This document shows positions 1 to 64,000 of a stretch of DNA of 64,000 bases, one piece after another (position 1 is the first letter of the stretch; the number at the start of each line of letters is the position of its first letter). The stretch spans positions 4,154,001-4,218,000 of the forward strand of contig NZ_LT629779.1 of the NCBI RefSeq assembly GCF_900105535.1, written 5' to 3'. Under the pieces are notes generated by a model that worked only from the letters and a program-made list of their open reading frames with translations, did no database searches and was not told where the DNA came from. The stretch comes from Pseudarthrobacter equi. GTDB taxonomy: Bacteria > Actinomycetota > Actinomycetes > Actinomycetales > Micrococcaceae. The translations under genes were made by a program, and so were the position numbers.

Positions 1-335
1 TAATCCGCTGCCGCCTGCCGCGGGTCCGGAGCCCCGCCGTCGGGCACTGCAACGTTGGCCGGGTCCAGGCCCAGCCGGACGGTGACCTCACGGCGGATGA
101 CTTCGGCGTAGCTTTCGGGGTGCCCGGCGGGCAGGCCAACATACTCATCGAGGGCGAACCCGCGGACGGCGCCCATCTCCACGGAATGTTCCGCGAGCGC
201 CTTGTAGATGGGCAGCGGCGAGCCGCCCGTCGCTAGCCCTAGGACAGCGTCGGGCTTGCTGCGGACCACGGCGGCCAGGATCCCGGCGGCGACGGAACCG
301 GTGGCGGAGGCGGTTGGCACTACGAAAATTTCCAT
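1..335 (-). CDS. nagB: Glucosamine-6-phosphate deaminase, 3' part outside the window
   Basis: Converts glucosamine 6-phosphate to fructose 6-phosphate and ammonia in the cytoplasm, the last step of amino-sugar catabolism. About 111 N-terminal residues are visible. The start MEIFVVPTAS, the sugar-phosphate-binding stretch LGLATGGSP and the family signature FALDEYVGLP are all present; the aspartate of the last motif belongs to the active-site region. The gene runs off the left edge, so its completeness cannot be judged. A FadR-type regulator lies upstream on the same strand. The partner enzyme nagA lies about 26 kb away instead of adjacent. Confidence 0.93.
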   Translation of the reverse strand, partial: MEIFVVPTASATGSVAAGILAAVVRSKPDAVLGLATGGSPLPIYKALAEHSVEMGAVRGFALDEYVGLPAGHPESYAEVIRREVTVRLGLDPANVAVPDGGAPDPRQAAAD

Positions 336-472
336 GGCAAAGGCACTCTCTACGGGGCACGGAACATCGGAACAGGGCATGGCGCAGCCAGAGGAAGGGC
401 TCAGCCACAGGAAAGGGGCGCCGCAAACTGCGGCGGGAGGGGAGTCGTAGAATCCGGCGGGGCCGGGAGCAG

Positions 473-1204
473 CTAGGCTGCCGCGACGTCCTTGAGCTTG
501 AGTCGGATGCCATCGAAGTGCCGCTGCAGCCGCTCGGAGGCCAGGGCCTTGTCGCGGGCTTCCACGGCTTCGTAGATCTCCCAGTGGATCCGGGCCTGCT
601 CTTCGAGGTTGACCGGCCCGGAGCCCAGGGCTTCGTGGATCTGCCGGTAGACCTGCCAGAACACGTCCATGAGGTTGATCAGCAGCTCATTGTTCAGGGG
701 CGCGTAGAGCCGGCGGTGGAACTCGGCGTCGTGCTCCACCAGGGACTCGCCCTTGGCGGCAGCGTCCTCCATGGCCTGCATGGTGGACCGCAGGTCGGCG
801 AGGTGTTCGTCCGTCAGGAGGTCGATGGCGGACCCCACCAGGCCGGACTCAAGCGCCTGCCGCACGTCGATGAGCTCCATGGCTTCTTCGCCCTTGTGGC
901 GCAGCGACAGCCTGCCGCGGAACGTGAGCCCGGAGACCAGTGCGCTGAAGTTGTTGGGGGCCACGAACATGCCGAAGCCGTGGCGGATTTCGATGACACC
1001 CAGGGCCTGCAGGACCTTCAGGGATTCCCGCACGGTGTTGCGGCCAACCCCCAGCTCGGCGGAGAGTTCGCTTTCGGTGGGCAGCGCATCGCCCACGTCC
1101 AGGCCACGCTCCAGGATGAGTTCCATGATGCGGGTCTGCAGCGCCTGGGAGCGGATTTGGGCACTGAACCTGGCTGACGATACCGCCGCGGGTGTTGCTG
1201 TCAC
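473..1204 (-). CDS. FadR-subfamily GntR transcriptional regulator
   Basis: Probable metabolite-responsive repressor, 243 aa. The N-terminal winged helix (about residues 20-85) carries the GntR signature with LPTESELSAELGVGR followed by NTVRESLKVLQALG. The C-terminal all-helical FCD domain contains the D-x-x-x-H pattern (EHDAEFHRRLY) used for metal or ligand binding in this family. A GTG start at 1204 is preferred because GAAGGAG lies 5 bases upstream; an in-frame GTG at 1222 overlaps that ribosome site. It lies 137 bp upstream of nagB on the same strand, so amino-sugar control is a reasonable inference, but the ligand cannot be read from sequence. Confidence 0.88.
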   Translation of the reverse strand: MTATPAAVSSARFSAQIRSQALQTRIMELILERGLDVGDALPTESELSAELGVGRNTVRESLKVLQALGVIEIRHGFGMFVAPNNFSALVSGLTFRGRLSLRHKGEEAMELIDVRQALESGLVGSAIDLLTDEHLADLRSTMQAMEDAAAKGESLVEHDAEFHRRLYAPLNNELLINLMDVFWQVYRQIHEALGSGPVNLEEQARIHWEIYEAVEARDKALASERLQRHFDGIRLKLKDVAAA

Positions 1205-1307
1205 GTCATCTCCTTCGGCCACACTCCGTGGCGGCCTTCATCTCGAATCAGTGTACAGGACATGGGACGTCCTTTGTCTTGCGGCGTCACCTTTTCTTCC
1301 GGGAACG

Positions 1308-2063
1308 CTATCCGCCCACATGGTGAATGGTAAAGGCGGTCAGGAAGCCCACGGAGGCCGTGAGCCCCGTCAGGTTATGGTGCTCCTCGAAGGCCTCCGG
1401 GATCATGGTGTCCGCCAGCATGGCCAGGATCCCGCCGGCGGCCACGGACGTTATGAACGCCACCAGCTCCTCCGGCGCGTTTTCCAGCAGCGTGTATCCC
1501 ATGAGTGCTGCCAGGCCGCTGAGGATCGCAATCCCGCCCCACAGCCCAAAGACGTACCCGGCGCTCCGGCCGGCCTTCTTCATGCCGGCCGTTCCGGACA
1601 GCCCTTCGGGAACATTGGAGATGAACACGGCAGCCATCATGGCCGGGCTCACCGCCCCGCCGGCAAGCATGGTCACACCCAGCACCACTGACTCGGGGAC
1701 GCCGTCCAGCAGCGCCCCGACGGCGATGGCGGTTCCGCTGCCCGGATCGTCCTTTTCGGAGGGCTGCTGGCCGCCGGACCTCTTCCGGTGCTTGGCGCCC
1801 GCCCGGGCCAGCAGCATGTTGGCGCCCACGTACACCACGGCGCCAGCCAGGAAGCCTGCCACGGTGGGCCAGAGTCCGCCGCCCTGGACGGCCTCATCCA
1901 CCAGCTCGAACGCCAGGGCGGAGATCAGCACGCCCGCTCCAAAGGACATGATCGAGGACACCAGCTTGGACGGCAGCGACCACCGCCAGGACAGTGCTGC
2001 GCCCAGGACCAGGGCGGCACCGGCGATGGTCCCCCACATCAGGGCCTGCAGCCAAACGGGCAT
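1308..2063 (-). CDS. ZIP-family divalent metal transporter
   Basis: Integral membrane protein of 251 aa, expected to import zinc or related divalent cations. It has about eight hydrophobic segments. The two metal-site helices are visible as ALLDGVPESVVLG (around residue 130) and VFISNVPEGLSG, matching the HxxP/NxPE type binding motifs with the first histidine replaced by aspartate. A charged loop (KHRKRSGGQQ) follows the third helix. ATG at 2063 with GGAAAGTGGGAAAC upstream is preferred over a GTG 42 bases further upstream, because the latter would add a soluble basic tail. It is divergent from the HATPase gene at 2279. Confidence 0.86.
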   Translation of the reverse strand: MPVWLQALMWGTIAGAALVLGAALSWRWSLPSKLVSSIMSFGAGVLISALAFELVDEAVQGGGLWPTVAGFLAGAVVYVGANMLLARAGAKHRKRSGGQQPSEKDDPGSGTAIAVGALLDGVPESVVLGVTMLAGGAVSPAMMAAVFISNVPEGLSGTAGMKKAGRSAGYVFGLWGGIAILSGLAALMGYTLLENAPEELVAFITSVAAGGILAMLADTMIPEAFEEHHNLTGLTASVGFLTAFTIHHVGG

Positions 2064-2278
2064 GTTTCCCACTTTCCGGCTCCCCCAGCGGGAGCCATGT
2101 CCCACAAGGCGTACCCCCGGGGACGGTTCCTAAGCAACAGCTCCTATGCAAACATGCGCGCCGAAGGCACGTCCCGCACGCAGAATTGATGCGATCTTGA
2201 CCCAAACCTTACTGACCGCTGCAGTTGCGGGTCCACGCTGGACGAAGAAGGGCAAACCAGCTTGGGGAGCAGGAAGTC

Positions 2279-2755
2279 ATGGGAAACGAAACAGCATATG
2301 ACAAGGACGTCATCGCGGTGGGCGGGGTCCTCACGGACCAGCACCCGCTCGACTTCCACACCCTGGGGCTGGCCGGCTGCATTGACCGGCTGACCGGGCC
2401 CCTCCGCCAACGCGGGACCGCGGTCCGCTGGGATACTCCGCACTGGGGCATTGAGATCCCGGCGGACTGTGCGTCCCTGCTGTACCAGTCTGCACGCGAA
2501 GTGATCAGCAACGCCTACAAGTACTCGGACGCATCCGAACTCAGCGTGCAGCTTGCGGTGGTGGACCACGGGATCCGGATGAAAGTGGCCGACGACGGCA
2601 CGGGCTTTGATTGCAGCCGCGCCAACCGGGGGCGGCACCACGGCTACGGCCTCCGCCTGATGGCGGTTGCGGTTGAGGAAGCGGGCGGCTCCGTGGACAT
2701 CGACTCCCGCCCCGGCCACGGCACCTCGGTGACGGTCACCCTGCCGCTGGACTGA
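2279..2755 (+). CDS. Orphan HATPase-domain protein (NarL/DegS-type kinase C-terminal module)
   Basis: A 158-aa protein made almost entirely of a histidine-kinase-like ATPase domain. The N box is SAREVISNAYKYS, the G1 box VADDGTGFD and the G2 box HGYGLRLM, ending in GHGTSVTVTLPLD as in NarL-partner sensor kinases. No dimerisation/phosphoacceptor domain, sensor region or membrane segment is present, and no response regulator is next to it. The start at 2279 has GGAGCAGGAAG just upstream; the in-frame upstream extension lacks a ribosome site. It could be a stand-alone ATPase switch protein or the surviving half of a former kinase. Confidence 0.8.
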   Translation: MGNETAYDKDVIAVGGVLTDQHPLDFHTLGLAGCIDRLTGPLRQRGTAVRWDTPHWGIEIPADCASLLYQSAREVISNAYKYSDASELSVQLAVVDHGIRMKVADDGTGFDCSRANRGRHHGYGLRLMAVAVEEAGGSVDIDSRPGHGTSVTVTLPLD

Positions 2756-2802
2756 CTAAGCCCCGGCCCTGCGCAAGGCCTGCACAAGGGCCGCAAAAGA
2801 CT

Positions 2803-2837
2803 CGAATGCCCGCCGTCGCTGGGACGGCGGGCATTCG
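2803..2837. terminator. Bidirectional hairpin terminator
   Basis: A perfect 15-bp inverted repeat (arms 2803-2817 and 2823-2837, 5-base loop) lies between the convergent HATPase and FMN reductase genes. It lacks a long U tract but is well placed to end both transcripts. Confidence 0.75.
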
Positions 2838-2896
2838 TATATCCAAAGGGGCGTCCCAACAAATCCTTCGGAAACGATCGTTGGAACTTCGGGGAG

Positions 2897-3508
2897 CTAG
2901 CGGGACAGCTTGTCCGCGTCCGGCTCCAGGTCGCCGATGTGGCCGGGGGCGTTGGCGGCCAGCACCCGGGCAACAAAGGCGCTGTACTCCTCAATGTAGT
3001 GGCGCAGGAACTTGGCGGTGCCCTCATCCCTGAGCTCGCCGTCGTCGTCGAAGGCATCCGGCTTGTACTGGATGTAGGCTTCCGGCGCGTTCAGCTGCGG
3101 CGCGTCCAGGAAGCTGAGCACGCTGCGCATGGAGGACTGCATCACCGCCGTGCCGATGCTGCCCGGCGAGGCGCCGATGATGCCGGTGGGTTTGCGGGCG
3201 AAGGAGTTGGTTCCCCAGGGGCGCGAACCCCAATCGATGGCATTCTTCAGCGCGCCCGGAATGGACCGGTTGTATTCGGGCGAGACAAACAGGATGCCGT
3301 CGGACGATTCGATGGCTTCCTTCAGGGCGCGGCCCTCGGCGGGGAAGTCGGCGTCGTAGTCGTAGCTGTAGAGCGGGAGGTCCCGGATGGGAATCTCCGA
3401 GAACTGCAGATCTTCAGGGGCCAGCTTGATCAATGCGTTGGCGAGGACCCTGTTGATGGAGCCGGTTGCCAGGCTCCCTACGAAGTAGCCGATCTTGAAC
3501 GGTGCCAT
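2897..3508 (-). CDS. NADPH-dependent FMN reductase-family flavoprotein
   Basis: Cytoplasmic flavodoxin-fold reductase, 203 aa, similar to the chromate/quinone/azo reductase group. The phosphate-binding N terminus GYFVGSLATGSINR and the core signature FVSPEYNRSIPGALKNAIDW match the NAD(P)H-FMN reductase family (PF03358); IGASPGSIGT supplies a further flavin contact loop. The start at 3508 has GGAAGGA upstream. Family members reduce quinones or free flavin; the physiological substrate cannot be told here. It is monocistronic between a terminator and a small acidic gene on the other strand. Confidence 0.9.
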   Translation of the reverse strand: MAPFKIGYFVGSLATGSINRVLANALIKLAPEDLQFSEIPIRDLPLYSYDYDADFPAEGRALKEAIESSDGILFVSPEYNRSIPGALKNAIDWGSRPWGTNSFARKPTGIIGASPGSIGTAVMQSSMRSVLSFLDAPQLNAPEAYIQYKPDAFDDDGELRDEGTAKFLRHYIEEYSAFVARVLAANAPGHIGDLEPDADKLSR

Positions 3509-3755
3509 GAGTGTTCCTTCCGGTGGCCGGCCGGAGCCGGCCACATGCTGTCCTGGATTGCCTTTCCTGGGAAAACTGCCGTCCCCTGGACAGGACCAGC
3601 GGCGGCGGTGGTGCTCAGTGCACCCCCAGTCCAGCACAGAAGGCCGGCCCCGGCCAGAGGTTCCCGCACGCGCCGTTGACACGCAGCAGGCAAGGGCGCT
3701 CAATGATCAGTACCGCCGCCACCGAGCCGCGGCACCAGCAAAGGAGCAGGCAGCG

Positions 3756-3908
3756 ATGACCGAAAATCCATTGCGCGACGACCGGGTCCACCCGGAGTCT
3801 CCGGCGGAGGGCGATCCGGACGCGGATCCCTCGGACGACGTCAGGGCCCATTCCCAGGACCCCGCGGAAGGGCCCGACGTTCCGGACGAGCCGCACCCGA
3901 AGTCCTGA
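3756..3908 (+). CDS. Small acidic disordered protein
   Basis: A 50-aa ORF starting MTENPLRDDR, very rich in Asp, Glu, Pro and Ser, ending DEPHPKS. The ribosome site AAAGGAG lies 9 bases upstream of the ATG, which is the main reason to call it. No fold or function is recognisable. It resembles the small, charged, unstructured proteins common in Arthrobacter relatives, such as the 101-aa one at 20932-21237. Confidence 0.55.
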   Translation: MTENPLRDDRVHPESPAEGDPDADPSDDVRAHSQDPAEGPDVPDEPHPKS

Positions 3909-3988
3909 TCCGGGGATGAAAGGCCCCCGCAATTTCCGGCCACCCCTTGCCACCCCGCACCCCGGGCAGTAGGTTTGAAACCATTCAA

Positions 3989-4000
3989 GAAAGCGCTTTC
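3989..4000. promoter_or_regulatory. LacI-family operator upstream of the PL26 lyase
   Basis: GAAAGCGCTTTC is a perfect 12-bp palindrome with the central CG typical of LacI/CcpA-type operators, 56 bp before the lyase start. A near-identical site (GAAAACGCTTTC) lies before the PL11 lyase at 11126. No LacI regulator is encoded in the window. Confidence 0.7.
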
Positions 4001-4055
4001 CCTTGCAATGGCCGGGGTTTATTCTGCGCGCCACAAACCAGCGGGAACGGACAAC

Positions 4056-6737
4056 ATGACGGACAGTACCCTCATCAGGTGGATCGACGGCGAAGCACCG
4101 GCAGGGACCAGCAGCGGAACCACTTGGGGGATGCCCTTCCCCCGCGGCACCGTCCACGGACCGGACGCGTTGACAGTGACGGACGCCGGCGGTGCCCGCG
4201 TTCCCAGCCAGGCCTGGCCCCTGGCCACCTGGCCTGACGGTTCGCTGAAGTGGGCCGGGATCGCGCTTCCGGCAACGGATTCGCCGTCGGCCAGCTACCA
4301 GGTGAGGCACGACGCCGGCGCCGCACCTTCGGAAGGCGACGCGCCGCCGTCGGGCGTTCAGGAAGGCCAGGGCGCTCCGGAAGCCCTGGGCGGCGCCCGC
4401 GTCAGCGTCACCGAAAGCCCCGACGCGCTCACCGTGGACACCGGCGCCCTGCAGATGGTGATCAGCCGCAGCGGCTCCACGCTCTTCACCAGCCTCACGC
4501 GCGACGGCCGGACCGTGGCACGCGACGCACGCCTGGTGAGCCTTCTCCAGGACGGCATCCCGGAAGAGGCGGGCACCGCCAGCCGCCGGCAGTTCACCGG
4601 CGAGGTCACCGCCGTGGAGCTTGAACAGGACGGGCCGGTGCGCGCCGTGGTCCGGCTGGAAGGCCGCCACCGCCAGGACAACGCCGGCAGCGAGGGACGC
4701 AGCTGGCTGCCGTTCGTGGTCCGTTTCTATTTCTACGCCAACGCCCGCAGCGTGCGGATGGTGCATTCCTTTATCTGGGACGGCGACGCGTACAGCGACT
4801 TCCTGGCCGGCCTGGGCGTCCGCTTCACCGTGCCGCTGGAAGCCGAGCTGCACAACAGGCACATCCGGATCGCCGGGGCCGACGGCGGCTTCCTCACCGA
4901 GGCGGTCCGCGGGCTCACCGGCCTGCGCCGGGATCCGGGTGCGGACGTGCGCGCCACCCAGATCGCCGGACGCGCCACCCCCTCCCCGGACACCTGGAAC
5001 CCCGAAGTCTCCGAACGCCTGCACCTGATCCCTTCCTGGGGCGACTACACGCTGACCCAGCTCAGCGCGGACGGCTTCGAGCTGCGCAAACGGACAGCAC
5101 CGGGCCACGGCTGGGTGGGCATCTCCGGCGGGACCCGCTCGGCAGGTTTCTGCACCCTGAGCGATACGCGCGGCGGTTTGGGCATCGGCATCAAGGACTT
5201 CTGGCAGTCCCACCCCGGCCAGCTGGACATCCGCGGCGCCGCCGGAAACGACGCCACAGTAACAGCCTGGCTCTACTCCCCCGAGGCCCAGCCCATGGAC
5301 CTGCGGTTCTACCACGACGGCCTGGGCCAGGACACGTTCGAAGAACAGCTCGAAGGCCTGGAAATCACGTACGAGGACTACGAACCAGGCTTCGGGAACC
5401 CCACCGGGATAGCCCGCACACATGAGTTAACTCTGTTCGCTTACGACGCCACTCCGTCCACCGAAAGCCTCGCCGCCGACGCCGCTGCGGCTTCCTCACC
5501 GGCGCTGCTTCAGGCCACCCCGGAGTACCTGCACTCGGTGGGTGTGTTCGGCGACTGGGATCCGGTGGACCGGGGCACCCCCGCGCGGGCACAGCTCGAG
5601 GACCACCTCGACTTCCTCTTCGATTTCTACGCCGGCCAGGTGGAACAGCGGCGCTGGTACGGGTTCTGGAACTTCGGCGACGTAATGCACACCTACGACT
5701 TCGACCGGCACGTGTGGCGGTACGACGTGGGCGGCTACGCCTGGGACAACTCGGAACTCTCCCCCGACCTCTGGCTCTGGTACTCCTACCTGCGCTCCGG
5801 CCGGGCGGACATCTTCCGCTTCGCCGAGGCCATGACCCGGCACACCGGCGAGGTGGACGTCTACCACTTGGGCCCGTGGAAGGGCCTGGGGTCCCGGCAC
5901 AACGTGCAGCACTGGGGCTGCAGCGCCAAGCAGCTGCGCATCAGCACGCCGGCCTACCGCCGTTTCTACTACTACCTCACGGCGGACGAGCGCACCGGGG
6001 ACCTGCTGACCGAGCTGGTGGACAGCGACCAGAACTTCCTGGGCCTGGACCCCGTCCGCAAGGTCCGCCCGGACGCAGACACCTACCGGCCCAACCGCGG
6101 CGCCCTGGGCGTGGGGCTGGGCACGGACTGGGGCTCGCTCGCCGCCACCTGGCTCACCGACTGGGAGCGCACCGGCAACCCCCGCTCCCGCGACCGGCTG
6201 CTGGGAACCATGGCCGATATTGGCGCCCTCAAATACGGCTTCCTCACCGGCGAAGCGCTGTACGACCTTGACAAGGGACGCTTCGATACCGGCCGGGAGA
6301 TGATCTCCGTATCCCATCTCAGCGCCGTGTTCGGCCTGGTGGAAATCTGCAGCGAGCTGGTGGACCTGGTGGATGATCCGGAGTTCGAGCGGGCCTGGCT
6401 GCAGTACTGCCGGCTGTTCCTGGGTACCAAAGAAGAGCAGGTGGCGGAGGTGGGTGAGCCGCTGTCCGGCATCTACCTCACCCAGGCGCACAGCCGTTTG
6501 AGCGCTTATGCGGCGGCGCGTTTGCAGGATCGTGACCTGGCAGCCCGCGCCTGGGAGAGCTTCAGCGAGGGCGGCGAGCACCTGAACCACGAATCCGCGT
6601 TCACGCTGCGGACCATCGAGCCGCCCCATGTGCTCCTGCCGGTGGACGAAGCACCCACGGTTTCCACCAACGACACCGCGCAGTTCGGCTTGGCCGTCAT
6701 CCAGAACCTGGCTCTGATCGGCCAGCACCTGCGCTGA
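4056..6737 (+). CDS. PL26/YetA-type exo-rhamnogalacturonan lyase
   Basis: An 893-aa protein matching the PcRGLX/YetA architecture: N-terminal RIFT barrel (about 1-80, with GMPFPRG and SLKWAGI), a central beta-sandwich (about 90-420), and a C-terminal alpha/alpha toroid (WYGFWNFGDVMH, WDNSE, HNVQHWGC). Fungal and bacterial homologues remove unsaturated disaccharides from rhamnogalacturonan I backbone ends. No signal peptide follows the chosen ATG, so it probably acts in the cytoplasm on imported oligosaccharides. The upstream in-frame ATG at 3975 would place the LacI-type operator inside the gene, so 4056 is preferred. The substrate is inferred from the family and from the PL11 lyase nearby. 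Confidence 0.82.
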   Translation: MTDSTLIRWIDGEAPAGTSSGTTWGMPFPRGTVHGPDALTVTDAGGARVPSQAWPLATWPDGSLKWAGIALPATDSPSASYQVRHDAGAAPSEGDAPPSGVQEGQGAPEALGGARVSVTESPDALTVDTGALQMVISRSGSTLFTSLTRDGRTVARDARLVSLLQDGIPEEAGTASRRQFTGEVTAVELEQDGPVRAVVRLEGRHRQDNAGSEGRSWLPFVVRFYFYANARSVRMVHSFIWDGDAYSDFLAGLGVRFTVPLEAELHNRHIRIAGADGGFLTEAVRGLTGLRRDPGADVRATQIAGRATPSPDTWNPEVSERLHLIPSWGDYTLTQLSADGFELRKRTAPGHGWVGISGGTRSAGFCTLSDTRGGLGIGIKDFWQSHPGQLDIRGAAGNDATVTAWLYSPEAQPMDLRFYHDGLGQDTFEEQLEGLEITYEDYEPGFGNPTGIARTHELTLFAYDATPSTESLAADAAAASSPALLQATPEYLHSVGVFGDWDPVDRGTPARAQLEDHLDFLFDFYAGQVEQRRWYGFWNFGDVMHTYDFDRHVWRYDVGGYAWDNSELSPDLWLWYSYLRSGRADIFRFAEAMTRHTGEVDVYHLGPWKGLGSRHNVQHWGCSAKQLRISTPAYRRFYYYLTADERTGDLLTELVDSDQNFLGLDPVRKVRPDADTYRPNRGALGVGLGTDWGSLAATWLTDWERTGNPRSRDRLLGTMADIGALKYGFLTGEALYDLDKGRFDTGREMISVSHLSAVFGLVEICSELVDLVDDPEFERAWLQYCRLFLGTKEEQVAEVGEPLSGIYLTQAHSRLSAYAAARLQDRDLAARAWESFSEGGEHLNHESAFTLRTIEPPHVLLPVDEAPTVSTNDTAQFGLAVIQNLALIGQHLR

Positions 6738-6761
6738 TACGCGATCCCTCGAACCAACCCG

Positions 6762-6808
6762 CGACGGCGGCGCCCGGACCTTTCATGCAAGGCCGCGCGC
6801 CGCCGTCG
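6762..6808 (+). terminator. Hairpin after the PL26 lyase gene
   Basis: Arms CGACGGCGGCGC (6762-6773) and GCGCCGCCGTCG (6797-6808) pair perfectly 25 bases after the lyase stop; the 23-base loop is long and no U tract follows. Confidence 0.45.
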
Positions 6809-6988
6809 TCCGTCTACCTCACGCCGCCCTTCAAAGGCCCTCCAAATAACGCCCACATAACGGCCTTTTCGTGCCGCCAGATGTTACCCAGTCGAGGCCC
6901 GGAGCGTGTTTACACCGCCTTTCAGGGCGCCATAGGGTGCTTCACCTAAACAAGGTTCAGGAGGACCTTGGGAAGGGAAACGAGCACC

Positions 6989-7717
6989 ATGAAAAGCAAA
7001 TTTGCCGCCGTGGTCCTGGCTGCCGCGAGCTTGGCTGCGGCCCTGCTGATGGGCAGCCCCATGGCGGCCAACGCAGCGGACAAGCCGCTGATCGGCCTTA
7101 CCTTCGACGACGGCCCGTCAGTCCAGCGCACGGCCTTCGTCCTCGACGTCCTCAAACAGAAGGGGGTCAAGGCCACCTTCTTCCTCCAGGGCAACCATGC
7201 ACAGCAGTACCCCGACCTCGTCCGCCGGATCAAGGCCGAGGGGCACGTGATCGGCAACCACTCGTGGGATCACGCCAACTTCCCGGAACTGAGCCAGACC
7301 AGGCAGCGGCAGGAGGTTGACCGCACCAACGCCGCGATTTCGGCCATTACCGGCGCAACGCCCAAGCTGATGCGCTTCCCGTTCGGCAACAGCACGTCCT
7401 ACTCGCTGAACTACATCAGGAGCATCGGCATGAGCGGCGGAATCCAGTGGCGCTGGCATGTGGGCCAGCCCGGCGATTTCGAATGCCCTGGTGCGGCCGG
7501 CGTGCAGAAGTACGTCCTGGATGAAGCGGCACCCGGTGCGATCATCCTGCTTCACGACGGCAACGATGTCCTGTCCTGCCCCGCGTCGCAGTGGTCCTAC
7601 CTGGCCCGGACCATCGACGCTTTGCGGGCACGGGGTTACGACTTTGGCGTGGTGGCACCCTCCGCGACCGCCAACCCGCTGAACGAGGGGTCGTACGGGG
7701 TGGTGGTGGCACCCTGA
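6989..7717 (+). CDS. Secreted polysaccharide deacetylase (NodB domain)
   Basis: Exported carbohydrate esterase family 4 protein of 242 aa, expected to remove N- or O-acetyl groups from a polysaccharide such as peptidoglycan, chitin or xylan. A signal peptide (residues 1-30, MKSKFAAVVLAAASLAAALL then a small-residue AANAA cleavage region) precedes the NodB domain. Motif 1 is TFDDGP (about 38-43, catalytic base and metal aspartate), motif 2 HSWDH (metal histidines), motif 3 RFPFG and motif 5 LLHDGN. All metal ligands are in place. The ATG at 6989 gives a clean signal peptide. Confidence 0.92.
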   Translation: MKSKFAAVVLAAASLAAALLMGSPMAANAADKPLIGLTFDDGPSVQRTAFVLDVLKQKGVKATFFLQGNHAQQYPDLVRRIKAEGHVIGNHSWDHANFPELSQTRQRQEVDRTNAAISAITGATPKLMRFPFGNSTSYSLNYIRSIGMSGGIQWRWHVGQPGDFECPGAAGVQKYVLDEAAPGAIILLHDGNDVLSCPASQWSYLARTIDALRARGYDFGVVAPSATANPLNEGSYGVVVAP

Positions 7718-7881
7718 CAGAAGCCGCCGCCTGACCCTGGCGCCGCCGCCGTCCGCTTCTCCTGGCACTCCGCCGCCCAAAATCAGGGGTGGAAACCTGC
7801 TCCTCCGAAAGGTAACTTGGTAAGCATGCTGATGATTTCTACAGATCCATCGGCTTCCGGTAACAGAGCAAAGGAGACGTT

Positions 7882-8883
7882 ATGAGCACGAAGGTGGAAA
7901 AGCGCATTCTGGTGAACGTTCCGGTGAGCACGGCCTACAACCAGTGGACCCAGTTCGAGGAGTTCCCGCACTTCATGGGCGGCGTCAAGAGCGTCACCCA
8001 ACTCAGTGACGACCGGCTGGAATGGGTGGCCGAGATCGGCGGCATCCGCCGGCAGTGGGAGGCCAAGATCCTTGAGCAGGTGCCGGACCGCAAGGTTTCC
8101 TGGGCCGCCACGGAGGGCGCAACCAACGCCGGAGCCGTCGAATTCGAGGATGTGGGCGGCGGCCAGACCTCCCTCCGGCTGACGCTCGAGTACGAACCCG
8201 AAGGCGTGGTGGAGAAGATCGGCGACAAGCTGCATGTTGTGGACCGCCAGGCCGAGTCCGACCTGCAGAAGTTCAAGGAATTCATCGAGGACGAGCGTTA
8301 CGCGAGCGGAGCCTGGCGCGGCAGCGTCAACCCCGGCGCATCGATGGGTACGCCCGGCGTTGAGCACGCCGGCACCTCCCGCGGTGACTCCGGCAAGGCA
8401 GGCGTCTCAGGCAAGGTGGCAGCCGGCGTCGGCGTAGCCGCAGTGGCCGGCGCTGCAGCGGCCATGGCTGCCAGCGGCAACAAGGACACCGCGGTGGGCG
8501 CCGACGAAACGGTCACCCCCGTGGCTCCCGGCGAACCCGTCACCGTCACGCCGATTCCCACGGACACGACCACCGACACCACCGGCAGCGGCGCAGGGGT
8601 GACAGGCAGCGGCGGCGCAGGGGTCAATGGCAGCGGCGCTGGCGTAACAGGCACGACGGCGGCAGCCGGCTCCACCGGCACGGTCGCCGACGGATCGGTC
8701 GCCGACCTCGGCGATGACAGGATCGGCCACCCGTTCGACCAGACCAACGGCCTGGTGGACACCGCGGGAGAATCCGACGAAACGCGAGAAGGCGAAGAAT
8801 TCAGCGCCGGCGAACGCCGCGAGGATGAGCGCCGCCCCGACGGTGGCCTGCCCCCGGTAGGCGGCAACCTCGGCCAGCACTGA
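7882..8883 (+). CDS. SRPBCC (polyketide cyclase/dehydrase-like) protein with low-complexity tail
   Basis: 333 aa. Residues 1-150 form an SRPBCC/START-like domain (KRILVNVPVSTAYNQWTQFE, FPHFMGGVKSV, LEWVAEIGG, LEYEPEGVVEK), a hydrophobic-ligand fold found in stress-related actinobacterial proteins. Around residues 170-195 there is an Ala/Gly/Val-rich helix that may touch the membrane. The rest is repetitive Gly/Thr/Ser (TGSGAGVTGSGGAGV and variants) ending in a charged tail. The start has AAAGGAG upstream. The function of this domain combination is unknown. Confidence 0.8.
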   Translation: MSTKVEKRILVNVPVSTAYNQWTQFEEFPHFMGGVKSVTQLSDDRLEWVAEIGGIRRQWEAKILEQVPDRKVSWAATEGATNAGAVEFEDVGGGQTSLRLTLEYEPEGVVEKIGDKLHVVDRQAESDLQKFKEFIEDERYASGAWRGSVNPGASMGTPGVEHAGTSRGDSGKAGVSGKVAAGVGVAAVAGAAAAMAASGNKDTAVGADETVTPVAPGEPVTVTPIPTDTTTDTTGSGAGVTGSGGAGVNGSGAGVTGTTAAAGSTGTVADGSVADLGDDRIGHPFDQTNGLVDTAGESDETREGEEFSAGERREDERRPDGGLPPVGGNLGQH

Positions 8884-8953
8884 CCGACGCCGCGCCCCGG
8901 CTGACGGCCCGCCCAAGGCGGGTGCCGTCGTCGTACGCCGCACTTAGAAACAG

Positions 8954-8990
8954 AAGCACCGCCCGCCTCTTCCCGAGGCGGGCGGTGCTT
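8954..8990. terminator. Bidirectional terminator between convergent genes
   Basis: A perfect 16-bp stem (8954-8969 with 8975-8990) and a 5-base loop, ending in GTGCTT, lie between the convergent SRPBCC and PL11 lyase genes. Confidence 0.8.
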
Positions 8991-9009
8991 TGCTGTCCAG
9001 CGGTGTTTG

Positions 9010-11010
9010 CTACTTCGTCTTGCCTGCGTAGAAGACGGACGGCGCGGCCGGCGTCTCCATGCCCTCGCCGATGAAGAAGCTCGGGTGCGGCGGCTGGTTG
9101 TAGCCCACGGTCTCGCGTGCCACTCCGGTCCGGTACATCGGATCGTGCATCAGCGTGCGGAGCCGGACCTCGGTGGGCGAGGTGCTGGTGTAGATCCGCA
9201 GTTCGGTGCTGTCGGTGGACGGGAAGACCAGTTCCTCGCGCCAGTCGCCCAGCAGGTCGGCCTGGAGCGACGGGTTGCCCTTGGTGTGGTTGTTGGTGCG
9301 GGCGCCGGTGGCGGTCAGCAACCGGTCGCTGGTTTCGGTCTCCCAGTTCCACTTGGAGATGGTGGGTACGCCCATGCCTGCTTCGGCGTCGAACTCGTGG
9401 TCCACGATTTCGCGCAGCAGGTCGCCGTCCCACCAGGCCATGAAGTTGGCGGCCGGAATCTTGTCCGAGATCCGCTCGCCCTTGGCGGACTTCAGGAAGC
9501 CGACCGGCGAATTCCAGGCAGCGTCGCCGCCCACGGCCCAGCTTTCGGAGCCGGGGAACCGGGGATCGATGTCGCCTGTGGCGCCGCGGCCGGTGTCCTT
9601 GATGGCCGGGATGCTCCACAGCACTTCGCCGGTGGCGGCATCGCGGAAGGTGGCACCGCGGTTGCCGCTCTGGCTCATGCTCTCGTGTACCGCGAAGGTT
9701 TCCAGGCCGGGCCGTGACGGGTCCAGGTCGCCGGTGTGGATGGCGTCGCCGTGGCCCAGCTTGGTGTTGTAGAGGGGCTTGCCGTCGTCGTCAATGGTCA
9801 TGGAACCGAAGACGAACTCGTCCTTGCCGTCCTGGTCCACGTCCGCCACGGACAGGTTGTGGTTGCCCTGGCCCTTGTATTCGGCGCCGGCGATGTCCGA
9901 GTCGAAGGTCCAGCGTTTTACCAGCTTGCCGTCCACCAGGTCATAGGTGACCAGGACGGTGCGGGTGTAGTAGCCGCGGCTGAACATCAGGGACGGCTTT
10001 TCGCCGTCGAGGTAGGCGACGCCGGCCAGAAACCGGTCCACGCGGTTGCCGTAGCCGTCGCCCCAGGCCGAGACGTTGCCGCGCGGAGGGTCGTAGGGAA
10101 CGGTGTCCATGATGGTGCCCGTTGCGCCGTTGAAGACCGTCAGGAACTCCGGGCCGGACAGGACGTAGCCGGCGCTGTTGCGGTAGTCCGCCGTGGCGTC
10201 GCCGATGACGGTACCTGCGGCGTCTGTGGTGCCGTCTGCTGTCTTGAACGACACCTCGGCCTTGCCGTCGCCGTCGAAGTCGTAGGCCAGCATCTGGGTG
10301 TAGTGCGCGCCGGCGCGGATGTTCTTGCCCAGGTCGATGCGCCAGAGCTTGGTGCCGTCCATCTTGTAGGCATCGACGTAGACGTTGCCCGTGAAGCCGG
10401 ACTTGGAGTTGTCCTGGGCGTTGGACGGGTTCCAGAGCTGGATGATCTCGTAGGTGCCGTCGCCGTCCAGGTCTGCCACCGTGGAGTCGTTGGCGCTGTA
10501 GGTGTAGGGCTTGCCGTCCTTGCTGACGCCGTCCGCCGGCTTGTCCAGCTTGATGGCCAGGTAGTTCTGCGCCAGCGGGGTGAACTCGGCGCTGAGCTTG
10601 TCCTGCCCGTTGCCGTTGCCCACGGTCTTGATGACGTACTTGGACTGGGCCGTTCCGTCGGGGTCAACGAAGGTGGTGGTATCCCGGATGGGCTCCTTGG
10701 TGATCTGCTTGCCGTCACGCAGCACCTGGAAGCCCACGCTGTCCTTGTCCAGGCCGAGCATGCGCCAGCCCAGGGTGACGCCCTGGTCCGTCAGCACGGC
10801 CACGGGCGCGCGGTCCAGGTTCTCCACCTGGCGCTTGAGGGCCGGCTTTGCGGCCTGGCCCGGCGCTGTGGACTGATCTGCCTGGGCCAGCGGAACTCCG
10901 GTAAAGGCGAGTGCCGCGGCAGTGAGGGACGCCGCCGCTGCGGCCAGTGGTGCTGCTTTCCAGGCCCTGCCGGCCCGGGATTTGGGGGAACACTGCGAGT
11001 GGTAAACCAA
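9010..11010 (-). CDS. Secreted PL11 rhamnogalacturonan lyase
   Basis: A 666-aa exported enzyme predicted to cleave rhamnogalacturonan I by beta-elimination. A signal peptide (residues about 1-43, SRAGRAWK then a long Ala/Leu stretch ending PLAQA) is followed by a fibronectin-like segment and an eight-bladed propeller with repeated calcium-type loops such as DLDGDGTYE, DFDGDGKAE and DVDQDGKDE. GYYTRT and GGDAAWNSP are conserved in the family. The start is read as TTG at 11010 because AAAGGAG lies 8 bases upstream and the next methionines are inside the mature protein. Binding and catalysis in PL11 depend on calcium. A LacI-type operator lies about 115 bp upstream. Confidence 0.92.
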   Translation of the reverse strand: MVYHSQCSPKSRAGRAWKAAPLAAAAASLTAAALAFTGVPLAQADQSTAPGQAAKPALKRQVENLDRAPVAVLTDQGVTLGWRMLGLDKDSVGFQVLRDGKQITKEPIRDTTTFVDPDGTAQSKYVIKTVGNGNGQDKLSAEFTPLAQNYLAIKLDKPADGVSKDGKPYTYSANDSTVADLDGDGTYEIIQLWNPSNAQDNSKSGFTGNVYVDAYKMDGTKLWRIDLGKNIRAGAHYTQMLAYDFDGDGKAEVSFKTADGTTDAAGTVIGDATADYRNSAGYVLSGPEFLTVFNGATGTIMDTVPYDPPRGNVSAWGDGYGNRVDRFLAGVAYLDGEKPSLMFSRGYYTRTVLVTYDLVDGKLVKRWTFDSDIAGAEYKGQGNHNLSVADVDQDGKDEFVFGSMTIDDDGKPLYNTKLGHGDAIHTGDLDPSRPGLETFAVHESMSQSGNRGATFRDAATGEVLWSIPAIKDTGRGATGDIDPRFPGSESWAVGGDAAWNSPVGFLKSAKGERISDKIPAANFMAWWDGDLLREIVDHEFDAEAGMGVPTISKWNWETETSDRLLTATGARTNNHTKGNPSLQADLLGDWREELVFPSTDSTELRIYTSTSPTEVRLRTLMHDPMYRTGVARETVGYNQPPHPSFFIGEGMETPAAPSVFYAGKTK

Positions 11011-11125
11011 AAGAACATCTCCTTTGATGCGGCGGCAGCTGAGTCTGCCGCTCAACAGTTTGGAACGTTTCAACCGTGCGGAAGCGCACCGCTTTGTAGG
11101 GGTGGGCTGGGGTCCGCGTCGGATG

Positions 11126-11137
11126 GAAAACGCTTTC
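11126..11137. promoter_or_regulatory. LacI-family operator upstream of the PL11 lyase
   Basis: GAAAACGCTTTC differs at one base from the operator before the PL26 lyase (GAAAGCGCTTTC at 3989). Co-regulation of the two lyases by an unlinked LacI-type repressor is inferred. Confidence 0.65.
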
Positions 11138-11233
11138 TGCCCTTCTGGTTTATCAAGGGATGACAAAGCTGGTCAAGGGTTTGACCGTTAATGATTGGGA
11201 GAAATTGTTCCGTTACGTTCCTTCTCCCCCGAG

Positions 11234-11393
11234 ACGCGCGCTCACTTTTGGCGGCTATTCCCCACACGCCCGCTCACTTTCGGCGGCTTTCACGGCAACG
11301 CCCGCTCACTTTCGGCGGCTTTCACGGCAACGCCCGCTCACTGTTGGCGGCTTTCACGGAAACGCCCGCTCACCTCTGCTCCAGATGGAGGAA
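11234..11393. repeat. Five-copy 32-bp tandem intergenic repeat, locus A
   Basis: The core ACGCCCGCTCAC (ACGCGCGCTCAC in copy 1) starts at 11234, 11266, 11298, 11330 and 11362, exactly 32 bp apart, followed by TTTCGGCGGCTTTCACGGCA-type sequence that decays in the last copy. It fills the gap between the PL11 lyase promoter and the MHS transporter 3' end. The same core and period recur near 15269 and 45821. Confidence 0.85.
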
Positions 11394-11409
11394 GGTGAGC
11401 GGGCGTTTC
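11359..11409. terminator. Hairpin formed by the last 32-bp repeat and an inverted copy of its core
   Basis: Arms 11359-11375 and 11393-11409 (GAAACGCCCGCTCACCT and its complement) pair perfectly over 17 bp with a 17-base loop. It could end the transporter transcript arriving from the minus strand. Confidence 0.55.
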
Positions 11410-11471
11410 ACAAATCTGCCGCACCGTGTGGGCGTCGCGGGCCCCGCCGCAGACGGGCGGGCACCGGGCGC

Positions 11472-12788
11472 CTACCGGATGCCGCGGAGTTTCACGCCGG
11501 CAGCGAGTGCAACGAGGCTGATGATGGCCACTACGGCCAGGTAGTAGCCCGGCGCCACGGCCTGCCCCGTCTGCTGCACCAGGAACGCGGCAATCATTGG
11601 CGTGAATCCGCCGAAGGCCACCACGGCCGTGTTGTAGCTGAAGGACAACCCTGTTGCGCGGGTCCTGACGTCGAAGGAATCCGACATGACGGAGGGCAGC
11701 GCGCCGAAATAGGCCGCCTTGAGCAGGCCAAGAATGGTCATCACCAGTGCCAGCACCAGGAAGGACTTCGCGCTGATGACCCACATGAAGAGAGGTACGA
11801 CGGCGAGCAGCAGGACCACCACGGTGGGCACCATGATGTTGAGCCGGCCGTACTTGTCCGAGAGGTGCCCCACCACCGGTGTTCCGAAGGTCAGGATGAC
11901 GCCGGTAATGATCAGCGAGGTGAACGAGATACCCGGCTCGAGCCCCAGTTCCTTGATGGCGAAGGTTGGCATGTACTGCAGGATGAAGTTGAGCGCCGTT
12001 GATACCGCCAGCGCACCACCGGCCAGCAGTATTCCCGTCTTCTGCGTGGCGAACACGTCCCGGATGGGGGAATGCTTCTGCTCCGCAGCGCCCCGCTGGA
12101 CGGGCACTTCCTTCATCTCCCTGCGGATCAGGAATCCGGCCGGTCCCACCAGCAATCCGAAGAGGAAGGGAATCCGCCAGCCCCATTCGGTCATCTGCGC
12201 ATCGGTCAGGACCGTTGTCAGGACGGCGACAAAGATCGCTGCGATCAGGCTTCCCAGCCCCTGGCTGGCGAACTGGAAGCTGCCCAGGAAGCCTTTGCGT
12301 TTGCCGTTCTGGGCGATGAGGTAGGCGGTGGCGGCGCCGAACTCGCCACCGGCGGAGAAGCCCTGGATTAGCCGCGCCAGGACAATGCCGATGGGGGCCA
12401 GGATCCCGATGGTGCCGTAGTTCGGCATGAAGGCCAGCAACGCGGTGCCCAGGACCATCAGCCGGATGGTGACAGTCAGGCCTTTCTTCAGCCCATGGCG
12501 GTCCGCGAACGAGCCCAGCACCAGTCCGCCCAAAGGACGGATGAGGTAGGAGACGCCGAACACGGCAAACGCCTGGATAAGTTCGACGCCGGGATCACTG
12601 CTGGGGAAGAAGTTCCGGCCGATGTAGATGGCCAGCAGGGCGTAGATGGCAATGTCGAACCATTCGAGGGCGTTACCGATGGTGGCGGCAACGATCCCCC
12701 GGGTGGCCGCCCGGGAATCGGGCGCTGCGACCGGCGCATCGTCGGCAGCGCGGGCCGTGGGCTGGTTCTTTTGCTGGGGCATGGTCAT
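11472..12788 (-). CDS. MHS-family (metabolite:H+ symporter) MFS transporter
   Basis: A 438-aa, 12-helix proton symporter of the major facilitator superfamily. MHS hallmarks include IGNALEWFDIAIYALLA in helix 1, the loop 2-3 motif GSFADRHGLKKG, LIQGFSAGGEFG in helix 4, and LSDKYGR in the 8-9 loop. Relatives carry organic acids, betaines or shikimate. The start at 12788 has CTGGAG five bases upstream. It lies 14 bp downstream of the M20 dipeptidase gene and probably shares its mRNA, so the cargo may be a product or substrate of that hydrolase. Confidence 0.88.
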   Translation of the reverse strand: MTMPQQKNQPTARAADDAPVAAPDSRAATRGIVAATIGNALEWFDIAIYALLAIYIGRNFFPSSDPGVELIQAFAVFGVSYLIRPLGGLVLGSFADRHGLKKGLTVTIRLMVLGTALLAFMPNYGTIGILAPIGIVLARLIQGFSAGGEFGAATAYLIAQNGKRKGFLGSFQFASQGLGSLIAAIFVAVLTTVLTDAQMTEWGWRIPFLFGLLVGPAGFLIRREMKEVPVQRGAAEQKHSPIRDVFATQKTGILLAGGALAVSTALNFILQYMPTFAIKELGLEPGISFTSLIITGVILTFGTPVVGHLSDKYGRLNIMVPTVVVLLLAVVPLFMWVISAKSFLVLALVMTILGLLKAAYFGALPSVMSDSFDVRTRATGLSFSYNTAVVAFGGFTPMIAAFLVQQTGQAVAPGYYLAVVAIISLVALAAGVKLRGIR

Positions 12789-12802
12789 GGAAACTCCAGG
12801 GT

Positions 12803-14233
12803 TCAGGATACGGAGCTGACGGTCAGGGAGGGCTGGTCCGCGCCGGTGGACGCGGGGCTGTGTGAATTGGCGAGGTCGAAGAACAGGCCGCTGGCGATCT
12901 GCAGGCCTTCCCGGGCCACCTCCACCAGGAGGTGTTCGTCCGGGGCATGCTGCTGGCACCCCGGGTGGGAGTGCGGGATCCAGAGGGTTGGAAGGCCCAG
13001 GGCATCTGCGAAGACGTAGCTGGGAAGCGAGCCGCCGATGTTGGGCAGGACGGTGGCCTCGCGGCCGGTGCTTGCTGCCAGTGAGTTTGCGGCCCAGGCC
13101 ACCCAGGGATTGTCCGGATCGATGCGGCTGGCGGCGAACGAGGTGCCCATCTTTAGCTCCACCATGCCGAAACCCGCCGAGTCCAGGTGCTTGCGGATGG
13201 CCGCTTCAAGGTTGTCCACGTCCGTGCCCGGCACGAACCGCAACTGCAGTGCGGCCCGCGCGGTCCCGGGAATGGCGTTGACGGGCTTGTCCGGGTTGCC
13301 CGCCCCCAGTGCCAGTACCTCGAGGGTGTTCCAGGCGTAGAGGCGCTCGGCCGGGCTGAGGGTCCGGTCTCCCCAGGCCGGGTCCGTCCGGGGGTCGCCG
13401 GGATTCGGCAGCAGGTCCAGTACGTCCAGCGCAGCGGCGACGGAGTCCGGGATACCGGCCGGAAGCAGTTCGGGCAGCTGGATGGTGCCGTGCCCGTCAA
13501 CCAGGGACGCGACGGCGGCTGCCACCGTGGTGGCCGGGTTCCGCAGGAGCCCGCCCCAGTTTCCTGAGTGGTACGAGCCGGCGCGCAGATCGGCAATCAG
13601 TTCGAAGCTGACGCCGCCGCGTGCACCCAGGAAGACCGTGGGGCTTTCGGCGGCGAGGCGGGGGCCGTCGGAGCCGATAAAGACGTCGGCCCGGAGCAGG
13701 TCGTGGTGTTCGGCCGCAAAGTCGGCGAGGTCCGGGGAACCGATCTCCTCCGCCCCTTCCAGCAGGAACACCAGGTTGAAGCCGAGGCGGCCCTGCTGTT
13801 CGAGCAGCAGCCGGAGCGAGACGATGTTGATCCAGTGCTGGCCTTTATTGTCGGCGGCGCCGCGGCCGTACCAGCGGTCACCCTCGTCGCTGAGCGCCCA
13901 GGGGCTGCGGCCCGCACTCCACTCTCCGGCCTGGCCGTCGGTGACATCGGCGTGGCCGTAGCAAAGAACGGTGGGCAACTCTGGATCCTCGTGCCGGGTG
14001 GCCACCAGGAAGGAGTTGGCGCCGCCCCGCCAGGCGTCGAACCGGTTTACGGTGCAGCCCATCTCGCGGAACGCGGGCTCAACAACATCATCAAGGTATG
14101 ACTTCAGTGCAACGCGTCCCTGCGGGCTGAAACTTTCCGTCGGGTAGGAGACCAGCCGGGCCAAATCCTCCCGGAAGCGGCCGGAGTCCACAAACTCCGC
14201 TGCTGTGGCCAATAGTCCCGTGCGTTCCTGCAT
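12803..14233 (-). CDS. M20-family dipeptidase/amidohydrolase
   Basis: A 476-aa cytoplasmic zinc peptidase of the ArgE/DapE/CPG2 group. Zinc ligands are visible in CYGHADV (about 95), GRGAADNKGQ (about 125, bridging aspartate), EGAEEIGSP (about 162, catalytic and metal glutamates) and the C-terminal PHSHPGCQQHAPDEH. The dimerisation (lid) domain occupies roughly residues 190-350. ATG at 14233 follows AAAGGAACAACCGA; an in-frame extension towards 14494 overlaps the divergent LysR gene and is not credible. It heads an operon with the MHS transporter and is divergent from the LysR gene. Confidence 0.88.
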   Translation of the reverse strand: MQERTGLLATAAEFVDSGRFREDLARLVSYPTESFSPQGRVALKSYLDDVVEPAFREMGCTVNRFDAWRGGANSFLVATRHEDPELPTVLCYGHADVTDGQAGEWSAGRSPWALSDEGDRWYGRGAADNKGQHWINIVSLRLLLEQQGRLGFNLVFLLEGAEEIGSPDLADFAAEHHDLLRADVFIGSDGPRLAAESPTVFLGARGGVSFELIADLRAGSYHSGNWGGLLRNPATTVAAAVASLVDGHGTIQLPELLPAGIPDSVAAALDVLDLLPNPGDPRTDPAWGDRTLSPAERLYAWNTLEVLALGAGNPDKPVNAIPGTARAALQLRFVPGTDVDNLEAAIRKHLDSAGFGMVELKMGTSFAASRIDPDNPWVAWAANSLAASTGREATVLPNIGGSLPSYVFADALGLPTLWIPHSHPGCQQHAPDEHLLVEVAREGLQIASGLFFDLANSHSPASTGADQPSLTVSSVS

Positions 14234-14360
14234 TCGGTTGTTCCTTTGCTCGTATGGCGTGAGTCCAAAGTTAGGTGCCCCGGGAGCAAACAACCAGTAT
14301 CGTTTTGTCGATGAGCGTTGACTTGAATGCAAACCTCTGGGTCGGACCGCGAGGATGAAC

Positions 14361-15257
14361 ATGCTGACTCCGGCGCTGCTGTACTTCGACGCCGTTGCGC
14401 AGGAAGGCACGCTCACCGAGGCCGCAACAAAGCTGCACGTGTCCGCGTCCGCCATCAGCCGCCAGATCAACAAGCTGGAAACCTCGCTGGGCATGCCGCT
14501 GTTCCACCGGCATGCCCGGGGCGTGGAACTGACGGAGGCGGGAAGGCTCCTGCTGGCTTACGTGCGGCGGGCAGAGGCGGAAGGTGCCGCGGTCCGGGAG
14601 GAACTGCTGGTCTCCATGCAGCGGAAGACGAGGACCTTGCGGGTGGCCTGCGCGGAAGGCTTCGCCAGGGTGTGGGTCCCCTCGGCGATCGCCGGCCTCA
14701 GCCGCCAGCATGACGACGTCGAGTTCCATCTCGACGTCGTCTCCTCCTCCGAAGGGACCCGCCGCGTGGCGGAGGGCGAGGCCGACGTCGCCGTGGTGTT
14801 CTCGCTGGGCCCGCAGTCGAAGGTGACCGTGGAACACTCCACGCCAACCCCTGTGGCCTTCGCGCTGGTGTCCCCGGACCACCCGCTCGCCGCGCAGCAG
14901 ACCACCACCCTGAAGGACCTGTGCCGCTACAAGCTGGCGGTCACGGCGCCCGGTTCAAGCCAGCGGGAGTTGTTCGACCTCGCCATGCAGATCGAGGGCC
15001 TCACCCCGTCGATCACGCTGCAGTCGGACCACATCAACCCGGTGATCCAGTTTGCCCGGTCCGGCGTTGGCGTTTCGCTGGTGGGCGGCCTCTCCCTGGA
15101 CCGGCGGGACCGCGAGGAACTGGTGGCGGTTCATCTGGACCATCCGGTGTTGCGGCAACGGCACGGGCAGATCCAGACCATGACCGGCCGTGCCCAGCCC
15201 GCCATCCTCACCGCGTTCGTGGATGCGCTCATCGACGCTCTGGAGCTGCTCGCCTGA
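14361..15257 (+). CDS. LysR-family transcriptional regulator
   Basis: 298 aa. The N-terminal winged helix (LLYFDAVAQEGTLTEAATKL, SASAISRQINKLETSLG, PLFHRHARGVELTEAG) is typical of LysR proteins, followed by a periplasmic-binding-like effector domain from about residue 95. The second ATG at 14361 is chosen because GAGG lies 6 bases upstream; the ATG at 14355 overlaps that site. It is divergent from the M20 dipeptidase/MHS operon, which it probably controls. Confidence 0.88.
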   Translation: MLTPALLYFDAVAQEGTLTEAATKLHVSASAISRQINKLETSLGMPLFHRHARGVELTEAGRLLLAYVRRAEAEGAAVREELLVSMQRKTRTLRVACAEGFARVWVPSAIAGLSRQHDDVEFHLDVVSSSEGTRRVAEGEADVAVVFSLGPQSKVTVEHSTPTPVAFALVSPDHPLAAQQTTTLKDLCRYKLAVTAPGSSQRELFDLAMQIEGLTPSITLQSDHINPVIQFARSGVGVSLVGGLSLDRRDREELVAVHLDHPVLRQRHGQIQTMTGRAQPAILTAFVDALIDALELLA

Positions 15258-15268
15258 CCACGGCACCA

Positions 15269-15312
15269 GTGAGCGCGCGTCGGCGAAATAGCCGCCACAA
15301 GTGAGCGCGCGT
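15269..15312. repeat. Two-copy 32-bp intergenic repeat, locus B
   Basis: GTGAGCGCGCGT occurs at 15269-15280 and 15301-15312, 32 bp apart, in opposite orientation to the locus at 11234. Read on the minus strand the unit is ACGCGCGCTCACT followed by TGTGGCGGCTATT, nearly identical to copy 1 of the first locus. It sits between the LysR stop and the Lrp stop. Confidence 0.8.
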
Positions 15313-15322
15313 CGGAGGGGGG

Positions 15323-15805
15323 CTACTTGGGGTGGGCCACCGCTTCGAGGAGGGGCAGCGTCCGGGTGGGCATGACCTCCACCAGGGACATTGCCGTGCT
15401 GGTGCGTACGACGCCGGCGATCGCCAGCATCGCGTTGGTCACCCGGTGCAGGTCGGCCGGGTCCTTCGCCGCCACTTTCGCGAGCAGGTCCGCGTCGCCG
15501 GTGGTGGCGTGCATCTCGATGATTTCCGGAACCGTCCGCAGCGCCGCCGTGGCTTCGTCGCTGGCGGACTGGCTGATGGAGATCGAGATGAACGCGATCA
15601 GCGGCAACCCCAGGGCCTCGGTGCGGACCCGCTGGCTGAACGGCGCCAGGCTGCCGTCGTTCACCAGCCGCCGCAACCTCGCGTGGACGGTATTGCGGGC
15701 CACGCCCAGCGACCGGGACAGCGAAAGGACTGTGGCCTGCGGGTCCCGGTCGAGTGTGAGGAGGATCTCTGCGTCAAGAGCGTCGATGCGGTGCATAGTG
15801 AGCAT
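15323..15805 (-). CDS. Lrp/AsnC-family regulator
   Basis: A 160-aa regulator with an N-terminal helix-turn-helix (DAEILLTLDRDPQATVLSLS, LGVARNTVHARLRRL) and a C-terminal RAM ligand-binding domain (ALRTVPEIIEMHATTGDADL). ATG at 15805 has GGTGGCAAA before it; the longer in-frame extension overlaps the divergent aminotransferase gene. It is divergent from the aminotransferase at 15897 with about 90 bp between them, a layout typical of an Lrp protein controlling an amino-acid gene. Confidence 0.88.
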   Translation of the reverse strand: MLTMHRIDALDAEILLTLDRDPQATVLSLSRSLGVARNTVHARLRRLVNDGSLAPFSQRVRTEALGLPLIAFISISISQSASDEATAALRTVPEIIEMHATTGDADLLAKVAAKDPADLHRVTNAMLAIAGVVRTSTAMSLVEVMPTRTLPLLEAVAHPK

Positions 15806-15896
15806 TTTGCCACCAACCGGCGCCATAACGGCGGTTTCTGTCCTGCCGGAATCGGCTGTGTTGCGCAAACGCCCGAATTTGCCCCACGATGCTGGC

Positions 15897-16991
15897 ATGA
15901 CCAGCACCCTTCCCGAAGCGGCCGCTCCCGCGCTCCGCGCCGCCGTCGCACAGCTTCCCGCGTACGTTGCCGGCAAGAGCGCCGAGTCCGAACTGACCGC
16001 CGCCCTGGCCTCCAACGAGAGCCACTTCGCTCCGCTGCCCTCCGTCGTCGACGTCGTGGCGGCCGAGGCCTCCCGAATGCACCGGTACCCGAATATGGGC
16101 GTGGTGGATGCACGTGAGGCAATCGCCGGGCACGTGGGCGTCACCGCGGATGAAATCGCCGCGGGCCCCGGCAGTTCCGGCGTGCTGCAGCAGATCATTT
16201 CCGCCGTGTGCGATGCCGGTGATGAAGTGGTCTTCGCGTGGCGTTCCTTCGAGGCCTACCCTATCCTGGTCACGGTGGCCGGCGCCCGGCCGGTGCCGGT
16301 CCCGCTGCTGGACACCGAGCACCACGATCTCCCCGCCATGGCTGCGGCCATCACGGACCGCACCCGCCTGGTGATCCTCTGCTCGCCCAACAACCCCACC
16401 GGGGTGTCCATCGAAGCGGACCAACTGGAGGAGTTCCTGCAGGCAGTGCCGCCGCACGTCCTGGTGGTGCTGGACGAGGCGTATGTCGAATACCAGCGCG
16501 GCACCGGCCTGGACTCGCTGGCGTTCTACCGCCGGTACCCAAACCTGTGCATCCTGCGCACCTTCTCCAAGGCCTACGGACTGGCGGGGCTGCGGATCGG
16601 CTACGCCATTGCCCGCCCGTCAGTGGCGGACGGCCTGCGCCGCACGGCCATCCCGTTCGGAGTGAACCGGATGGCCCAGGCCGCCGCCATTGCTTCCCTG
16701 GCAGCCACGGACGAGCTTGCCGCCCGCACCGACGCCGTGGCGGAAGAACGCACCCGCGTGATCGAAAGCCTCCGGGAGTCCGGCTGGGACGTCCCGGACA
16801 GCCAGGCCAATTTCTACTGGCTCCGCACCTCCGACGAATTGCGCGGGCAGCTCCTGGACGCGCTGTCCGCGGCCGACATCCTGGCCCGCGGCTATGCCGG
16901 CGACGGTGTTCGGATCAGCCTCGCGGACCGGGCAACGAACGATCGCGTGCTCGCTGTCCTCGCCCACCGGGAACGGTTCGGCGCCCAGTGA
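15897..16991 (+). CDS. Histidinol-phosphate/aromatic aminotransferase-like PLP enzyme
   Basis: A 364-aa class I/II aminotransferase of the HisC/Pat type. Substrate-binding SNESHFAPLPSV, PLP contacts GSSGVLQQII and CSPNNPTG, the aspartate motif VVLDEAYVEY and the Schiff-base lysine region TFSKAYGLAGLRIGY are all present. It is a stand-alone gene and not in a his operon, so it is more likely an aromatic or phenylalanine-type aminotransferase than the biosynthetic HisC. The start at 15897 lacks a strong ribosome site but matches family length. The next gene overlaps it by 4 bp. Confidence 0.85.
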   Translation: MTSTLPEAAAPALRAAVAQLPAYVAGKSAESELTAALASNESHFAPLPSVVDVVAAEASRMHRYPNMGVVDAREAIAGHVGVTADEIAAGPGSSGVLQQIISAVCDAGDEVVFAWRSFEAYPILVTVAGARPVPVPLLDTEHHDLPAMAAAITDRTRLVILCSPNNPTGVSIEADQLEEFLQAVPPHVLVVLDEAYVEYQRGTGLDSLAFYRRYPNLCILRTFSKAYGLAGLRIGYAIARPSVADGLRRTAIPFGVNRMAQAAAIASLAATDELAARTDAVAEERTRVIESLRESGWDVPDSQANFYWLRTSDELRGQLLDALSAADILARGYAGDGVRISLADRATNDRVLAVLAHRERFGAQ

Positions 16992-17686
16992 ACACCTCAA
17001 CCCTTCGCACGCCAACGCCGGCGGCCCCGGCCCCGGCTGACGCAACGCCCCAGCAAGGCATGACGACGGCGGGACCCGCCGTGCCGCCGTCGGCCGTCCG
17101 CCATTCAGTGGTGGAGGACGTCCTGGGCATCCTGACGGGAACGTTCGCCGCGTCGCTTGGCCTGTTCCTACTCAAATCCAGCGAGGCCGTGACCGGCGGT
17201 ACCGCGGGGCTGGCCCTGCTGCTCAGTTACACCGTTCCATTGCCGTTCGGAGTCATTTTCACGGCGGTCAACCTGCCGTTCTTCGGCCTCGCCATCTGGA
17301 AGAAGGGCTGGAATTTCGCCCTCCGCACCGGGGCGGCCATTGCGCTGGTCTCGGTGATGGCCAGCCTGCATCCGTGGGCTTTCGGGTCCCTGGAGCTGGA
17401 CCCTGCCTACGGCGTTGCAGCCGGGAACCTGCTGGCCGGCGTGGGACTGCTGATCCTGTTCCGGCACAAGTCCAGCCTGGGCGGCTTCAACATCCTGGCG
17501 CTGCTGCTGCAGGACAAGCTGAAATGGCGGGCCGGGTATGTGCAGATGGTGCTGGACGTGGCCATCGTGCTGGCGGCGCTGGCCCTCGTGTCCCCGCTGA
17601 TGGTGCTCCTCTCCGCCGCCGGCGCCACCCTGCTGAACCTCATCCTGGCGCTGAATCACCGGCCGGGGCGGTACCTGGGAAAGTAG
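16988..17686 (+). CDS. YitT-family membrane protein
   Basis: About 232 aa if it starts at the GTG overlapping the aminotransferase stop (GTGA), or 208 aa from ATG at 17060. After a disordered N terminus there are five to six membrane segments: VLGILTGTFAASLGLFLL, TGGTAGLALLLSYTVPLPFG, LPFFGLAIWKKG, LLAGVGLLILFRHKSSLGG and the C-terminal hydrophobic pair. The pattern matches the YitT/DUF161 family, whose function is unsettled. Translational coupling to the aminotransferase suggests a linked role, possibly transport. Confidence 0.78.
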   Translation: MNTSTLRTPTPAAPAPADATPQQGMTTAGPAVPPSAVRHSVVEDVLGILTGTFAASLGLFLLKSSEAVTGGTAGLALLLSYTVPLPFGVIFTAVNLPFFGLAIWKKGWNFALRTGAAIALVSVMASLHPWAFGSLELDPAYGVAAGNLLAGVGLLILFRHKSSLGGFNILALLLQDKLKWRAGYVQMVLDVAIVLAALALVSPLMVLLSAAGATLLNLILALNHRPGRYLGK

Positions 17687-17756
17687 CTGCTTCCCCGCCG
17701 TTTTATTCCCGAAGGTTGCCTGAAATAACTTTGTGGGTGCCGCTGTTGCCGCCGAT

Positions 17757-18398
17757 ATGACAACAATCGGAATCATCGGTGCAGGACACATTGGAAGCCA
17801 GGTTGCCCGGAAGGCGGTGGAGCTGGGCTACGACGTAGTCATCAGCAACTCGCGCGGACCGGAAACCCTCACGGACCTCGTGGCAGAGCTTGGCCCGAAG
17901 GCACGGGCCGCCACCGCAGCTGAGGCCGCCGCAGCAGGCGACTTCGCCGTGGTCACGGTGCCACTGAAGAACTACAAGGACGTTCCGGCGGAGCCGCTGG
18001 CAGGCAAGATCGTCATCGATACCAACAACTACTACTGGGAGCGCGACGGCCGCGTCCCGGCGCTGGACAACGGTGAAGCCACCACCTCCGGCCTGCTGCA
18101 GGAACACCTGCCCCAGTCAAAGGTGGCCAAGGGCTTCAACCACATCATGGCCAAGGACATCACCACGGACGGCACCCCGGCAGGCACGGACAACCGCCGC
18201 GCCCTGGCCACCGCCAGCGACTACCCGGAGGCCGCCGAACTGGTCACGAACCTGTACAACGAATTCGGCTTCGATACCGTCAATGCCGGTCCGCTGGAGG
18301 AAAGCTGGCGGGTTGAGCGCGACCGGCCCGCCTACGTGAAGCGGCAGAACGCCGCCGAACTCAAGGACAACCTGGCGAAGGCACCCCGCACCGTCTAA
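17757..18398 (+). CDS. NADP-dependent oxidoreductase, F420-dependent reductase-like
   Basis: A 213-aa Rossmann-fold protein. TTIGIIGAGHIGSQVARKAV at the N terminus is the dinucleotide-binding motif; SNSRGPETL would favour a phosphorylated cofactor, and VIDTNNYYWERDGR matches the NADPH:F420 reductase/ProC-like superfamily. The substrate is unknown. The ATG at 17757 puts the Rossmann strand at the very N terminus as is usual; no good ribosome site is visible. It is followed by a strong hairpin. Confidence 0.8.
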   Translation: MTTIGIIGAGHIGSQVARKAVELGYDVVISNSRGPETLTDLVAELGPKARAATAAEAAAAGDFAVVTVPLKNYKDVPAEPLAGKIVIDTNNYYWERDGRVPALDNGEATTSGLLQEHLPQSKVAKGFNHIMAKDITTDGTPAGTDNRRALATASDYPEAAELVTNLYNEFGFDTVNAGPLEESWRVERDRPAYVKRQNAAELKDNLAKAPRTV

Positions 18399-18425
18399 GC
18401 ACTATCTGGCCCGTGCTGGCCCCAG

Positions 18426-18482
18426 CTGGCTGGCAGCAGCCGTCGCAAAACCCGGTTTTAGCGACGGTTTGCTGCCAGCCAG
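18426..18482. terminator. Long nested hairpin terminator between convergent genes
   Basis: Outer arms CTGGCTGGCAGCA (18426-18438) and TGCTGCCAGCCAG (18470-18482) pair perfectly and enclose an inner stem GCCGTCGC/GCGACGGT with a short A/T-rich top. It separates the oxidoreductase from the convergent secreted protein gene. Confidence 0.8.
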
Positions 18483-18489
18483 GGCCTTG

Positions 18490-19470
18490 TCAGTCCTCGT
18501 CCTGATCGTGGCTGCTGTCCTGATCCTGGCTGCGGGCAGGGACCAGCACCACTTCATACTGCGTGGGTGGCGGCATCTTGTTGAACTTCGCGTTGACCGC
18601 GGCGAGCGTATCGCCGAACCTGGCGACGGTGGTGGGGACGTCAAAGTTCTTGCTGGTGATCTCTTCCTTGAGCTTGCCGGATGAGAGATCGCCGGACAGC
18701 TTGATGCGGGCGATCTTGTTCTGCTGGTTCTGGACGGCCCACAGGGTGCGGCCCTTCACCAGGATGCCGTCAACGTAGGGCAGTGCCGGAGTGTCGATCT
18801 TCGCGGTGTCGCCGGTCCCGGGATCCACGGTGTAGACGGCCTCGTTGAAGGTATGGGCAACGATCAGGACTTTCCCGCCCTTGGCCGACGCAATGCCGTT
18901 GAGGCCGAACTGGTTTGCCGGATCAGACAGGGCGAGCGACGGATCATTGAGGGTCCTCGTCTCCATCTTTCCCAGCTTTCCTGAGCGGCTGACGGGGACG
19001 AAATACAGCTCCGGGCGCTTGGAGTTGGTGAACCACGCGCCGTCTTTGGTGACGGTGACGTCGTTGATGAAGCCCGGCGCCAGGTCAACGGCGCCGGCGT
19101 CCTTGCCGGTCTTCGCGTTATAGACGAAGGCCTTGCCGGTACCGCCGCCCGCTACGAAGAGCAGGTTGGTGCGCTCGTCATACTTGAGTCCCACAGCCAT
19201 CCGGGGGTTTGAGTCGAAGGTGGAGACATCGATGAAACGCTCAGCTTTCCCGTCACGGATGTCGCCTTTGAAAATGTCACCGGTCATCAGCTCGCCGGCA
19301 TAGAAAGTAGTCCCGCGGCCCTCGGCAATGCCCTCGGCGGAATTGGCGCCGTCGAGCACTATGACGTCGCGGAAAGGCGTCGAGGCCGAGGCGGGGACGG
19401 CGGATGGCGCAAGCAGCGCGAAGAGGGCGATGAGTCCTGCGGCGGTGCGGCGATGTGCTGTTCGGCGCAT
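18490..19470 (-). CDS. Secreted SMP-30/gluconolactonase-like beta-propeller protein
   Basis: 326 aa. A signal peptide (MRRTAHRRTAAGLIALFALL, cleavage near PASAS) precedes repeats of a six-bladed propeller of the SMP-30/NHL type (AEGIAEGRGTTFYAGEL, GLKYDERTNLLFVAGG, NDVTVTKDGAWFTNS, LNGIASAKGGKVLIVAH, VDGILVKGRTLWAV). Relatives bind sugars or lactones, often with calcium; no specific catalytic set is obvious here. The C terminus ends in an acidic tail QDQDSSHDQDED. AAGGATCCAGC precedes the start. It is monocistronic. Confidence 0.8.
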   Translation of the reverse strand: MRRTAHRRTAAGLIALFALLAPSAVPASASTPFRDVIVLDGANSAEGIAEGRGTTFYAGELMTGDIFKGDIRDGKAERFIDVSTFDSNPRMAVGLKYDERTNLLFVAGGGTGKAFVYNAKTGKDAGAVDLAPGFINDVTVTKDGAWFTNSKRPELYFVPVSRSGKLGKMETRTLNDPSLALSDPANQFGLNGIASAKGGKVLIVAHTFNEAVYTVDPGTGDTAKIDTPALPYVDGILVKGRTLWAVQNQQNKIARIKLSGDLSSGKLKEEITSKNFDVPTTVARFGDTLAAVNAKFNKMPPPTQYEVVLVPARSQDQDSSHDQDED

Positions 19471-19624
19471 GCTGGATCCTTAGTTGGCGGGTGATGCGCG
19501 GGGCCAACCTGCGGCAGCTCCGCACGATGGTCTAGTAATTTTAAGCGCCCGCGGCATGCCCGCCAAGGCATCGAAGCCCCCATTCTGCTTACAATCGAAC
19601 CCTCAATCGACTACTGAGGGATCC

Positions 19625-19963
19625 ATGAAGAAACTCGCCACAGTCCTGTTCGCCGCAGGCCTCCTTGCCTCCGCCACGGCCTGCTCCGCTTCCCACCAGC
19701 TTTCCACCACCGAAACCTGCGAGCGTATTCAGTCCGTTGTCTCGAACCCCGCCAACGGTGCCGGCAAGACGGGCATGAACCGCCTGGCCAACCAGATCCG
19801 CCCCATCCACGCGGTCGCCTCGGATGACCTCAAGCCCGCGCTGCAGTCCATCCTGGAGTACACGGATGAGCAGGCGAAGGAAACCCCGGACGAGGCCAAG
19901 CTGGCCGAACTCCAGTCCGGTTACGAGCAGGCGAGCGGCACCTACAGCCGCTTCTGCAGCTAA
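19625..19963 (+). CDS. Small secreted lipoprotein of unknown function
   Basis: 112 aa. A lipoprotein signal (MKKLATVLFAAGLLASATAC) puts the acylated cysteine at position 20. The mature part is helical and charged, with two further cysteines (ETCERIQ and the C-terminal RFCS) that could form a disulphide. No known domain is recognised. GAGGGATCC lies upstream of the start. Confidence 0.72.
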   Translation: MKKLATVLFAAGLLASATACSASHQLSTTETCERIQSVVSNPANGAGKTGMNRLANQIRPIHAVASDDLKPALQSILEYTDEQAKETPDEAKLAELQSGYEQASGTYSRFCS

Positions 19964-20000
19964 CCAGCGCGGCGGTTAACTACGCGGCGGATCCGGCCGC

Positions 20001-20930
20001 CTACAACGTGGCCGGATCCGTGTTGGCCCCGCACAGGAGCACGGCCACGCGTTCGCCCGGTCCCGGCACATATGCGCCGGACAGCAGGGCGGCGTAGGCA
20101 GCCGCGGCACCGTGCTCCACCACGATGCGGTAGCCGTTCCAGAGCGCGCTCCGGGCGGCGACGATGTCCGCATCCGTCACCAGGACGCTTTCGACGCCGG
20201 TGCGGACCGCCACCGCGAAGCCGATGGCACCAACGCTGCGGGCACCCAGCGAGTCCGCCGCGACACCGGAAACGGCAACGTCCACCGGGATCCCCGCACG
20301 CAGCGCAGCATGCAGGGTGGGTGCGCCTTCCGGTTCCACTGCCACCACTTTGGCGCGCCCTTCCACGGCCGCGGCAATGCCGGCCATCAGTCCCCCACCG
20401 CCCACGGCCACCAGGACCGTGTCCACACCGGGCACCTGGTCCAGCAGTTCCAATCCCACCGTTCCCGCGCCTGCAGCGATCTCCGGCTGGTCATAGGCGT
20501 GGCAGTACACAGCGCCGGTCTCGGCAGCATGCGCCACCGCTGCCTCGTAAGCCACTGCGTATTCCGCACCGCCCTGCACGACGACGGCACCGATGTCCCT
20601 GAGCTTCGCGACCTTGACGGCGGGGGCCGCTTCGGGGACGAAGACCGTCGCAGGCACGCCGAGCCGGGCGGCCGCGTAGGCGTTTGCCAGGCCGGCATTG
20701 CCTCCGGAAGCCACCACGATGCCCGCCGGGGTCAGCTCCCCGCGTTCCTGGCTGGCCAGTATCCGGTTCAGGGCACCGCGTGCCTTGAAAGTTCCGGTGT
20801 GCTGCAGGAATTCGCACTTGAACCAGACCGGGCCCGGGTACTGGCCGCGGTCTGCCTCCAGCACGGGCGTCAGCCGGGTGAGGCCGGCAGTCCGCTGGGC
20901 GGCCTCGTCCACATCTGTACGGCTGATCAT
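20001..20930 (-). CDS. PLP-dependent threonine/serine dehydratase-like enzyme
   Basis: A 309-aa fold-type II PLP enzyme. The Schiff-base lysine lies in HTGTFKARGALNR, the substrate asparagine loop in VASGGNAGLANAYAAARLG, and the phosphate-binding glycine loop in VAVGGGGLMAGIAAA. This is the catalytic core of biodegradative threonine dehydratases without the C-terminal ACT domain, so feedback control by isoleucine is not expected. The exact substrate (threonine, serine or hydroxyaspartate) is open. Its ATG lies one base after the stop of the upstream 101-aa gene, indicating coupled translation. Confidence 0.87.
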   Translation of the reverse strand: MISRTDVDEAAQRTAGLTRLTPVLEADRGQYPGPVWFKCEFLQHTGTFKARGALNRILASQERGELTPAGIVVASGGNAGLANAYAAARLGVPATVFVPEAAPAVKVAKLRDIGAVVVQGGAEYAVAYEAAVAHAAETGAVYCHAYDQPEIAAGAGTVGLELLDQVPGVDTVLVAVGGGGLMAGIAAAVEGRAKVVAVEPEGAPTLHAALRAGIPVDVAVSGVAADSLGARSVGAIGFAVAVRTGVESVLVTDADIVAARSALWNGYRIVVEHGAAAAYAALLSGAYVPGPGERVAVLLCGANTDPATL

Positions 20931-20931
20931 C

Positions 20932-21237
20932 CTAGACGTCGTCGTCCCAGGTTCCGGGATCCTTCAGCGCTTCCTCAGGCTTGCGCTCCTGCCCGCCGTC
21001 CGCAGGGGCCGCGGCCTCGCTGCCGGCAGCCTCGCCGCTTCCCACGTACGACGCCGGCACGGTCCCGGCAGCGTGGGCCTGCTGCTCTTCCCGGATGTTG
21101 GCGGCGTGGGGCTGCTCCGGGTGCTGGCCGCTTTGCGGGGCCTCGGTGACCTGTTCCGCGTTGTCCCGGGCTTCGTCCGGGTCGCCGGGTCCACGGAGGT
21201 CCGCGGTGTTGCGGGGCTCATCGTTCGGTGTGCTCAT
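20932..21237 (-). CDS. Disordered acidic protein upstream of the dehydratase
   Basis: A 101-aa protein (MSTPNDEPRN ... DPGTWDDDV) rich in Ala, Glu, Pro and Gln without hydrophobic segments. AACGGAAGGCAGGATC provides a good ribosome site before 21237. No function can be assigned. It probably shares an mRNA with the dehydratase gene, one base downstream. Confidence 0.6.
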   Translation of the reverse strand: MSTPNDEPRNTADLRGPGDPDEARDNAEQVTEAPQSGQHPEQPHAANIREEQQAHAAGTVPASYVGSGEAAGSEAAAPADGGQERKPEEALKDPGTWDDDV

Positions 21238-21396
21238 GATCCTGCCTTCCGTTGTTGCTGGCTGGTCCTGCGGGCGGTTCCGGGGAAGCACGCCGCGAGT
21301 TCCAGCCTACTTTCTGCCGCGCTTCCTGTGAGTTCGGCCTCAACCGGGACGTTGGCCGGCCGGCCGGCGTTGTAGGAGATGGCGGAAGGAGGCCAC

Positions 21397-22014
21397 ATGA
21401 TCATCGTTCTCACCGGCATCGACGGTTCGGGCAAGTCGACGGCGGCCCGCGCCCTGGTGCAGGCTGTCCGGGCACGCGGCGGCAAGGCAATGCTGCTGAG
21501 CAACCATGCGGGCCGGCGCACCATGTCAGTCCTGGCCGCCCGGATGGGCGTGCAATTGCCGCCCCGGGCCACGGATGCCGTCGAAACACTCCTGCGGGTC
21601 TCCAACGTGCTGGTGTCCCACCTGCGGGCCCAATGCTTCGATGGCGTGGTGGTCATGGACCGCCACCTCCACTGCCAGCTTGCCCTGCGCACCACCAAGG
21701 GACTGCCGCGCGGGCGCTTCCTGCCCTGGCTTCTCGCGGCACTTCCCCGGCCTGCCGCCGTCGTACACCTGGACCTGGAGCCGGCCGAAGCGCACCGCCG
21801 GATCGCAGCGAGGGGGACCGATTCCGAAACCCTTGCGGACCTGTCCGCTTTCCGGGATGCCTACGCAGGGCTGCCGGAATTTGGCAGCTTCGTCCAGGTG
21901 GATGCTTCGCTTCCCGCCGCTGAACTGGCACAACGCGTGCTGCAGGCTGTGGCCACGCTTCAGGGCGGTCCAGGCGACTCAGGGAAGGACGCAGCAGTCA
22001 CAAACCGAATTTAG
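21397..22014 (+). CDS. Thymidylate kinase-like P-loop nucleoside/nucleotide kinase
   Basis: 205 aa. The Walker A loop GIDGSGKST lies at residues 7-15, followed by VVVMDRHLHC, the DR(Y/H) motif of thymidylate kinases, and a lid-like RRIAARGTDSE segment. The protein is shorter and more divergent than housekeeping Tmk, so it is probably a paralogous kinase with another nucleotide or small-molecule substrate. GAAGGAGG sits 5 bases before the ATG at 21397. It stands alone between a divergent gene pair and dctA. Confidence 0.8.
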   Translation: MIIVLTGIDGSGKSTAARALVQAVRARGGKAMLLSNHAGRRTMSVLAARMGVQLPPRATDAVETLLRVSNVLVSHLRAQCFDGVVVMDRHLHCQLALRTTKGLPRGRFLPWLLAALPRPAAVVHLDLEPAEAHRRIAARGTDSETLADLSAFRDAYAGLPEFGSFVQVDASLPAAELAQRVLQAVATLQGGPGDSGKDAAVTNRI

Positions 22015-22017
22015 GCA

Positions 22018-22053
22018 TTTCGCATTGTGGAAATGGATTTTCCCCTTGCGGAA
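22018..22053. promoter_or_regulatory. Two tandem 15-bp IclR-type sites before dctA
   Basis: TTTCGCATTGTGGAA (22018-22032) and TTTCCCCTTGCGGAA (22039-22053) begin 21 bp apart, two helical turns, about 113 bp before the dctA start. They match the dyad consensus TTYCVYVWWGYRGAA also found as a 21-bp-spaced tandem before hyi and as a single site before uraD. Confidence 0.65.
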
Positions 22054-22130
22054 TAGATGTGACCGGGGTTACTTTTGCCTTAAGCCCCGGGCGTCCCCGG
22101 GCTGTTCCCGAATCGAAGAGGCAAAGGTCA

Positions 22131-23618
22131 ATGAAGATCCCCAACCCTGAGGCACTGAAGGCGAGTTCGGTGCCCGCGAAGAGGAAGCCGCTGTACAAGT
22201 CGCTCTTCTTCCAGATTCTGATCGCCGTCGTGGCAGGTGTCCTCATAGGGCATTTCTGGCCGGACCTCGGATCACAGCTGAGGCCGCTCGGAGATGGCTT
22301 CATCAAACTCATCAAGATGATCATCGCGCCGCTGATCTTCCTGGTGATCGTCACCGGCATTTCGGCCGTAGGCGACGTTAAGGCGGTTGGAAGGGTTGGG
22401 GTCAAGGCCCTGGTCTATTTCACGGCGGCCACCCTGTTCGCGCTCCTGTTCGGCCTGGTCGTGGGAAACCTGGTCCAGCCCGGCGCGGGACTGAACATTG
22501 ACCCGGCAACCCTGTCGCAGGCTGACCTGAACGCCAAAACCGGCTCTGCCGCCCCCAAGGACGCAGCATCCTTCATCCTGGATGTCATCCCCGCCAGCGT
22601 GATCGGGGCCTTCGCCAGCAACAGCCTCCTGCAGGTCCTGTTCTTCTCGGTGTTCTTCGGCGCAGCCATTGTGGTTATCGGCCGGGAACGGTGCATGCCG
22701 GTCATCAGCCTGATGGAAACCATCCTCGAACTGATCTTCAAGATCATGTCCTGGATCATGAAGGTGGCACCCATCGGTGCCTTCGGCGCCATGGCCTTCA
22801 TCATCGGCCAGTACGGCCTCAGCACGCTCAGCACCTACGCCGTCCTGATCGCCGCCTGCTACGGAGCCGCCGTGGTGTTCATCGGCCTGCTCTTCGTGGT
22901 CGCCTGGATCACCGCCCGCGTGCCGCTGTGGCAGTTCCTCAAGTACACCCGGGAGGAATTCCTCCTGGCCCTGGGCACCGCTTCCACCGAGGCCGTCATG
23001 CCCCGGATCATGACCAAACTGACCAACGCCGGCTGCTCCCGTGCCACCACCGGCCTGGTGGTACCCACCGGATACTCCTTCAACCTCGACGGCGCAGCCA
23101 TCTACCTCTCGATTTCCCTGCTCTTCCTGGCGCAGGCCTTCGGCCACAACCTGGACCTCGGCCAGCAGCTTGCCGCACTGGGCGTCCTGCTGCTCACGTC
23201 CAAGGGCATGGCGGGCGTCCCGGGCTCGTCCTTCCTGGCGCTCTCCGCCACGGCCGCCGCGCTGGGGATCTTCCCGGTGGCCGGCGTGGCGCTCCTGCTC
23301 GGTGCGGACCGGCTGATGGACTCCATGCGCGTGGTGGTCAACCTGCTGGGCAACTGCGTAGCCACCTTCGTGGTCTCCAAGTGGGAAGGCCAGTTTGACC
23401 GCAGCGTCATGGTCCGGGCCTTCAAGGGCGAAATCACCAACCACGACTCCGCGGTGATGCTCGGCAAGGAAGAAGACTTCCAGGACCAGGAACTGCAGCG
23501 GATCAGCGAGGGCCAGGCCCCGTCACCCAAGTTCCGCGGCGGCCCCAACCCCGGCGACATTCCGCGGTTCCAGATGAGCAAGTCAACCCGTGCCGGCACG
23601 GACAGCAGCCCGGACTGA
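22131..23618 (+). CDS. dctA: C4-dicarboxylate/H+ or Na+ symporter of the DctA type
   Basis: 495 aa, dicarboxylate/amino acid:cation symporter (DAACS) family. The N-terminal helices include KMIIAPLIFLVIVTGISAVGD, the serine-rich hairpin is LALGTASTEAVMPRI, and the substrate signature is VVPTGYSFNLDGAAIYLS with the later GMAGVPGSSFLAL. These are DctA-like and favour succinate, fumarate and malate over glutamate. AAAGGTCA precedes the ATG at 22131. Two IclR-type sites lie upstream, and an IclR gene is convergent with it downstream. Confidence 0.9.
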   Translation: MKIPNPEALKASSVPAKRKPLYKSLFFQILIAVVAGVLIGHFWPDLGSQLRPLGDGFIKLIKMIIAPLIFLVIVTGISAVGDVKAVGRVGVKALVYFTAATLFALLFGLVVGNLVQPGAGLNIDPATLSQADLNAKTGSAAPKDAASFILDVIPASVIGAFASNSLLQVLFFSVFFGAAIVVIGRERCMPVISLMETILELIFKIMSWIMKVAPIGAFGAMAFIIGQYGLSTLSTYAVLIAACYGAAVVFIGLLFVVAWITARVPLWQFLKYTREEFLLALGTASTEAVMPRIMTKLTNAGCSRATTGLVVPTGYSFNLDGAAIYLSISLLFLAQAFGHNLDLGQQLAALGVLLLTSKGMAGVPGSSFLALSATAAALGIFPVAGVALLLGADRLMDSMRVVVNLLGNCVATFVVSKWEGQFDRSVMVRAFKGEITNHDSAVMLGKEEDFQDQELQRISEGQAPSPKFRGGPNPGDIPRFQMSKSTRAGTDSSPD

Positions 23619-23668
23619 GCATTGCCAACCCGGCCGCTCTCTCAGCGGCCACCCCATTGCGCACGAAA

Positions 23669-23702
23669 CAGGCGGGCAGGACCACCAGGGCCTGCCCGCC
23701 TG
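23669..23702. terminator. Hairpin between convergent dctA and IclR genes
   Basis: A 12-bp stem (CAGGCGGGCAGG at 23669-23680 with its complement at 23691-23702) with a 10-base loop lies in the convergent gap. Confidence 0.65.
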
Positions 23703-23729
23703 CTGTCATGCGCGCATCGTCCCGTCGCG

Positions 23730-24545
23730 CTATAGCGCCACCGGATGCCGCCACGCGCCGCTGGCTTTCCCCTGGTGCCCCAGGCTCCGGGAGATGGCGA
23801 GGGCCGAGGCACGCACCAGCGGCACCATTTCATGCGCCTGGGTGGCGGCATCGGGCACCACGATGGACAGCGCCGCCACAACGTCGCCGCCGGCGCCCCG
23901 GATGGGTGCCGCCACGGATACCGTCTGCGACGGATGGGTACGCCTCACGACGGCGGCGCCCGCCTGCTTGACCTCGGCCAGCAGGGCACGCAGGTCCTTG
24001 GCGGGGACCCTGCCCGGTCCGACGTCCTGCGCTTCCGGCTGCGCCAGCAGTTCTGCCTGCACGTCCGGGGCGGCGTAGGCCAGGAGGACCTGCCCGACGG
24101 CGGTGGTGGACAGGGGCATCCGGCCACCTACCCTGTACGCGACTTCGGTGGCGGTGCGCGAGGAGAGCCTGTCGATCAGGACAGCCTCATGGCCTTCGCG
24201 AACGGCAAGAAGGACGTGGTGGCGGGTCACTTCGTAAAGATCCTCGAGGTAGGGCAGGGCGATCTGCCGGACGCCGTGGCCGCGGGGCGACAGCGACGCA
24301 ATCTCCCACAGCCGCACTCCCACCACGTAGCGCCCGTCCTCCAGCTTTTCCAGCGCTCCCCATTCCGTCAGGTGGCGCACCATGCGCAGTGCGGTGGCGG
24401 GCGCCAGGTCCGCGAGGCGGGACAGCTCGGACAGGTTGAGGGCCCTCCGCTGTTCGGTGAACTGGGCCAGCAGGCTGAGCGCGCGGACCACCACGGGCTG
24501 CCCGGGAACCCCCGGCACGGCCCCCGCCGCATTGCGTGCTCCCAC
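23730..24545 (-). CDS. IclR-family transcriptional regulator
   Basis: About 271 aa. The N-terminal winged helix (VVRALSLLAQFTEQRRALNL, SRLADLAPATALRMVRHLTEWG) is followed by the IclR effector domain (YVVGVRLWEIAS, RHHVLLAVREGHEAVLIDRL, MPLSTTAVGQVLLAYA, ALSIVVPDA). The start is uncertain: GTG at 24545 is chosen because AGGGGAGG lies 7 bases upstream, but GTG at 24548 or 24563 is possible. It is divergent from an aromatic-acid-type MFS transporter, with a palindrome between them. Confidence 0.86.
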   Translation of the reverse strand: MGARNAAGAVPGVPGQPVVVRALSLLAQFTEQRRALNLSELSRLADLAPATALRMVRHLTEWGALEKLEDGRYVVGVRLWEIASLSPRGHGVRQIALPYLEDLYEVTRHHVLLAVREGHEAVLIDRLSSRTATEVAYRVGGRMPLSTTAVGQVLLAYAAPDVQAELLAQPEAQDVGPGRVPAKDLRALLAEVKQAGAAVVRRTHPSQTVSVAAPIRGAGGDVVAALSIVVPDAATQAHEMVPLVRASALAISRSLGHQGKASGAWRHPVAL

Positions 24546-24624
24546 CACGTGGCCTCCCCTCACCTTTGATTGACGCCCTTACCTTCTTCGAGGCTCTACT
24601 TTGTGGCCCGTGACACAAAGTGCA

Positions 24625-24641
24625 TTTTCACTCAGTGAAAA
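24625..24641. promoter_or_regulatory. 17-bp palindrome in the IclR/MFS divergent promoter
   Basis: TTTTCACT-C-AGTGAAAA is a perfect dyad midway between the divergent genes and a likely operator for the adjacent IclR protein. It differs from the TTYC...GAA dyads near dctA, hyi and uraD. Confidence 0.65.
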
Positions 24642-24728
24642 GTACGATTTCGGCGATGCCCACCGGCGGGCATGCTGATGGACGACCCGCCGGGGACTGC
24701 CTGGCGTCTTATCCGATTGGAATCAACG

Positions 24729-26039
24729 ATGAACTCCAATGCCCCCAGGAAATCCCTGGCCGTCATCTTCGTGCTGTGCTGGCTTGGCCTGCTCGCGGAC
24801 GGCTACGACCTCTACGTCTACGGCGCCACCCTCCCAGGCCTGATTGGACATCCGCCGTTCAACGTCACCCCCGCCGCCGCTGGTGCCGTCGGCTCCATTG
24901 CGCTCGTGGGGATGCTGCTTGGCTCCCTGATCGTCGGCACACTGACGGACCGGCTGGGCCGGCGCCGCATCTTTGTCAGCGCCCTTGCCCTCTTCTCGCT
25001 GGCCATGCTGGCCTGCGCCGCAGCGCCCAGCTGGGAGCTTTTTGCGGTGTTCCGCTTTGTCGCATGCTTCGGCGTGGGCGGTTTGCTTCCGACGGCGGTG
25101 GCCCTCACCAACGAGTTCGCCCCGCCCGGCAAGAAATCGCTGGTGCTCGGCGCCGTGCTGACGGGCCCGGCCGTGGGGACCGTGGTGGCATCCCTCAGTT
25201 CGCTGGCCCTCCTGGAGGGAAGCGGCTTCCGCCCGGTGTATGCCATCGGCGCTGCCGGCCTGTTGATCGTCCCGTTCGCCTGGTTCCTGCTGCCGGAATC
25301 GCCGTCGTTCCTCCGCACCCAGCTCCGCACCGCCGAGGCGGACAGGCTCGAAGCCGCTTACGGGCTGCCCGGCAGCGCCGCCGCCCCGATCTCATCCGCC
25401 GTCCCTTCCGCCAGGATCTCGCCCACGCGTGCCCTGTTCGCCGAGGGGACGGCCCGGACCACCGTCCTGTTGTGGGCCGTTACCATCCTGAGCCTGCTGA
25501 CGATCTTCGGCGTCAGCACCTGGCTCCCCCAGATCATGCGGACGGCCGGCTTCGGCGTCGGCTCTTCCGTGTCGTTCCTGCTGGCCTACTCGGTGGGCGC
25601 CGTCGTCGGCACCGTCCTTGCGTCCATCGCCAGCCAGAAGTTCGGGCCACGGCCGCTGGTGATCGTCGGCTTCGTGAGCGCGGCGGCAGCCCTCCTGCTG
25701 ATGTCCACCAACCCGCCGGCCGCCCTCATGACGGTACTTGCCGCCGTCGCGGGTTTTGGCGGACTGGGAACACAGAACATGATCAACGACTTTATTGCCC
25801 AGTACTACCCTGCCGCTACGCGAGCCACCGGCCTGGGGTGGGCTTTGGCCGTGGGCCGTCTCGGCGCTATTGCCGGGCCCACCTACGGCGCGTTGCTGGT
25901 GGGCTTTGGTGGCGGAGTACCCGTGGCCGCCATGGCATTCGCGGCACCCGCCCTGATCGGTGCCGTGCTGATGCTCGCCCTGCGCACCAGGGCTGCGCGG
26001 CGTCCTGCGGTCGCGGCCGACGCGGAACTGGTGGCCTGA
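24729..26039 (+). CDS. AAHS-type MFS transporter (aromatic acid:H+ symporter family)
   Basis: A 436-aa, 12-helix carrier. Helix 1 carries GLLADGYDLYVYGATLPGL, matching the DGxDxxxxG signature in which the aspartates are essential in PcaK/BenK-type permeases; the loop 2-3 motif is GTLTDRLGRRRIF. The divergent IclR regulator is a common arrangement for aromatic-acid uptake (PcaR/PobR-type control). No aromatic ring-cleavage genes are nearby, so the substrate is inferred only. GGAATCAACG precedes the ATG at 24729. Two hairpins follow. Confidence 0.87.
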   Translation: MNSNAPRKSLAVIFVLCWLGLLADGYDLYVYGATLPGLIGHPPFNVTPAAAGAVGSIALVGMLLGSLIVGTLTDRLGRRRIFVSALALFSLAMLACAAAPSWELFAVFRFVACFGVGGLLPTAVALTNEFAPPGKKSLVLGAVLTGPAVGTVVASLSSLALLEGSGFRPVYAIGAAGLLIVPFAWFLLPESPSFLRTQLRTAEADRLEAAYGLPGSAAAPISSAVPSARISPTRALFAEGTARTTVLLWAVTILSLLTIFGVSTWLPQIMRTAGFGVGSSVSFLLAYSVGAVVGTVLASIASQKFGPRPLVIVGFVSAAAALLLMSTNPPAALMTVLAAVAGFGGLGTQNMINDFIAQYYPAATRATGLGWALAVGRLGAIAGPTYGALLVGFGGGVPVAAMAFAAPALIGAVLMLALRTRAARRPAVAADAELVA

Positions 26040-26047
26040 CACATTGA

Positions 26048-26113
26048 CGCAGGGACGCGAGGTCCCTGCGCTGAACCCAGGATGCCCCGGCCGGTAACCG
26101 GCCGGGGCATCCT
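26048..26113 (+). terminator. Double hairpin terminator after the AAHS transporter
   Basis: The first hairpin has arms CGCAGGGA (26048-26055) and TCCCTGCG (26063-26070). The second is a near-perfect 34-base palindrome with arms 26079-26095 and 26097-26113. Confidence 0.78.
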
Positions 26114-26148
26114 GCTGTGGAATAATCCGCTGCGGGAGGCCAGACGAC

Positions 26149-27357
26149 GTGAACAATGAACTGATCCTGCGCGGGCGTGTGGTCACCGGACGCCTGGACA
26201 TCGCCGATGGTGTGGTGGCTGTGGACGGCCGCCGCATCACGTACGCGGGTCCGGCGTCGGACTTCCCCGGAGGGTCCCTGCCTGCCCGCGATCCCGCTGC
26301 CGCAGCACGCATCCTCCTCCCCGGCCTGGTGGACCTGCATTGCCACGGCGCGCACGGCAACGACTTTTCGGAAGGATCTGTGGACGGCGCCCGGGCCGCG
26401 GCACAGTACCTGCACAGCCGGGGCACCACAACGCTGCTGGCCAGCCTGGTGACGGGGTCGCCGCGGGACCTGCTGCGCAATCTGACTGCCCTACGGACGG
26501 TGGCCGGCGAAGGTCTGACTGCCGGGTCCCACCTTGAGGGGCCCTTCCTGGCTTCGTCCCAGTGCGGCGCCCACGACCCCGGGTTGCTGCTGGAACCAGA
26601 CACCACCCTGATGGAGCAATTGCTGGAAGCCGCCGGGACCTCCCTGGCATCCATGACGCTCGCCGCAGAGCTTCCGGGCGCATCCGCGCTCCTGGATCTG
26701 CTGGCCTCACGCGGGGTGATCCCATCGCTGGGGCACACGGCCGCCGGGCATTCCACTGCCGCGGCGTTCCTCAGCCGTGCCGCTGTGGAACTTGGTAGTT
26801 CGTCCAACGGCACGGGCAGGCTGCGGCCCACAGTGACGCATCTGTTCAACGCCATGCCGCCGCTGCACCACCGGTCCCCCGGCCCCGTTGCAGCAAGCCT
26901 CAGCGCCGCCCGCGGCGGGCAGGCAGTGGTGGAACTGATCGGCGACGGCGTCCACGTGGCTCCCGAGACCACCAAGCTGGTGTTCGACCTGGTGGGTGCA
27001 GGGAACGTCGCACTGGTCACCGATTCGATGGCCGCGACGGGACTGCACGACGGCGGCTACCGGCTTGGGAGCCTGGCGGTCACCGTTGAGCAGGGCGTGG
27101 CACGGGTGGACGCCACGGGTGCCATCGCCGGCGGTACGGCCACGCTGCTGGATGTGGTGAGGGTGTCCGTGGCCGCCGGGGTCCCGCTGCAGGATGCGGT
27201 GCTGGCGGCGAGCAGTGTTCCGGCCGCAGTCCTCGGCCTGTCTTCCGAGGTGGGCGACCTTGCCGCCGGGATGCTTGCCGACGTTGTGGTGGTTGACAGC
27301 GGGCTTGCGCTCACCGGGGTGCTCCGGCACGGCGAATGGGTCTCCCCGCTCGTGTAA
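26149..27357 (+). CDS. nagA: N-acetylglucosamine-6-phosphate deacetylase
   Basis: 402 aa, amidohydrolase superfamily, cytoplasmic. It deacetylates GlcNAc-6-P before NagB. Metal and substrate motifs are GLVDLHCHGAHGNDFSEGS, the catalytic-site glutamate in HLEGPFLA, SLGHTAAGH, THLFNAMPPLHHR (substrate histidine loop) and the catalytic aspartate in LVTDSMAATG. It starts at GTG 26149 with GGGAGG 9 bases upstream. It stands alone and not beside nagB at the left edge. Confidence 0.93.
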   Translation: MNNELILRGRVVTGRLDIADGVVAVDGRRITYAGPASDFPGGSLPARDPAAAARILLPGLVDLHCHGAHGNDFSEGSVDGARAAAQYLHSRGTTTLLASLVTGSPRDLLRNLTALRTVAGEGLTAGSHLEGPFLASSQCGAHDPGLLLEPDTTLMEQLLEAAGTSLASMTLAAELPGASALLDLLASRGVIPSLGHTAAGHSTAAAFLSRAAVELGSSSNGTGRLRPTVTHLFNAMPPLHHRSPGPVAASLSAARGGQAVVELIGDGVHVAPETTKLVFDLVGAGNVALVTDSMAATGLHDGGYRLGSLAVTVEQGVARVDATGAIAGGTATLLDVVRVSVAAGVPLQDAVLAASSVPAAVLGLSSEVGDLAAGMLADVVVVDSGLALTGVLRHGEWVSPLV

Positions 27358-27366
27358 GGGTGCCGG

Positions 27367-27417
27367 GCTGGTTCTGCTGCACAGCCGGTTCTGCTGCGTT
27401 GCCGGTTTCACTGCGTT
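27367..27417. repeat. Three-copy 17-bp tandem repeat
   Basis: GCTGGTTCTGCTGCACA, GCCGGTTCTGCTGCGTT and GCCGGTTTCACTGCGTT follow one another directly just after the nagA stop. It is short and imperfect, with no evident role. Confidence 0.6.
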
Positions 27418-27496
27418 GCTGGTGAGAATCCGGCGATGAGTTAGAGATGAGTTGGAGCAGCCCCTGAATGTCAGACCCTCGCGCGATGATGCCTTT

Positions 27497-29209
27497 ATGG
27501 GAAACGCAGTGGTTGGGGCAGCGGCGATGGAGGGTCTTCGGGCCACTGTCGCCGGCCTCGACGCGTTGTTTCTGGGTGAGTTCGAGCTGGACCGGGATGC
27601 CCCTGACACCGTGGCCCGTGAAGCAATCGATGTGTTGGAGCGGAAGTCGGAGCTTCGGCTGCAGCGGCTGGCGTTCTGGAAGCAGTTGGCGGCCCAGGCC
27701 GCGGCCGGAATGGCAGCGGACGCCACGGATTTCGCGGAGTTCCAGGAGGCGATGACACCGCCGGAGGCCACAGGTTCGGAGCGGGCGTTCGTTGAGATGT
27801 CCACGACGGCGGAGGTCGCCGGGGTCTTAACCCTCAGCCCTGGCGCCGCGGCGGCGTTCATCAGCCAGTCCCGCAAGGTCTGTGCGATGCCGGCGGTAGC
27901 GGCGGCACTGGCGGCGGGTGCGGTGTCGTGGCGGCACGCGGTGATCGTGGCCGACGAAACGGACTGCCTCGCCCCCGAGAATGCTGAGGCGTTGGTGGCG
28001 CATTTCTTCGACCCGGACGCCCCGAACCCGGCCCGCGGGTCTGCGCCGGGTGACCTGGTGGCGCACCTGTTCCGCCGGAAAGTCAGGACCTGGCGAGAAC
28101 GCAGCTACCCCGCCTCCGTTGCAATCCGGCATGCGAAGTGTGTGGCGGAGCGGCGGATGGAGTACCGCCCCGACGCCGATGGGATGGCAACAATTACCCT
28201 GGTCCTGCCCGGGGACACCGCCTGCGCCATCTGGAACAAAACCACGGCCATCGCCCGCGGCCTCCAAGGCCCCGGCGAAACCCGCACCCTTACCCAGTTG
28301 CGGCCGGACACCGCAGCAGCGCTCCTCTTGAGCGCCCACACCGGGGCCGCTGCCACAGGCCGGTCCATCGATGGCCAGGAAACCGGCGCCGGGACCGACC
28401 CATACTTCGTTGACCTCAGCAAGATCCCCGCGCCGAAAGCCGACGTGCTGGTCACTATCCCGATATTTACAATGTTGGGCAGCACCGACGAACCGGCAGA
28501 CCTCGACGGATACGGGCCAATCCCGGCAGCCATGGCCCGCAAACTCGTCGCCGACGGGGCGACCTCGTTTTACCGGGTCCTCGTCGACCCCCGTACCGGT
28601 GCGCCGCTCGAGATTGGCAGGACCAGTTACCGGTTGTCGGAGGCGATGAAACGCTGGATCAGGATGCGCGACGGACACTGCACGTTCCCCGGCTGCACCA
28701 ACCCCACCACGGACAACGACACCGACCACCTCACCGCCTGGCAACACCACGGCACAACAGGAGTCAGCAACCTGGCACAGCTCTGCCCCAAACATCACCG
28801 TCTCAAACACCACAGCGGCTGGACCCCCACACCAGCCACCACAACCGAACCACCCGGCTGGACCTCACCCACAGGCCGCCACTACCCGGGCCAACACCCC
28901 GACCCCCAACCACCCCACTGGCCACCCCGACTCCCCGAACAGGACCAAGCCCTGACCGGAGACCCAGTCACGGCTGAAGCGCCCGACCCAGCTGAAAAGC
29001 CTGGCACGGCAGCGGGGGCAGGCACGGCACCGGACAGACACCTGAGAACGGTCGGAGACCTTGGGCCAGTTGGAGACCTTGCGCCCGCCGGAGACGTTGT
29101 CGCTGCGGGTGGGCCCGGCTCGACCAGAGAATCAGGCGCGCCGTCAGGCAACCAACCGGAAGAACTAAGCCCGCTCGAACAAGCACTCACGGACTACCTC
29201 GCCGCGTGA
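27497..29209 (+). CDS. DUF222 / HNH endonuclease domain protein
   Basis: About 570 aa. Residues 15-330 match the actinobacterial DUF222 region, and a C-terminal HNH nuclease motif follows (HCTFPGCTNPTTDNDTDHL, LCPKHHRLKHH) with zinc cysteines and catalytic histidines intact. The last 120 residues are proline/glycine-rich and disordered. Such genes occur in many dispersed copies in Arthrobacter and Mycobacterium; some overlap REP13E12-type repeats, and their role is unknown. The start is uncertain: ATG at 27497 is used, but TTG at 27452 is possible. Confidence 0.85.
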   Translation: MGNAVVGAAAMEGLRATVAGLDALFLGEFELDRDAPDTVAREAIDVLERKSELRLQRLAFWKQLAAQAAAGMAADATDFAEFQEAMTPPEATGSERAFVEMSTTAEVAGVLTLSPGAAAAFISQSRKVCAMPAVAAALAAGAVSWRHAVIVADETDCLAPENAEALVAHFFDPDAPNPARGSAPGDLVAHLFRRKVRTWRERSYPASVAIRHAKCVAERRMEYRPDADGMATITLVLPGDTACAIWNKTTAIARGLQGPGETRTLTQLRPDTAAALLLSAHTGAAATGRSIDGQETGAGTDPYFVDLSKIPAPKADVLVTIPIFTMLGSTDEPADLDGYGPIPAAMARKLVADGATSFYRVLVDPRTGAPLEIGRTSYRLSEAMKRWIRMRDGHCTFPGCTNPTTDNDTDHLTAWQHHGTTGVSNLAQLCPKHHRLKHHSGWTPTPATTTEPPGWTSPTGRHYPGQHPDPQPPHWPPRLPEQDQALTGDPVTAEAPDPAEKPGTAAGAGTAPDRHLRTVGDLGPVGDLAPAGDVVAAGGPGSTRESGAPSGNQPEELSPLEQALTDYLAA

Positions 29210-29330
29210 ATCGAGGCAGCCGCAAGGCGGACCTACTAGTCGCCCGTCAGGCATTGCTGCGTGCCCCGTCAGCAGCCACGGCCTGACAAAAGGGCGTGGT
29301 TCGTCGGCAATCATGATTTGTCGGCAGTTC

Positions 29331-30221
29331 TTACCCATCCGCTCCGGGAAGGCTGACCTCCACAATGCCATCGGTGATGCGGGTGTCGAACCGCGGCTGT
29401 CTCGCTGTGGCCGGACCTGCAACAACTTCGCCGGTCCGGAGGGAGAACGTGCTCCGGTGCCAGGGGCAGACGACGCAGGGGCCGCCGTCGTCCGCAAGGT
29501 TGGAGCTCTTCAGCTTGCCCTCGTGCAGCGGGCCGGAGAGGTGGCTGCAAACGTCGGAGAGCACGCTGACGCTGTCCCCTTCGCGGAAGACAAGCAGGTT
29601 CAGCCCGGCGACCACGCGCTTGTCGAGCTTTCCGTCGGGCAATTCCGCAAGCGGCGCCAGGGCATGCCACCCCGATGGGAACCGGTGCGGAATCTCTTCG
29701 CTGTGGTTCACGCCGGCTGCCTGCCGGTACGTCAGATGGCCGCCAAGGAAGCCTCCGCCGCTCACCACGGCGAGGCCCAGGTAGCCCAGCACCTTGCCGC
29801 TCGAGTGGCTGCCCCTGGCGCGCTGGACCAACGATGCCGAGTACAGGGTTGTAGCCGCAATGTTGGCTGCCGCATGGATCAGCCCCACGCGCTGCTGCTG
29901 GGGATGCAACTGCGTCCAGTCCGTGAATCCGGCCACGGCCGACGGAACGGCGCTCAGGGCGCCCACACCCACCAGGATCTTTGCCGCCTGCTCGGTCCCG
30001 GGAACAGCGTCGAGAACTGCGGCCGATATCCACGCGCCCATGGGGACCTGAACGGCCAGCGGGTGCACGGGGTGTCCCACGGGGACGCCGTGCAGGACGT
30101 CGCGCATCCAGCCGGGCGGGATGATTTTCTTGACTGCCTTCCGCACGCTCTTGGCCACTGGATCAAGCCATTCGGCGTCCTCAAAGCGGGTTACTAGCTC
30201 AAGCGCAGGCAGCGGTTTCAT
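29331..30221 (-). CDS. DUF2231 membrane domain fused to a Rieske [2Fe-2S] domain
   Basis: 296 aa. Residues 45-165 hold four hydrophobic segments of the DUF2231 type, starting GVPVGHPVHPLAVQVPMGAW. Residues 180-290 are a Rieske ferredoxin-like domain with CSHLSGPLHEG and CPWHRSTFSL, giving the two Cys and two His cluster ligands in C-x-H ... C-x-x-H form. It is probably a membrane-anchored electron carrier, with the redox partner unknown. AAGGGAG precedes the start. It is divergent from the membrane protein at 30557, with 335 bp of otherwise featureless promoter DNA between them. Confidence 0.85.
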   Translation of the reverse strand: MKPLPALELVTRFEDAEWLDPVAKSVRKAVKKIIPPGWMRDVLHGVPVGHPVHPLAVQVPMGAWISAAVLDAVPGTEQAAKILVGVGALSAVPSAVAGFTDWTQLHPQQQRVGLIHAAANIAATTLYSASLVQRARGSHSSGKVLGYLGLAVVSGGGFLGGHLTYRQAAGVNHSEEIPHRFPSGWHALAPLAELPDGKLDKRVVAGLNLLVFREGDSVSVLSDVCSHLSGPLHEGKLKSSNLADDGGPCVVCPWHRSTFSLRTGEVVAGPATARQPRFDTRITDGIVEVSLPGADG

Positions 30222-30556
30222 GGAACTCCCTTACCCCGAAATCTCGTATGCAGTCGATGCACCCAGAGCATAGCGGGGAACCCTGCTGTTCAATAGGGCC
30301 GGAAACGGCCATGGCAGTCCTGGCTGAACGAACGCAGGATTGCAGCCGGACACGGGCAGGGGAAAGCAGACTTGGCTGGATGCCGGCGCCGCGGCGACCG
30401 TCGTCACCGCGGGCAGCGCGACCAGCGCGGGCGGTACGGCTGCCTGAGGCAGTCCGGGCACACCCCGAGAAGGCTTTAATCCAGACGATGTAGAATATCG
30501 ATCTTGGCTTTCTTCCACCAGCCGGTGGGAAGCGAATCCGCAATCAAAGGCCCGCC
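30222..30556. other. Intergenic region between divergent genes, no gene seen
   Basis: 335 bp separate the Rieske gene and the membrane-protein gene. The only recognisable elements are a possible -10 hexamer (TAGAAT near 30490) and the AAAGG ribosome site before 30557. I see no RNA gene or conserved ORF. Confidence 0.5.
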
Positions 30557-31504
30557 GTGAAATTTCCCCCACCGGACGCTGCATCCGCCCCGGCCACTAC
30601 GCCCGCCCGCGGTGCTGCGGCAGAAGCAGCTATCGCCCTGCTGTTGGGCATCCTGTCCGCCCTCCTCGGGTTGGTCCCGTGGCTGGTTACCGGGGCGCGG
30701 TTGCCTTTGCAGAACCTGTGGGCGGCCGAGGTTTTGCCGGAGGCGATGCCGGTGGCGTTCCTTCCCCTCAGCCAGTACCAAACCACCACCATCGTGGCGC
30801 TACTGACGCTGGGTGGTGCCCTGGCCGGCTTGGCTGTGCGGGTGTGGAGGCCGGCCCGGCGTGGACTTGCATCGGGCTTCGCTGTGGCAGGTATGGCACT
30901 TGTCCAGGGCATCGCCGTACTGCAGGCGTTCGCCGTGCTGGGTGCTGGCCTGCTTGGGGGTTCGATGGCCACCATCTACTTCACAGGGCTGCTGGCGGGC
31001 ACACTGACCGCCATCGCGGCGGCTGCAGTGGCCTTGCTTATGCTGGCTGCACGCTCCAAGCCTGTGGCAGCCTTGGGAATCGGACTGATGGCTGTCCCGG
31101 CTGCTTCCTGGCTGGCCGCCGCTGCCACCTACTTGGCGGGCCCGCAAGGTGTTCCCATTCCCCTGACGCTTGCCTGGCGCTGGCTTCCGGCCGTTGTGGT
31201 GGGGCTGGCCCTTGCCTGGTGTGGGGTGCGGCCATTCGTACGCCTTCTGGTGTGGGCTGCCAACCTTCTGCTGCTGTGGCTTGTTCCTGCGCTCTTCACC
31301 AGCATCAATTACGTGCTGGGTACTCGCGGCTCTTTGGGCGACGTCAGCGAGATGGGCCTCCTGGCCCGCCAGATCCTCGCAGCCACCCTGGGGCCTGGCG
31401 GCGGAGGCGGACCGACCGTGGCGCTGGCACTGGGCATCGGACTCGTGGGAGCAGGCGCCCTGGAAGTGCGCCGCAGGCACGCAACCCCCGCAGCGCAGGA
31501 GTGA
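30557..31504 (+). CDS. Polytopic membrane protein of unknown function
   Basis: 315 aa with about eight hydrophobic segments (for example IALLLGILSALLGLVPWLV, IVALLTLGGALAGLAV, LLAGTLTAIAAAAVALLML, LLVWAANLLLLWLVPALF) and a short disordered N terminus. A GTG start has AAAGG 6 bases upstream. No transporter motif is recognised; it resembles uncharacterised actinobacterial membrane proteins. The gene stands alone, convergent with the cupin gene. Confidence 0.7.
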   Translation: MKFPPPDAASAPATTPARGAAAEAAIALLLGILSALLGLVPWLVTGARLPLQNLWAAEVLPEAMPVAFLPLSQYQTTTIVALLTLGGALAGLAVRVWRPARRGLASGFAVAGMALVQGIAVLQAFAVLGAGLLGGSMATIYFTGLLAGTLTAIAAAAVALLMLAARSKPVAALGIGLMAVPAASWLAAAATYLAGPQGVPIPLTLAWRWLPAVVVGLALAWCGVRPFVRLLVWAANLLLLWLVPALFTSINYVLGTRGSLGDVSEMGLLARQILAATLGPGGGGGPTVALALGIGLVGAGALEVRRRHATPAAQE

Positions 31505-31526
31505 ACCCGGCTCGAACCTGACGGAC

Positions 31527-31925
31527 CTACATCAGCGCATGCATGCCGTAGCTTCGCGGCCGCCCGAAGGATGCAGCGCCAAGGAATTCGACGGCGACGA
31601 ACGGCTCGTCGCCCACCACCCACTCGTCATGCCCGGGAGGGAGCGCGTAGGTATCGTGTGCGTGGATTGACGAGGACCCGCCGTCGGACGTTTCGATATC
31701 GAGCCGGCCTGAGATGCAGTACCCCAGGTGGTGATGCTCGCAGAAGGCCGTCAGCTCTGCGGGCTTGGCGGATTCCGACCAGCGCCAGCCAGGGGCGAGG
31801 ATCAGGCGGGCCACGGTGTAGTCGTCAACGGTGACAAGGTCGAACTCGGCCTTGTCCGGGCAGCGCTTCCGGTCCGGAAGATCAAGTGATTTCACTGCCA
31901 GAGCTCTGATGAAATTAGCGGTCAC
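31527..31925 (-). CDS. Small cupin-domain protein
   Basis: 132 aa, a single cupin beta-barrel. The metal motif is visible as CEHHHLGYCISGRLDIET (motif 1 histidines plus a conserved G-x-L) and ALPPGHDEWVVGDEPF (motif 2 histidine). Such proteins act as small dioxygenases, isomerases or binding proteins; no choice can be made here. The start is read as GTG at 31925 (MTANFIRALA); the ribosome site is weak. Confidence 0.78.
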   Translation of the reverse strand: MTANFIRALAVKSLDLPDRKRCPDKAEFDLVTVDDYTVARLILAPGWRWSESAKPAELTAFCEHHHLGYCISGRLDIETSDGGSSSIHAHDTYALPPGHDEWVVGDEPFVAVEFLGAASFGRPRSYGMHALM

Positions 31926-32414
31926 CGGAACACATTCTGTGGATCAGGGGATGGAAGCCCACTGTGGAGCGGGCCATGTATTGGATACCGATGAAGCGGT
32001 TTTGTGGAGATCGAGACCTATCGCCGCATGCGCCTTTGCCCCCGGCGCATGCCCATTTGCCAGACAGCTGGTTACCTCTTACCGTAACCCTGCCGGACCT
32101 GAAGTCAATGGAAAATTCCTGGCAGCTGCGTCACCCTGAGCGGCTCCCTGAGCGGACCGTAAAAACCAGCCAAAAAGGTACTTCGGCATATGGAATATGA
32201 CAGTGTTCGGGTCCACGCTTTAATGACCGGAACACAAACTCCGGGGAGTCAAGCCCCCCGCTTAGTCGGGCGTGCTGTTTGAAATGGGACAGGCAGGCTG
32301 CGGCCGCCACACTGGTCAATCGCGACTTGCCCGGTCGCGCGCTCAGCGCTGCCTTCGCAGGGACACTCGCACCCTGCGCAAATGGGAAAACGCATCCTTT
32401 CCAGGAGCAATAAA
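31926..32414. other. 489-bp gap with no supported gene
   Basis: Short ORFs on both strands have no ribosome sites or recognisable domains. A run of A/T-richer sequence around 32150-32260 may be the promoter region of the secreted protein at 32415. No RNA structure was convincing. Confidence 0.5.
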
Positions 32415-32903
32415 ATGTCAATCACTCCAACACTCAAAACCCGGTCCATCAGGGCAAAAATGGCGCTGGTTCCAGCTCTCACGCTGGGCCTCCTTGGAGG
32501 CGCGGCGGCAGTGGCCACACCGGCCCAGGCCAACGACAACCACAGAAGCGGTTGTACCGTGGACCCCCTGGCGCCGACCGACCTGCGCGGCAACAGAGTC
32601 GACTTCAAGATCAAGGTCGACTGTTATGGCGAGCGGACCGTCCAGATCCGCCAGCTGCGCTATGAGGACGAGCGCGGCCCGCGTCACAGCGACGACTTCC
32701 TGGGCGGCTCCTACTTCTACGAGCACTTCAACCGGCACGACGGCGCCAGGACCCTCCACAGCGTTGACCGGGTGCCGAACCTTGACCGCAGGGGTGGCGA
32801 AGAGGTTTACCACATCGTCTCCTTCCGCGTGAGGGACGACAGGGGACACTGGTCCGACTGGACCCGGTGGGAAAAGAGCCCGGTAGCTGACGTACACCGC
32901 TAG
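32415..32903 (+). CDS. Secreted small protein of unknown function
   Basis: 162 aa. A signal peptide (IRAKMALVPALTLGLLGGAA, cleavage near PAQANDN) precedes a charged, aromatic-rich mature domain with two cysteines (SGCTVDP and KVDCYGE). It ends WSDWTRWEKSPVADVHR. Fold and role are unrecognised. CAGGAG lies 8 bases before the ATG at 32415. It is monocistronic and followed by a hairpin. Confidence 0.72.
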   Translation: MSITPTLKTRSIRAKMALVPALTLGLLGGAAAVATPAQANDNHRSGCTVDPLAPTDLRGNRVDFKIKVDCYGERTVQIRQLRYEDERGPRHSDDFLGGSYFYEHFNRHDGARTLHSVDRVPNLDRRGGEEVYHIVSFRVRDDRGHWSDWTRWEKSPVADVHR

Positions 32904-32937
32904 GGCTAAGTGAACCGTTAGGGATCTACCCGCACCC

Positions 32938-32962
32938 GAGCCAGGGGCCAAGCCCCTGGCTC
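32938..32962. terminator. Hairpin between convergent secreted-protein and Lrp genes
   Basis: Arms GAGCCAGGGGC (32938-32948) and GCCCCTGGCTC (32952-32962) form a perfect 11-bp stem with a 3-base loop. Confidence 0.65.
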
Positions 32963-33004
32963 ACCTCTGTCACCGCCGCCCGCACCGGCCGCCGGGGACG
33001 TGCC

Positions 33005-34027
33005 TCAGCCGGCCATCTCCAGGCCGCCGGCATGGACGACGGCGCCACTCGCCGTCGTATCCCGGTTCAGCAGCCAGCCCACGCGTTTGACGGTGCTGAG
33101 CATGACCACGCTCTCCACCAGGTCGATGCCGGGGACCTTTTGCTGCAGCGTCAGTTCCGCCGTCATGACATCGGCCAGGGAATGCAGCCACATGATGATC
33201 ACGAAGTTCGTGGGCCCGGTGGTGGAGGCACTGAGCCTGACGTTACTGATGGTGCGGATGGCTGCCGCTGCTTCCTCGTGCCGGCCTGCCGGCACATTGG
33301 CGAACCACTGGCAGGTCACGGGGTAGGAGGACAGCCCCTGGGCCACCTCGCAGCGGAACAGCAGGATGCCGCTGCCCAGCACCCGGTTGAGCTGCCGCTG
33401 CACCGTGGCAGGCTGACGTCCCAGGCCGCGGGCAATCTCCGCTGCGGTGGCCCTGCCGTCCCGCGCCAGGTAGGGAAGCAAATCCAGGTGGCTGGCAGGA
33501 AGCTGGGCCGCCGCAGGGCTGCCGCCGGACGCGGCCTGGTTTCCGAGCGTCCGCAGCGTCGCCTGCTGTGATTTGTCGAGAATGTTGAGCCGCCAGGCAT
33601 CACCGCTGCTGTGCAGCCGGGTGCACAGCGCGGTCTGGTACTTGGTCAGCCCGTCGATGGCCTTGAGCCGGGCCACCACCTTCTCGCTGAACTCCTCAAG
33701 TGTTTTGGTGATCACCGTAAGCATGAGGTCCCGGTGGCTCGCGGCTTCCTCGACGGTGACGATCTCCGGAATGGCGGTGAGCTGCGCGGTCACGGCTTCC
33801 CGCTGGTTCATCTCGCAGTCAACGGCCACGAAGGCCAGGAGCATCTGCTGCGGATCACCCGCCAGGTGGGCCGTCACCCAGGCGGTACCACTGGATTTCA
33901 GCCGCTCCCACCGGGCCGCGAGGGTGGTGGCGTGAACGTCCAGTACTTTGGCCGCATCAGCCCAGCCCAACCTCGGTGAGGTCTGCAGGACCTGGATCAG
34001 GGCAAGATCCTCCTCGCTGAGCTCCAT
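33005..34027 (-). CDS. Double-domain Lrp/AsnC-type regulator
   Basis: 340 aa, about twice the usual Lrp length. Two HTH units are visible: ALIQVLQTSPRLGWADAAKV near the N terminus and HLDLLPYLARDGRATAAEIA after residue 180. Each is followed by a ligand-binding half (TAIPEIVTVEEAASHRDLML, then ISNVRLSASTTGPTNFVIIM). ATG at 34027 has GAAGAAGG upstream and is favoured over 34051. It is divergent from the M20D amidohydrolase/MHS pair, the presumed target. Tandem Lrp proteins are found in several actinobacteria. Confidence 0.86.
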   Translation of the reverse strand: MELSEEDLALIQVLQTSPRLGWADAAKVLDVHATTLAARWERLKSSGTAWVTAHLAGDPQQMLLAFVAVDCEMNQREAVTAQLTAIPEIVTVEEAASHRDLMLTVITKTLEEFSEKVVARLKAIDGLTKYQTALCTRLHSSGDAWRLNILDKSQQATLRTLGNQAASGGSPAAAQLPASHLDLLPYLARDGRATAAEIARGLGRQPATVQRQLNRVLGSGILLFRCEVAQGLSSYPVTCQWFANVPAGRHEEAAAAIRTISNVRLSASTTGPTNFVIIMWLHSLADVMTAELTLQQKVPGIDLVESVVMLSTVKRVGWLLNRDTTASGAVVHAGGLEMAG

Positions 34028-34164
34028 GGGATCGCCTTCTTCGTAGTGCATGAATCGTGGGGAAAACCCGTTCGTGCAGCATATTTCCTGCGCTGAACGC
34101 GAATGTGAACCACGCCACTCCAGAATAGTCGACGAGAAGGACTGACCGACGCCGAGGAGCTGGA

Positions 34165-35409
34165 ATGACGATTACCACCGATGCCAAGGACCTGCAGGAA
34201 GACCTGGTCCGCCTGCGCCACGACCTGCACCGGCAACCGGAAATCGGTCTCCAACTTCCCCGGACCCAGGAGAAGGTCCTCAAGGCATTGGACGGCCTCC
34301 CTTTCGAAATCACCTTGGGCAAGGACACGACGTCGGTGACAGCGGTGCTGCGCGGAGGAGCCGGCCGCGGTGAAGACGGAGGTCCACAGGAGCCCGCCGC
34401 GCAGCGGCCCGCGGTCCTGCTCCGTGCGGACATGGACGGCCTTCCCGTCCAGGAGAAGACCGGGGTGGACTTCACCTCCCAGGCCGAGGGCGCCATGCAC
34501 GCCTGCGGCCACGACCTGCACACGTCCATGCTGGCCGGAGCCGCCACCCTCCTGGCCGAGAAGCAGCACCAGCTGGCCGGCGACGTCGTCCTCATGTTCC
34601 AGCCGGGCGAGGAAGGTTTCGACGGCGCCAGCTACATGCTCCGCGAAGGTGTCCTGGACGCCGCCGGCCCCCGCGTCCAGGCGGCCTACGGCATGCACGT
34701 GTTCTCCTCGTTGGAGCCGCACGGCACGTTCTGCACCAAGCCGGGCGTCATGCTCAGCGCCTCGGACGGGCTGGAGGTCACCGTGCTGGGCGCCGGCGGC
34801 CACGGTTCGGCACCGCACTCGGCCAAGGACCCCGTGACGGTGGCAGCGGAAATGGTGACCGCCCTGCAGGTGATGGTCACCCGGCAGTTCAACATGTTCG
34901 ATCCCGTGGTCCTGTCCGTGGGCGTGCTGCATGCCGGCACCAAACGGAACGTCATCCCGGAGTCGGCCCGCATCGAGGCCACCATCCGGACGTTCTCCGA
35001 AGCGTCCCGCGTGAAGATGATGGAGGCAGTGCCGCGCCTGCTCAAGGGGATCGCCGCCGCACACGGGGTGGAGGTCGCCGTCGACTACCTGCAGGAGTAC
35101 CCGCTCACCATCACCAACGAGGACGAAACGCACACCGCCGAGAAAGTCATCGGCAACCTCTTCGGCGAGCGCCGGCTGGCCCGGTGGGCCACCCCGCTCA
35201 GCGGTTCCGAGGACTTCTCCCGGGTGCTGGCCGAGGTCCCCGGAACCTTTATCGGGCTCAGCGCAGTCGCTCCCGGGGCGGACCATGCCGCCTCACCGTT
35301 CAACCACTCCCCCTACGCAACGTTCGACGACGGCGTGCTGGCTGATGGAGCCGCGCTCTACGCCCAGCTCGCCATCTCGCGGCTGGCCACCCTCGCCGCA
35401 GCTTCATAG
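34165..35409 (+). CDS. M20D-family amidohydrolase (aminoacylase/hippurate hydrolase type)
   Basis: 414 aa. The metal-binding set is RADMDGLPV, the cysteine/histidine motif MHACGHDLHTSML, the catalytic pair QPGEEGFDGA, and a distal histidine in the C-terminal FNHSPYATFDDG. The dimerisation lid lies around residues 190-300 (GAGGHGSAPHSAKDP). Relatives hydrolyse N-acyl amino acids, hippurate or indoleacetyl-amino acids. GAGGAGCTGGA precedes the ATG. An MHS transporter follows 73 bp later. Confidence 0.88.
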   Translation: MTITTDAKDLQEDLVRLRHDLHRQPEIGLQLPRTQEKVLKALDGLPFEITLGKDTTSVTAVLRGGAGRGEDGGPQEPAAQRPAVLLRADMDGLPVQEKTGVDFTSQAEGAMHACGHDLHTSMLAGAATLLAEKQHQLAGDVVLMFQPGEEGFDGASYMLREGVLDAAGPRVQAAYGMHVFSSLEPHGTFCTKPGVMLSASDGLEVTVLGAGGHGSAPHSAKDPVTVAAEMVTALQVMVTRQFNMFDPVVLSVGVLHAGTKRNVIPESARIEATIRTFSEASRVKMMEAVPRLLKGIAAAHGVEVAVDYLQEYPLTITNEDETHTAEKVIGNLFGERRLARWATPLSGSEDFSRVLAEVPGTFIGLSAVAPGADHAASPFNHSPYATFDDGVLADGAALYAQLAISRLATLAAAS

Positions 35410-35482
35410 CCGACAAGATTCACAGCCGGCAGCAGCGCCGCTGCCCGGCACCACCACCCGAACCGACCACCAGGAAGCCACC

Positions 35483-36772
35483 ATGTCCATTGCAGTAACC
35501 AAGCAGCAGACTGGACGCATGTCCACCGCCAAGACCGTCGTCGGCACCGGCATCGGCAACGCCGTCGAATGGTACGACTGGGCCATCTACGCCACTTTCA
35601 CCCCGTTCATCGCCAGCCAGTTGTTCAGCAAGCAGGACCCGGCTTCGGCCGTGCTGTCCACCCTGGCGATCTTCGCCGTCGGCTTCGTGGCACGCCCGTT
35701 CGGCGGCTTCCTCTTCGGCTGGATCGGAGACAGGGTGGGCCGCAAAGCGTCCATGACCCTCGCCGTCGGCCTCGCCTCCCTGGGCAGCCTGATGATCGGC
35801 GTTGCGCCCACCTTCGCCGCCGTCGGCGCCTGGGCATCCCTGATGCTCCTGGTGGCCCGGCTGGTCCAGGGCCTGGCGCACGGCGGCGAGCTCCCGTCGT
35901 CGCAGACGTACCTGTCCGAGATGGCCCCCAAGGAGCACCGCGGATTCTGGGCCACCCTCATCTACACGTCGGGAACCGTAGGCATCCTGTTCGGCACCCT
36001 GCTGGGCGCAGTCCTGAACATGACAATGACTGCCGAGGCCATGAATGCCTGGGGCTGGCGGATCCCGTTCCTGCTGGGCGCCGCGATGGGCCTGTACGCG
36101 CTGATCATGCGGTCACGGCTGCACGAGACCGAGGCGTTTGAGGGCGAGTCAAAGACGGAGAAGCGTGCCCCGATCTGGCCGCAGGTTGTCCAGTACCGCA
36201 AGCAGGCCCTGCAGGTGATCGGGCTGACCGTCGGCCTGACGGTGATCTACTACATCTGGGGCGTCGTGGCACCGAGCTACGCCACCACCGCGCTGAAGAT
36301 CGACCGCGGCGAAGCCCTGTGGGCCGGCGTGGTTGCCAACATCGTGTTCATTGCCGCCCTTCCCGTCTGGGGCAAGCTCTCGGACCGCATCGGCCGCAAG
36401 AAGGTGCTGTGGGCCGGCGCCATCGGCTCTGCGGTGTTCCACTTCCCGATGACCTGGCTGCTGAAGGATTCCGCGTGGCAGCTGGCGGTATCGATGTCCG
36501 TCATGCTGATTTTCATCGCTGCGAGCGCCGCCATCGTTCCCGCCGTCTACGCCGAGCTGTTCCCGACCTCGATCCGCACCGTTGGCGTGGGCGTCCCGTA
36601 CTCCATCTGCGTGGCAGTGTTCGGCGGCACCGCACCCTACCTGCAGCAGTGGCTGGGTACCTCACTCGGGGCACCCCAGGTGTTCAATGTCTACGCGGTG
36701 GTGCTGCTGGTCATCAGCGCCGCATTCGTCTTCAGCATCCCTGAGACGAAGGGCAAGGACCTCACGCACTAG
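35483..36772 (+). CDS. MHS-family MFS transporter
   Basis: 429 aa, 12 membrane helices. The family signature is GIGNAVEWYDWAIYATFTPF in helix 1, with GWIGDRVGRKASM in loop 2-3, LVQGLAHGGELPSSQTYL in helix 4 and LSDRIGRKK in loop 8-9. It probably imports the substrate of the preceding M20D hydrolase. The start at 35483 follows CAGGAAGCCACC; the longer in-frame extension overlaps the amidohydrolase and is rejected. A strong terminator follows. Confidence 0.88.
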   Translation: MSIAVTKQQTGRMSTAKTVVGTGIGNAVEWYDWAIYATFTPFIASQLFSKQDPASAVLSTLAIFAVGFVARPFGGFLFGWIGDRVGRKASMTLAVGLASLGSLMIGVAPTFAAVGAWASLMLLVARLVQGLAHGGELPSSQTYLSEMAPKEHRGFWATLIYTSGTVGILFGTLLGAVLNMTMTAEAMNAWGWRIPFLLGAAMGLYALIMRSRLHETEAFEGESKTEKRAPIWPQVVQYRKQALQVIGLTVGLTVIYYIWGVVAPSYATTALKIDRGEALWAGVVANIVFIAALPVWGKLSDRIGRKKVLWAGAIGSAVFHFPMTWLLKDSAWQLAVSMSVMLIFIAASAAIVPAVYAELFPTSIRTVGVGVPYSICVAVFGGTAPYLQQWLGTSLGAPQVFNVYAVVLLVISAAFVFSIPETKGKDLTH

Positions 36773-36791
36773 GGCCGCACAGGCTTCACCG

Positions 36792-36837
36792 ACGACGGCG
36801 GGCTCCGCACCTGATCTGGTGCGGAGCCCGCCGTCGT
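36792..36837 (+). terminator. Strong rho-independent-like terminator
   Basis: A perfect 20-bp stem (36792-36811 with 36818-36837), a 6-base loop and a following TGTTCTCTTTTC run end the amidohydrolase/MHS transcript and also face the convergent DUF808 gene. Confidence 0.88.
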
Positions 36838-36876
36838 TGTTCTCTTTTCGTTCGCACCTGCATCGGTGCGCTGCGG

Positions 36877-37929
36877 CTAGGAGGCCGTTCCGCCGTCGTT
36901 CTTCGCCGGCGGCTGGGCTGCGGCGGCGTGGTTGCCGTCCGCCGCGGCACTGTCTGCGTGACCGTGACCATGGTCTTCATTAGCCTTGGCCTTGTTGGAC
37001 GGCAGCGCCTTGAGCAGCGGCGTCACCACAGCCATCACGATGGTTCCCCAGATGACACCCAGCACTGCGGAACACAGGGTGTTCACCAGCCAGGCCAGGA
37101 AGCCGCCCACTACCGCGAAGCCGGCGAACGGGTGCTCGAGGGCATGGACCAGGTCGTACAGGGTGTGCCAGCCGAGATCATGCGTTCCCTGCAGCATGAT
37201 GTGGCCGCCCACCCAGAGCATGGCGATGGTTCCGATGAAGGTGATGGCGCCGAGCACTGCGGGCATCCCCCGGACCAGGAGCTCGCCGAAGCGCTGGGAG
37301 CCCGCGGAATCCTTCGCGGCCAGGTGCATGCCGACGTCGTCCATCTTGACGATGAGCGCCACGGCGCCGTAGACGGCCACGGTGATCACAATCGCGACGA
37401 CGATGAGGATGAGCGCCCGCACCCACAGGGAGGCATCGGGGACCTCGTTCATGGCGATCACCATGATCTCGCAGGACAGGATGAAGTCGGTGGTGATGGC
37501 GCCCTTGACCACTTTGGACTCCGCCTCGGGACCCCGGTCAACGGCAGGCGAATCCTCATCCGCTGAGTGGTGGCCGCGGAGCTTGTGCCACACCTTCTCC
37601 GCACCCTCGTAGCAGAGGTAGGTGCCGCCGAGCATCAGGATGAACGGAATGGTCCACGGGATGAAGGCACTGATCAGGAGCAGCGCGGGCAGGATGATCA
37701 GGAGCTTGTTGCGCAGCGAACCCCAGAAGATCTTCTTGATCATCGGCAGCTCGCGGGACGGGTCGGCCCCGGAGACGTACTGCGGGGTGACGGCAGCGTC
37801 GTCGATGACCACGCCCGCCGCCTTCGCACCGGCCTTGGCTGCCCCGGCTGCGACGTCGTCCACCGAGGCCGCTGCGATACGCGCCAGGGCCGCAATGTCG
37901 TCGAGCAGGGCGACGAGTCCGCCGCTCAC
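36877..37929 (-). CDS. DUF808-family membrane protein
   Basis: 350 aa. The N-terminal LVALLDDIAALARIAAASVDD and KAAGVVIDDAAVTPQYV segments are hallmarks of DUF808 (YedI) proteins, followed by about seven membrane helices and a His-rich C-terminal tail (EDHGHGHADS). Function is unknown; the tail could bind metal. GTG at 37929 is taken as the start because the conserved domain begins there and a G-rich CGGGGCGGAG lies just upstream; the longer in-frame extension looks non-coding. Confidence 0.83.
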   Translation of the reverse strand: MSGGLVALLDDIAALARIAAASVDDVAAGAAKAGAKAAGVVIDDAAVTPQYVSGADPSRELPMIKKIFWGSLRNKLLIILPALLLISAFIPWTIPFILMLGGTYLCYEGAEKVWHKLRGHHSADEDSPAVDRGPEAESKVVKGAITTDFILSCEIMVIAMNEVPDASLWVRALILIVVAIVITVAVYGAVALIVKMDDVGMHLAAKDSAGSQRFGELLVRGMPAVLGAITFIGTIAMLWVGGHIMLQGTHDLGWHTLYDLVHALEHPFAGFAVVGGFLAWLVNTLCSAVLGVIWGTIVMAVVTPLLKALPSNKAKANEDHGHGHADSAAADGNHAAAAQPPAKNDGGTAS

Positions 37930-38098
37930 AGCTCCGCCCCGGATCGTGTGGGGGCTGGTGGCGTCACTTGGGTGTCTCGGCTGAGGCGCGTGGTTGGCAT
38001 GTTCGGAGTATATGTTGGCGGGCCGCCGGACATGCGGCTGCCGTGGCCCCTCACACCATCCCGCCCCCTTGACTCCATGCCCCACACTTCCCTACACT

Positions 38099-38134
38099 TT
38101 TCATAAAGCAGAATCTAAATTCCACAAAGCGGAA
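38099..38134. promoter_or_regulatory. Two tandem 15-bp IclR-type sites before hyi
   Basis: TTTCATAAAGCAGAA (38099-38113) and TTCCACAAAGCGGAA (38120-38134) start 21 bp apart, 116 bp before hyi. Sequence, spacing and distance parallel the tandem sites before dctA; a single copy, TTCCATGATGCGGAA, lies before uraD. The IclR regulator at 57163 is the best candidate to bind them. Confidence 0.72.
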
Positions 38135-38214
38135 TAAAGCAAAGAACCGGCGACGGTCCCCACGCTGACCGCAAGGGAAGATAGATCAAAGCCCCTCCCT
38201 CGGAAGGACCTACG

Positions 38215-39015
38215 ATGACGTACACAGTGAACTGCTCCATCCTCCTCACGGAACTGCCCCTGCTCGAGCGCCCCGCGGCGGCCAAGGCAGCAGGCTTCGA
38301 CGCCGTCGAGTTCTGGTGGCCCTTCGAGACCTCAGTCCCTGCCGACAGCGAGATCGCCAAGTTCGAGAACGCCATCACGGACGCGGGTGTGCAGCTCACC
38401 GGCCTGAACTTCAACGCCGGCAACATGCCCGGCGGTGACCGCGGCCTGGTCTCCTGGAAGGGACGCTGCTCCGAGTTCAAGGACAACATCGACGTGGTGG
38501 CCGGCATCGGCGAGCGCCTCGGTTGCACGGCCTTCAACGCCCTCTACGGCAACCGGCAGGACGAATTCACCCCCGAAGAGCAGGACGAACTCGCCGTCAG
38601 GAACCTCGTGGCAGCAGCTGAAGGCGTGGCCCGCATCGGCGGCACCGTCCTCCTCGAACCCGTCAGCGGCGCACCCAGGTACCCGCTCCTCACCGCCGAC
38701 GACGCACTCAGGGTCATCGCCCGCGTCAAGGCGGAAGCCGGCGTCGGGAACATCAAGCTCCTCGCCGACTTCTACCACCTGGCAGTCAACGGCGACGACG
38801 TCGAATCGGTCATCGAAAACCACGCCAAGGACTTCGGCCACATCCAGATCGCGGACAACCCCGGCCGCGGCGCACCCGGCACCGGCACACTCCCGCTGGG
38901 CGAATGGATCGCCCGCAGCCGCGAACTCGGCTACGACGGCTACATCGGCCTCGAGTACAAGGAACCGCAGGAAACGGCCTTCAGCTGGGCCATCCGCGAA
39001 CACGCCGCCAAGTAA
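38215..39015 (+). CDS. hyi: Hydroxypyruvate isomerase
   Basis: Interconverts hydroxypyruvate and tartronate semialdehyde; first gene of the glyoxylate-utilisation operon. It is a 266-aa TIM barrel of the xylose-isomerase-like family. FDAVEFWWPFET, NFNAGNMPGGDRG, LLEPVSGAPRYPL (metal glutamate), LLADFYHLAVNGDD, HIQIADNPGRGAPGTG and IGLEYKEP match Hyi throughout. GAAGGACCTACG precedes the ATG. Thirty-two bases separate it from glxR. Confidence 0.93.
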   Translation: MTYTVNCSILLTELPLLERPAAAKAAGFDAVEFWWPFETSVPADSEIAKFENAITDAGVQLTGLNFNAGNMPGGDRGLVSWKGRCSEFKDNIDVVAGIGERLGCTAFNALYGNRQDEFTPEEQDELAVRNLVAAAEGVARIGGTVLLEPVSGAPRYPLLTADDALRVIARVKAEAGVGNIKLLADFYHLAVNGDDVESVIENHAKDFGHIQIADNPGRGAPGTGTLPLGEWIARSRELGYDGYIGLEYKEPQETAFSWAIREHAAK

Positions 39016-39047
39016 TCCCCCGCAGACTTTCCAGAAAGAGAACCATC

Positions 39048-39926
39048 ATGAGCAACGTTGCAGTCATCGGACTCGGAATCATGGGCCTGCCCATGGCCAT
39101 CAACCTGGTCAAAGCCGGCCACACCGTCACCGGGTTCAACCGCAGCCAGGACAAGATCGACAAGCTGGTCTCCGAGGGCGGCCAGGGCGCCTCGAGCATC
39201 GCGGACGCCGTCAAGGATGCCGACGTCGTCATCACCATGGTGCCGGACTCCCCCGACGTTGAGGGCGTAGTCAGCGGCAAGGACGGCGTCTTCGCCAACG
39301 CCAAGCAGGGCACCCTGTGGATCGACGCCTCCAGCATCCGCCCCGACGTCGCCAAGCGCCTTTCCGATGACGCCCGCGAAGCCGGCATCCGCCCCCTCGA
39401 CGCCCCGGTCTCCGGCGGCGAGCAGGGCGCCATCGACGCCGTGCTCTCCATCATGGTGGGCGGCGAGAAGGCAGACTTCGACGATGCCCAGGACGTCCTG
39501 AACGCCGTCGGCAAGACCATCGTCCACGTGGGCCCCTCCGGCTCCGGCCAGACCGTCAAGGCTGCAAACCAGCTGATCGTGGCCGTCAACATCGAGGTCC
39601 TCGGCGAAGCCATCGCTTTCCTTGAGGCCTACGGCGTGGACACCGACGCCGCCCTCAAGGTCCTCGGCGGCGGCCTGGCCGGCTCCAAGGTCCTGGACCA
39701 GAAGGGCCAGAAAATGCTGGACCGCAACTTCGATCCCGGCTTCCGCCTCGCCCTCCACCACAAGGACCTGGGCATCGTCACCGCCGCCGCCCGCGAAGCC
39801 AACGTCGCCGTCCCCCTCGGCGCCGTCGTCGCACAGCTCGTCGCCGCCACCGTCAACCAGGGCGACGGCGCGCTGGACCACTCCGGACTCTTCAAGCAGG
39901 TCCTCCAGCTCAGCGGCCGCAAGTAA
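39048..39926 (+). CDS. glxR: Tartronate semialdehyde reductase (2-hydroxy-3-oxopropionate reductase)
   Basis: Reduces tartronate semialdehyde to D-glycerate with NAD(P)H. It is 292 aa, a beta-hydroxyacid dehydrogenase. The N-terminal Rossmann motif is AVIGLGIMGLPMAINLVKAG, the substrate motif DAPVSGGEQGAIDA, the catalytic lysine lies in GQTVKAANQLIVAVN, and the C-terminal KDLGIVTAAAREANV segment is also typical. AAAGAG precedes ATG 39048. It sits between hyi and gcl as in other glyoxylate operons. Confidence 0.94.
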   Translation: MSNVAVIGLGIMGLPMAINLVKAGHTVTGFNRSQDKIDKLVSEGGQGASSIADAVKDADVVITMVPDSPDVEGVVSGKDGVFANAKQGTLWIDASSIRPDVAKRLSDDAREAGIRPLDAPVSGGEQGAIDAVLSIMVGGEKADFDDAQDVLNAVGKTIVHVGPSGSGQTVKAANQLIVAVNIEVLGEAIAFLEAYGVDTDAALKVLGGGLAGSKVLDQKGQKMLDRNFDPGFRLALHHKDLGIVTAAAREANVAVPLGAVVAQLVAATVNQGDGALDHSGLFKQVLQLSGRK

Positions 39927-39978
39927 CCCAGGCCTGAAGCAGCCCCGCCAAAACGGGGCACTTCGACACGGACACGCC

Positions 39979-40007
39979 GGCCGCCGTCGTCCATTACGAC
40001 GGCGGCC
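39979..40007 (+). terminator. Intra-operon hairpin between glxR and gcl
   Basis: A perfect 12-bp stem GGCCGCCGTCGT / ACGACGGCGGCC with a 5-base loop and no U tract lies in the 176-bp glxR-gcl gap. It may be a partial terminator or an mRNA-processing/stability element. Confidence 0.5.
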
Positions 40008-40102
40008 CTCCCCAAAGCGCCCCGCGACCGCCGGGCCTTCCCTCAGCACACCCAAAAACACCCAGACTTCGCCCTCCCAAGGGGCACAACAAGGAGCACA
40101 CC

Positions 40103-41893
<1,791 letters not shown>

Positions 41894-41895
41894 CC

Positions 41896-43092
41896 ATGCG
41901 GATCGTGATTGCCCCGGACAAGTTCAAGGGATCCCTGTCCGCCCCGGAGGTGTGCAGGTTCCTGGAAAAGGGCCTGCAGCGCGGAGCAGGCGGGAACCTG
42001 GATGTCCTCCGGATTCCGGTGGCCGACGGCGGCGAGGGCACCCTCGACGCCGCCGTCGGCTCCGGCTTCACCCGGCGCACGGCCACGGTGGCCGGGCCCA
42101 CCGGGCAGCCGGTGGAAACCGAGTTCGCCGTCCGGGGCCACGACGCCGTCATCGAAATGGCCACAGCATCCGGGCTGGCGCTGGTCCCCCGCGTACAGGA
42201 CGGCGGCCGGCCCGCCTCGGCGGATGCCACCACGGCCACCAGCCTGGGCACCGGGCAGCTCATCCGTGCCGCGCTGGACGCGGGTTGCCGCCGCATCGTG
42301 CTGGGCGTTGGGGGCAGCGCGAATACCGACGGCGGTGCTGGGCTCCTGCAGGGCCTCGGCGCCAGGTTCCTGGACAGCCGCAACAACGAACTCCCCCCCG
42401 GGGGTGCGGCGCTGGCCAACCTGCACAGCATCGACTTCACCCACTTTGAACCCCGCCTGGTGGACACCCGCTTCGTGCTGGCATCCGACGTCGACAACCC
42501 CCTGCTGGGCGCCCAGGGCGCCGCGGCGGTTTTCGGCCCGCAAAAGGGTGCCACACCACAAGACGTCGGCATGCTCGACGCCGCCCTGGCCAGGTTTGTC
42601 GAAGTCCTGGCCAGGGAAATCGGATTCCGCGCCGTCAAGGCCGCCGAGGCTCCCGGAGCCGGAGCAGCCGGCGGCGTGGGCTACGCCGCCATCGCAGCCC
42701 TGGCCGCAACGCGGCGGCCGGGAATCGACGTCGTCCTCGAATTCACGGAACTGGCGGACCGGTTGGCCGGTGCCGACCTGGTGATCACCGGCGAAGGCAG
42801 CCTGGACGAACAGAGCCTGCTCGGCAAGACCCCCATGGGCGTTGCCAGGGCCGCAGCAGCACGGGGCATCCCCGTCATCGCGGTGTGCGGGCGGACCACC
42901 CTGGAGCACAGCCAGGCCGCCGCCGCGGGATTCGAAGACGTCTACGCTTTGACCGAACTCGAAACCGATGTAAACAGGTGCATATCAGAGGCTGGCGAGC
43001 TTCTGGAGCAGCTGGGCACCCAGATCAGCAAGCGGCTGGCGGCCGGACGGCCCGCCAACGCTGCAAGTACAAAGGAGGACCTCCGTGTCTGA
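41896..43092 (+). CDS. glxK: Glycerate kinase
   Basis: Phosphorylates D-glycerate and feeds glyoxylate carbon into glycolysis. 398 aa, glycerate kinase family 1 (GlxK/GarK). Signatures are [69 protein letters not shown] and [17 protein letters not shown]. It begins two bases after gcl. Bacterial class-I enzymes mostly give 2-phosphoglycerate; that detail is from family knowledge. Its last 8 bases overlap allB. Confidence 0.93.
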
Positions 43093-44428
43093 AGAACGTT
43101 TTGACCTGGTCATCCGGGGCCAGCGCATCCTCACCACCGCCGGCATCGCCCCGCGCGAAGTGGGCGTCCGCGGCGGCAAGATCGTCGCCATCGAGCCGCT
43201 GGGCAACGGCCTGGCCGGCACCGAGATCATCGAACTGGCTGACGACGAAACCCTGCTCCCGGGACTGGTGGACACCCACGTCCACGTCAACGAGCCCGGC
43301 CGCACCGAGTGGGAAGGCTTCGCCTCCGCCACCCGCGCCGCAGCAGCAGGCGGCGTCACCACCATCATCGACATGCCGCTGAACTCCGTCCCGCCCACCA
43401 CCACCGTGGCCAACCTCAAGCTCAAGCGCGAGGTGGCCGAGGACCAGGCGTTTATCGACGTCGGGTTCTGGGGCGGCGCGATCCCCGGCAACAAGGCGGA
43501 CCTGCGCCCGCTGCACGACGACGGCGTGTTCGGCTTCAAGTGCTTCCTCCTCCACTCCGGCGTGGACGAGTTCCCGCACCTGGACGCGGACGAGATGGAA
43601 GAGGACATGGCCGAGCTGAAGTCCTTCGACTCGCTCATGATCGTCCACGCCGAGGACTCGCACGCCATCGACCGGGCACCGCACCCCGGCGGCGACCACT
43701 ACGAAACCTTCCTGGCCTCCCGCCCCCGCGGCGCCGAGAACAAGGCCATCGCCGAGGTCATCGAACGGGCCCGCTGGACCGGTGCCCGCGCGCACATCCT
43801 GCACCTCTCGTCGTCGGACGCGCTGCCCATGATCGCCTCGGCAAAGCGCGACGGCGTCAAGCTCACCGTGGAGACGTGCCCGCACTACCTGACCCTCATG
43901 GCCGAGGAAATCCCTGACGGCGCCACCGCGTACAAGTGCTGCCCGCCCATCCGCGAGGCCTCCAACCGGGAGCTGCTGTGGCAGGGCCTTCAGGACGGCA
44001 CCATCGACTGCATCGTCTCGGACCACTCCCCCTCCACACTGGACCTCAAGGACCTGGAAAACGGCGACTTTGCCGTGGCCTGGGGCGGAGTCTCGTCGCT
44101 GCAGCTGGGCCTCTCCCTGATCTGGAGCGAAGCCCGGCACCGCGGCATCCCGCTGGAGCAGGTGGTGTCCTGGATGGCGGAGAAGCCCGCCAACCTGGCC
44201 CGCCTCACCAACAAGGGGCAGCTGGCCCTGGGCTACGACGCCGACTTCGCGGTCTTCGCCCCGGATGAGGCCTTCGTGGTTGACGTGTCCAAACTCAAGC
44301 ACAAGAACCCCATCACGCCTTACGACGGCAAGACCCTGGCAGGCGTGGTCCGCAAGACTTTCCTGCGCGGCGCCGTGGTGGACGGCCAGACCCCCACGGG
44401 CAAGCTGATCCGCCGCGGCGGCGTCTAG
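43085..44428 (+). CDS. allB: Allantoinase
   Basis: Hydrolyses allantoin to allantoate. 447 aa, binuclear-metal amidohydrolase. The HxH motif is [17 protein letters not shown]; the lysine expected to be carboxylated lies in [15 protein letters not shown]; metal histidines are in HAEDSHA and [11 protein letters not shown]; the catalytic aspartate is in [16 protein letters not shown] start with AAAGGAGG upstream, overlapping the glxK stop by 8 bp. The next enzyme (allantoate hydrolase) is not encoded nearby. Confidence 0.94.
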
Positions 44429-44437
44429 GGACGCGCC

Positions 44438-45301
44438 ATGGCAGTGGAAGCACACCATCCACGGGCGGCTTTCCCTTCGGGGATGCCTTCCCGCCCGCGG
44501 ATGCCCCACAGCCGGCAAATGGCGGAGCCTTCCATGACACAGCCCCCTCGTTCAGGCCAGCCCCCGCGGGCGGTCCAGCCCAAAGCTGTGGCCCGCGGCC
44601 TGGCCGTCTGGGTGGTGCCGGAAGAAGGAACCAGCCCCGAAATCCTGGCCCGGGCCGCCGAACTGGTGCTCGCCCGTGCCCTGCAGACTGCTCCGGAGGC
44701 GGAAGTCCACTGGCCTGCCGCCGGAGCCCCCATGTCCGGGGCCTCCGCCGGGGAGGGAGCCACAGACCACTCCTCCCGCACTCCCTCCACGGCGGAGGAC
44801 CCCGGCGCTTCAGCCCGTGATTCATCGGGTGATCCAACCGGTGATCCAACCGGCCATCCAACGGATAAGGCCGGCGGCAACGCTGCCGGGACTGCTGCGG
44901 CGGCTGCTGCGGTGGAAGCCGGGACGGCAGGCAGCGCAGTCGACGACGCTGCCTACCTGCCGCCGTCGGCCGGGCCCGTCAGCACCGTGGCCGTGGACCT
45001 CGCCGCCGATACCGTCCTCCTGGATGGCGTGCCGGTCTCCCTGACCGGCGTCGAATATAAGGTTCTGCGGTTCCTGGTCACCCACCTGTCCCGCACCGTC
45101 AGCCGGGAGGAGCTTCAGGAATTCCTGGAGTTCCTGAATTACCCCGGCGCCACCGCCCGGTCCATCGACGTCTACGTGGGCCGGATCCGGCGGAAGCTTG
45201 GCAACGCCCGCCACGCCGTGGCAACCGTCCGAGGCGGCGGTTACCAGTTCATCCCCGGCCCGCACGCCACCGTGCGCGGGCCCGCCGAATACTCCATCTG
45301 A
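44438..45301 (+). CDS. OmpR-type winged-helix DNA-binding protein without receiver domain
   Basis: 287 aa. The C-terminal Trans_reg_C domain (about 190-275) is clear: VEYKVLRFLVTHLSRTVSREEL, RSIDVYVGRIRRKLG, VRGGGYQF. Residues 45-90 contain a short conserved-looking segment (ARGLAVWVVPEEGTSPEILA); the intervening 90 residues are disordered, including GDPTGDPTGHPT coded by three 12-bp repeats near 44829. No phosphoacceptor aspartate is present, so it is not a classical response regulator. It starts 9 bases after allB, so it may regulate or be co-expressed with that operon. Such receiver-less proteins with winged helices recur in Arthrobacter relatives. Confidence 0.8.
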   Translation: MAVEAHHPRAAFPSGMPSRPRMPHSRQMAEPSMTQPPRSGQPPRAVQPKAVARGLAVWVVPEEGTSPEILARAAELVLARALQTAPEAEVHWPAAGAPMSGASAGEGATDHSSRTPSTAEDPGASARDSSGDPTGDPTGHPTDKAGGNAAGTAAAAAAVEAGTAGSAVDDAAYLPPSAGPVSTVAVDLAADTVLLDGVPVSLTGVEYKVLRFLVTHLSRTVSREELQEFLEFLNYPGATARSIDVYVGRIRRKLGNARHAVATVRGGGYQFIPGPHATVRGPAEYSI

Positions 45302-45320
45302 AACCCCACCGAGGAGCAGC

Positions 45321-45818
45321 ATGACCACCGCGCCCAACAACACCGCGCCCTTTACTGCCCGGCTCCAGCCCGGCAGCCCCGCACCGACCTTCACGCTTCC
45401 GGACGCCGCAGGGAACCCCGTATCGCTCGAGTCTTTCCAGGGCCGGAACGTGATCGTGTATTTCTATCCGAAGGCCGCCACCCCCGGCTGCACCACCGAA
45501 GCGTGCGACTTCCGCGACAACCTGGCCTCGCTGCAGGGCCACGGCTACGAGGTCCTCGGCATCTCCCCCGACGCCCCGGAAGCCCTGGCCGGCTTCACCG
45601 CAGACCACGCCCTGACGTTCCCGCTGCTTTCGGACCAGGACCACGCCGTGGCCCGGGCGTACGGAGCCTGGGGCGAGAAGCTGGTCAACGGCGAGATCCT
45701 CGAAGGCGTCCTGCGCTCCACTGTGGTGGTCGGGCCGGACGGCCGTACCGTCCTCGCGCAGTACCAGGTGGAGGCCCAGGGCCACGTCGCGGCGCTGCGG
45801 GAAGAACTCGGCCTCTAG
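45321..45818 (+). CDS. bcp: Bcp-type peroxiredoxin, copy 1
   Basis: Thiol peroxidase of 165 aa reducing hydrogen and organic peroxides in the cytoplasm. The peroxidatic cysteine lies in ATPGCTTEACDFRD, and the second cysteine of the 1-Cys/2-Cys Bcp pair lies five residues on, so the resolving arrangement is complete. YFYPKAATPG and FPLLSDQDHAVARAYGAWGEK are typical. GAGGAG precedes the ATG. A highly similar paralogue lies 2 kb downstream at 47810. The 32-bp repeats begin 3 bases after its stop. Confidence 0.93.
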   Translation: MTTAPNNTAPFTARLQPGSPAPTFTLPDAAGNPVSLESFQGRNVIVYFYPKAATPGCTTEACDFRDNLASLQGHGYEVLGISPDAPEALAGFTADHALTFPLLSDQDHAVARAYGAWGEKLVNGEILEGVLRSTVVVGPDGRTVLAQYQVEAQGHVAALREELGL

Positions 45819-45820
45819 CC

Positions 45821-46010
45821 CAAACGCCCGCTCACTCGTGGCGCCCAAACCCCAAACGCCCGCTCACTCGTGGCGCCCAAACCCCAAACGCCCGCTCACT
45901 CGTGGCGCCCAAACCCCAAACGCCCGCTCACTCGTGGCGCCCAAACCCCAAACGCCCGCTCACTCGTGGCGCCCAAACCCCAAACGCCCGCTCACTCGTG
46001 GCGCCCGTCG
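45821..46010. repeat. Six-copy 32-bp tandem intergenic repeat, locus C
   Basis: The unit begins CAAACGCCCGCTCACT and continues CGTGGCGCCCAAACCC. Copies start at 45821, 45853, 45885, 45917, 45949 and 45981, the last one partial. The copies are essentially identical, unlike the more diverged locus at 11234, and share its ACGCCCGCTCACT core and 32-bp period. Confidence 0.9.
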
Positions 46011-46171
46011 GATGGTTGCGCCATCAGTTGGGGCACTTTAGACCCGGGTTTGGGGACGCTGTCTGATGGCGCATCCGGTTTGCATACCGGCCGCATGGCA
46101 CCAGCACAGCAACGGCACAGCTGTGCCCGGGAACGTGGATGGAACAGATCCCCGAGCCTGAAGCAGGACCC

Positions 46172-47683
46172 ATGCGACGTTTCCCCGGTGCCATCCTTTC
46201 CTCCTCCGCCCTGGCGGTAGCCCTTGCCCTGACCGGGTGCGGTGTTGGGGCCGGCGCGGAGTCTTCCGGCACGCAGGCCACGTCCGCAGCGTCAGCCAGC
46301 GCGGGAGTGGATGCCGGCAACGGCACCACGGACACCACGACGCCGGACTCCACCCTTTTCACGGAGGGCGCCTCCCACACCGTCAGCGTCACGTGGAACG
46401 AGGACGACTACGCCGCGATGATCGCTGCCTATGAGGCCGACGGGTCGAAAGACTGGATCGCCGCGGACATCACCATCGACGGCACCACCGTGTCCAACGT
46501 GGGCGTGCGGCTCAAGGGCAACTCCACGCTTCGGAGCCTGAGCGGCAACGGCGCGGGTGGCGGCGGGATGGGCGGGAACGCGGCGTCGTCCAGGATCTCC
46601 TCCGACGTTCCAGAGTCCTTGCCCCTGCTGATCCGTTTCGACAAGTACGTGGACGGCCAGACCTACCAGGGGCTGGGCGAGGTGTCGTTGCGCCCCGGCT
46701 CCCCCGTCCTGAATGAGGCGCTGGCCCTTGCCCTCACGGGGGCCAGCGGTCAGGCCACGCAGAGGTACGCCTACACCACCTACTCGGTGAACGGCAGCCC
46801 CACCCAGACCCGGCTGCTGGTGGAAAACCCCGATGAGGACTACGCCGACTCCCTGTTCGATACCCCGGGAGTCCTCTACAAAGCCGATGCCGACTCCAGC
46901 TTCACCTACCAAGGCGACGACCTGGCCACCTACGAGGACCAGTTCAAGCAGCTCAACAACGGGGACAGCGAGACAGTCCAGCCCATCGTCGACTTCCTCA
47001 AGTGGCTGTCCGAAGCCACCGACGAGGAATTCGACGCCGGCCTGGCGGAGCGCGTGGATGTGGAGTCCTTCGCCCGCTACACCGCTACGATGAACCTGCT
47101 GGTCAACGGCGACGACATGGCCGGGCCCGGCCAGAACTACTACCTCTGGTACAGCCTGGACACCAAGAAGATCTCCGTCATTTCCTGGGACCTCAACCTC
47201 GCCATGACCGGCGACGCCACGGCATCGCCCGAGGCGCAGCTGTCCATCGGCGGTGGCGGCGGTGGCGGCGCAGGGAATCAGGGTGCGGGAGGCGGCATGC
47301 AGCCTCCCGGAACGGACGACGGCGGGTGGGCACCTTTTGCGGGAGCCGCAGCGGACGCTGACGGCACGGCAGGAGCAGCGGGCGGAACGGGTCCAGGAGC
47401 CGGAGCGGCCGCGGGGGCTGCAGCCGGTGGAGGAGGCCGGGGCGGCAACGAACTGAAGGAAAGGTTCCTGACTTCGGAGGCCTTCCAGTCAGTGTATGAC
47501 GCCGCCTACGCGGATCTTTACGCGCAGCTGTACGCCAGCGGAACCGCGGCCAGCCTCCTCGACTCAATTGCCGCCGTCGTACCCCTCAGCGACGGGCTCA
47601 CCGCCGAGGAACTGGCTGGTGAAACGCAGACCCTGCGCACTTTCATCCAGCAACGCACTGACGCGCTTAAGGACCAGGTTTAG
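46172..47683 (+). CDS. CotH-kinase-family lipoprotein
   Basis: 503 aa. A lipoprotein signal (MRRFPGAILSSSALAVALAL then TGC) precedes a CotH-like domain: VGVRLKGNSTLRS, LLIRFDKYVDGQTYQGL, LVENPDEDYADSLFD, the region ARYTATMNLLVNGDDMAGPGQ and the metal-site motif ISWDLNLAM. CotH proteins are atypical kinases that phosphorylate surface proteins in Bacillus; here the domain is outside the cell, so the substrate and phosphate donor are unclear. A Gly/Ala-rich stretch of about 70 residues (near 365-430) splits the C-terminal part. The start at 46172 gives the lipobox; 46139 is an in-frame alternative. Confidence 0.82.
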   Translation: MRRFPGAILSSSALAVALALTGCGVGAGAESSGTQATSAASASAGVDAGNGTTDTTTPDSTLFTEGASHTVSVTWNEDDYAAMIAAYEADGSKDWIAADITIDGTTVSNVGVRLKGNSTLRSLSGNGAGGGGMGGNAASSRISSDVPESLPLLIRFDKYVDGQTYQGLGEVSLRPGSPVLNEALALALTGASGQATQRYAYTTYSVNGSPTQTRLLVENPDEDYADSLFDTPGVLYKADADSSFTYQGDDLATYEDQFKQLNNGDSETVQPIVDFLKWLSEATDEEFDAGLAERVDVESFARYTATMNLLVNGDDMAGPGQNYYLWYSLDTKKISVISWDLNLAMTGDATASPEAQLSIGGGGGGGAGNQGAGGGMQPPGTDDGGWAPFAGAAADADGTAGAAGGTGPGAGAAAGAAAGGGGRGGNELKERFLTSEAFQSVYDAAYADLYAQLYASGTAASLLDSIAAVVPLSDGLTAEELAGETQTLRTFIQQRTDALKDQV

Positions 47684-47809
47684 GCAGCCGGAAAGGCGTC
47701 CGCGGCAGGGGTGGCGGAATACCGGGTGTGACGGCGGAGTTGTTGCTGATAGCGGAAAACCGCTTCACTTGATGTTGGCCATTATTGACCGAATCTCCAA
47801 AGGAACGCC

Positions 47810-48289
47810 ATGAGCCAGACCTTGACCACCAAGCTTCAGCCCGGAACCCCGGCTCCCGACTTCACCCTGCGGGATGCCCAGGGCCGGGAAATCTCCCTGG
47901 CCGATTACCGTGGCAAAAATGTCATTGTGTACTTCTACCCCAAGGCCGCAACCCCCGGCTGCACCACCGAAGCCTGCGATTTCCGCGACAGCCTGGGCGC
48001 GCTGCAGGGCCAGGGGTACGAGGTGGTCGGCGTCTCCCCCGACGCCCAGGAAGCCCTTGCCGGCTTCAGCGGCGACTTCTCCCTCACCTTCCCGCTGCTC
48101 TCCGACCAGGACCACGCCGTCGCCCTCGCCTATGGCGCCTGGGGCGAGAAGCTGGTCAACGGCGAGATCGTCGAGGGCATCGTCCGTTCCACTGTTGTGG
48201 TGGACACCGAGGGCAAGGTGGTCCTGGCCCAGTACCAGGTGAAGGCCGACGGCCACGTGGCCCGGCTGAAGGAAGCCCTGGGACTCTAG
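47810..48289 (+). CDS. bcp: Bcp-type peroxiredoxin, copy 2
   Basis: 159 aa. It carries the same ATPGCTTEACDFRD active-site motif and long identical stretches with copy 1 at 45321 (for example YFYPKAATPGCTTEACDFRD and YGAWGEKLVNGEI). The N terminus (MSQTLTTKLQPGTPAPDFTL) and C terminus (KEALGL) differ slightly. CCAAAGGAACGCC gives the ribosome site. The pair flanks the CotH lipoprotein, suggesting a local duplication. Confidence 0.92.
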   Translation: MSQTLTTKLQPGTPAPDFTLRDAQGREISLADYRGKNVIVYFYPKAATPGCTTEACDFRDSLGALQGQGYEVVGVSPDAQEALAGFSGDFSLTFPLLSDQDHAVALAYGAWGEKLVNGEIVEGIVRSTVVVDTEGKVVLAQYQVKADGHVARLKEALGL

Positions 48290-48345
48290 TTTCCGCTGAC
48301 GGGTAACGCGTCTACGGCAGCCGCTACTGGGAACCTGTCATCGAA

Positions 48346-48380
48346 AGAACGCCTCCGCGCGGAAAGTGCGGGGGCGTTCT
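48346..48380 (+). terminator. Hairpin terminator after bcp copy 2
   Basis: Arms AGAACGCCTCCGC and GCGGGGGCGTTCT pair over 13 positions with one G-T pair and a 9-base loop, followed by TCGTT. Confidence 0.7.
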
Positions 48381-48516
48381 TCGTTGGCGGGCGGCGTTGG
48401 CGGGCGGCGGTGGGGTTGTTCGGCGGTGCGGTTGTTCGGTCACGGATGCGGTGCCAGGAAGCGGAAGCGCCCGCGGAACCGTTGCCGCACCCCCCGGCCG
48501 GTGACAGGATGGCGGC

Positions 48517-49092
48517 ATGGCGATCGAAATCCGTCCGGCCACCGATTTCGCGGACGTCAAAACCCTCGTGGGCCCCAAGCGGCCGGATGCGAACGTGTGT
48601 TGGTGCCTGAGCTACCGCATCCCGTCGAAGCAGAACCAGCAGCTTCACGGAACTGAGCGCGGGGAGTTCGTGAAAAAGCTGGTGGCGGAGGATCCTCCGC
48701 CGGGAATTTTGGCGTACGACGGCGGCGAGCCGGTTGGGTGGGCAGCGGTCCACCCCCGCGCGGACACGGGTTTCGCCACCAACCGGCGGATCCCGCACGT
48801 GGACGCCCGGGAGGTGTGGTCCATCTGGTGCATCCGGGTCCGGCCAGGGCATCGCGGCAACGGAATCTCGCACGCCCTGCTGGCGGGAGCCGTGGACCTC
48901 GCACGGACCTACGGAGCACCCGCCGTCGAAGGCTATCCGGTGGACAACGCCGGGCAGAAAGTGGGCCTCACCATGGCCTACGTGGGCACTCGGAAGCTCT
49001 TCGAGGACGCCGGTTTCACGAAGGCCGCGGACACTGAGTCCGTGCTCAATGGCTTTCCGCGGGTGCTGATGCGGCTGGACCTGGCTCAGTAG
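48517..49092 (+). CDS. GNAT-family N-acetyltransferase
   Basis: 191 aa. The acetyl-CoA motif A is WSIWCIRVRPGHRGNGISHALL (pyrophosphate loop RPGHRGNG), followed by AAVHPRADTGF on the central strand and a C-terminal LFEDAGFTKAA typical of GNAT enzymes. The N-terminal CWCLSYRIPS cysteines are unusual and occur in a subgroup with unknown substrates. ACAGGATGGCGGC precedes the start. Confidence 0.86.
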   Translation: MAIEIRPATDFADVKTLVGPKRPDANVCWCLSYRIPSKQNQQLHGTERGEFVKKLVAEDPPPGILAYDGGEPVGWAAVHPRADTGFATNRRIPHVDAREVWSIWCIRVRPGHRGNGISHALLAGAVDLARTYGAPAVEGYPVDNAGQKVGLTMAYVGTRKLFEDAGFTKAADTESVLNGFPRVLMRLDLAQ

Positions 49093-49140
49093 CGGCCCCG
49101 CACAGTGAGCTATGCGGTGGGCCCCGGCGCTGACAGCCCA

Positions 49141-49170
49141 GGCGGTGGCAGGCATGGCGGTGGCAGGCAC
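49141..49170. repeat. Two-copy 15-bp direct repeat
   Basis: GGCGGTGGCAGGCAT and GGCGGTGGCAGGCAC are adjacent in the gap before the alkylation-repair-like gene. This is a minor feature of unknown role. Confidence 0.5.
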
Positions 49171-49245
49171 GGCAGTGAGCCCGGGCCGGTGGATCGATGC
49201 CCGGCCGTAAGCTGATACTTCACGGCAACGCATGCGGAGGTAGGG

Positions 49246-49911
49246 ATGTCCCAGGCAGTGGATGAGGTTCTGGCCGAACTGGCGGAGCTCGAAGATCCCA
49301 AGTTTCGCGAAGCCAATGAGAAGCGCGGGGACGATCACGGCATCAACCTGGGCAAGCTCCGGGCCGTGGCCAAGCGGCTGAAAACCCAGCAGGACCTGGC
49401 ACGGCAGCTGTGGGCCTCCGGGGATACCGCGGCGCGGCTCCTGGCGCTGCTGATCTGCCGGCCTAAGGACTTCAGCCGCGAGGAACTGGACGCAATGCTG
49501 CGCGAATCCCGGGCACCGAAAGTCCACGACTGGCTGGTCAACTACGTGGTCAAGAAGAGCCCGCACGCCGAAGCACTCCGCGTGGCCTGGACGGCAGACC
49601 CAGACCCCGTGGTAGCCAGTGCAGGCTGGGCCCTCACCACTGAGCGGGTGGCCAAGAAGCCGGACGGACTTGACCTGCCGGGCCTGCTGGACACCATCGA
49701 GGCGGAGATGAAGGCCGCCCCGGACCGCCTGCAGTGGGCCATGAACCACACCCTTGCGCAGATCGGGATCGAGCATCCGGACCAGCGGGCCAGGGCCATC
49801 GGCATCGGCGAGCGCCTGGAGGTCCTCAAGAACTACCCCACACCGCCCAACTGCACGTCACCGTTCGCGCCAATCTGGATCAACGAGATCGTGAGCCGCC
49901 GCAGCGCTTAG
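49246..49911 (+). CDS. DNA alkylation repair enzyme-like HEAT-repeat protein
   Basis: 221 aa, all-helical, resembling the AlkC/AlkD-like HEAT-repeat glycosylase family (PF08713). Visible helices include GDDHGINLGKLRAVAKRLKT, LARQLWASGDTAARLLALLI and VHDWLVNYVVKKS. The C-terminal NCTSPFAPIWINEIVSRR motif is characteristic of a conserved subgroup. Whether the glycosylase residues are functional cannot be settled without alignment. GGAGG lies 5 bases before the ATG. Confidence 0.78.
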   Translation: MSQAVDEVLAELAELEDPKFREANEKRGDDHGINLGKLRAVAKRLKTQQDLARQLWASGDTAARLLALLICRPKDFSREELDAMLRESRAPKVHDWLVNYVVKKSPHAEALRVAWTADPDPVVASAGWALTTERVAKKPDGLDLPGLLDTIEAEMKAAPDRLQWAMNHTLAQIGIEHPDQRARAIGIGERLEVLKNYPTPPNCTSPFAPIWINEIVSRRSA

Positions 49912-49938
49912 GCCGGACGCCGGCCGCGGGTGAGGCGT

Positions 49939-50055
49939 CTACTTCCTTCGCCAGTACTTGCCCCAGTCCACATCCATGGCCCACAGCGCCAGGAGAAGCG
50001 CGTCCATGGTCATGAGTCCTGCCAAAAGGTAAGCCCAACCTGCCATCCAACCCAC
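49939..50055 (-). CDS. 38-residue single-span membrane protein
   Basis: Reads MGWMAGWAYLLAGLMTMDAL then LLALWAMDVDWGKYWRRK. One hydrophobic helix is followed by an aromatic, positively charged C terminus, so an inside-C topology is expected. A GTG start lies 6 bases after AGGAG (ATTGCG spacer), the best evidence that it is real. Its role is unknown; by size and shape it could be a small subunit or regulator of a membrane complex. Confidence 0.55.
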   Translation of the reverse strand: MGWMAGWAYLLAGLMTMDALLLALWAMDVDWGKYWRRK

Positions 50056-50108
50056 CGCAATCTCCTGACTGTTTCCCCCAGCCAATCGATTGCTCCTCAG
50101 TGTGGCAT

Positions 50109-50504
50109 CTAAACCGCCTGGACGGAACGCCCCCGGCCCACAGTTTTGAAGAGTCCTTCCAGCCGGTGGTGCGCGTCTGTCTCCACCCTCAACCGGTGGG
50201 TCAGCTTCTCCACGTGCTGCGACATCTCGTCCCCTACGGGCAGGCGGTCTCCCGGCCAGTTCCAGACGTCCCTGGACTCGGCCAGGGCATCCGCGAGGTC
50301 GCGGGCAGCGGCCCGGACTTTGCGGGCATGGACGTGAAGGCACCATAGTGCCCGGGCCTTGGCCGCGCCCACCTCCAGGACTTCCTTAACGATCAGGTCC
50401 AGGCCAACACCCGGACCAGCTCCGACGTCCAGGCCGGCGGCGCCACCCCGGGCCGGCGCACTCTGGGCAGGCGCACCCCGGTTCGTATTTTTGGTCTGTT
50501 CCAT
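50109..50504 (-). CDS. Unrecognised 131-aa protein
   Basis: MEQTKNTNRG start with GGGGGAAGCC upstream. The first 40 residues are disordered; residues 45-125 are helical and charged with several His/Arg (LWCLHVHARKVRAAARDLAD, HVEKLTHRLRVETDAHHRLEG). No known family was recognised. It lies upstream of, and in the same direction as, the tiny membrane protein gene, and is divergent from the response-regulator operon at 50773. Confidence 0.6.
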   Translation of the reverse strand: MEQTKNTNRGAPAQSAPARGGAAGLDVGAGPGVGLDLIVKEVLEVGAAKARALWCLHVHARKVRAAARDLADALAESRDVWNWPGDRLPVGDEMSQHVEKLTHRLRVETDAHHRLEGLFKTVGRGRSVQAV

Positions 50505-50772
50505 GGCTTCCCCCGCGATCCGCCAGCCAGGCAACTTCCGGCGGGGACCGCCGTCGTGTCCCCTGCTGCCCGGAAGCTGCAGCCTTGGTCCGAGTGTCCC
50601 GGTCCATGCTCAACGTCTGGGCAAGCCGGTCCCAAGATTTGCGCAAGATGCCCTTCAGCGGGTCCACGGCGCCGTCGTCATGGCTGCATTCCGCCGCTGA
50701 ACAGCGGATTCGCTGGAAACTGTGAAGCGCTGAGACATGCCCCGTCCGCCTTAATACGGTAGAAGTAGAGCT

Positions 50773-51885
50773 ATGGTCTCTCCCCCTGAAGTTCGTCGTG
50801 CCGTTGTCATCGAGGATGACCCGGACATCCGCGGGCTCCTGGTCCGCGTGCTGACCAAGCAGGGCTTCGAAGTCACGGAGGCCGGTACGGGCCTGACCGG
50901 CGTCGAGGAAGTCCGGCGCAGCCAGCCGGACCTGGTCACGCTTGACCTGAACCTCCCGGACCTGGACGGCCTGGAAGTCTGCAAACTCCTCCGCGAATTT
51001 TCCGATGCGTTCATCGTCATGCTGACCGCCCGCGCGGACGAGCTGGACAAGCTGACGGGCCTGGACAACGGCGCCGATGAATACATCAGCAAGCCGTTCA
51101 GCCCGCGTGAACTGCAGTCACGGATCAACGCCCTGTTCCGCCGCCGGCCCTCCCCCGCCGCTGACACGGCATCGCGCAGCGAACTCCAGCGTGCCACCGA
51201 GGTCCAGCTGAGCCTCCTGCCCAAGGAGGACATCCGTGTTGAGGGGTACGACGTTGCCGGGGTCTTCCGTCCCTCACGCAGCGTGGGCGGGGACTTCTAC
51301 GACTGGTACCAGACACCCGAAGGCCTGCACCTGACCTTTGCCGATGCCATGGGCAAGGGCATGGGTGCGGCCCTGATCGCCGCTACGGTCCGCGCCGTCA
51401 TGCGCTCCACCGGCCGCCGGCAGGACCTGGACGGCGCGTTCGCCTCCGCCAGCAAGGCGATCGCCACGGACCTTGATTCCTCCAACTCCTTTGTTACCCT
51501 CTTCCACGCCCGGCTGGACGCGGCGTCGGGCAAGGTCAGCTATGTCGACGCCGGCCACGGGCTCGCGCTGCACGTCGAGTCGGGCGGGGCAGCACACCGC
51601 CTTCCTTCGGGAGGGCCGCCGGTGGGGGCCTGGTCCGGGTCCGAGTGGCCCCAGTCCGGCCTCGACCTGGCGCCCGGCGACTGCCTGGTGGTGGTCAGTG
51701 ACGGCGTGCTGGATGTCTTCGAATCCGTGGAGGACTTCACGGAGGCCGTCCGGCGGGCCACCCAGGCCGAGGATTCCGCGCAGGCGGCCAGCAGCGCCAT
51801 CCTGTCCCTCGCCCCGGCCGAGACCGCTGAGGACGATGTGACGGTGGTTGTGGTCCGCAGGCTCCCCCAGGATGTGGCGGTATGA
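50773..51885 (+). CDS. Response regulator-PP2C (RsbU-like) serine phosphatase
   Basis: 370 aa. The N-terminal receiver has acidic IEDDPD, phosphoacceptor Asp58 in LVTLDLNLPD and Lys107 in ISKPFSP. A short linker leads to a PP2C/SpoIIE domain (about 140-365) with GGDFYDWY, DAMGKGMGAALIAA, DAGHGLAL and VVSDGVLDVFES supplying the metal aspartates. Phosphorylation of the receiver should switch on dephosphorylation of a STAS protein, and a STAS gene lies two genes downstream. The next gene starts at ATGA overlapping its stop. The neighbouring GAF histidine kinase is a plausible phosphodonor. Confidence 0.91.
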   Translation: MVSPPEVRRAVVIEDDPDIRGLLVRVLTKQGFEVTEAGTGLTGVEEVRRSQPDLVTLDLNLPDLDGLEVCKLLREFSDAFIVMLTARADELDKLTGLDNGADEYISKPFSPRELQSRINALFRRRPSPAADTASRSELQRATEVQLSLLPKEDIRVEGYDVAGVFRPSRSVGGDFYDWYQTPEGLHLTFADAMGKGMGAALIAATVRAVMRSTGRRQDLDGAFASASKAIATDLDSSNSFVTLFHARLDAASGKVSYVDAGHGLALHVESGGAAHRLPSGGPPVGAWSGSEWPQSGLDLAPGDCLVVVSDGVLDVFESVEDFTEAVRRATQAEDSAQAASSAILSLAPAETAEDDVTVVVVRRLPQDVAV

Positions 51886-53858
51886 CCCGGTTCTGGACCC
51901 GCGTGGTGGTGGTGCTGACCGTTATCACCGGCGTGAACTACATCGCCTGGCGGTGGATGGCCTCCCTGAACTGGGAAGCCTGGTGGATCGCCCTGCCGCT
52001 GGTCATCGCCGAAACGTACAGTCTCATCGACGTGATGCTGTTCGGCATGACGGTGTGGAACCTGAAGATCCGCAAGGGCGCCCCGGAGCCACCGGCCGAT
52101 GCCACGGTGGACGTCTTCATCACCACGTATAACGAGGACCTTGACATGGTGCTCACCACGGCGCTGGCGGCCCAGCGGATCCGGCATCCGCACAGCACCT
52201 GGATCCTCGACGACGGCGCCCGCCCCGAGATGAAGGCACTCGCCGAACGGCACGGGCTGGGTTATGTGACCCGCAGCGAGGACTGGACCAAAGACCTGCC
52301 CCGCCACGCCAAGGCGGGGAACCTGAACAATGCGCTGATGCAGACCGACGGCGAGTTCCTGCTGATCCTGGATGCGGACCAGATCCCCGAACCGGACATC
52401 CTGGAAAAGACGCTGGGCTACTTCAACAACAGCAAGGTGGCGCTGGTCCAGACCCCGCAGTACTTCAGCAACGTCCCGGCCGACGACCCCCTGGGCAGCC
52501 AGGCCCCGCTGTTCTACGGCCCCATCCAGCAGGGCAAGGACGGCTGGAACGCTGCCTTCTTCTGCGGCTCCAACGCCATCCTGCGCCGCGAAGCGCTGAT
52601 GCAGCTGGGCCTGGTGGGCTACGTGAAGGAGACCGAGAAGAGCATCCGCCGCGCGCTGGCAGCCTCCCGGCAGGCCATCCGGCAGGCGCGCAAGTCCACG
52701 GACATGGACTCGCTGGTGGCGCAGGTGCTGGACGAGGTGGAAGCCGCCACTGTTGAAGCGCAGCAGGAACTGGACTCCGGCATGGCGCTCAGCGAGATCA
52801 CCTACCGGGTGCGCCGCCGCGTGGACACCGCCGTCCAGACCCTGGTGCAGGCAGACGTCGAGGCACTGCAGTCGGACCTCGAGGAAATCGCGGCCATGGA
52901 ACTCGCCCACGTTGGCGAGGCCGGCGTTCCGGTGGTGGCCGACGACGCTGTGCAGCGCATGTCCGCCCGCGACTGGTCCCCGCTGGGCGCCCTCGAATCG
53001 GTCCAGGCCGTCCTGGATGCGCTCTCGGTGGAACGCAACGACGAAGCCCAGCCGATCATGCCGCTGGCCACCATTTCGGTCACCGAGGACATGGCCACCG
53101 CCATGCGCATGCACGCCATGGGCTGGCAGAGCGTCTACCACCACGAGATCCTGGCGTACGGCCTGGCGCCGGAGGACCTGAAGACCATGCTCACCCAGCG
53201 GCTCCGCTGGGCCCAGGGCACCATCCAGGTGCTGCTCCGGGAGAACCCGCTGGTGCAGAAGGGCCTGAAAATCGGCCAGCGGCTGATGTACTTCGCCACC
53301 ATGTGGACCTACCTGAGCGGCTTCGCGGCGGTTATCTACTTCGCAGCCCCCATCATCTACCTGCTGCTGGGCATCCTGCCCGTCACCAGCCTCAGCTGGG
53401 ACTTCTTCATCCGGTTCATTCCGTTCATGGTGGTCAACCAGCTGCTGTTCGCGGTGGCCGGCCGCGGCATTCCCACGTGGCGCGGCCAGCAGTACAGCCT
53501 CGCCCTGTTCCCCACGTGGATCAAGGCGTGTACGACGGCGGCCCGCAACGTCTGGTTCGGCCGTCCCCTGGGGTTCGCGGTGACGCCCAAGGCGCGCCAA
53601 AGCGGCGGACCCAGCTGGAGCCTGATCCAGCCCCAGATCGTGGTGTCCATCCTGCTGGCCGTGGCCGCCGTCGTCGGAATTGTCCGCCTGGCCACCGGCC
53701 TGGCAGAACCGCTGGGCACCCTGGTGAACGTGGCCTGGGTGATCTTCGACCTGGTGGTCATGTCCATCCTGGTCCGCGCCGTGCTCTACAAGGGCTTTGA
53801 ACCGCCCGCAGAATCCGCAGAACCAACACAATCCGAGAGGAATCCCGATGGAGTTTAG
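51882..53858 (+). CDS. Cellulose-synthase-like family 2 glycosyltransferase with internal insertion
   Basis: 658 aa, membrane polysaccharide synthase. Two N-terminal helices precede the GT2 domain: VFITTYNED, the first aspartates ILDDG (110-112), DAD (164-166), FFCGSNAILRR (227-236), TED (401-403, catalytic base) and QRLRWAQG (439-446). About four C-terminal helices follow, then GFAVTPKA. Between the CGS and TED motifs lies about 150 mostly helical, acidic residues (about 250-395) where BcsA-type enzymes have only a short loop. No PilZ domain is present, so direct c-di-GMP control is not expected. The product is unknown. Translation is coupled to the phosphatase and the STAS gene. Confidence 0.88.
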   Translation: MTRFWTRVVVVLTVITGVNYIAWRWMASLNWEAWWIALPLVIAETYSLIDVMLFGMTVWNLKIRKGAPEPPADATVDVFITTYNEDLDMVLTTALAAQRIRHPHSTWILDDGARPEMKALAERHGLGYVTRSEDWTKDLPRHAKAGNLNNALMQTDGEFLLILDADQIPEPDILEKTLGYFNNSKVALVQTPQYFSNVPADDPLGSQAPLFYGPIQQGKDGWNAAFFCGSNAILRREALMQLGLVGYVKETEKSIRRALAASRQAIRQARKSTDMDSLVAQVLDEVEAATVEAQQELDSGMALSEITYRVRRRVDTAVQTLVQADVEALQSDLEEIAAMELAHVGEAGVPVVADDAVQRMSARDWSPLGALESVQAVLDALSVERNDEAQPIMPLATISVTEDMATAMRMHAMGWQSVYHHEILAYGLAPEDLKTMLTQRLRWAQGTIQVLLRENPLVQKGLKIGQRLMYFATMWTYLSGFAAVIYFAAPIIYLLLGILPVTSLSWDFFIRFIPFMVVNQLLFAVAGRGIPTWRGQQYSLALFPTWIKACTTAARNVWFGRPLGFAVTPKARQSGGPSWSLIQPQIVVSILLAVAAVVGIVRLATGLAEPLGTLVNVAWVIFDLVVMSILVRAVLYKGFEPPAESAEPTQSERNPDGV

Positions 53859-54180
53859 CTATGAGGTCAAGGACTCATATGCCGAGGTCAAGGCGGACGG
53901 GCGGCTGAACATGGTGTCCGCGCCCAAGCTCCGCGAGTTCGTCACGGACGTGATCGCCGGCGGGTCCAACCGGATCGTGGTCAACCTGGAGAACACCGCC
54001 TTCATGGATTCGTCCGGGCTGGGCGCCCTCATTGGCTGCCTGAAGGCTGCGCGGCAGGCCGGCGGGGACCTGCGGATCGCGGCAGTCCAGCCGCAGGTGA
54101 AGATGGTCCTGCAGCTCACCAGCATGGACAAGGTCCTCACGGCCTACCCGTCGGTCGAAGAGGCGTTCGGCAATGACTGA
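53848..54180 (+). CDS. STAS-domain anti-sigma-factor antagonist
   Basis: 110 aa, a single STAS domain. The phosphorylatable serine region is NTAFMDSSGLGALIGCLKAA, and RIVVNLEN and PQVKMVLQLTSMDKV complete the fold. When dephosphorylated such proteins bind and neutralise a HATPase partner. The start overlaps the end of the glycosyltransferase by 11 bp, with GAGAGGAATCCCG as ribosome site, and its end overlaps the HATPase gene by 8 bp. Confidence 0.92.
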   Translation: MEFSYEVKDSYAEVKADGRLNMVSAPKLREFVTDVIAGGSNRIVVNLENTAFMDSSGLGALIGCLKAARQAGGDLRIAAVQPQVKMVLQLTSMDKVLTAYPSVEEAFGND

Positions 54181-54598
54181 AGTGCTCGCCTCGCGCAGCT
54201 TCCGCGGGCTCGCCACCGAAGACGCCATCAACGATGTCCACAACGACATGGACAGCCTGTGGCTCGATGTGCCGTTCGTGAATGACATGGACCAGATGAC
54301 GTTCACCACGGCGGTGATCGAGTCAGCGTCCAACATCGTCCAGCACGCCGAACCGGCGGGCGCGGATCCGGTGGAACTCGGCGTGGACATCACCGTGGAG
54401 CCGCTGCTGCTCCAGGCCCGCGTGAGCGCCTACAACGCCAAGCCGCCCTTCGGCCCCATGGAACCGGCAACGCCCGGCGAGGATGCCGAGTCCGGCCGCG
54501 GGCTTGCCCTGATCCAGGCCCTGGTGACCACCGTGACGTTCGAACGGCAGGACGGCACCAGCACCTGGGTCCTGTCCCGCACGTCTTCCCAGGACTGA
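54173..54598 (+). CDS. RsbW/SpoIIAB-type HATPase (anti-sigma-like serine kinase)
   Basis: 141 aa, a GHKL ATPase of the serine-kinase type. The N box is VIESASNIVQHAEP and the G box region DAESGRGLALIQAL. It is predicted to phosphorylate the STAS protein just upstream and to bind a target in competition with it. No sigma factor gene is within the window, so the target may be an unlinked sigma factor or a non-transcriptional partner. It is the last gene of the four-gene overlapping operon. Confidence 0.88.
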   Translation: MTEVLASRSFRGLATEDAINDVHNDMDSLWLDVPFVNDMDQMTFTTAVIESASNIVQHAEPAGADPVELGVDITVEPLLLQARVSAYNAKPPFGPMEPATPGEDAESGRGLALIQALVTTVTFERQDGTSTWVLSRTSSQD

Positions 54599-54610
54599 CT
54601 GCTGCCTGAC

Positions 54611-54649
54611 GGTTGGGTTTGCCGGAACCCGGTTCCGGCAAACCTAACC
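54611..54649. terminator. Terminator between the partner-switch operon and the convergent kinase
   Basis: Arms 54611-54629 and 54631-54649 pair over 19 positions with one mismatch and a minimal loop, in the 71-bp convergent gap. Confidence 0.82.
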
Positions 54650-54669
54650 ACCGGCACTACGCCCGCACG

Positions 54670-55896
54670 CTACTGCGCGGCGGGGAACAGCACTGAGACG
54701 GTGGCTCCACCGCCTGGAGTTTCACTGATGCTCAGTTCGCCTCCGTGTGACTGGGCAATCCGCTGGCAGGTAGCCAGGCCCAGGCCTGTTCCCGGGCCGT
54801 CGCCGGGCCGGTGAAGCCGGACCAGCGGTTCCACCGCCCGTCCCCGGTCCGCCGGCCTGATGCCTTTGCCGTTGTCCGCCACATGGACGGTGACGCCGCC
54901 AGGGCAGGTGGTGGCGGTGATGGCCACTTCCAGGCCCCGCCCGGGCTCCCGGTAGTTCAGCGAGTTGGCCAGCAGGTTCTGGATCAGGGTGCGCAGCTGC
55001 TGGCGGTCGGCGGTGAGTTCCGCATCCTCGCACAGGAAACCGCTGCCCAGCCCCAGGTCCACCCCGAGGTCCTGGGCCGCTTCTGCCGTGACGGCCAGCA
55101 GGGACACCCGCTCCAGATGCAGCTCCCCATCCGCGCGGGCGTAGTTGAGCACGTCTTCGAGGGTTCCCAGCATGCGCCGGCCGCCCGTTCCGATCAGTCC
55201 CAGGTATTCGGCTGCCGGGTGGTCCGGGGCCATGCCGGGATCGTCCTCGGCCAGCTCAACGTAGCCCAGGATGGTGGTCAGCGGAGCGCGGAGGTCATGG
55301 CTCACGCGGCCGGCGAACTCGGACAGCATGGCGTTGCTGCGACGCAGCTCCACCAGGGCATGGTCAAGCTGGAGCGTCCGGTGCTGGAGTTCGAGGAGTT
55401 CCACCACCTGCTGGGCCAGCACCTCCACCAGGTCTATCTGCTCCGGCGTGGGGAGTTCGGCCTGGTCCGAAAAGACGCACAGCGAACCCAGCACCAGGCC
55501 ATTAGACGTTCGCAGCGGCACGGAGGCGTAGAAGCGGACATCCGCGATTTCCCCCGTGACGAACGGGTTGGCGGCAAAGCGCGGGTCCAGGGAAGCGTCC
55601 CGCACCACAGTGGTTCCTGGATCCAGGAACACGGAGGCGCACATGGAGTCCTCGCGCGAGCAGATGCCGGCCGCGGTCCCGGACGCCGCAATCTGCAGCT
55701 GCTGGTCCGAGGTGATGATGTTGACCACGCCGTACGGCACCCCGCACAGTGATGCCGCCACGCGGACCAGGTTGTCGAGGGCGCCCTGCGCCTGGCGGTC
55801 AATAAGTATGGGGATAGTCCCCTCGTGGGCCGGCAGTAATCCGTATTCCTGCAGGCCAAGATCGCGTCCGGCGTCCTGATCGGTCAGCGTCTGCAT
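54670..55896 (-). CDS. GAF-domain sensor histidine kinase
   Basis: 408 aa, soluble. The GAF domain (about 30-170) includes GVPYGVVNIITSDQQLQIA and MCASVFLDPGTTVVRDASLD, the common EDSMC..-like input fold. A short coiled coil precedes the HisKA H box FAGRVSHDLRAPLTTILGYVE, and the HATPase domain has LIQNLLANSLNY, VADNGKGI and GTGLGLATC. No membrane segment is present, so the signal is intracellular. It lacks its own response-regulator gene; it is convergent with the PP2C response regulator operon, which may be its output. Confidence 0.9.
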   Translation of the reverse strand: MQTLTDQDAGRDLGLQEYGLLPAHEGTIPILIDRQAQGALDNLVRVAASLCGVPYGVVNIITSDQQLQIAASGTAAGICSREDSMCASVFLDPGTTVVRDASLDPRFAANPFVTGEIADVRFYASVPLRTSNGLVLGSLCVFSDQAELPTPEQIDLVEVLAQQVVELLELQHRTLQLDHALVELRRSNAMLSEFAGRVSHDLRAPLTTILGYVELAEDDPGMAPDHPAAEYLGLIGTGGRRMLGTLEDVLNYARADGELHLERVSLLAVTAEAAQDLGVDLGLGSGFLCEDAELTADRQQLRTLIQNLLANSLNYREPGRGLEVAITATTCPGGVTVHVADNGKGIRPADRGRAVEPLVRLHRPGDGPGTGLGLATCQRIAQSHGGELSISETPGGGATVSVLFPAAQ

Positions 55897-56050
55897 AGCG
55901 TCCCGTCCATATTCTGTTGACTCCCCAGTCTGTGTCAGCAGGCCTTTGAAAGGCCTTTCCGTGATGATACCGGGTAGGCCGCGGCGGTGTTGTAGTCTCT
56001 TGACACCACACCCTTCCTGCCCTTAGATATTACGTATGCTGAAATAACAG

Positions 56051-56065
56051 TTCCATGATGCGGAA
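56051..56065. promoter_or_regulatory. IclR-type 15-bp dyad before the urate genes
   Basis: TTCCATGATGCGGAA matches the sites before hyi and dctA. A weaker half site, TATGCTGAA, lies about 22 bp upstream. The IclR regulator two genes downstream (57163) is the likely binder. Confidence 0.65.
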
Positions 56066-56172
56066 CCTTAGTGGACATGCCTCGGCGAGTCCGTCACGAA
56101 GGCGCCGGGCAATCCGGCCTCCGCATAGCCGTCACCATGGATGCCAGCATCGCTACCGAGGAACCAGCCAGC

Positions 56173-56670
56173 ATGAAGCTTGCCGAATTCAACAGCGCGG
56201 ACCCCTCCTCCGCCGCAGACACCCTCAAGCCCTGCATCGATGTCACCCGCTGGGTGGATGCCGTCACCGCAGCCAGGCCCTTCGACACCAGGGAAGCCCT
56301 TTTGGCGTTCGCGTCCGGGGCCGCCAACCCCTTCACCCCCGCCGAGGTGGAGGCCGCCATGGCCCACCACCCCAGGATCGGGGAACGGCCGACGGCGGGT
56401 ACAGCCGAGGCGTCCATGTCCCGCTCCGAGCAGGCCGGCGTGGATCCCGCGGACGCCGCGGCGGCGGAGGCGCTGGCCCGCGGCAACCGGGAGTACGAGG
56501 AAAAGTTCGGCCGGGTGTTCCTTATCCGCGCCGCCGGCCGTACCGCGCCGGAAATCCTTGCGGCACTCAACAGCCGGCTCGCCAACACCCCCGCAGAGGA
56601 AGACACCATCGTGGCCCAGCAGCTGCGCGAAATCGCCGTACTCCGGCTCGAAGGACTGATCACCGAATGA
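56173..56670 (+). CDS. uraD: OHCU decarboxylase (2-oxo-4-hydroxy-4-carboxy-5-ureidoimidazoline decarboxylase)
   Basis: Converts OHCU to S-allantoin, the last step of the urate branch. 165 aa, all-helical. Motifs are MKLAEFNSAD, DVTRWVDAVTAARPFDTREAL, the active-site HHPRIGERP with the catalytic histidine, and ARGNREYEEKFGRVFLIRAAGRTAPEI. The start at 56173 matches the family N terminus; 56137 is possible. It overlaps the HIU hydrolase gene by ATGA. Confidence 0.93.
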   Translation: MKLAEFNSADPSSAADTLKPCIDVTRWVDAVTAARPFDTREALLAFASGAANPFTPAEVEAAMAHHPRIGERPTAGTAEASMSRSEQAGVDPADAAAAEALARGNREYEEKFGRVFLIRAAGRTAPEILAALNSRLANTPAEEDTIVAQQLREIAVLRLEGLITE

Positions 56671-57005
56671 GCGTCTCCCACGTCACCACCCACATCCTCG
56701 ACACCGGTGCCGGGCGCCCGGCGGCGGGCGTCGCCGTCGTCCTTTCGAAGAACGACGCCGGCACCTGGCGTGAGCTCGCCGCCTCCACTACCGATGCGGA
56801 CGGCCGCGCGAAGGACCTTGGCCCCGAGCAGCTGGAACCGGGCCACTACAAGCTGAACTTTGACACCGGCACGTATTACGCCGGCCTGCAGACCGCCACT
56901 TTCTTCCCCGAAGTGGACCTGGTTTTCGAAGTATCGGGCCCTGAGCACTACCACGTCCCGCTGCTGCTGAGCCCGTTCGCCTACTCCACCTACCGGGGCA
57001 GCTAG
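56667..57005 (+). CDS. uraH: 5-hydroxyisourate hydrolase (transthyretin-like)
   Basis: Hydrolyses 5-hydroxyisourate to OHCU. 112 aa, beta-sandwich. The active-site histidine lies in SHVTTHILDTGAGRPAAGV, the arginine and second histidine region in YHVPLLLSPFAYSTYRGS, and the C-terminal YRGS tetrapeptide distinguishes it from transthyretin. ATGA overlap with uraD indicates coupled translation. Urate oxidase, which normally supplies the substrate, is not next to it. Confidence 0.95.
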   Translation: MSVSHVTTHILDTGAGRPAAGVAVVLSKNDAGTWRELAASTTDADGRAKDLGPEQLEPGHYKLNFDTGTYYAGLQTATFFPEVDLVFEVSGPEHYHVPLLLSPFAYSTYRGS

Positions 57006-57162
57006 CACCCGTCCCGCTGCACCTTCGGCCTACGTCGCAGACCGTCCTGCCGGACACCGTGTCGTGCCGGTCACAGATCCCGGCATAGGATCGAATGGAG
57101 AAATCGACCAGCGCTTGCGGCCCTCCGGCACGCAAGCGGCAGCGACGACGTGGGAGCGCCTG

Positions 57163-57972
57163 ATGGCTTCGAACAACCACCCCGAACCCGACGCGGACGC
57201 CGAAAGCGGCCCGTCCGGCGGGGTGCAGTCCGTGGAGCGCGCCCTCGCGGTCCTGGAAATCCTGGCACGTGAAGGCCAGGCCGGAGTCAGTGAAATTGCC
57301 GAGGAAATGGGCATCCACAAGTCCACGGTGTCCCGGCTGATGGGATCCCTGGTCAGCCGGGACATGGTCCAGCAGAACAGCGACCGCGGAAAATACCAGC
57401 TGGGATTCGGCATCCTCCGACTCGCCAGCGTCATCCCCGGCCGGCTCAGCCTGGTCCACGAGGCACGGCCAGTCCTGGAGGGCCTCGCGGCCGAGTTCAA
57501 GGAGACGGTCAACCTGGCTGTACTGCGCTCCAACTACGCGGTCAACGTGGACCAGGCCATGGGACCCTCCACGCTGGCCACCTACGACTGGGTGGGCAGC
57601 CTGACCCCGCTGCACGCCACGTCCAGCGGAAAGATCCTCCTGGCCGCACTGGCTACGGAGGAACGCGACAGGATCCTGAAGGAGACCGGCCTCCCGGCCC
57701 GCACGTCCCGCACCGTCACCAACCGGCAGGAACTGGACCGCCAGCTGCTGGAAGCCGGCAACAAGGGTTACGCGGTGGTCCGCGAAGAGTTCGAGATCGG
57801 CCTGAACGCCATAGCGGTGCCGGTGCTCAACCACCAGGGCAACGTGGTGGGCTCCATCAGCATTTCCGGTCCGGCCTTCCGCTTCGACCCGGAAAAGATT
57901 CCGGGCCTGGTGGAGGCACTCCGGGAGGCAGGCCTCCAGATCAGCGCCAACATGGGGTACTCCAGGCGCTAA
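57163..57972 (+). CDS. IclR-family regulator of purine/allantoin catabolism (AllR-like)
   Basis: 269 aa. The HTH is GVQSVERALAVLEILAREGQ, VSEIAEEMGIHKSTVSRLMGSL; the effector domain has FGILRLASV, ETVNLAVLRSNYAVNVDQA, HATSSGKILLAAL and FEIGLNAIAVPVLNHQGNVV. The start at 57163 has GGGAG 6 bases upstream. Its position behind uraD-uraH, and the shared 15-bp dyads before uraD and hyi, support control by allantoin or glyoxylate as in AllR, though the ligand is inferred. Confidence 0.88.
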   Translation: MASNNHPEPDADAESGPSGGVQSVERALAVLEILAREGQAGVSEIAEEMGIHKSTVSRLMGSLVSRDMVQQNSDRGKYQLGFGILRLASVIPGRLSLVHEARPVLEGLAAEFKETVNLAVLRSNYAVNVDQAMGPSTLATYDWVGSLTPLHATSSGKILLAALATEERDRILKETGLPARTSRTVTNRQELDRQLLEAGNKGYAVVREEFEIGLNAIAVPVLNHQGNVVGSISISGPAFRFDPEKIPGLVEALREAGLQISANMGYSRR

Positions 57973-57980
57973 GCACCCCT

Positions 57981-58018
57981 AAGAATGGCCCTGGCCCGTA
58001 TGGGTCGGGGCCATTCTT
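57981..58018 (+). terminator. Terminator after the IclR gene
   Basis: AAGAATGGCCCTGGCCC pairs with GGGTCGGGGCCATTCTT over a 17-bp stem with a 4-base loop and ends in TTCTTGTG. Confidence 0.82.
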
Positions 58019-58471
58019 GTGTCCATTTCGGGCGATTTTGGTTCCCCCTGCGCAACCGTCGCCGCAGTGTGCAACAAATAGATTTCGCTTTCCTCACTGT
58101 CAAGCGGCCGGGTCTTGTTCCACCGGCAAGGTGAAATACCTTGACTTTAAATGTGGCGTAGCGCACTCTGTTGCCTAACGCGAATACTGTTGACCCTTGC
58201 GAAACACTCCCCAGGTGCTTTACCCGTCCGCCATCCCGGTCCGTCGGTATCTTCCAGCCGCCGCGACCCATACCAGAGGTAACTCCACGCACCACGCCTG
58301 CCGGCGCCGGGAAGAGACTGCCGGCAAGCACCTGCCTTAAAACAGCTACGCACCATCTACGGCGACATCATGGCCTTCAACTCCGGCGAAGTCCCCCAAG
58401 CTTCGATCCGGCGGACGCGCCAGGCCCTGCCATTGCGCATGTCCATGACCGCCGAGCAAAGGATCCAGCTC

Positions 58472-60388
58472 ATGGCTATCAATAGTGAATTAACCACCCC
58501 TAAACCCGGGCGTCCCGAGGACGACCAGGACAGCATTCCCGCCGAGGACGCACTCACGGAACCCCTCCCGGACACCGAGGAGTACGACCAGATCCTCGAG
58601 GAACTGCGCCAGACCAAGACCGAACATGCGGTGTCCCAGCGCCGCAACCGCAAGCTCACCCTGGACAAGGCAACTTTCGGAATCACGGGCGCCATCGCCG
58701 TCGCCTTCGTGCTCTGGGGTTTCTTCGGCAAGGACAGCCTGGCCGCCACCTCCAAGGACGCCCTTGATTGGGTCATGGAGTACACGGGCTGGCTCTTCAT
58801 GGTCCTCGCCTCCCTGTTTGTCGTCTTCGTCCTGTGGCTGGCCATGGGGAAGTTCGGCAACATCCCCCTCGGCAAGGACGGCGAAAAGCCCGAATTCCGC
58901 ACCGTGTCCTGGATCGCCATGATGTTCGCGGCCGGCATGGGCATCGGCCTGATGTTCTACGGCGTCGCAGAGCCGCTCTACCACTTCATCTCGCCGCCAC
59001 CCGGAACGGTTGACGGCCGCACACCCGCCGCCATCCAAACCGCCATGGCCACCTCGATCTTCCACTGGACCCTGCACCCCTGGGCCATGTACGCCGTGGT
59101 GGGCATTGCGATGGCCTACGGGACCTACCGGCTGGGCCGCAAGCAACTGATCTCCGCAGCGTTCACGTCACTGTTCGGCATCCGGACGGTTGAGGGACCG
59201 GTGGGCAAGTTCATCAACATCCTTGCCATCTTCGCCACGCTCTTCGGCACCGCCGCATCGCTGGGCCTGGGCGCCCTGCAGATCGGCAGCGGCCTCACCT
59301 CCAACGGCTGGGTGGGCGAAGTGGGAACCCCGGCACTGGTGGCCATCGTGGCCATCCTGACGGCATGCTTCGTGGCGTCCGCAGTCTCCGGCATCAGCCG
59401 CGGCATCCAGTGGCTGTCCAATATCAACATGGTCCTGGCCGTGGTCCTGGCGCTCATCGTGTTCATCGCCGGCCCCACCCTGTTCATCCTGAACCTCATC
59501 CCCTCGGCCGTGGGCGACTACGCCCGCGATCTGGCGGAGATGTCCTCCCGCACCGAGGCAGTTGGGGACGAGGCCCTGCGCACCTGGATGTCCAGTTGGA
59601 CCATCTTCTACTGGGCCTGGTGGATCTCCTGGACGCCCTTCGTCGGCATGTTCATCGCCCGCATCAGCCGCGGCCGCACCATCCGGCAGTTCGTCACCGG
59701 CGTCCTCCTGGTTCCCAGCGTTGTCAGCGTGATCTGGTTCGGAATTTTCGGCGGGGCAGCATTCGATGTGCAGCAGAAAGCTGACGAGGCAGGCCAGCCC
59801 GGCCTGATGACCGTCACCGACGGCGTGGCTTCGATCGACTTTGACGGGGCACTGTTCAACCTGGTGAAGAACCTGCCGATGCCGGGCTGGCTGACAGCCG
59901 CGGTGATCGTGCTGGCGATGGTCCTCGTAGCCATCTTCTTCATCACGGGCGCGGATTCAGCCTCACTGATCATGTCCTCCCTCAGCTCCAACGGAGCCTC
60001 GGATCCCAAGCGCGGACTCGTGATCTTCTGGGGCGCCCTCACCGGCGCCGTGGCCGCGGTGATGCTGCTGGCCGGCGGCGATGAACCGTCCGAAGCGTTG
60101 TCAGGCCTGCAAAGGATCACCATTGTGGCGGCGCTGCCGTTCGTCGTGGTGATGCTGCTGCTGTGCTTCGCCCTCGCCAAGGACCTGCGGCGGGACCCGC
60201 TGTCGCTGCGCCGCCGCCTGGCGACGTCCGTCGTCGAACGCGCCATCCGCACCGGCGTCGAACAGCACGGCGGCGTCCAGTTCGACCTAGTGACCCGGCA
60301 CGAACACAGCGAGAAGTGCGCGGAAGGGGAATCCTGCCCCGGCACGGGTTCCAGCGCTGTTTCCAGCGCCGAGGCCAGCAAGAACTAG
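58472..60388 (+). CDS. BCCT-family betaine/choline/carnitine transporter
   Basis: 638 aa, 12 membrane helices, sodium- or proton-coupled uptake of glycine betaine-type osmolytes. The glycine-rich helix is MMFAAGMGIGLMFYGVAEP (AGMGIGL), and the aromatic substrate box lies in FYWAWWISWTPFVGMFIARISRGRT. A 90-residue acidic N-terminal and a 100-residue C-terminal cytoplasmic tail are present, the latter often involved in osmosensing. AAAGGA precedes ATG 58472; earlier in-frame ATGs lack a comparable site. With purU and dimethylglycine oxidase downstream, nutrient uptake of betaine is as likely as osmoprotection. Confidence 0.9.
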   Translation: MAINSELTTPKPGRPEDDQDSIPAEDALTEPLPDTEEYDQILEELRQTKTEHAVSQRRNRKLTLDKATFGITGAIAVAFVLWGFFGKDSLAATSKDALDWVMEYTGWLFMVLASLFVVFVLWLAMGKFGNIPLGKDGEKPEFRTVSWIAMMFAAGMGIGLMFYGVAEPLYHFISPPPGTVDGRTPAAIQTAMATSIFHWTLHPWAMYAVVGIAMAYGTYRLGRKQLISAAFTSLFGIRTVEGPVGKFINILAIFATLFGTAASLGLGALQIGSGLTSNGWVGEVGTPALVAIVAILTACFVASAVSGISRGIQWLSNINMVLAVVLALIVFIAGPTLFILNLIPSAVGDYARDLAEMSSRTEAVGDEALRTWMSSWTIFYWAWWISWTPFVGMFIARISRGRTIRQFVTGVLLVPSVVSVIWFGIFGGAAFDVQQKADEAGQPGLMTVTDGVASIDFDGALFNLVKNLPMPGWLTAAVIVLAMVLVAIFFITGADSASLIMSSLSSNGASDPKRGLVIFWGALTGAVAAVMLLAGGDEPSEALSGLQRITIVAALPFVVVMLLLCFALAKDLRRDPLSLRRRLATSVVERAIRTGVEQHGGVQFDLVTRHEHSEKCAEGESCPGTGSSAVSSAEASKN

Positions 60389-60406
60389 CCAAACCACGCA
60401 AAAGAA

Positions 60407-60447
60407 GGTCCGGCCCTGGTGGATTTCCACCGGGGCCGGACCCTTTT
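60407..60447 (+). terminator. Rho-independent terminator after the BCCT gene
   Basis: A 17-bp stem (60407-60423 with 60426-60442, one G-T pair) capped tightly and followed by CTTTTT. Confidence 0.9.
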
Positions 60448-60529
60448 TGCTTCCCGCGCCCTTCAGGCGAGGACCAGGCTTTCCTCCGGTTCCACGGTGG
60501 ATCAGCCGAACTGTCCACCGAGGCGCCCG

Positions 60530-60650
60530 CCATGGGCCGGCTGCAGTGGCCGGGTGCAGGCACTGGCCGGGCGCATGGAGGTGGACCTCCTGCCGGGGTG
60601 GGGTTCGGGCATTTCCGTTGTGCTGCCGCTCGACCCGCCAGCGGCGCCGG
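60530..60650 (+). pseudogene. Fragment of a NarL-type sensor kinase C terminus
   Basis: One frame reads RVQALAGRMEVDLLPGWGSG then ISVVLPLDPP, the typical end of a HATPase domain in NarL/DegS-type kinases (usual form: R-V-x-A-L-G-G-x-L-x-V-x-S-x-P-G-x-G-T ... LPLD). The upstream G2 box is degraded (WAGCSG for GLAGL.G), there is no N-terminal part, and no stop follows at the expected place. It is most simply a decayed remnant. Confidence 0.45.
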
Positions 60651-60713
60651 GTGACGTCGCCGGCTGGAACCTGCTCCAAACGGTTTGGCCGCCAAGACAG
60701 CTTCAGTACGGGC

Positions 60714-60989
60714 CTAAACCCAGATCTGGTAGCCGGTGCCCTTGTCGAAAAGGCGGCGGGTATCGGCGCCGGCGCCGGCGAGCCACAGGACCGAATCGTC
60801 GTCCGCGGCCTGGTCCACCACGCCCGTCGCCACGTGCTCCCCGAGCAACCACACCTCCACGGTGTGTCCGGGAAGGCGGGCCCAGTCGGCCCGGACTCCC
60901 TGCACCGGCACGCTCTTTCCGCGGCCGTTCAGCCTTGCCTCGAGGGTGCTGCTTCCGGCATCCGCGACGGCGTGCACGCTGGGGTTCAT
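60714..60989 (-). CDS. Small protein of unknown function next to the dimethylglycine locus
   Basis: 91 aa (MNPSVHAVADAGSSTLEARL ... RRLFDKGTGYQIWV), probably a small beta-rich domain, with no cysteines or membrane segment. GGAGGAAGAG directly before the ATG is a strong ribosome site. A perfect TTGATATATCAA palindrome lies 53 bp upstream and resembles sequence in the purU promoter, so the neighbouring GntR regulator may control it. Function is not recognised. Confidence 0.68.
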   Translation of the reverse strand: MNPSVHAVADAGSSTLEARLNGRGKSVPVQGVRADWARLPGHTVEVWLLGEHVATGVVDQAADDDSVLWLAGAGADTRRLFDKGTGYQIWV

Positions 60990-61041
60990 CTCTTCCTCCG
61001 GATAGTGCGGTCAACCCTTCTGGGTTCGCATTGATATTTTT

Positions 61042-61053
61042 TTGATATATCAA
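61042..61053. promoter_or_regulatory. Palindrome TTGATATATCAA, candidate GntR operator
   Basis: A perfect 12-bp A/T-rich dyad in otherwise GC-rich DNA, upstream of the 91-aa gene and downstream of the GntR gene. A related ATATATCA element lies before purU. Confidence 0.6.
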
Positions 61054-61264
61054 TGGTGATCAAAGTATGACCCGGGTCACACGGGGCGTCAACACCGTTC
61101 CGGAATGTCGGCGGCATCGGCAGGAAATACGCCGCGCGCACAGCTGAACGGCAGCGCGATGGTGGCGCGGGCTGCTGGAGGGCGTGCCCCAACAGCGCCT
61201 GACGGTCGGCGTAATTGCAGGGCATCCGCTGACGGGATCCCCGTGGACCGACCCAAGGAGGCAC

Positions 61265-61945
61265 TCAGGCGCTGAACAATGCCTCACGGACGGCGCGCTC
61301 GAACCCGCTGACGTGCACGCGCGCCAGATCGGCCGCGCTGTCCTCATCGCCGTCGATGACCGCCCGCAGCAGGTTCAGGTGTTCATGCACATGGACCGAG
61401 AGGTCCGGCAGGCGGTCCACCACCATGCACCAGATCCTCGTTGCCAGGTTGTCGTAGCGGATCAGGATGTCTTCGAGGTGCGGGTTGGCGGCTGCCGCAT
61501 AGATGCTGTGGTGGACCCGGGAATCCAGCTGGAGGGTTTCCACCACGGAGGCTGCGCTGACATCGAAGGCCTCAACCTCGGCCAAAATGTCTTTGAGGTT
61601 CGCCCGGACGGCCGGCGAGGCAACACGCGCTGCGCGCGAAGCTGCCAAGGGCTCCAGTTGCGCGCGGATCTCAGAGATGAACGAAAGGTCGGTCACATCC
61701 ACGCGGGTGGCGAAGGTGCCGCGCCGGGGGTAGGTCACCACCAGCCTGTCCAGTTCCAGCCGCTTGAGGGCCTCGCGAACGGGCGTCCGCCCCACGCCCA
61801 GTGATTTGGACAGCGCATCGTCGTTAAGCAGGTCGCCCGGCTTGATGTCCAGCATCAGCAGCCTGTCGCGGATGCTTTCGTAGGCCACGTCCGCTAGCGA
61901 TTTCCTGGCGGCATCTTCCGCGAGCGCCAAAGTTTCAATTGCCAT
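61265..61945 (-). CDS. FadR/VanR-type GntR regulator of the dimethylglycine locus
   Basis: 226 aa. The winged helix (LADVAYESIRDRLLMLDIKP, DALSKSLGVGRTPVREALKRLELD) is followed by an FCD domain (FISEIRAQLEPLAASRAA, LDSRVHHSIYAAAANPHL, VHVHEHLNLLRAVIDGDE) with the metal-site histidines. ATG at 61945 has AAGAGGTCCTGCG upstream. It is divergent from purU-dimethylglycine oxidase and is the likely repressor of that operon. Confidence 0.88.
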   Translation of the reverse strand: MAIETLALAEDAARKSLADVAYESIRDRLLMLDIKPGDLLNDDALSKSLGVGRTPVREALKRLELDRLVVTYPRRGTFATRVDVTDLSFISEIRAQLEPLAASRAARVASPAVRANLKDILAEVEAFDVSAASVVETLQLDSRVHHSIYAAAANPHLEDILIRYDNLATRIWCMVVDRLPDLSVHVHEHLNLLRAVIDGDEDSAADLARVHVSGFERAVREALFSA

Positions 61946-62019
61946 CGCAGGACCTCTTCCCCTTGAGTCGAAAAAACCTATTGACCTCACCCACCGACCA
62001 GTATACGCTGATCTCCAAC

Positions 62020-62033
62020 CTAATATATCAGTA
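62020..62033. promoter_or_regulatory. Candidate GntR operator in the purU promoter
   Basis: CTAATATATCAGTA lies in the GntR-purU divergent gap and shares the ATATATCA core with TTGATATATCAA at 61042; a nearby AGTATACG may be a second half site. Confidence 0.45.
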
Positions 62034-62068
62034 CGCAACACAGGAATATATCTATAGAAGGAGGAGAC

Positions 62069-62989
62069 ATGACCCTGGTGGAAACAGCCTCATCGACGGC
62101 CCTCGGCGGGACCACGCTTACCGAAACGGTTGAGCAGCCGACGGATCAGAAGTTTGTCCTGACCCTGTCCTGCGGCGAGCGCGCCGGCATCGTCCAGGCC
62201 GTGACAACCTTCCTGTTCGACCGCGGCTTCAACATTGACGAGCACCAGCAGTTCGATGACAGCCTCCGCGAAACGCTGCACCTGCGTACCGCGTTCTCCG
62301 GTTCGCCGGCCTACACCCGGGAAACGCTCGAAGAAGAGTTCCGTCCCATCGCAGACCGGTTCGACATGAAGTTCAGCTTCAACGACCAGACCCAGCAGCG
62401 CGTGCTGGTGATGGTGTCCAAGTTCGGGCACTGCCTCAACGACCTCATCTTCCGCTGGCGCGGCGGCACCCTGGGCGGTGACCTCGTTGCAGTCGTGTCC
62501 AACCACGAAACCCACCGCGCGATGGCCGAGGCCGCCGGCCTGCCGTTCATCCACATTCCCGTCACCGCGGACACGAAGGCGGACGCCGAGCAGCGCCTGC
62601 TGGACCTGGTGGAGGAATACGACGTGGACCTGGTGGTCCTGGCCCGCTACATGCAGGTCCTGTCCAACGATCTGTGCCGTGCCCTCGAAGGCCGCGCCAT
62701 CAATATCCACCACTCCTTCCTGCCCGGCTTCAAGGGTGCAAAGCCCTACCACCAGGCCCACGCCCGCGGCGTCAAGCTCATCGGTGCCACCGCGCACTAC
62801 GTCACCGCCGATCTGGACGAGGGTCCCATCATCGAACAGGAAGTCATCCGGGTTGACCACAGCTTCGGACCGGGCACCCTGTCCACCGTGGGACAGGACG
62901 CCGAAGCCCTCGCCCTGTCCCGCGCCGTGCGGTGGCACTGCCAGCACCGCGTCCTGCTGGACCAGACCAGCACCGTGGTGTTCCGCTAG
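62069..62989 (+). CDS. purU: Formyltetrahydrofolate deformylase
   Basis: Hydrolyses 10-formyl-THF to formate and THF. 306 aa. The N-terminal ACT domain (FVLTLSCGERAGIVQAVTTF) is followed by a formyltransferase-like domain with LARYMQVLS, the INIHHSFLPGFKGAKPYHQA segment (asparagine and histidine of the active site) and IGATAHYVTADLDEGPII with the catalytic aspartate. AGAAGGAGG precedes ATG. In Arthrobacter betaine/sarcosine clusters PurU recycles folate loaded with methyl carbon by dimethylglycine and sarcosine oxidation. Confidence 0.95.
   Translation: MTLVETASSTALGGTTLTETVEQPTDQKFVLTLSCGERAGIVQAVTTFLFDRGFNIDEHQQFDDSLRETLHLRTAFSGSPAYTRETLEEEFRPIADRFDMKFSFNDQTQQRVLVMVSKFGHCLNDLIFRWRGGTLGGDLVAVVSNHETHRAMAEAAGLPFIHIPVTADTKADAEQRLLDLVEEYDVDLVVLARYMQVLSNDLCRALEGRAINIHHSFLPGFKGAKPYHQAHARGVKLIGATAHYVTADLDEGPIIEQEVIRVDHSFGPGTLSTVGQDAEALALSRAVRWHCQHRVLLDQTSTVVFR

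Positions 62990-64000
<1,011 letters not shown>

Follow-up and report, generated by a model that had tools for sequence, protein, structure and literature searches.

A partner-switching module in actinobacteria with a cellulose-synthase-like enzyme as its probable output

Introduction

Partner switches which control an enzyme are already known, as exemplified by SiaABCD of Pseudomonas aeruginosa. According to the excerpts of PMC8457831 and PMC7647112, a PP2C phosphatase, a kinase and a STAS-like phosphoprotein here steer an enzyme of the same operon, and phosphorylation blocks binding; in its unphosphorylated state, SiaC binds and activates this enzyme, SiaD (PMC8457831). The former source also mentions the Bgr system of Sinorhizobium meliloti, in which a partner switch leads to beta-glucan synthesis. 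In Vibrio fischeri, the response regulator SypE, endowed with both serine kinase and phosphatase activity, and the STAS protein SypA govern polysaccharide production, with the unphosphorylated STAS protein being active (PMC4517449, PMC8256260, PMC11112999, as excerpted); SypA-S56A restores biofilm formation and SypA-S56D does not (PMC4517449). The initial annotation of the locus described below had named SypE/SypA as a precedent for polysaccharide control by such a switch. In the same excerpts the direct target of STAS proteins which do not act on sigma factors, such as SypA, appears as an open question. Among the papers listed from the open-licence PubMed Central literature, none describes, in its title or the beginning of its abstract, a cellulose-synthase-like enzyme as the immediate target of a partner switch.

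Here we analyse an operon of Pseudarthrobacter equi lying within a window of 64,000 nucleotides, this term denoting the whole stretch of DNA under study. Judging from sequence, we consider it quite probable that the operon encodes a partner switch and that the membrane polysaccharide synthase is its immediate output.

Results

Operon layout and conservation

Four genes of the plus strand overlap their neighbours by 4, 11 and 8 bp, as calculated from the ORF coordinates, and are followed by a convergent gene:

50773..51885, plus strand: receiver-PP2C (SpoIIE/RsbU-type) phosphatase, 370 aa (PF00072 and PF07228)
51882..53858, plus strand: BcsA-like processive GT2 synthase, 658 aa, without PilZ (Cellulose_synt, Glyco_trans_2_3)
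52602..53075, plus strand: residues 241-398 of the synthase, comprising its insert and proposed as the STAS docking site
53848..54180, plus strand: STAS-only protein, 110 aa, ATG start (PF01740)
54173..54598, plus strand: RsbW/SpoIIAB-type HATPase, putative STAS serine kinase, 141 aa (PF13581)
54670..55896, minus strand: GAF-HisKA-HATPase histidine kinase, 408 aa, convergent with the operon (assigned by Pfam domains)

Coordinates, overlaps and Pfam domains agree with the four-gene arrangement originally proposed. In many soil actinobacteria, genes for a cellulose-synthase-like enzyme, a predicted kinase, a predicted phosphatase and a small putative switch protein share one operon. At 93 of the 103 non-redundant loci which possess all four genes, distributed across actinobacterial families, these are found in the same order on one strand with the enzyme gene inside the switch operon, which argues against a chance arrangement and excludes that the gene order is unique to this genome. 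The locus sample is biased towards relatives bearing the synthase insert described below, since such relatives were targeted by the search, and seven loci (L041, L204-L209) were dropped as they yielded no GT2 match above 90 bits. On plasmids, neither the synthase nor a fusion protein gave a match at E 1e-100, so that there is no sign of a plasmid-borne module.

The synthase and its helical insert

The synthase scores 88 bits with Cellulose_synt and 67 bits with Glyco_trans_2_3 and carries the GT2 fold together with the D, DxD, TED, QxxRW and FxVTxK motifs. Its score with the CelA equivalog TIGR03030 (353 bits) lies far below the cut-off of 699. In line with the initial annotation, the Pfam scan of the synthase gave no PilZ match, and PilZ is likewise missing from the domain lists of 240 proteins. 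The polymer produced may be a beta-glucan or similar; the GH26 and GH16 neighbours would fit a beta-glucan or a glucomannan. BcsA aligns to the synthase in two pieces only (residues 3-245 and 395-630), and an insert of about 150 residues, spanning approximately residues 246-394 and predicted to be helical, is located just before the TED motif. Structure prediction suggests a three-helix bundle and a flexible linker directly ahead of the TED-bearing helix.

A STAS gene is present within 4.5 kb at 127 of 135 non-redundant insert-bearing loci, seven insert-bearing synthases having no STAS gene nearby. In contrast, a switch gene is found near none of 15 insert-less GT2 controls, which are distant relatives and among which L203 sits on a contig of 5.7 kb. 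Locus L037, whose synthase is divided between two or more frames and was scored as insert-less for this reason alone, is not part of these controls.

The STAS protein, its serine and its fusions

The STAS protein consists of a single domain (PF01740, 72 bits) and is the only stand-alone STAS protein of the genome. Its DSSG motif begins at residue 54, which makes Ser55 the predicted phospho-serine. Serine occupies this site in all 108 STAS proteins with an adjacent HATPase. At 19 loci the STAS protein is retained although no HATPase gene lies within 4.5 kb, further copies elsewhere in the genome being possible, and no phosphatase gene is close by; in 18 of these the serine is lost (Ala in 10, Pro in 8), L105 being the single locus which keeps it. 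Each of the 20 genomes of the genus which harbour a sister-branch synthase also contains a second, ordinary copy. In the tree, which excludes L036, L037, L127 and L226 and whose outgroup branches are long, serine loss has two origins.

Among the best 120 homologues retrieved with a synthase of the serine-less type as query, 46 feature a STAS domain fused to the C-terminus of the synthase; the serine is missing in 39 of these fused domains and present at the site in 7. The motif RxxGG[DE]xR, which takes the form RxxGGDLR in the STAS protein of the operon, is present in 125 of 127 separate and in 38 of 46 fused STAS domains and, according to the alignment, absent from SpoIIAA. Fusions and serine loss amount to two or three events and are mainly confined to one sister branch; for the Pseudarthrobacter equi strain they hence constitute evidence by homology. 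The STAS protein also matches 6zy2, the lipid-asymmetry ABC transporter, in which a STAS protein is a subunit of a membrane machine.

The HATPase

The HATPase matches PF13581 (HATPase_c_2) with 38 bits at a cut-off of 27.4. The genome contains 20 HATPase_c_2 matches, only two of which reside in frames shorter than 400 aa, with that of the operon being the best. The profile of the HATPase family matches RsbW (6m36) at 2.3e-11 as well as SpoIIAB; searched alone, the single protein retrieves no RsbW among PDB entries. The N-box residues E, N and H are present in 108 of 108 family members and the G2 motif is conserved. In the G1 motif the protein has Ala in place of Asp, a residue also found at this position in 51 of 108 members (Asp in 46, Glu in 7), so that kinase activity of the HATPase is not assured.

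The phosphatase and a candidate histidine kinase

The phosphatase comprises a receiver (residues 11-118 approximately; Response_reg, 96.5 bits) and a PP2C domain (approximately 183-363; SpoIIE, 114 bits) and is the only strong SpoIIE match of the genome. Inspection of the 370-aa sequence reveals the receiver and PP2C motifs, whose residues are presumably the catalytic ones. Across the 103 full loci the sensor domain of the PP2C protein is GAF in 48 cases, a receiver in 44 and another or neither in 11, i.e. it is exchanged among loci while the core genes are kept. A histidine kinase is encoded within 4 kb at 23 of the 44 receiver-PP2C loci compared to 3 of the 48 GAF-PP2C loci, and the convergent GAF-HisKA-HATPase protein is a candidate kinase of the receiver of the phosphatase.

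Sigma factors

Both Sigma70_r3 matches of the genome lie outside the window, which supports the earlier statement that no sigma factor gene is present, with the qualification that ECF-type sigmas lack Sigma70_r3. The genome does carry an unlinked SigB/F/G-type sigma (TIGR02980, 217.6 bits at a cut-off of 234). In a set of 206 genomes, sigma and synthase occur together in 105, the synthase only in 28, the sigma only in 35 and neither in 38, which corresponds to an odds ratio of 4.1 (p 9e-6, uncorrected for relatedness). As the sigma search at E 1e-25 is weak on its own, it was supplemented by a search with PF04539, for which three genomes served as positive controls. Each of these (G000, G748, G021) showed a second sigma, G021 with only 31 bits, meaning that a divergent sigma could escape detection.

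From the 28 genomes with synthase but no sigma, G859, G887 and G951 (loci unread), G005 (no HATPase nearby) and G880 (weak second sigma match) were removed. The remaining 23, including G916, whose second match is below the cut-off, and G030, whose synthase is frameshifted, contain synthase, STAS protein and HATPase along with one Sigma70_r3 protein above the cut-off, which is RpoD-like as judged, except for G000, from score and frame length. A SigB/F/G-type sigma is thus not detectable in every genome possessing the module. In 19 of these 23 genomes the PP2C gene is also adjacent.

Discussion

The sequences show which genes belong together and how far this set is conserved, that the synthase bears an insert, that the serine goes with an adjacent kinase gene, that fusions exist, and that the operon also occurs where no SigB/F/G-type sigma is detectable. 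This comparative evidence suggests that the STAS protein has the synthase as its docking partner and does not act through gene expression. Unphosphorylated STAS protein would most likely bind the synthase, perhaps at the helical insert which precedes the TED helix, and act as its activating subunit, required for activity in the role which PilZ and c-di-GMP play for BcsA. Phosphorylation of Ser55 by the HATPase would cause the STAS protein to leave the synthase, while the receiver-PP2C protein, probably driven by the adjoining histidine kinase, would strip off the phosphate and turn synthesis on. For the Pseudarthrobacter equi strain we infer this contact and its polarity, as well as the enzymatic activities involved; the enzyme of the operon would be the target of the switch in the manner of SiaABCD.

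The initial annotation had left open whether the synthase is gated directly or via an unlinked target. Direct gating is favoured by the synthase-STAS fusions, by the persistence of STAS proteins which have lost the serine where no kinase gene is adjacent, and by the 23 genomes without a detectable SigB/F/G-type sigma, although the sigma gene of the strain leaves some room for an unlinked target. That no switch gene lies near the insert-less controls, and that the operon contains the sole stand-alone STAS protein and the sole strong SpoIIE match of the genome, points the same way. In a classic anti-sigma switch the HATPase would hold this SigB/F/G-type sigma and the STAS protein would release it, the output being a regulon, perhaps including the operon, with the synthase merely co-transcribed. 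Besides the presence of the sigma gene, its positive co-occurrence with the synthase is consistent with such a switch, as is the fact that just two HATPase_c_2 matches fall into short frames, so that another anti-sigma factor is not obvious. We nevertheless regard it as unlikely, since 23 genomes keep the three genes with an RpoD-like protein as the single Sigma70_r3 protein above the cut-off, 35 genomes contain the sigma without the synthase, the STAS protein stays with the synthase where no HATPase is adjacent, relatives have the two as one fusion protein, and the insert would be left unexplained. That the HATPase acts solely on an unlinked sigma, which the initial annotation had named as contrary to its reading, is thereby rendered improbable, though it keeps some likelihood in the present strain, which has such a sigma.

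An identical gene set would be expected if the HATPase touched and inhibited the synthase, which would then replace the sigma, and the STAS protein merely titrated the HATPase. The mean insert length, greater in the HATPase-bearing branch, would fit this, yet long inserts without a HATPase also occur in L032 and in some members of the sister branch. A pure titrator would moreover be useless at the 19 loci without a nearby HATPase and in the fusions, and RxxGG[DE]xR is kept in both; we therefore give this explanation very little credence. Somewhat less remote, though still tentative, is a function of the STAS protein in stability or assembly, with phosphorylation governing assembly or turnover and not catalysis. 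The subunit role in 6zy2 and the loss of serine in most fused domains speak for it. By sequence it is indistinguishable from gating, as serine retention in 108 of 108 cases shows only that regulation matters; being a variant of the preferred explanation, it shares part of the confidence placed in the latter.

Direct gating of the synthase by the STAS protein, if true, would be a further way in which processive polysaccharide synthesis can be gated with no second messenger involved. As synthase, STAS protein, kinase and phosphatase form one conserved set, the module offers an answer to the question of STAS targets which can be tested in vitro, with the fused and the serine-less natural variants as built-in controls.

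Compared to BcsA, the enzyme of the operon lacks PilZ, has the additional helical stretch of about 150 residues ahead of TED and, with 353 bits, stays far below the TIGR03030 cut-off of 699. It seems rather plausible, with less assurance than the module as such, that this synthase family swapped c-di-GMP/PilZ control for protein phosphorylation: an RsbV-like STAS protein would be an allosteric subunit docking on a dedicated helical insert beside the TED helix and toggled by an RsbU/RsbW pair, whereas in the sister branch it would be permanent, often fused and mostly serine-less. The excerpt of PMC8256260 also names Anabaena all4160, in which a STAS domain and a glycosyltransferase are linked, but there the STAS domain is N-terminal. 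SypE/SypA differs in relying on one bifunctional regulator and in that, within the excerpts of its sources, the STAS target is unknown and neither a synthase insert nor a synthase-STAS fusion is described. In the Bgr system, following the excerpt of PMC8457831, a diguanylate cyclase is the target of the STAS protein and synthesis is activated by c-di-GMP, while the present four-gene operon contains no cyclase and its synthase no PilZ. The target of SiaABCD, as far as its excerpted sources go, is likewise a diguanylate cyclase, with DUF1987 as the switch protein. This pair is not encountered in our operon, which instead combines a true STAS domain (PF01740) with a GT2 polymer synthase as the proposed target, acting without a second messenger.

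Conservation of the four-gene module

Altogether 172 loci around relatives of the synthase were examined, of which 165 gave a GT2 match above 90 bits and 151 remained after dropping those at least 99% identical. The insert preceding the TED motif is present in 135 of the 151. Within 4.5 kb, STAS, HATPase and PP2C genes accompany 103 of these insert-bearing synthases, STAS and HATPase 5, STAS only 19 and no STAS 7; one locus runs into a contig end. None of the three partners is found near the 15 insert-less GT2 loci, a sixteenth such row (L037) being a frameshifted insert-bearing copy. L036 (genome G030) and L037 (genome G026) both have synthase genes broken across frames. The order PP2C-GT2-STAS-HATPase on a single strand is kept in 93 of the 103 loci with all four genes; the gene order for which the initial annotation had proposed a conservation check thus extends well beyond this genome. 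STAS-less insert-bearing copies are L029, L106, L161, L178, L183, L222 and L226. In all five of these seven that were checked (L029, L106, L222, L226 and L161, the last taken as L223), the same genome holds a second copy accompanied by STAS and HATPase.

A profile of the insert, built from 12 rows, matches 24 of 396 genomes (10 of 109 genera) in the order sample and 3 of 396, one weakly, in the phylum sample, the window's genome included in each. In a scan of named genomes, the best 80 of 390 related stretches were retained; these include Arthrobacter, Pseudarthrobacter, Nocardioides, Cellulomonas, Geodermatophilus, Pseudonocardia, Actinomycetospora, Microbacterium, Clavibacter, Georgenia, Ornithinimicrobium, Serinicoccus, Prescottella and others. 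A synthase of the family is encoded in 133 of the 206 genomes that represent the window's genus (E 1e-60, queried with a sister-branch synthase, see below).

The alignment of BcsA to the window synthase is broken, covering residues 3-245 and 395-630 of the latter, and about 150 additional residues separate its FFCGSN motif from TED, the span measuring 182 residues compared with 32 in five insert-less GT2 relatives. The insert is predicted to fold as a three-helix bundle followed by a flexible stretch and two short helices, with TED placed by the model in helix 400-412 immediately afterwards. A Pfam search of the insert returned no family above a cut-off, and fold comparison using the insert alone was uninformative.

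The predicted STAS phosphorylation site

Where SpoIIAA has its phospho-serine, every one of the 108 STAS proteins adjoining a HATPase carries Ser, with Asp just before it; the 19 having no HATPase within 4.5 kb carry Ala (10), Pro (8) or Ser (1). The one exception to this rule, L105, has its serine-bearing STAS beside an insert-bearing synthase, with neither HATPase nor PP2C nearby. After thinning to 80% GT2 identity the serine is kept in 44/44 proteins with HATPase versus 1/5 without. The GT2 tree gives serine-less STAS two origins, a branch of 15 that is sister to all full modules and a single locus, L032, nested within them, so that two or three events, rather than 18, underlie the result. 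Loci of the sister branch (L033-L035, L110-L112, L210-L220) hold a single serine-less STAS gene with GH26 and GH16 genes adjoining. The insert is often shorter there (125-169 residues over the compared span, versus 161-181), and all 20 genus genomes with a sister-branch synthase have a second, ordinary copy. Genomes with serine-less STAS may therefore encode a HATPase elsewhere. If the synthase needs STAS itself, in unphosphorylated form, the phosphosite would be expected to disappear in the absence of a linked kinase.

A protein search with the sister-branch synthase L217 was evaluated for the best 120 of 2911 homologues, and four fusion sequences were read. Among these 120, 46 carry a C-terminal STAS domain on the same chain, Mycolicibacterium and Pseudoclavibacter proteins included. 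Of these 46 listed domains, 39 have Pro and 7 have Ser at the serine site, and in the sequence contexts shown another residue takes the place of the Asp before it. The motif RxxGG[DE]xR, missing in SpoIIAA, is present in 125 of 127 separate STAS proteins, kinase adjoining or not, and in 38 of the 46 listed fused ones; it is a candidate synthase-facing surface. Among the loci examined for one there was no fusion in the window's own branch, and we therefore infer the STAS-synthase contact in this strain by homology.

HATPase, phosphatase input and polymer

The HATPase family profile matches RsbW (6m36, 2.3e-11) and SpoIIAB; a single-sequence search with the window HATPase found neither. Of the motifs taken to bind ATP, the N-box has its Glu, Asn and His in 108/108 HATPases, and G2 is nearly invariant. 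The Asp of G1 is kept in 46 of the 108 and replaced by Glu in 7 and by Ala in 51; Ala also stands in the HATPase at 54173-54598, and these proteins may use nucleotide differently or have lost their putative kinase activity.

Of the 103 loci, 48 have a GAF sensor on the PP2C, 44 a receiver and 11 neither of the two, from which we read a variable input to a constant core. Histidine kinase genes occur within 4 kb of 23/44 receiver-type versus 3/48 GAF-type loci, an enrichment that fits the following convergent gene as the receiver's partner:

54670-55896, minus strand: GAF-HisKA-HATPase histidine kinase, convergent with the operon

Elsewhere in the window, 2225-2755 (plus strand) encodes a stand-alone 176-aa HATPase, by eye a DesK/NarX-type fragment, with a weak HATPase_c_2 match.

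GH26 genes are found near 27/108 full modules versus 18/19 STAS-only loci, and near 6/7 STAS-less synthase copies; GH16 is present at 17/19 STAS-only loci. Given the substrate ranges of these two families, the neighbours suggest a beta-glucan or glucomannan as polymer. A 514-aa secreted-looking protein, CotH kinase-like by eye, is encoded at 46139-47683 (plus strand).

Synthase or sigma factor as target

The operon STAS is the sole stand-alone STAS of the genome, the other match lying in a 591-aa frame which, by length, is presumably a SulP transporter. Among SpoIIE matches, only that of the operon PP2C is strong, the other being partial at 28 bits (cut-off 25). An anti-sigma switch would require a sigma target, for which the genome offers one unlinked gene (TIGR02980, 217.6 bits, below the cut-off of 234):

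G000:C1:908371-909297 (L230:1372-2301), 0.91 Mb into the contig: SigB/F/G-type sigma gene

No HATPase_c_2 or STAS match occurs within 30 kb of it. Across the 206 genus genomes, 105 have both synthase and sigma gene, 28 the synthase only, 35 the sigma gene only and 38 neither (odds ratio 4.1, p 9e-6, without correction for relatedness); this association is either evidence against direct action of STAS on the synthase or a matter of shared ancestry. The 28 synthase-positive, sigma-negative genomes were retested with PF04539, which in three positive controls detected a second sigma factor at 50, 40 and 31 bits. In 25/28 just one match exceeded the cut-off, and its score and length are RpoD-like; G951 and G880 gave a weak second match above it and G887 a partial match only. 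Dropping three genomes with unread loci (G859, G887, G951), one lacking a HATPase nearby (G005) and G880 leaves 23 in which STAS and HATPase adjoin the synthase, joined by PP2C in 19 of them, and in which no SigB/F/G-type sigma factor is detectable. The STAS serine is kept in 20/20 loci fetched for sigma-negative genomes. The module is thus maintained in these 23 genomes in which a sigma target is not recognisable, and we consider direct control of the synthase by STAS rather probable; the exact docking site is assigned with less confidence.

Proposed mechanism and comparison with known systems

Most likely, a signal would lead to receiver phosphorylation, upon which PP2C would remove the phosphate from phosphorylated STAS; dephosphorylated STAS would then dock on the synthase and permit synthesis, and its phosphorylation by the HATPase would reverse this. 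The activating polarity is suggested by the serine-less and fused STAS proteins, since an always-inhibiting STAS would make little sense, and by the precedent of SypA, for which the consulted sections of PMC4517449 report that S56A complements and S56D does not.

Our literature search did not find a partner switch targeting a synthase itself. The output of the Bgr partner switch is reportedly beta-glucan synthesis via c-di-GMP. Among known enzyme-controlling partner switches, the targets named in the consulted sections of PMC8457831 (SiaD, HsbD and BgrR) are all diguanylate cyclases, and unphosphorylated SiaC is described there as binding and activating SiaD, encoded in its own operon.
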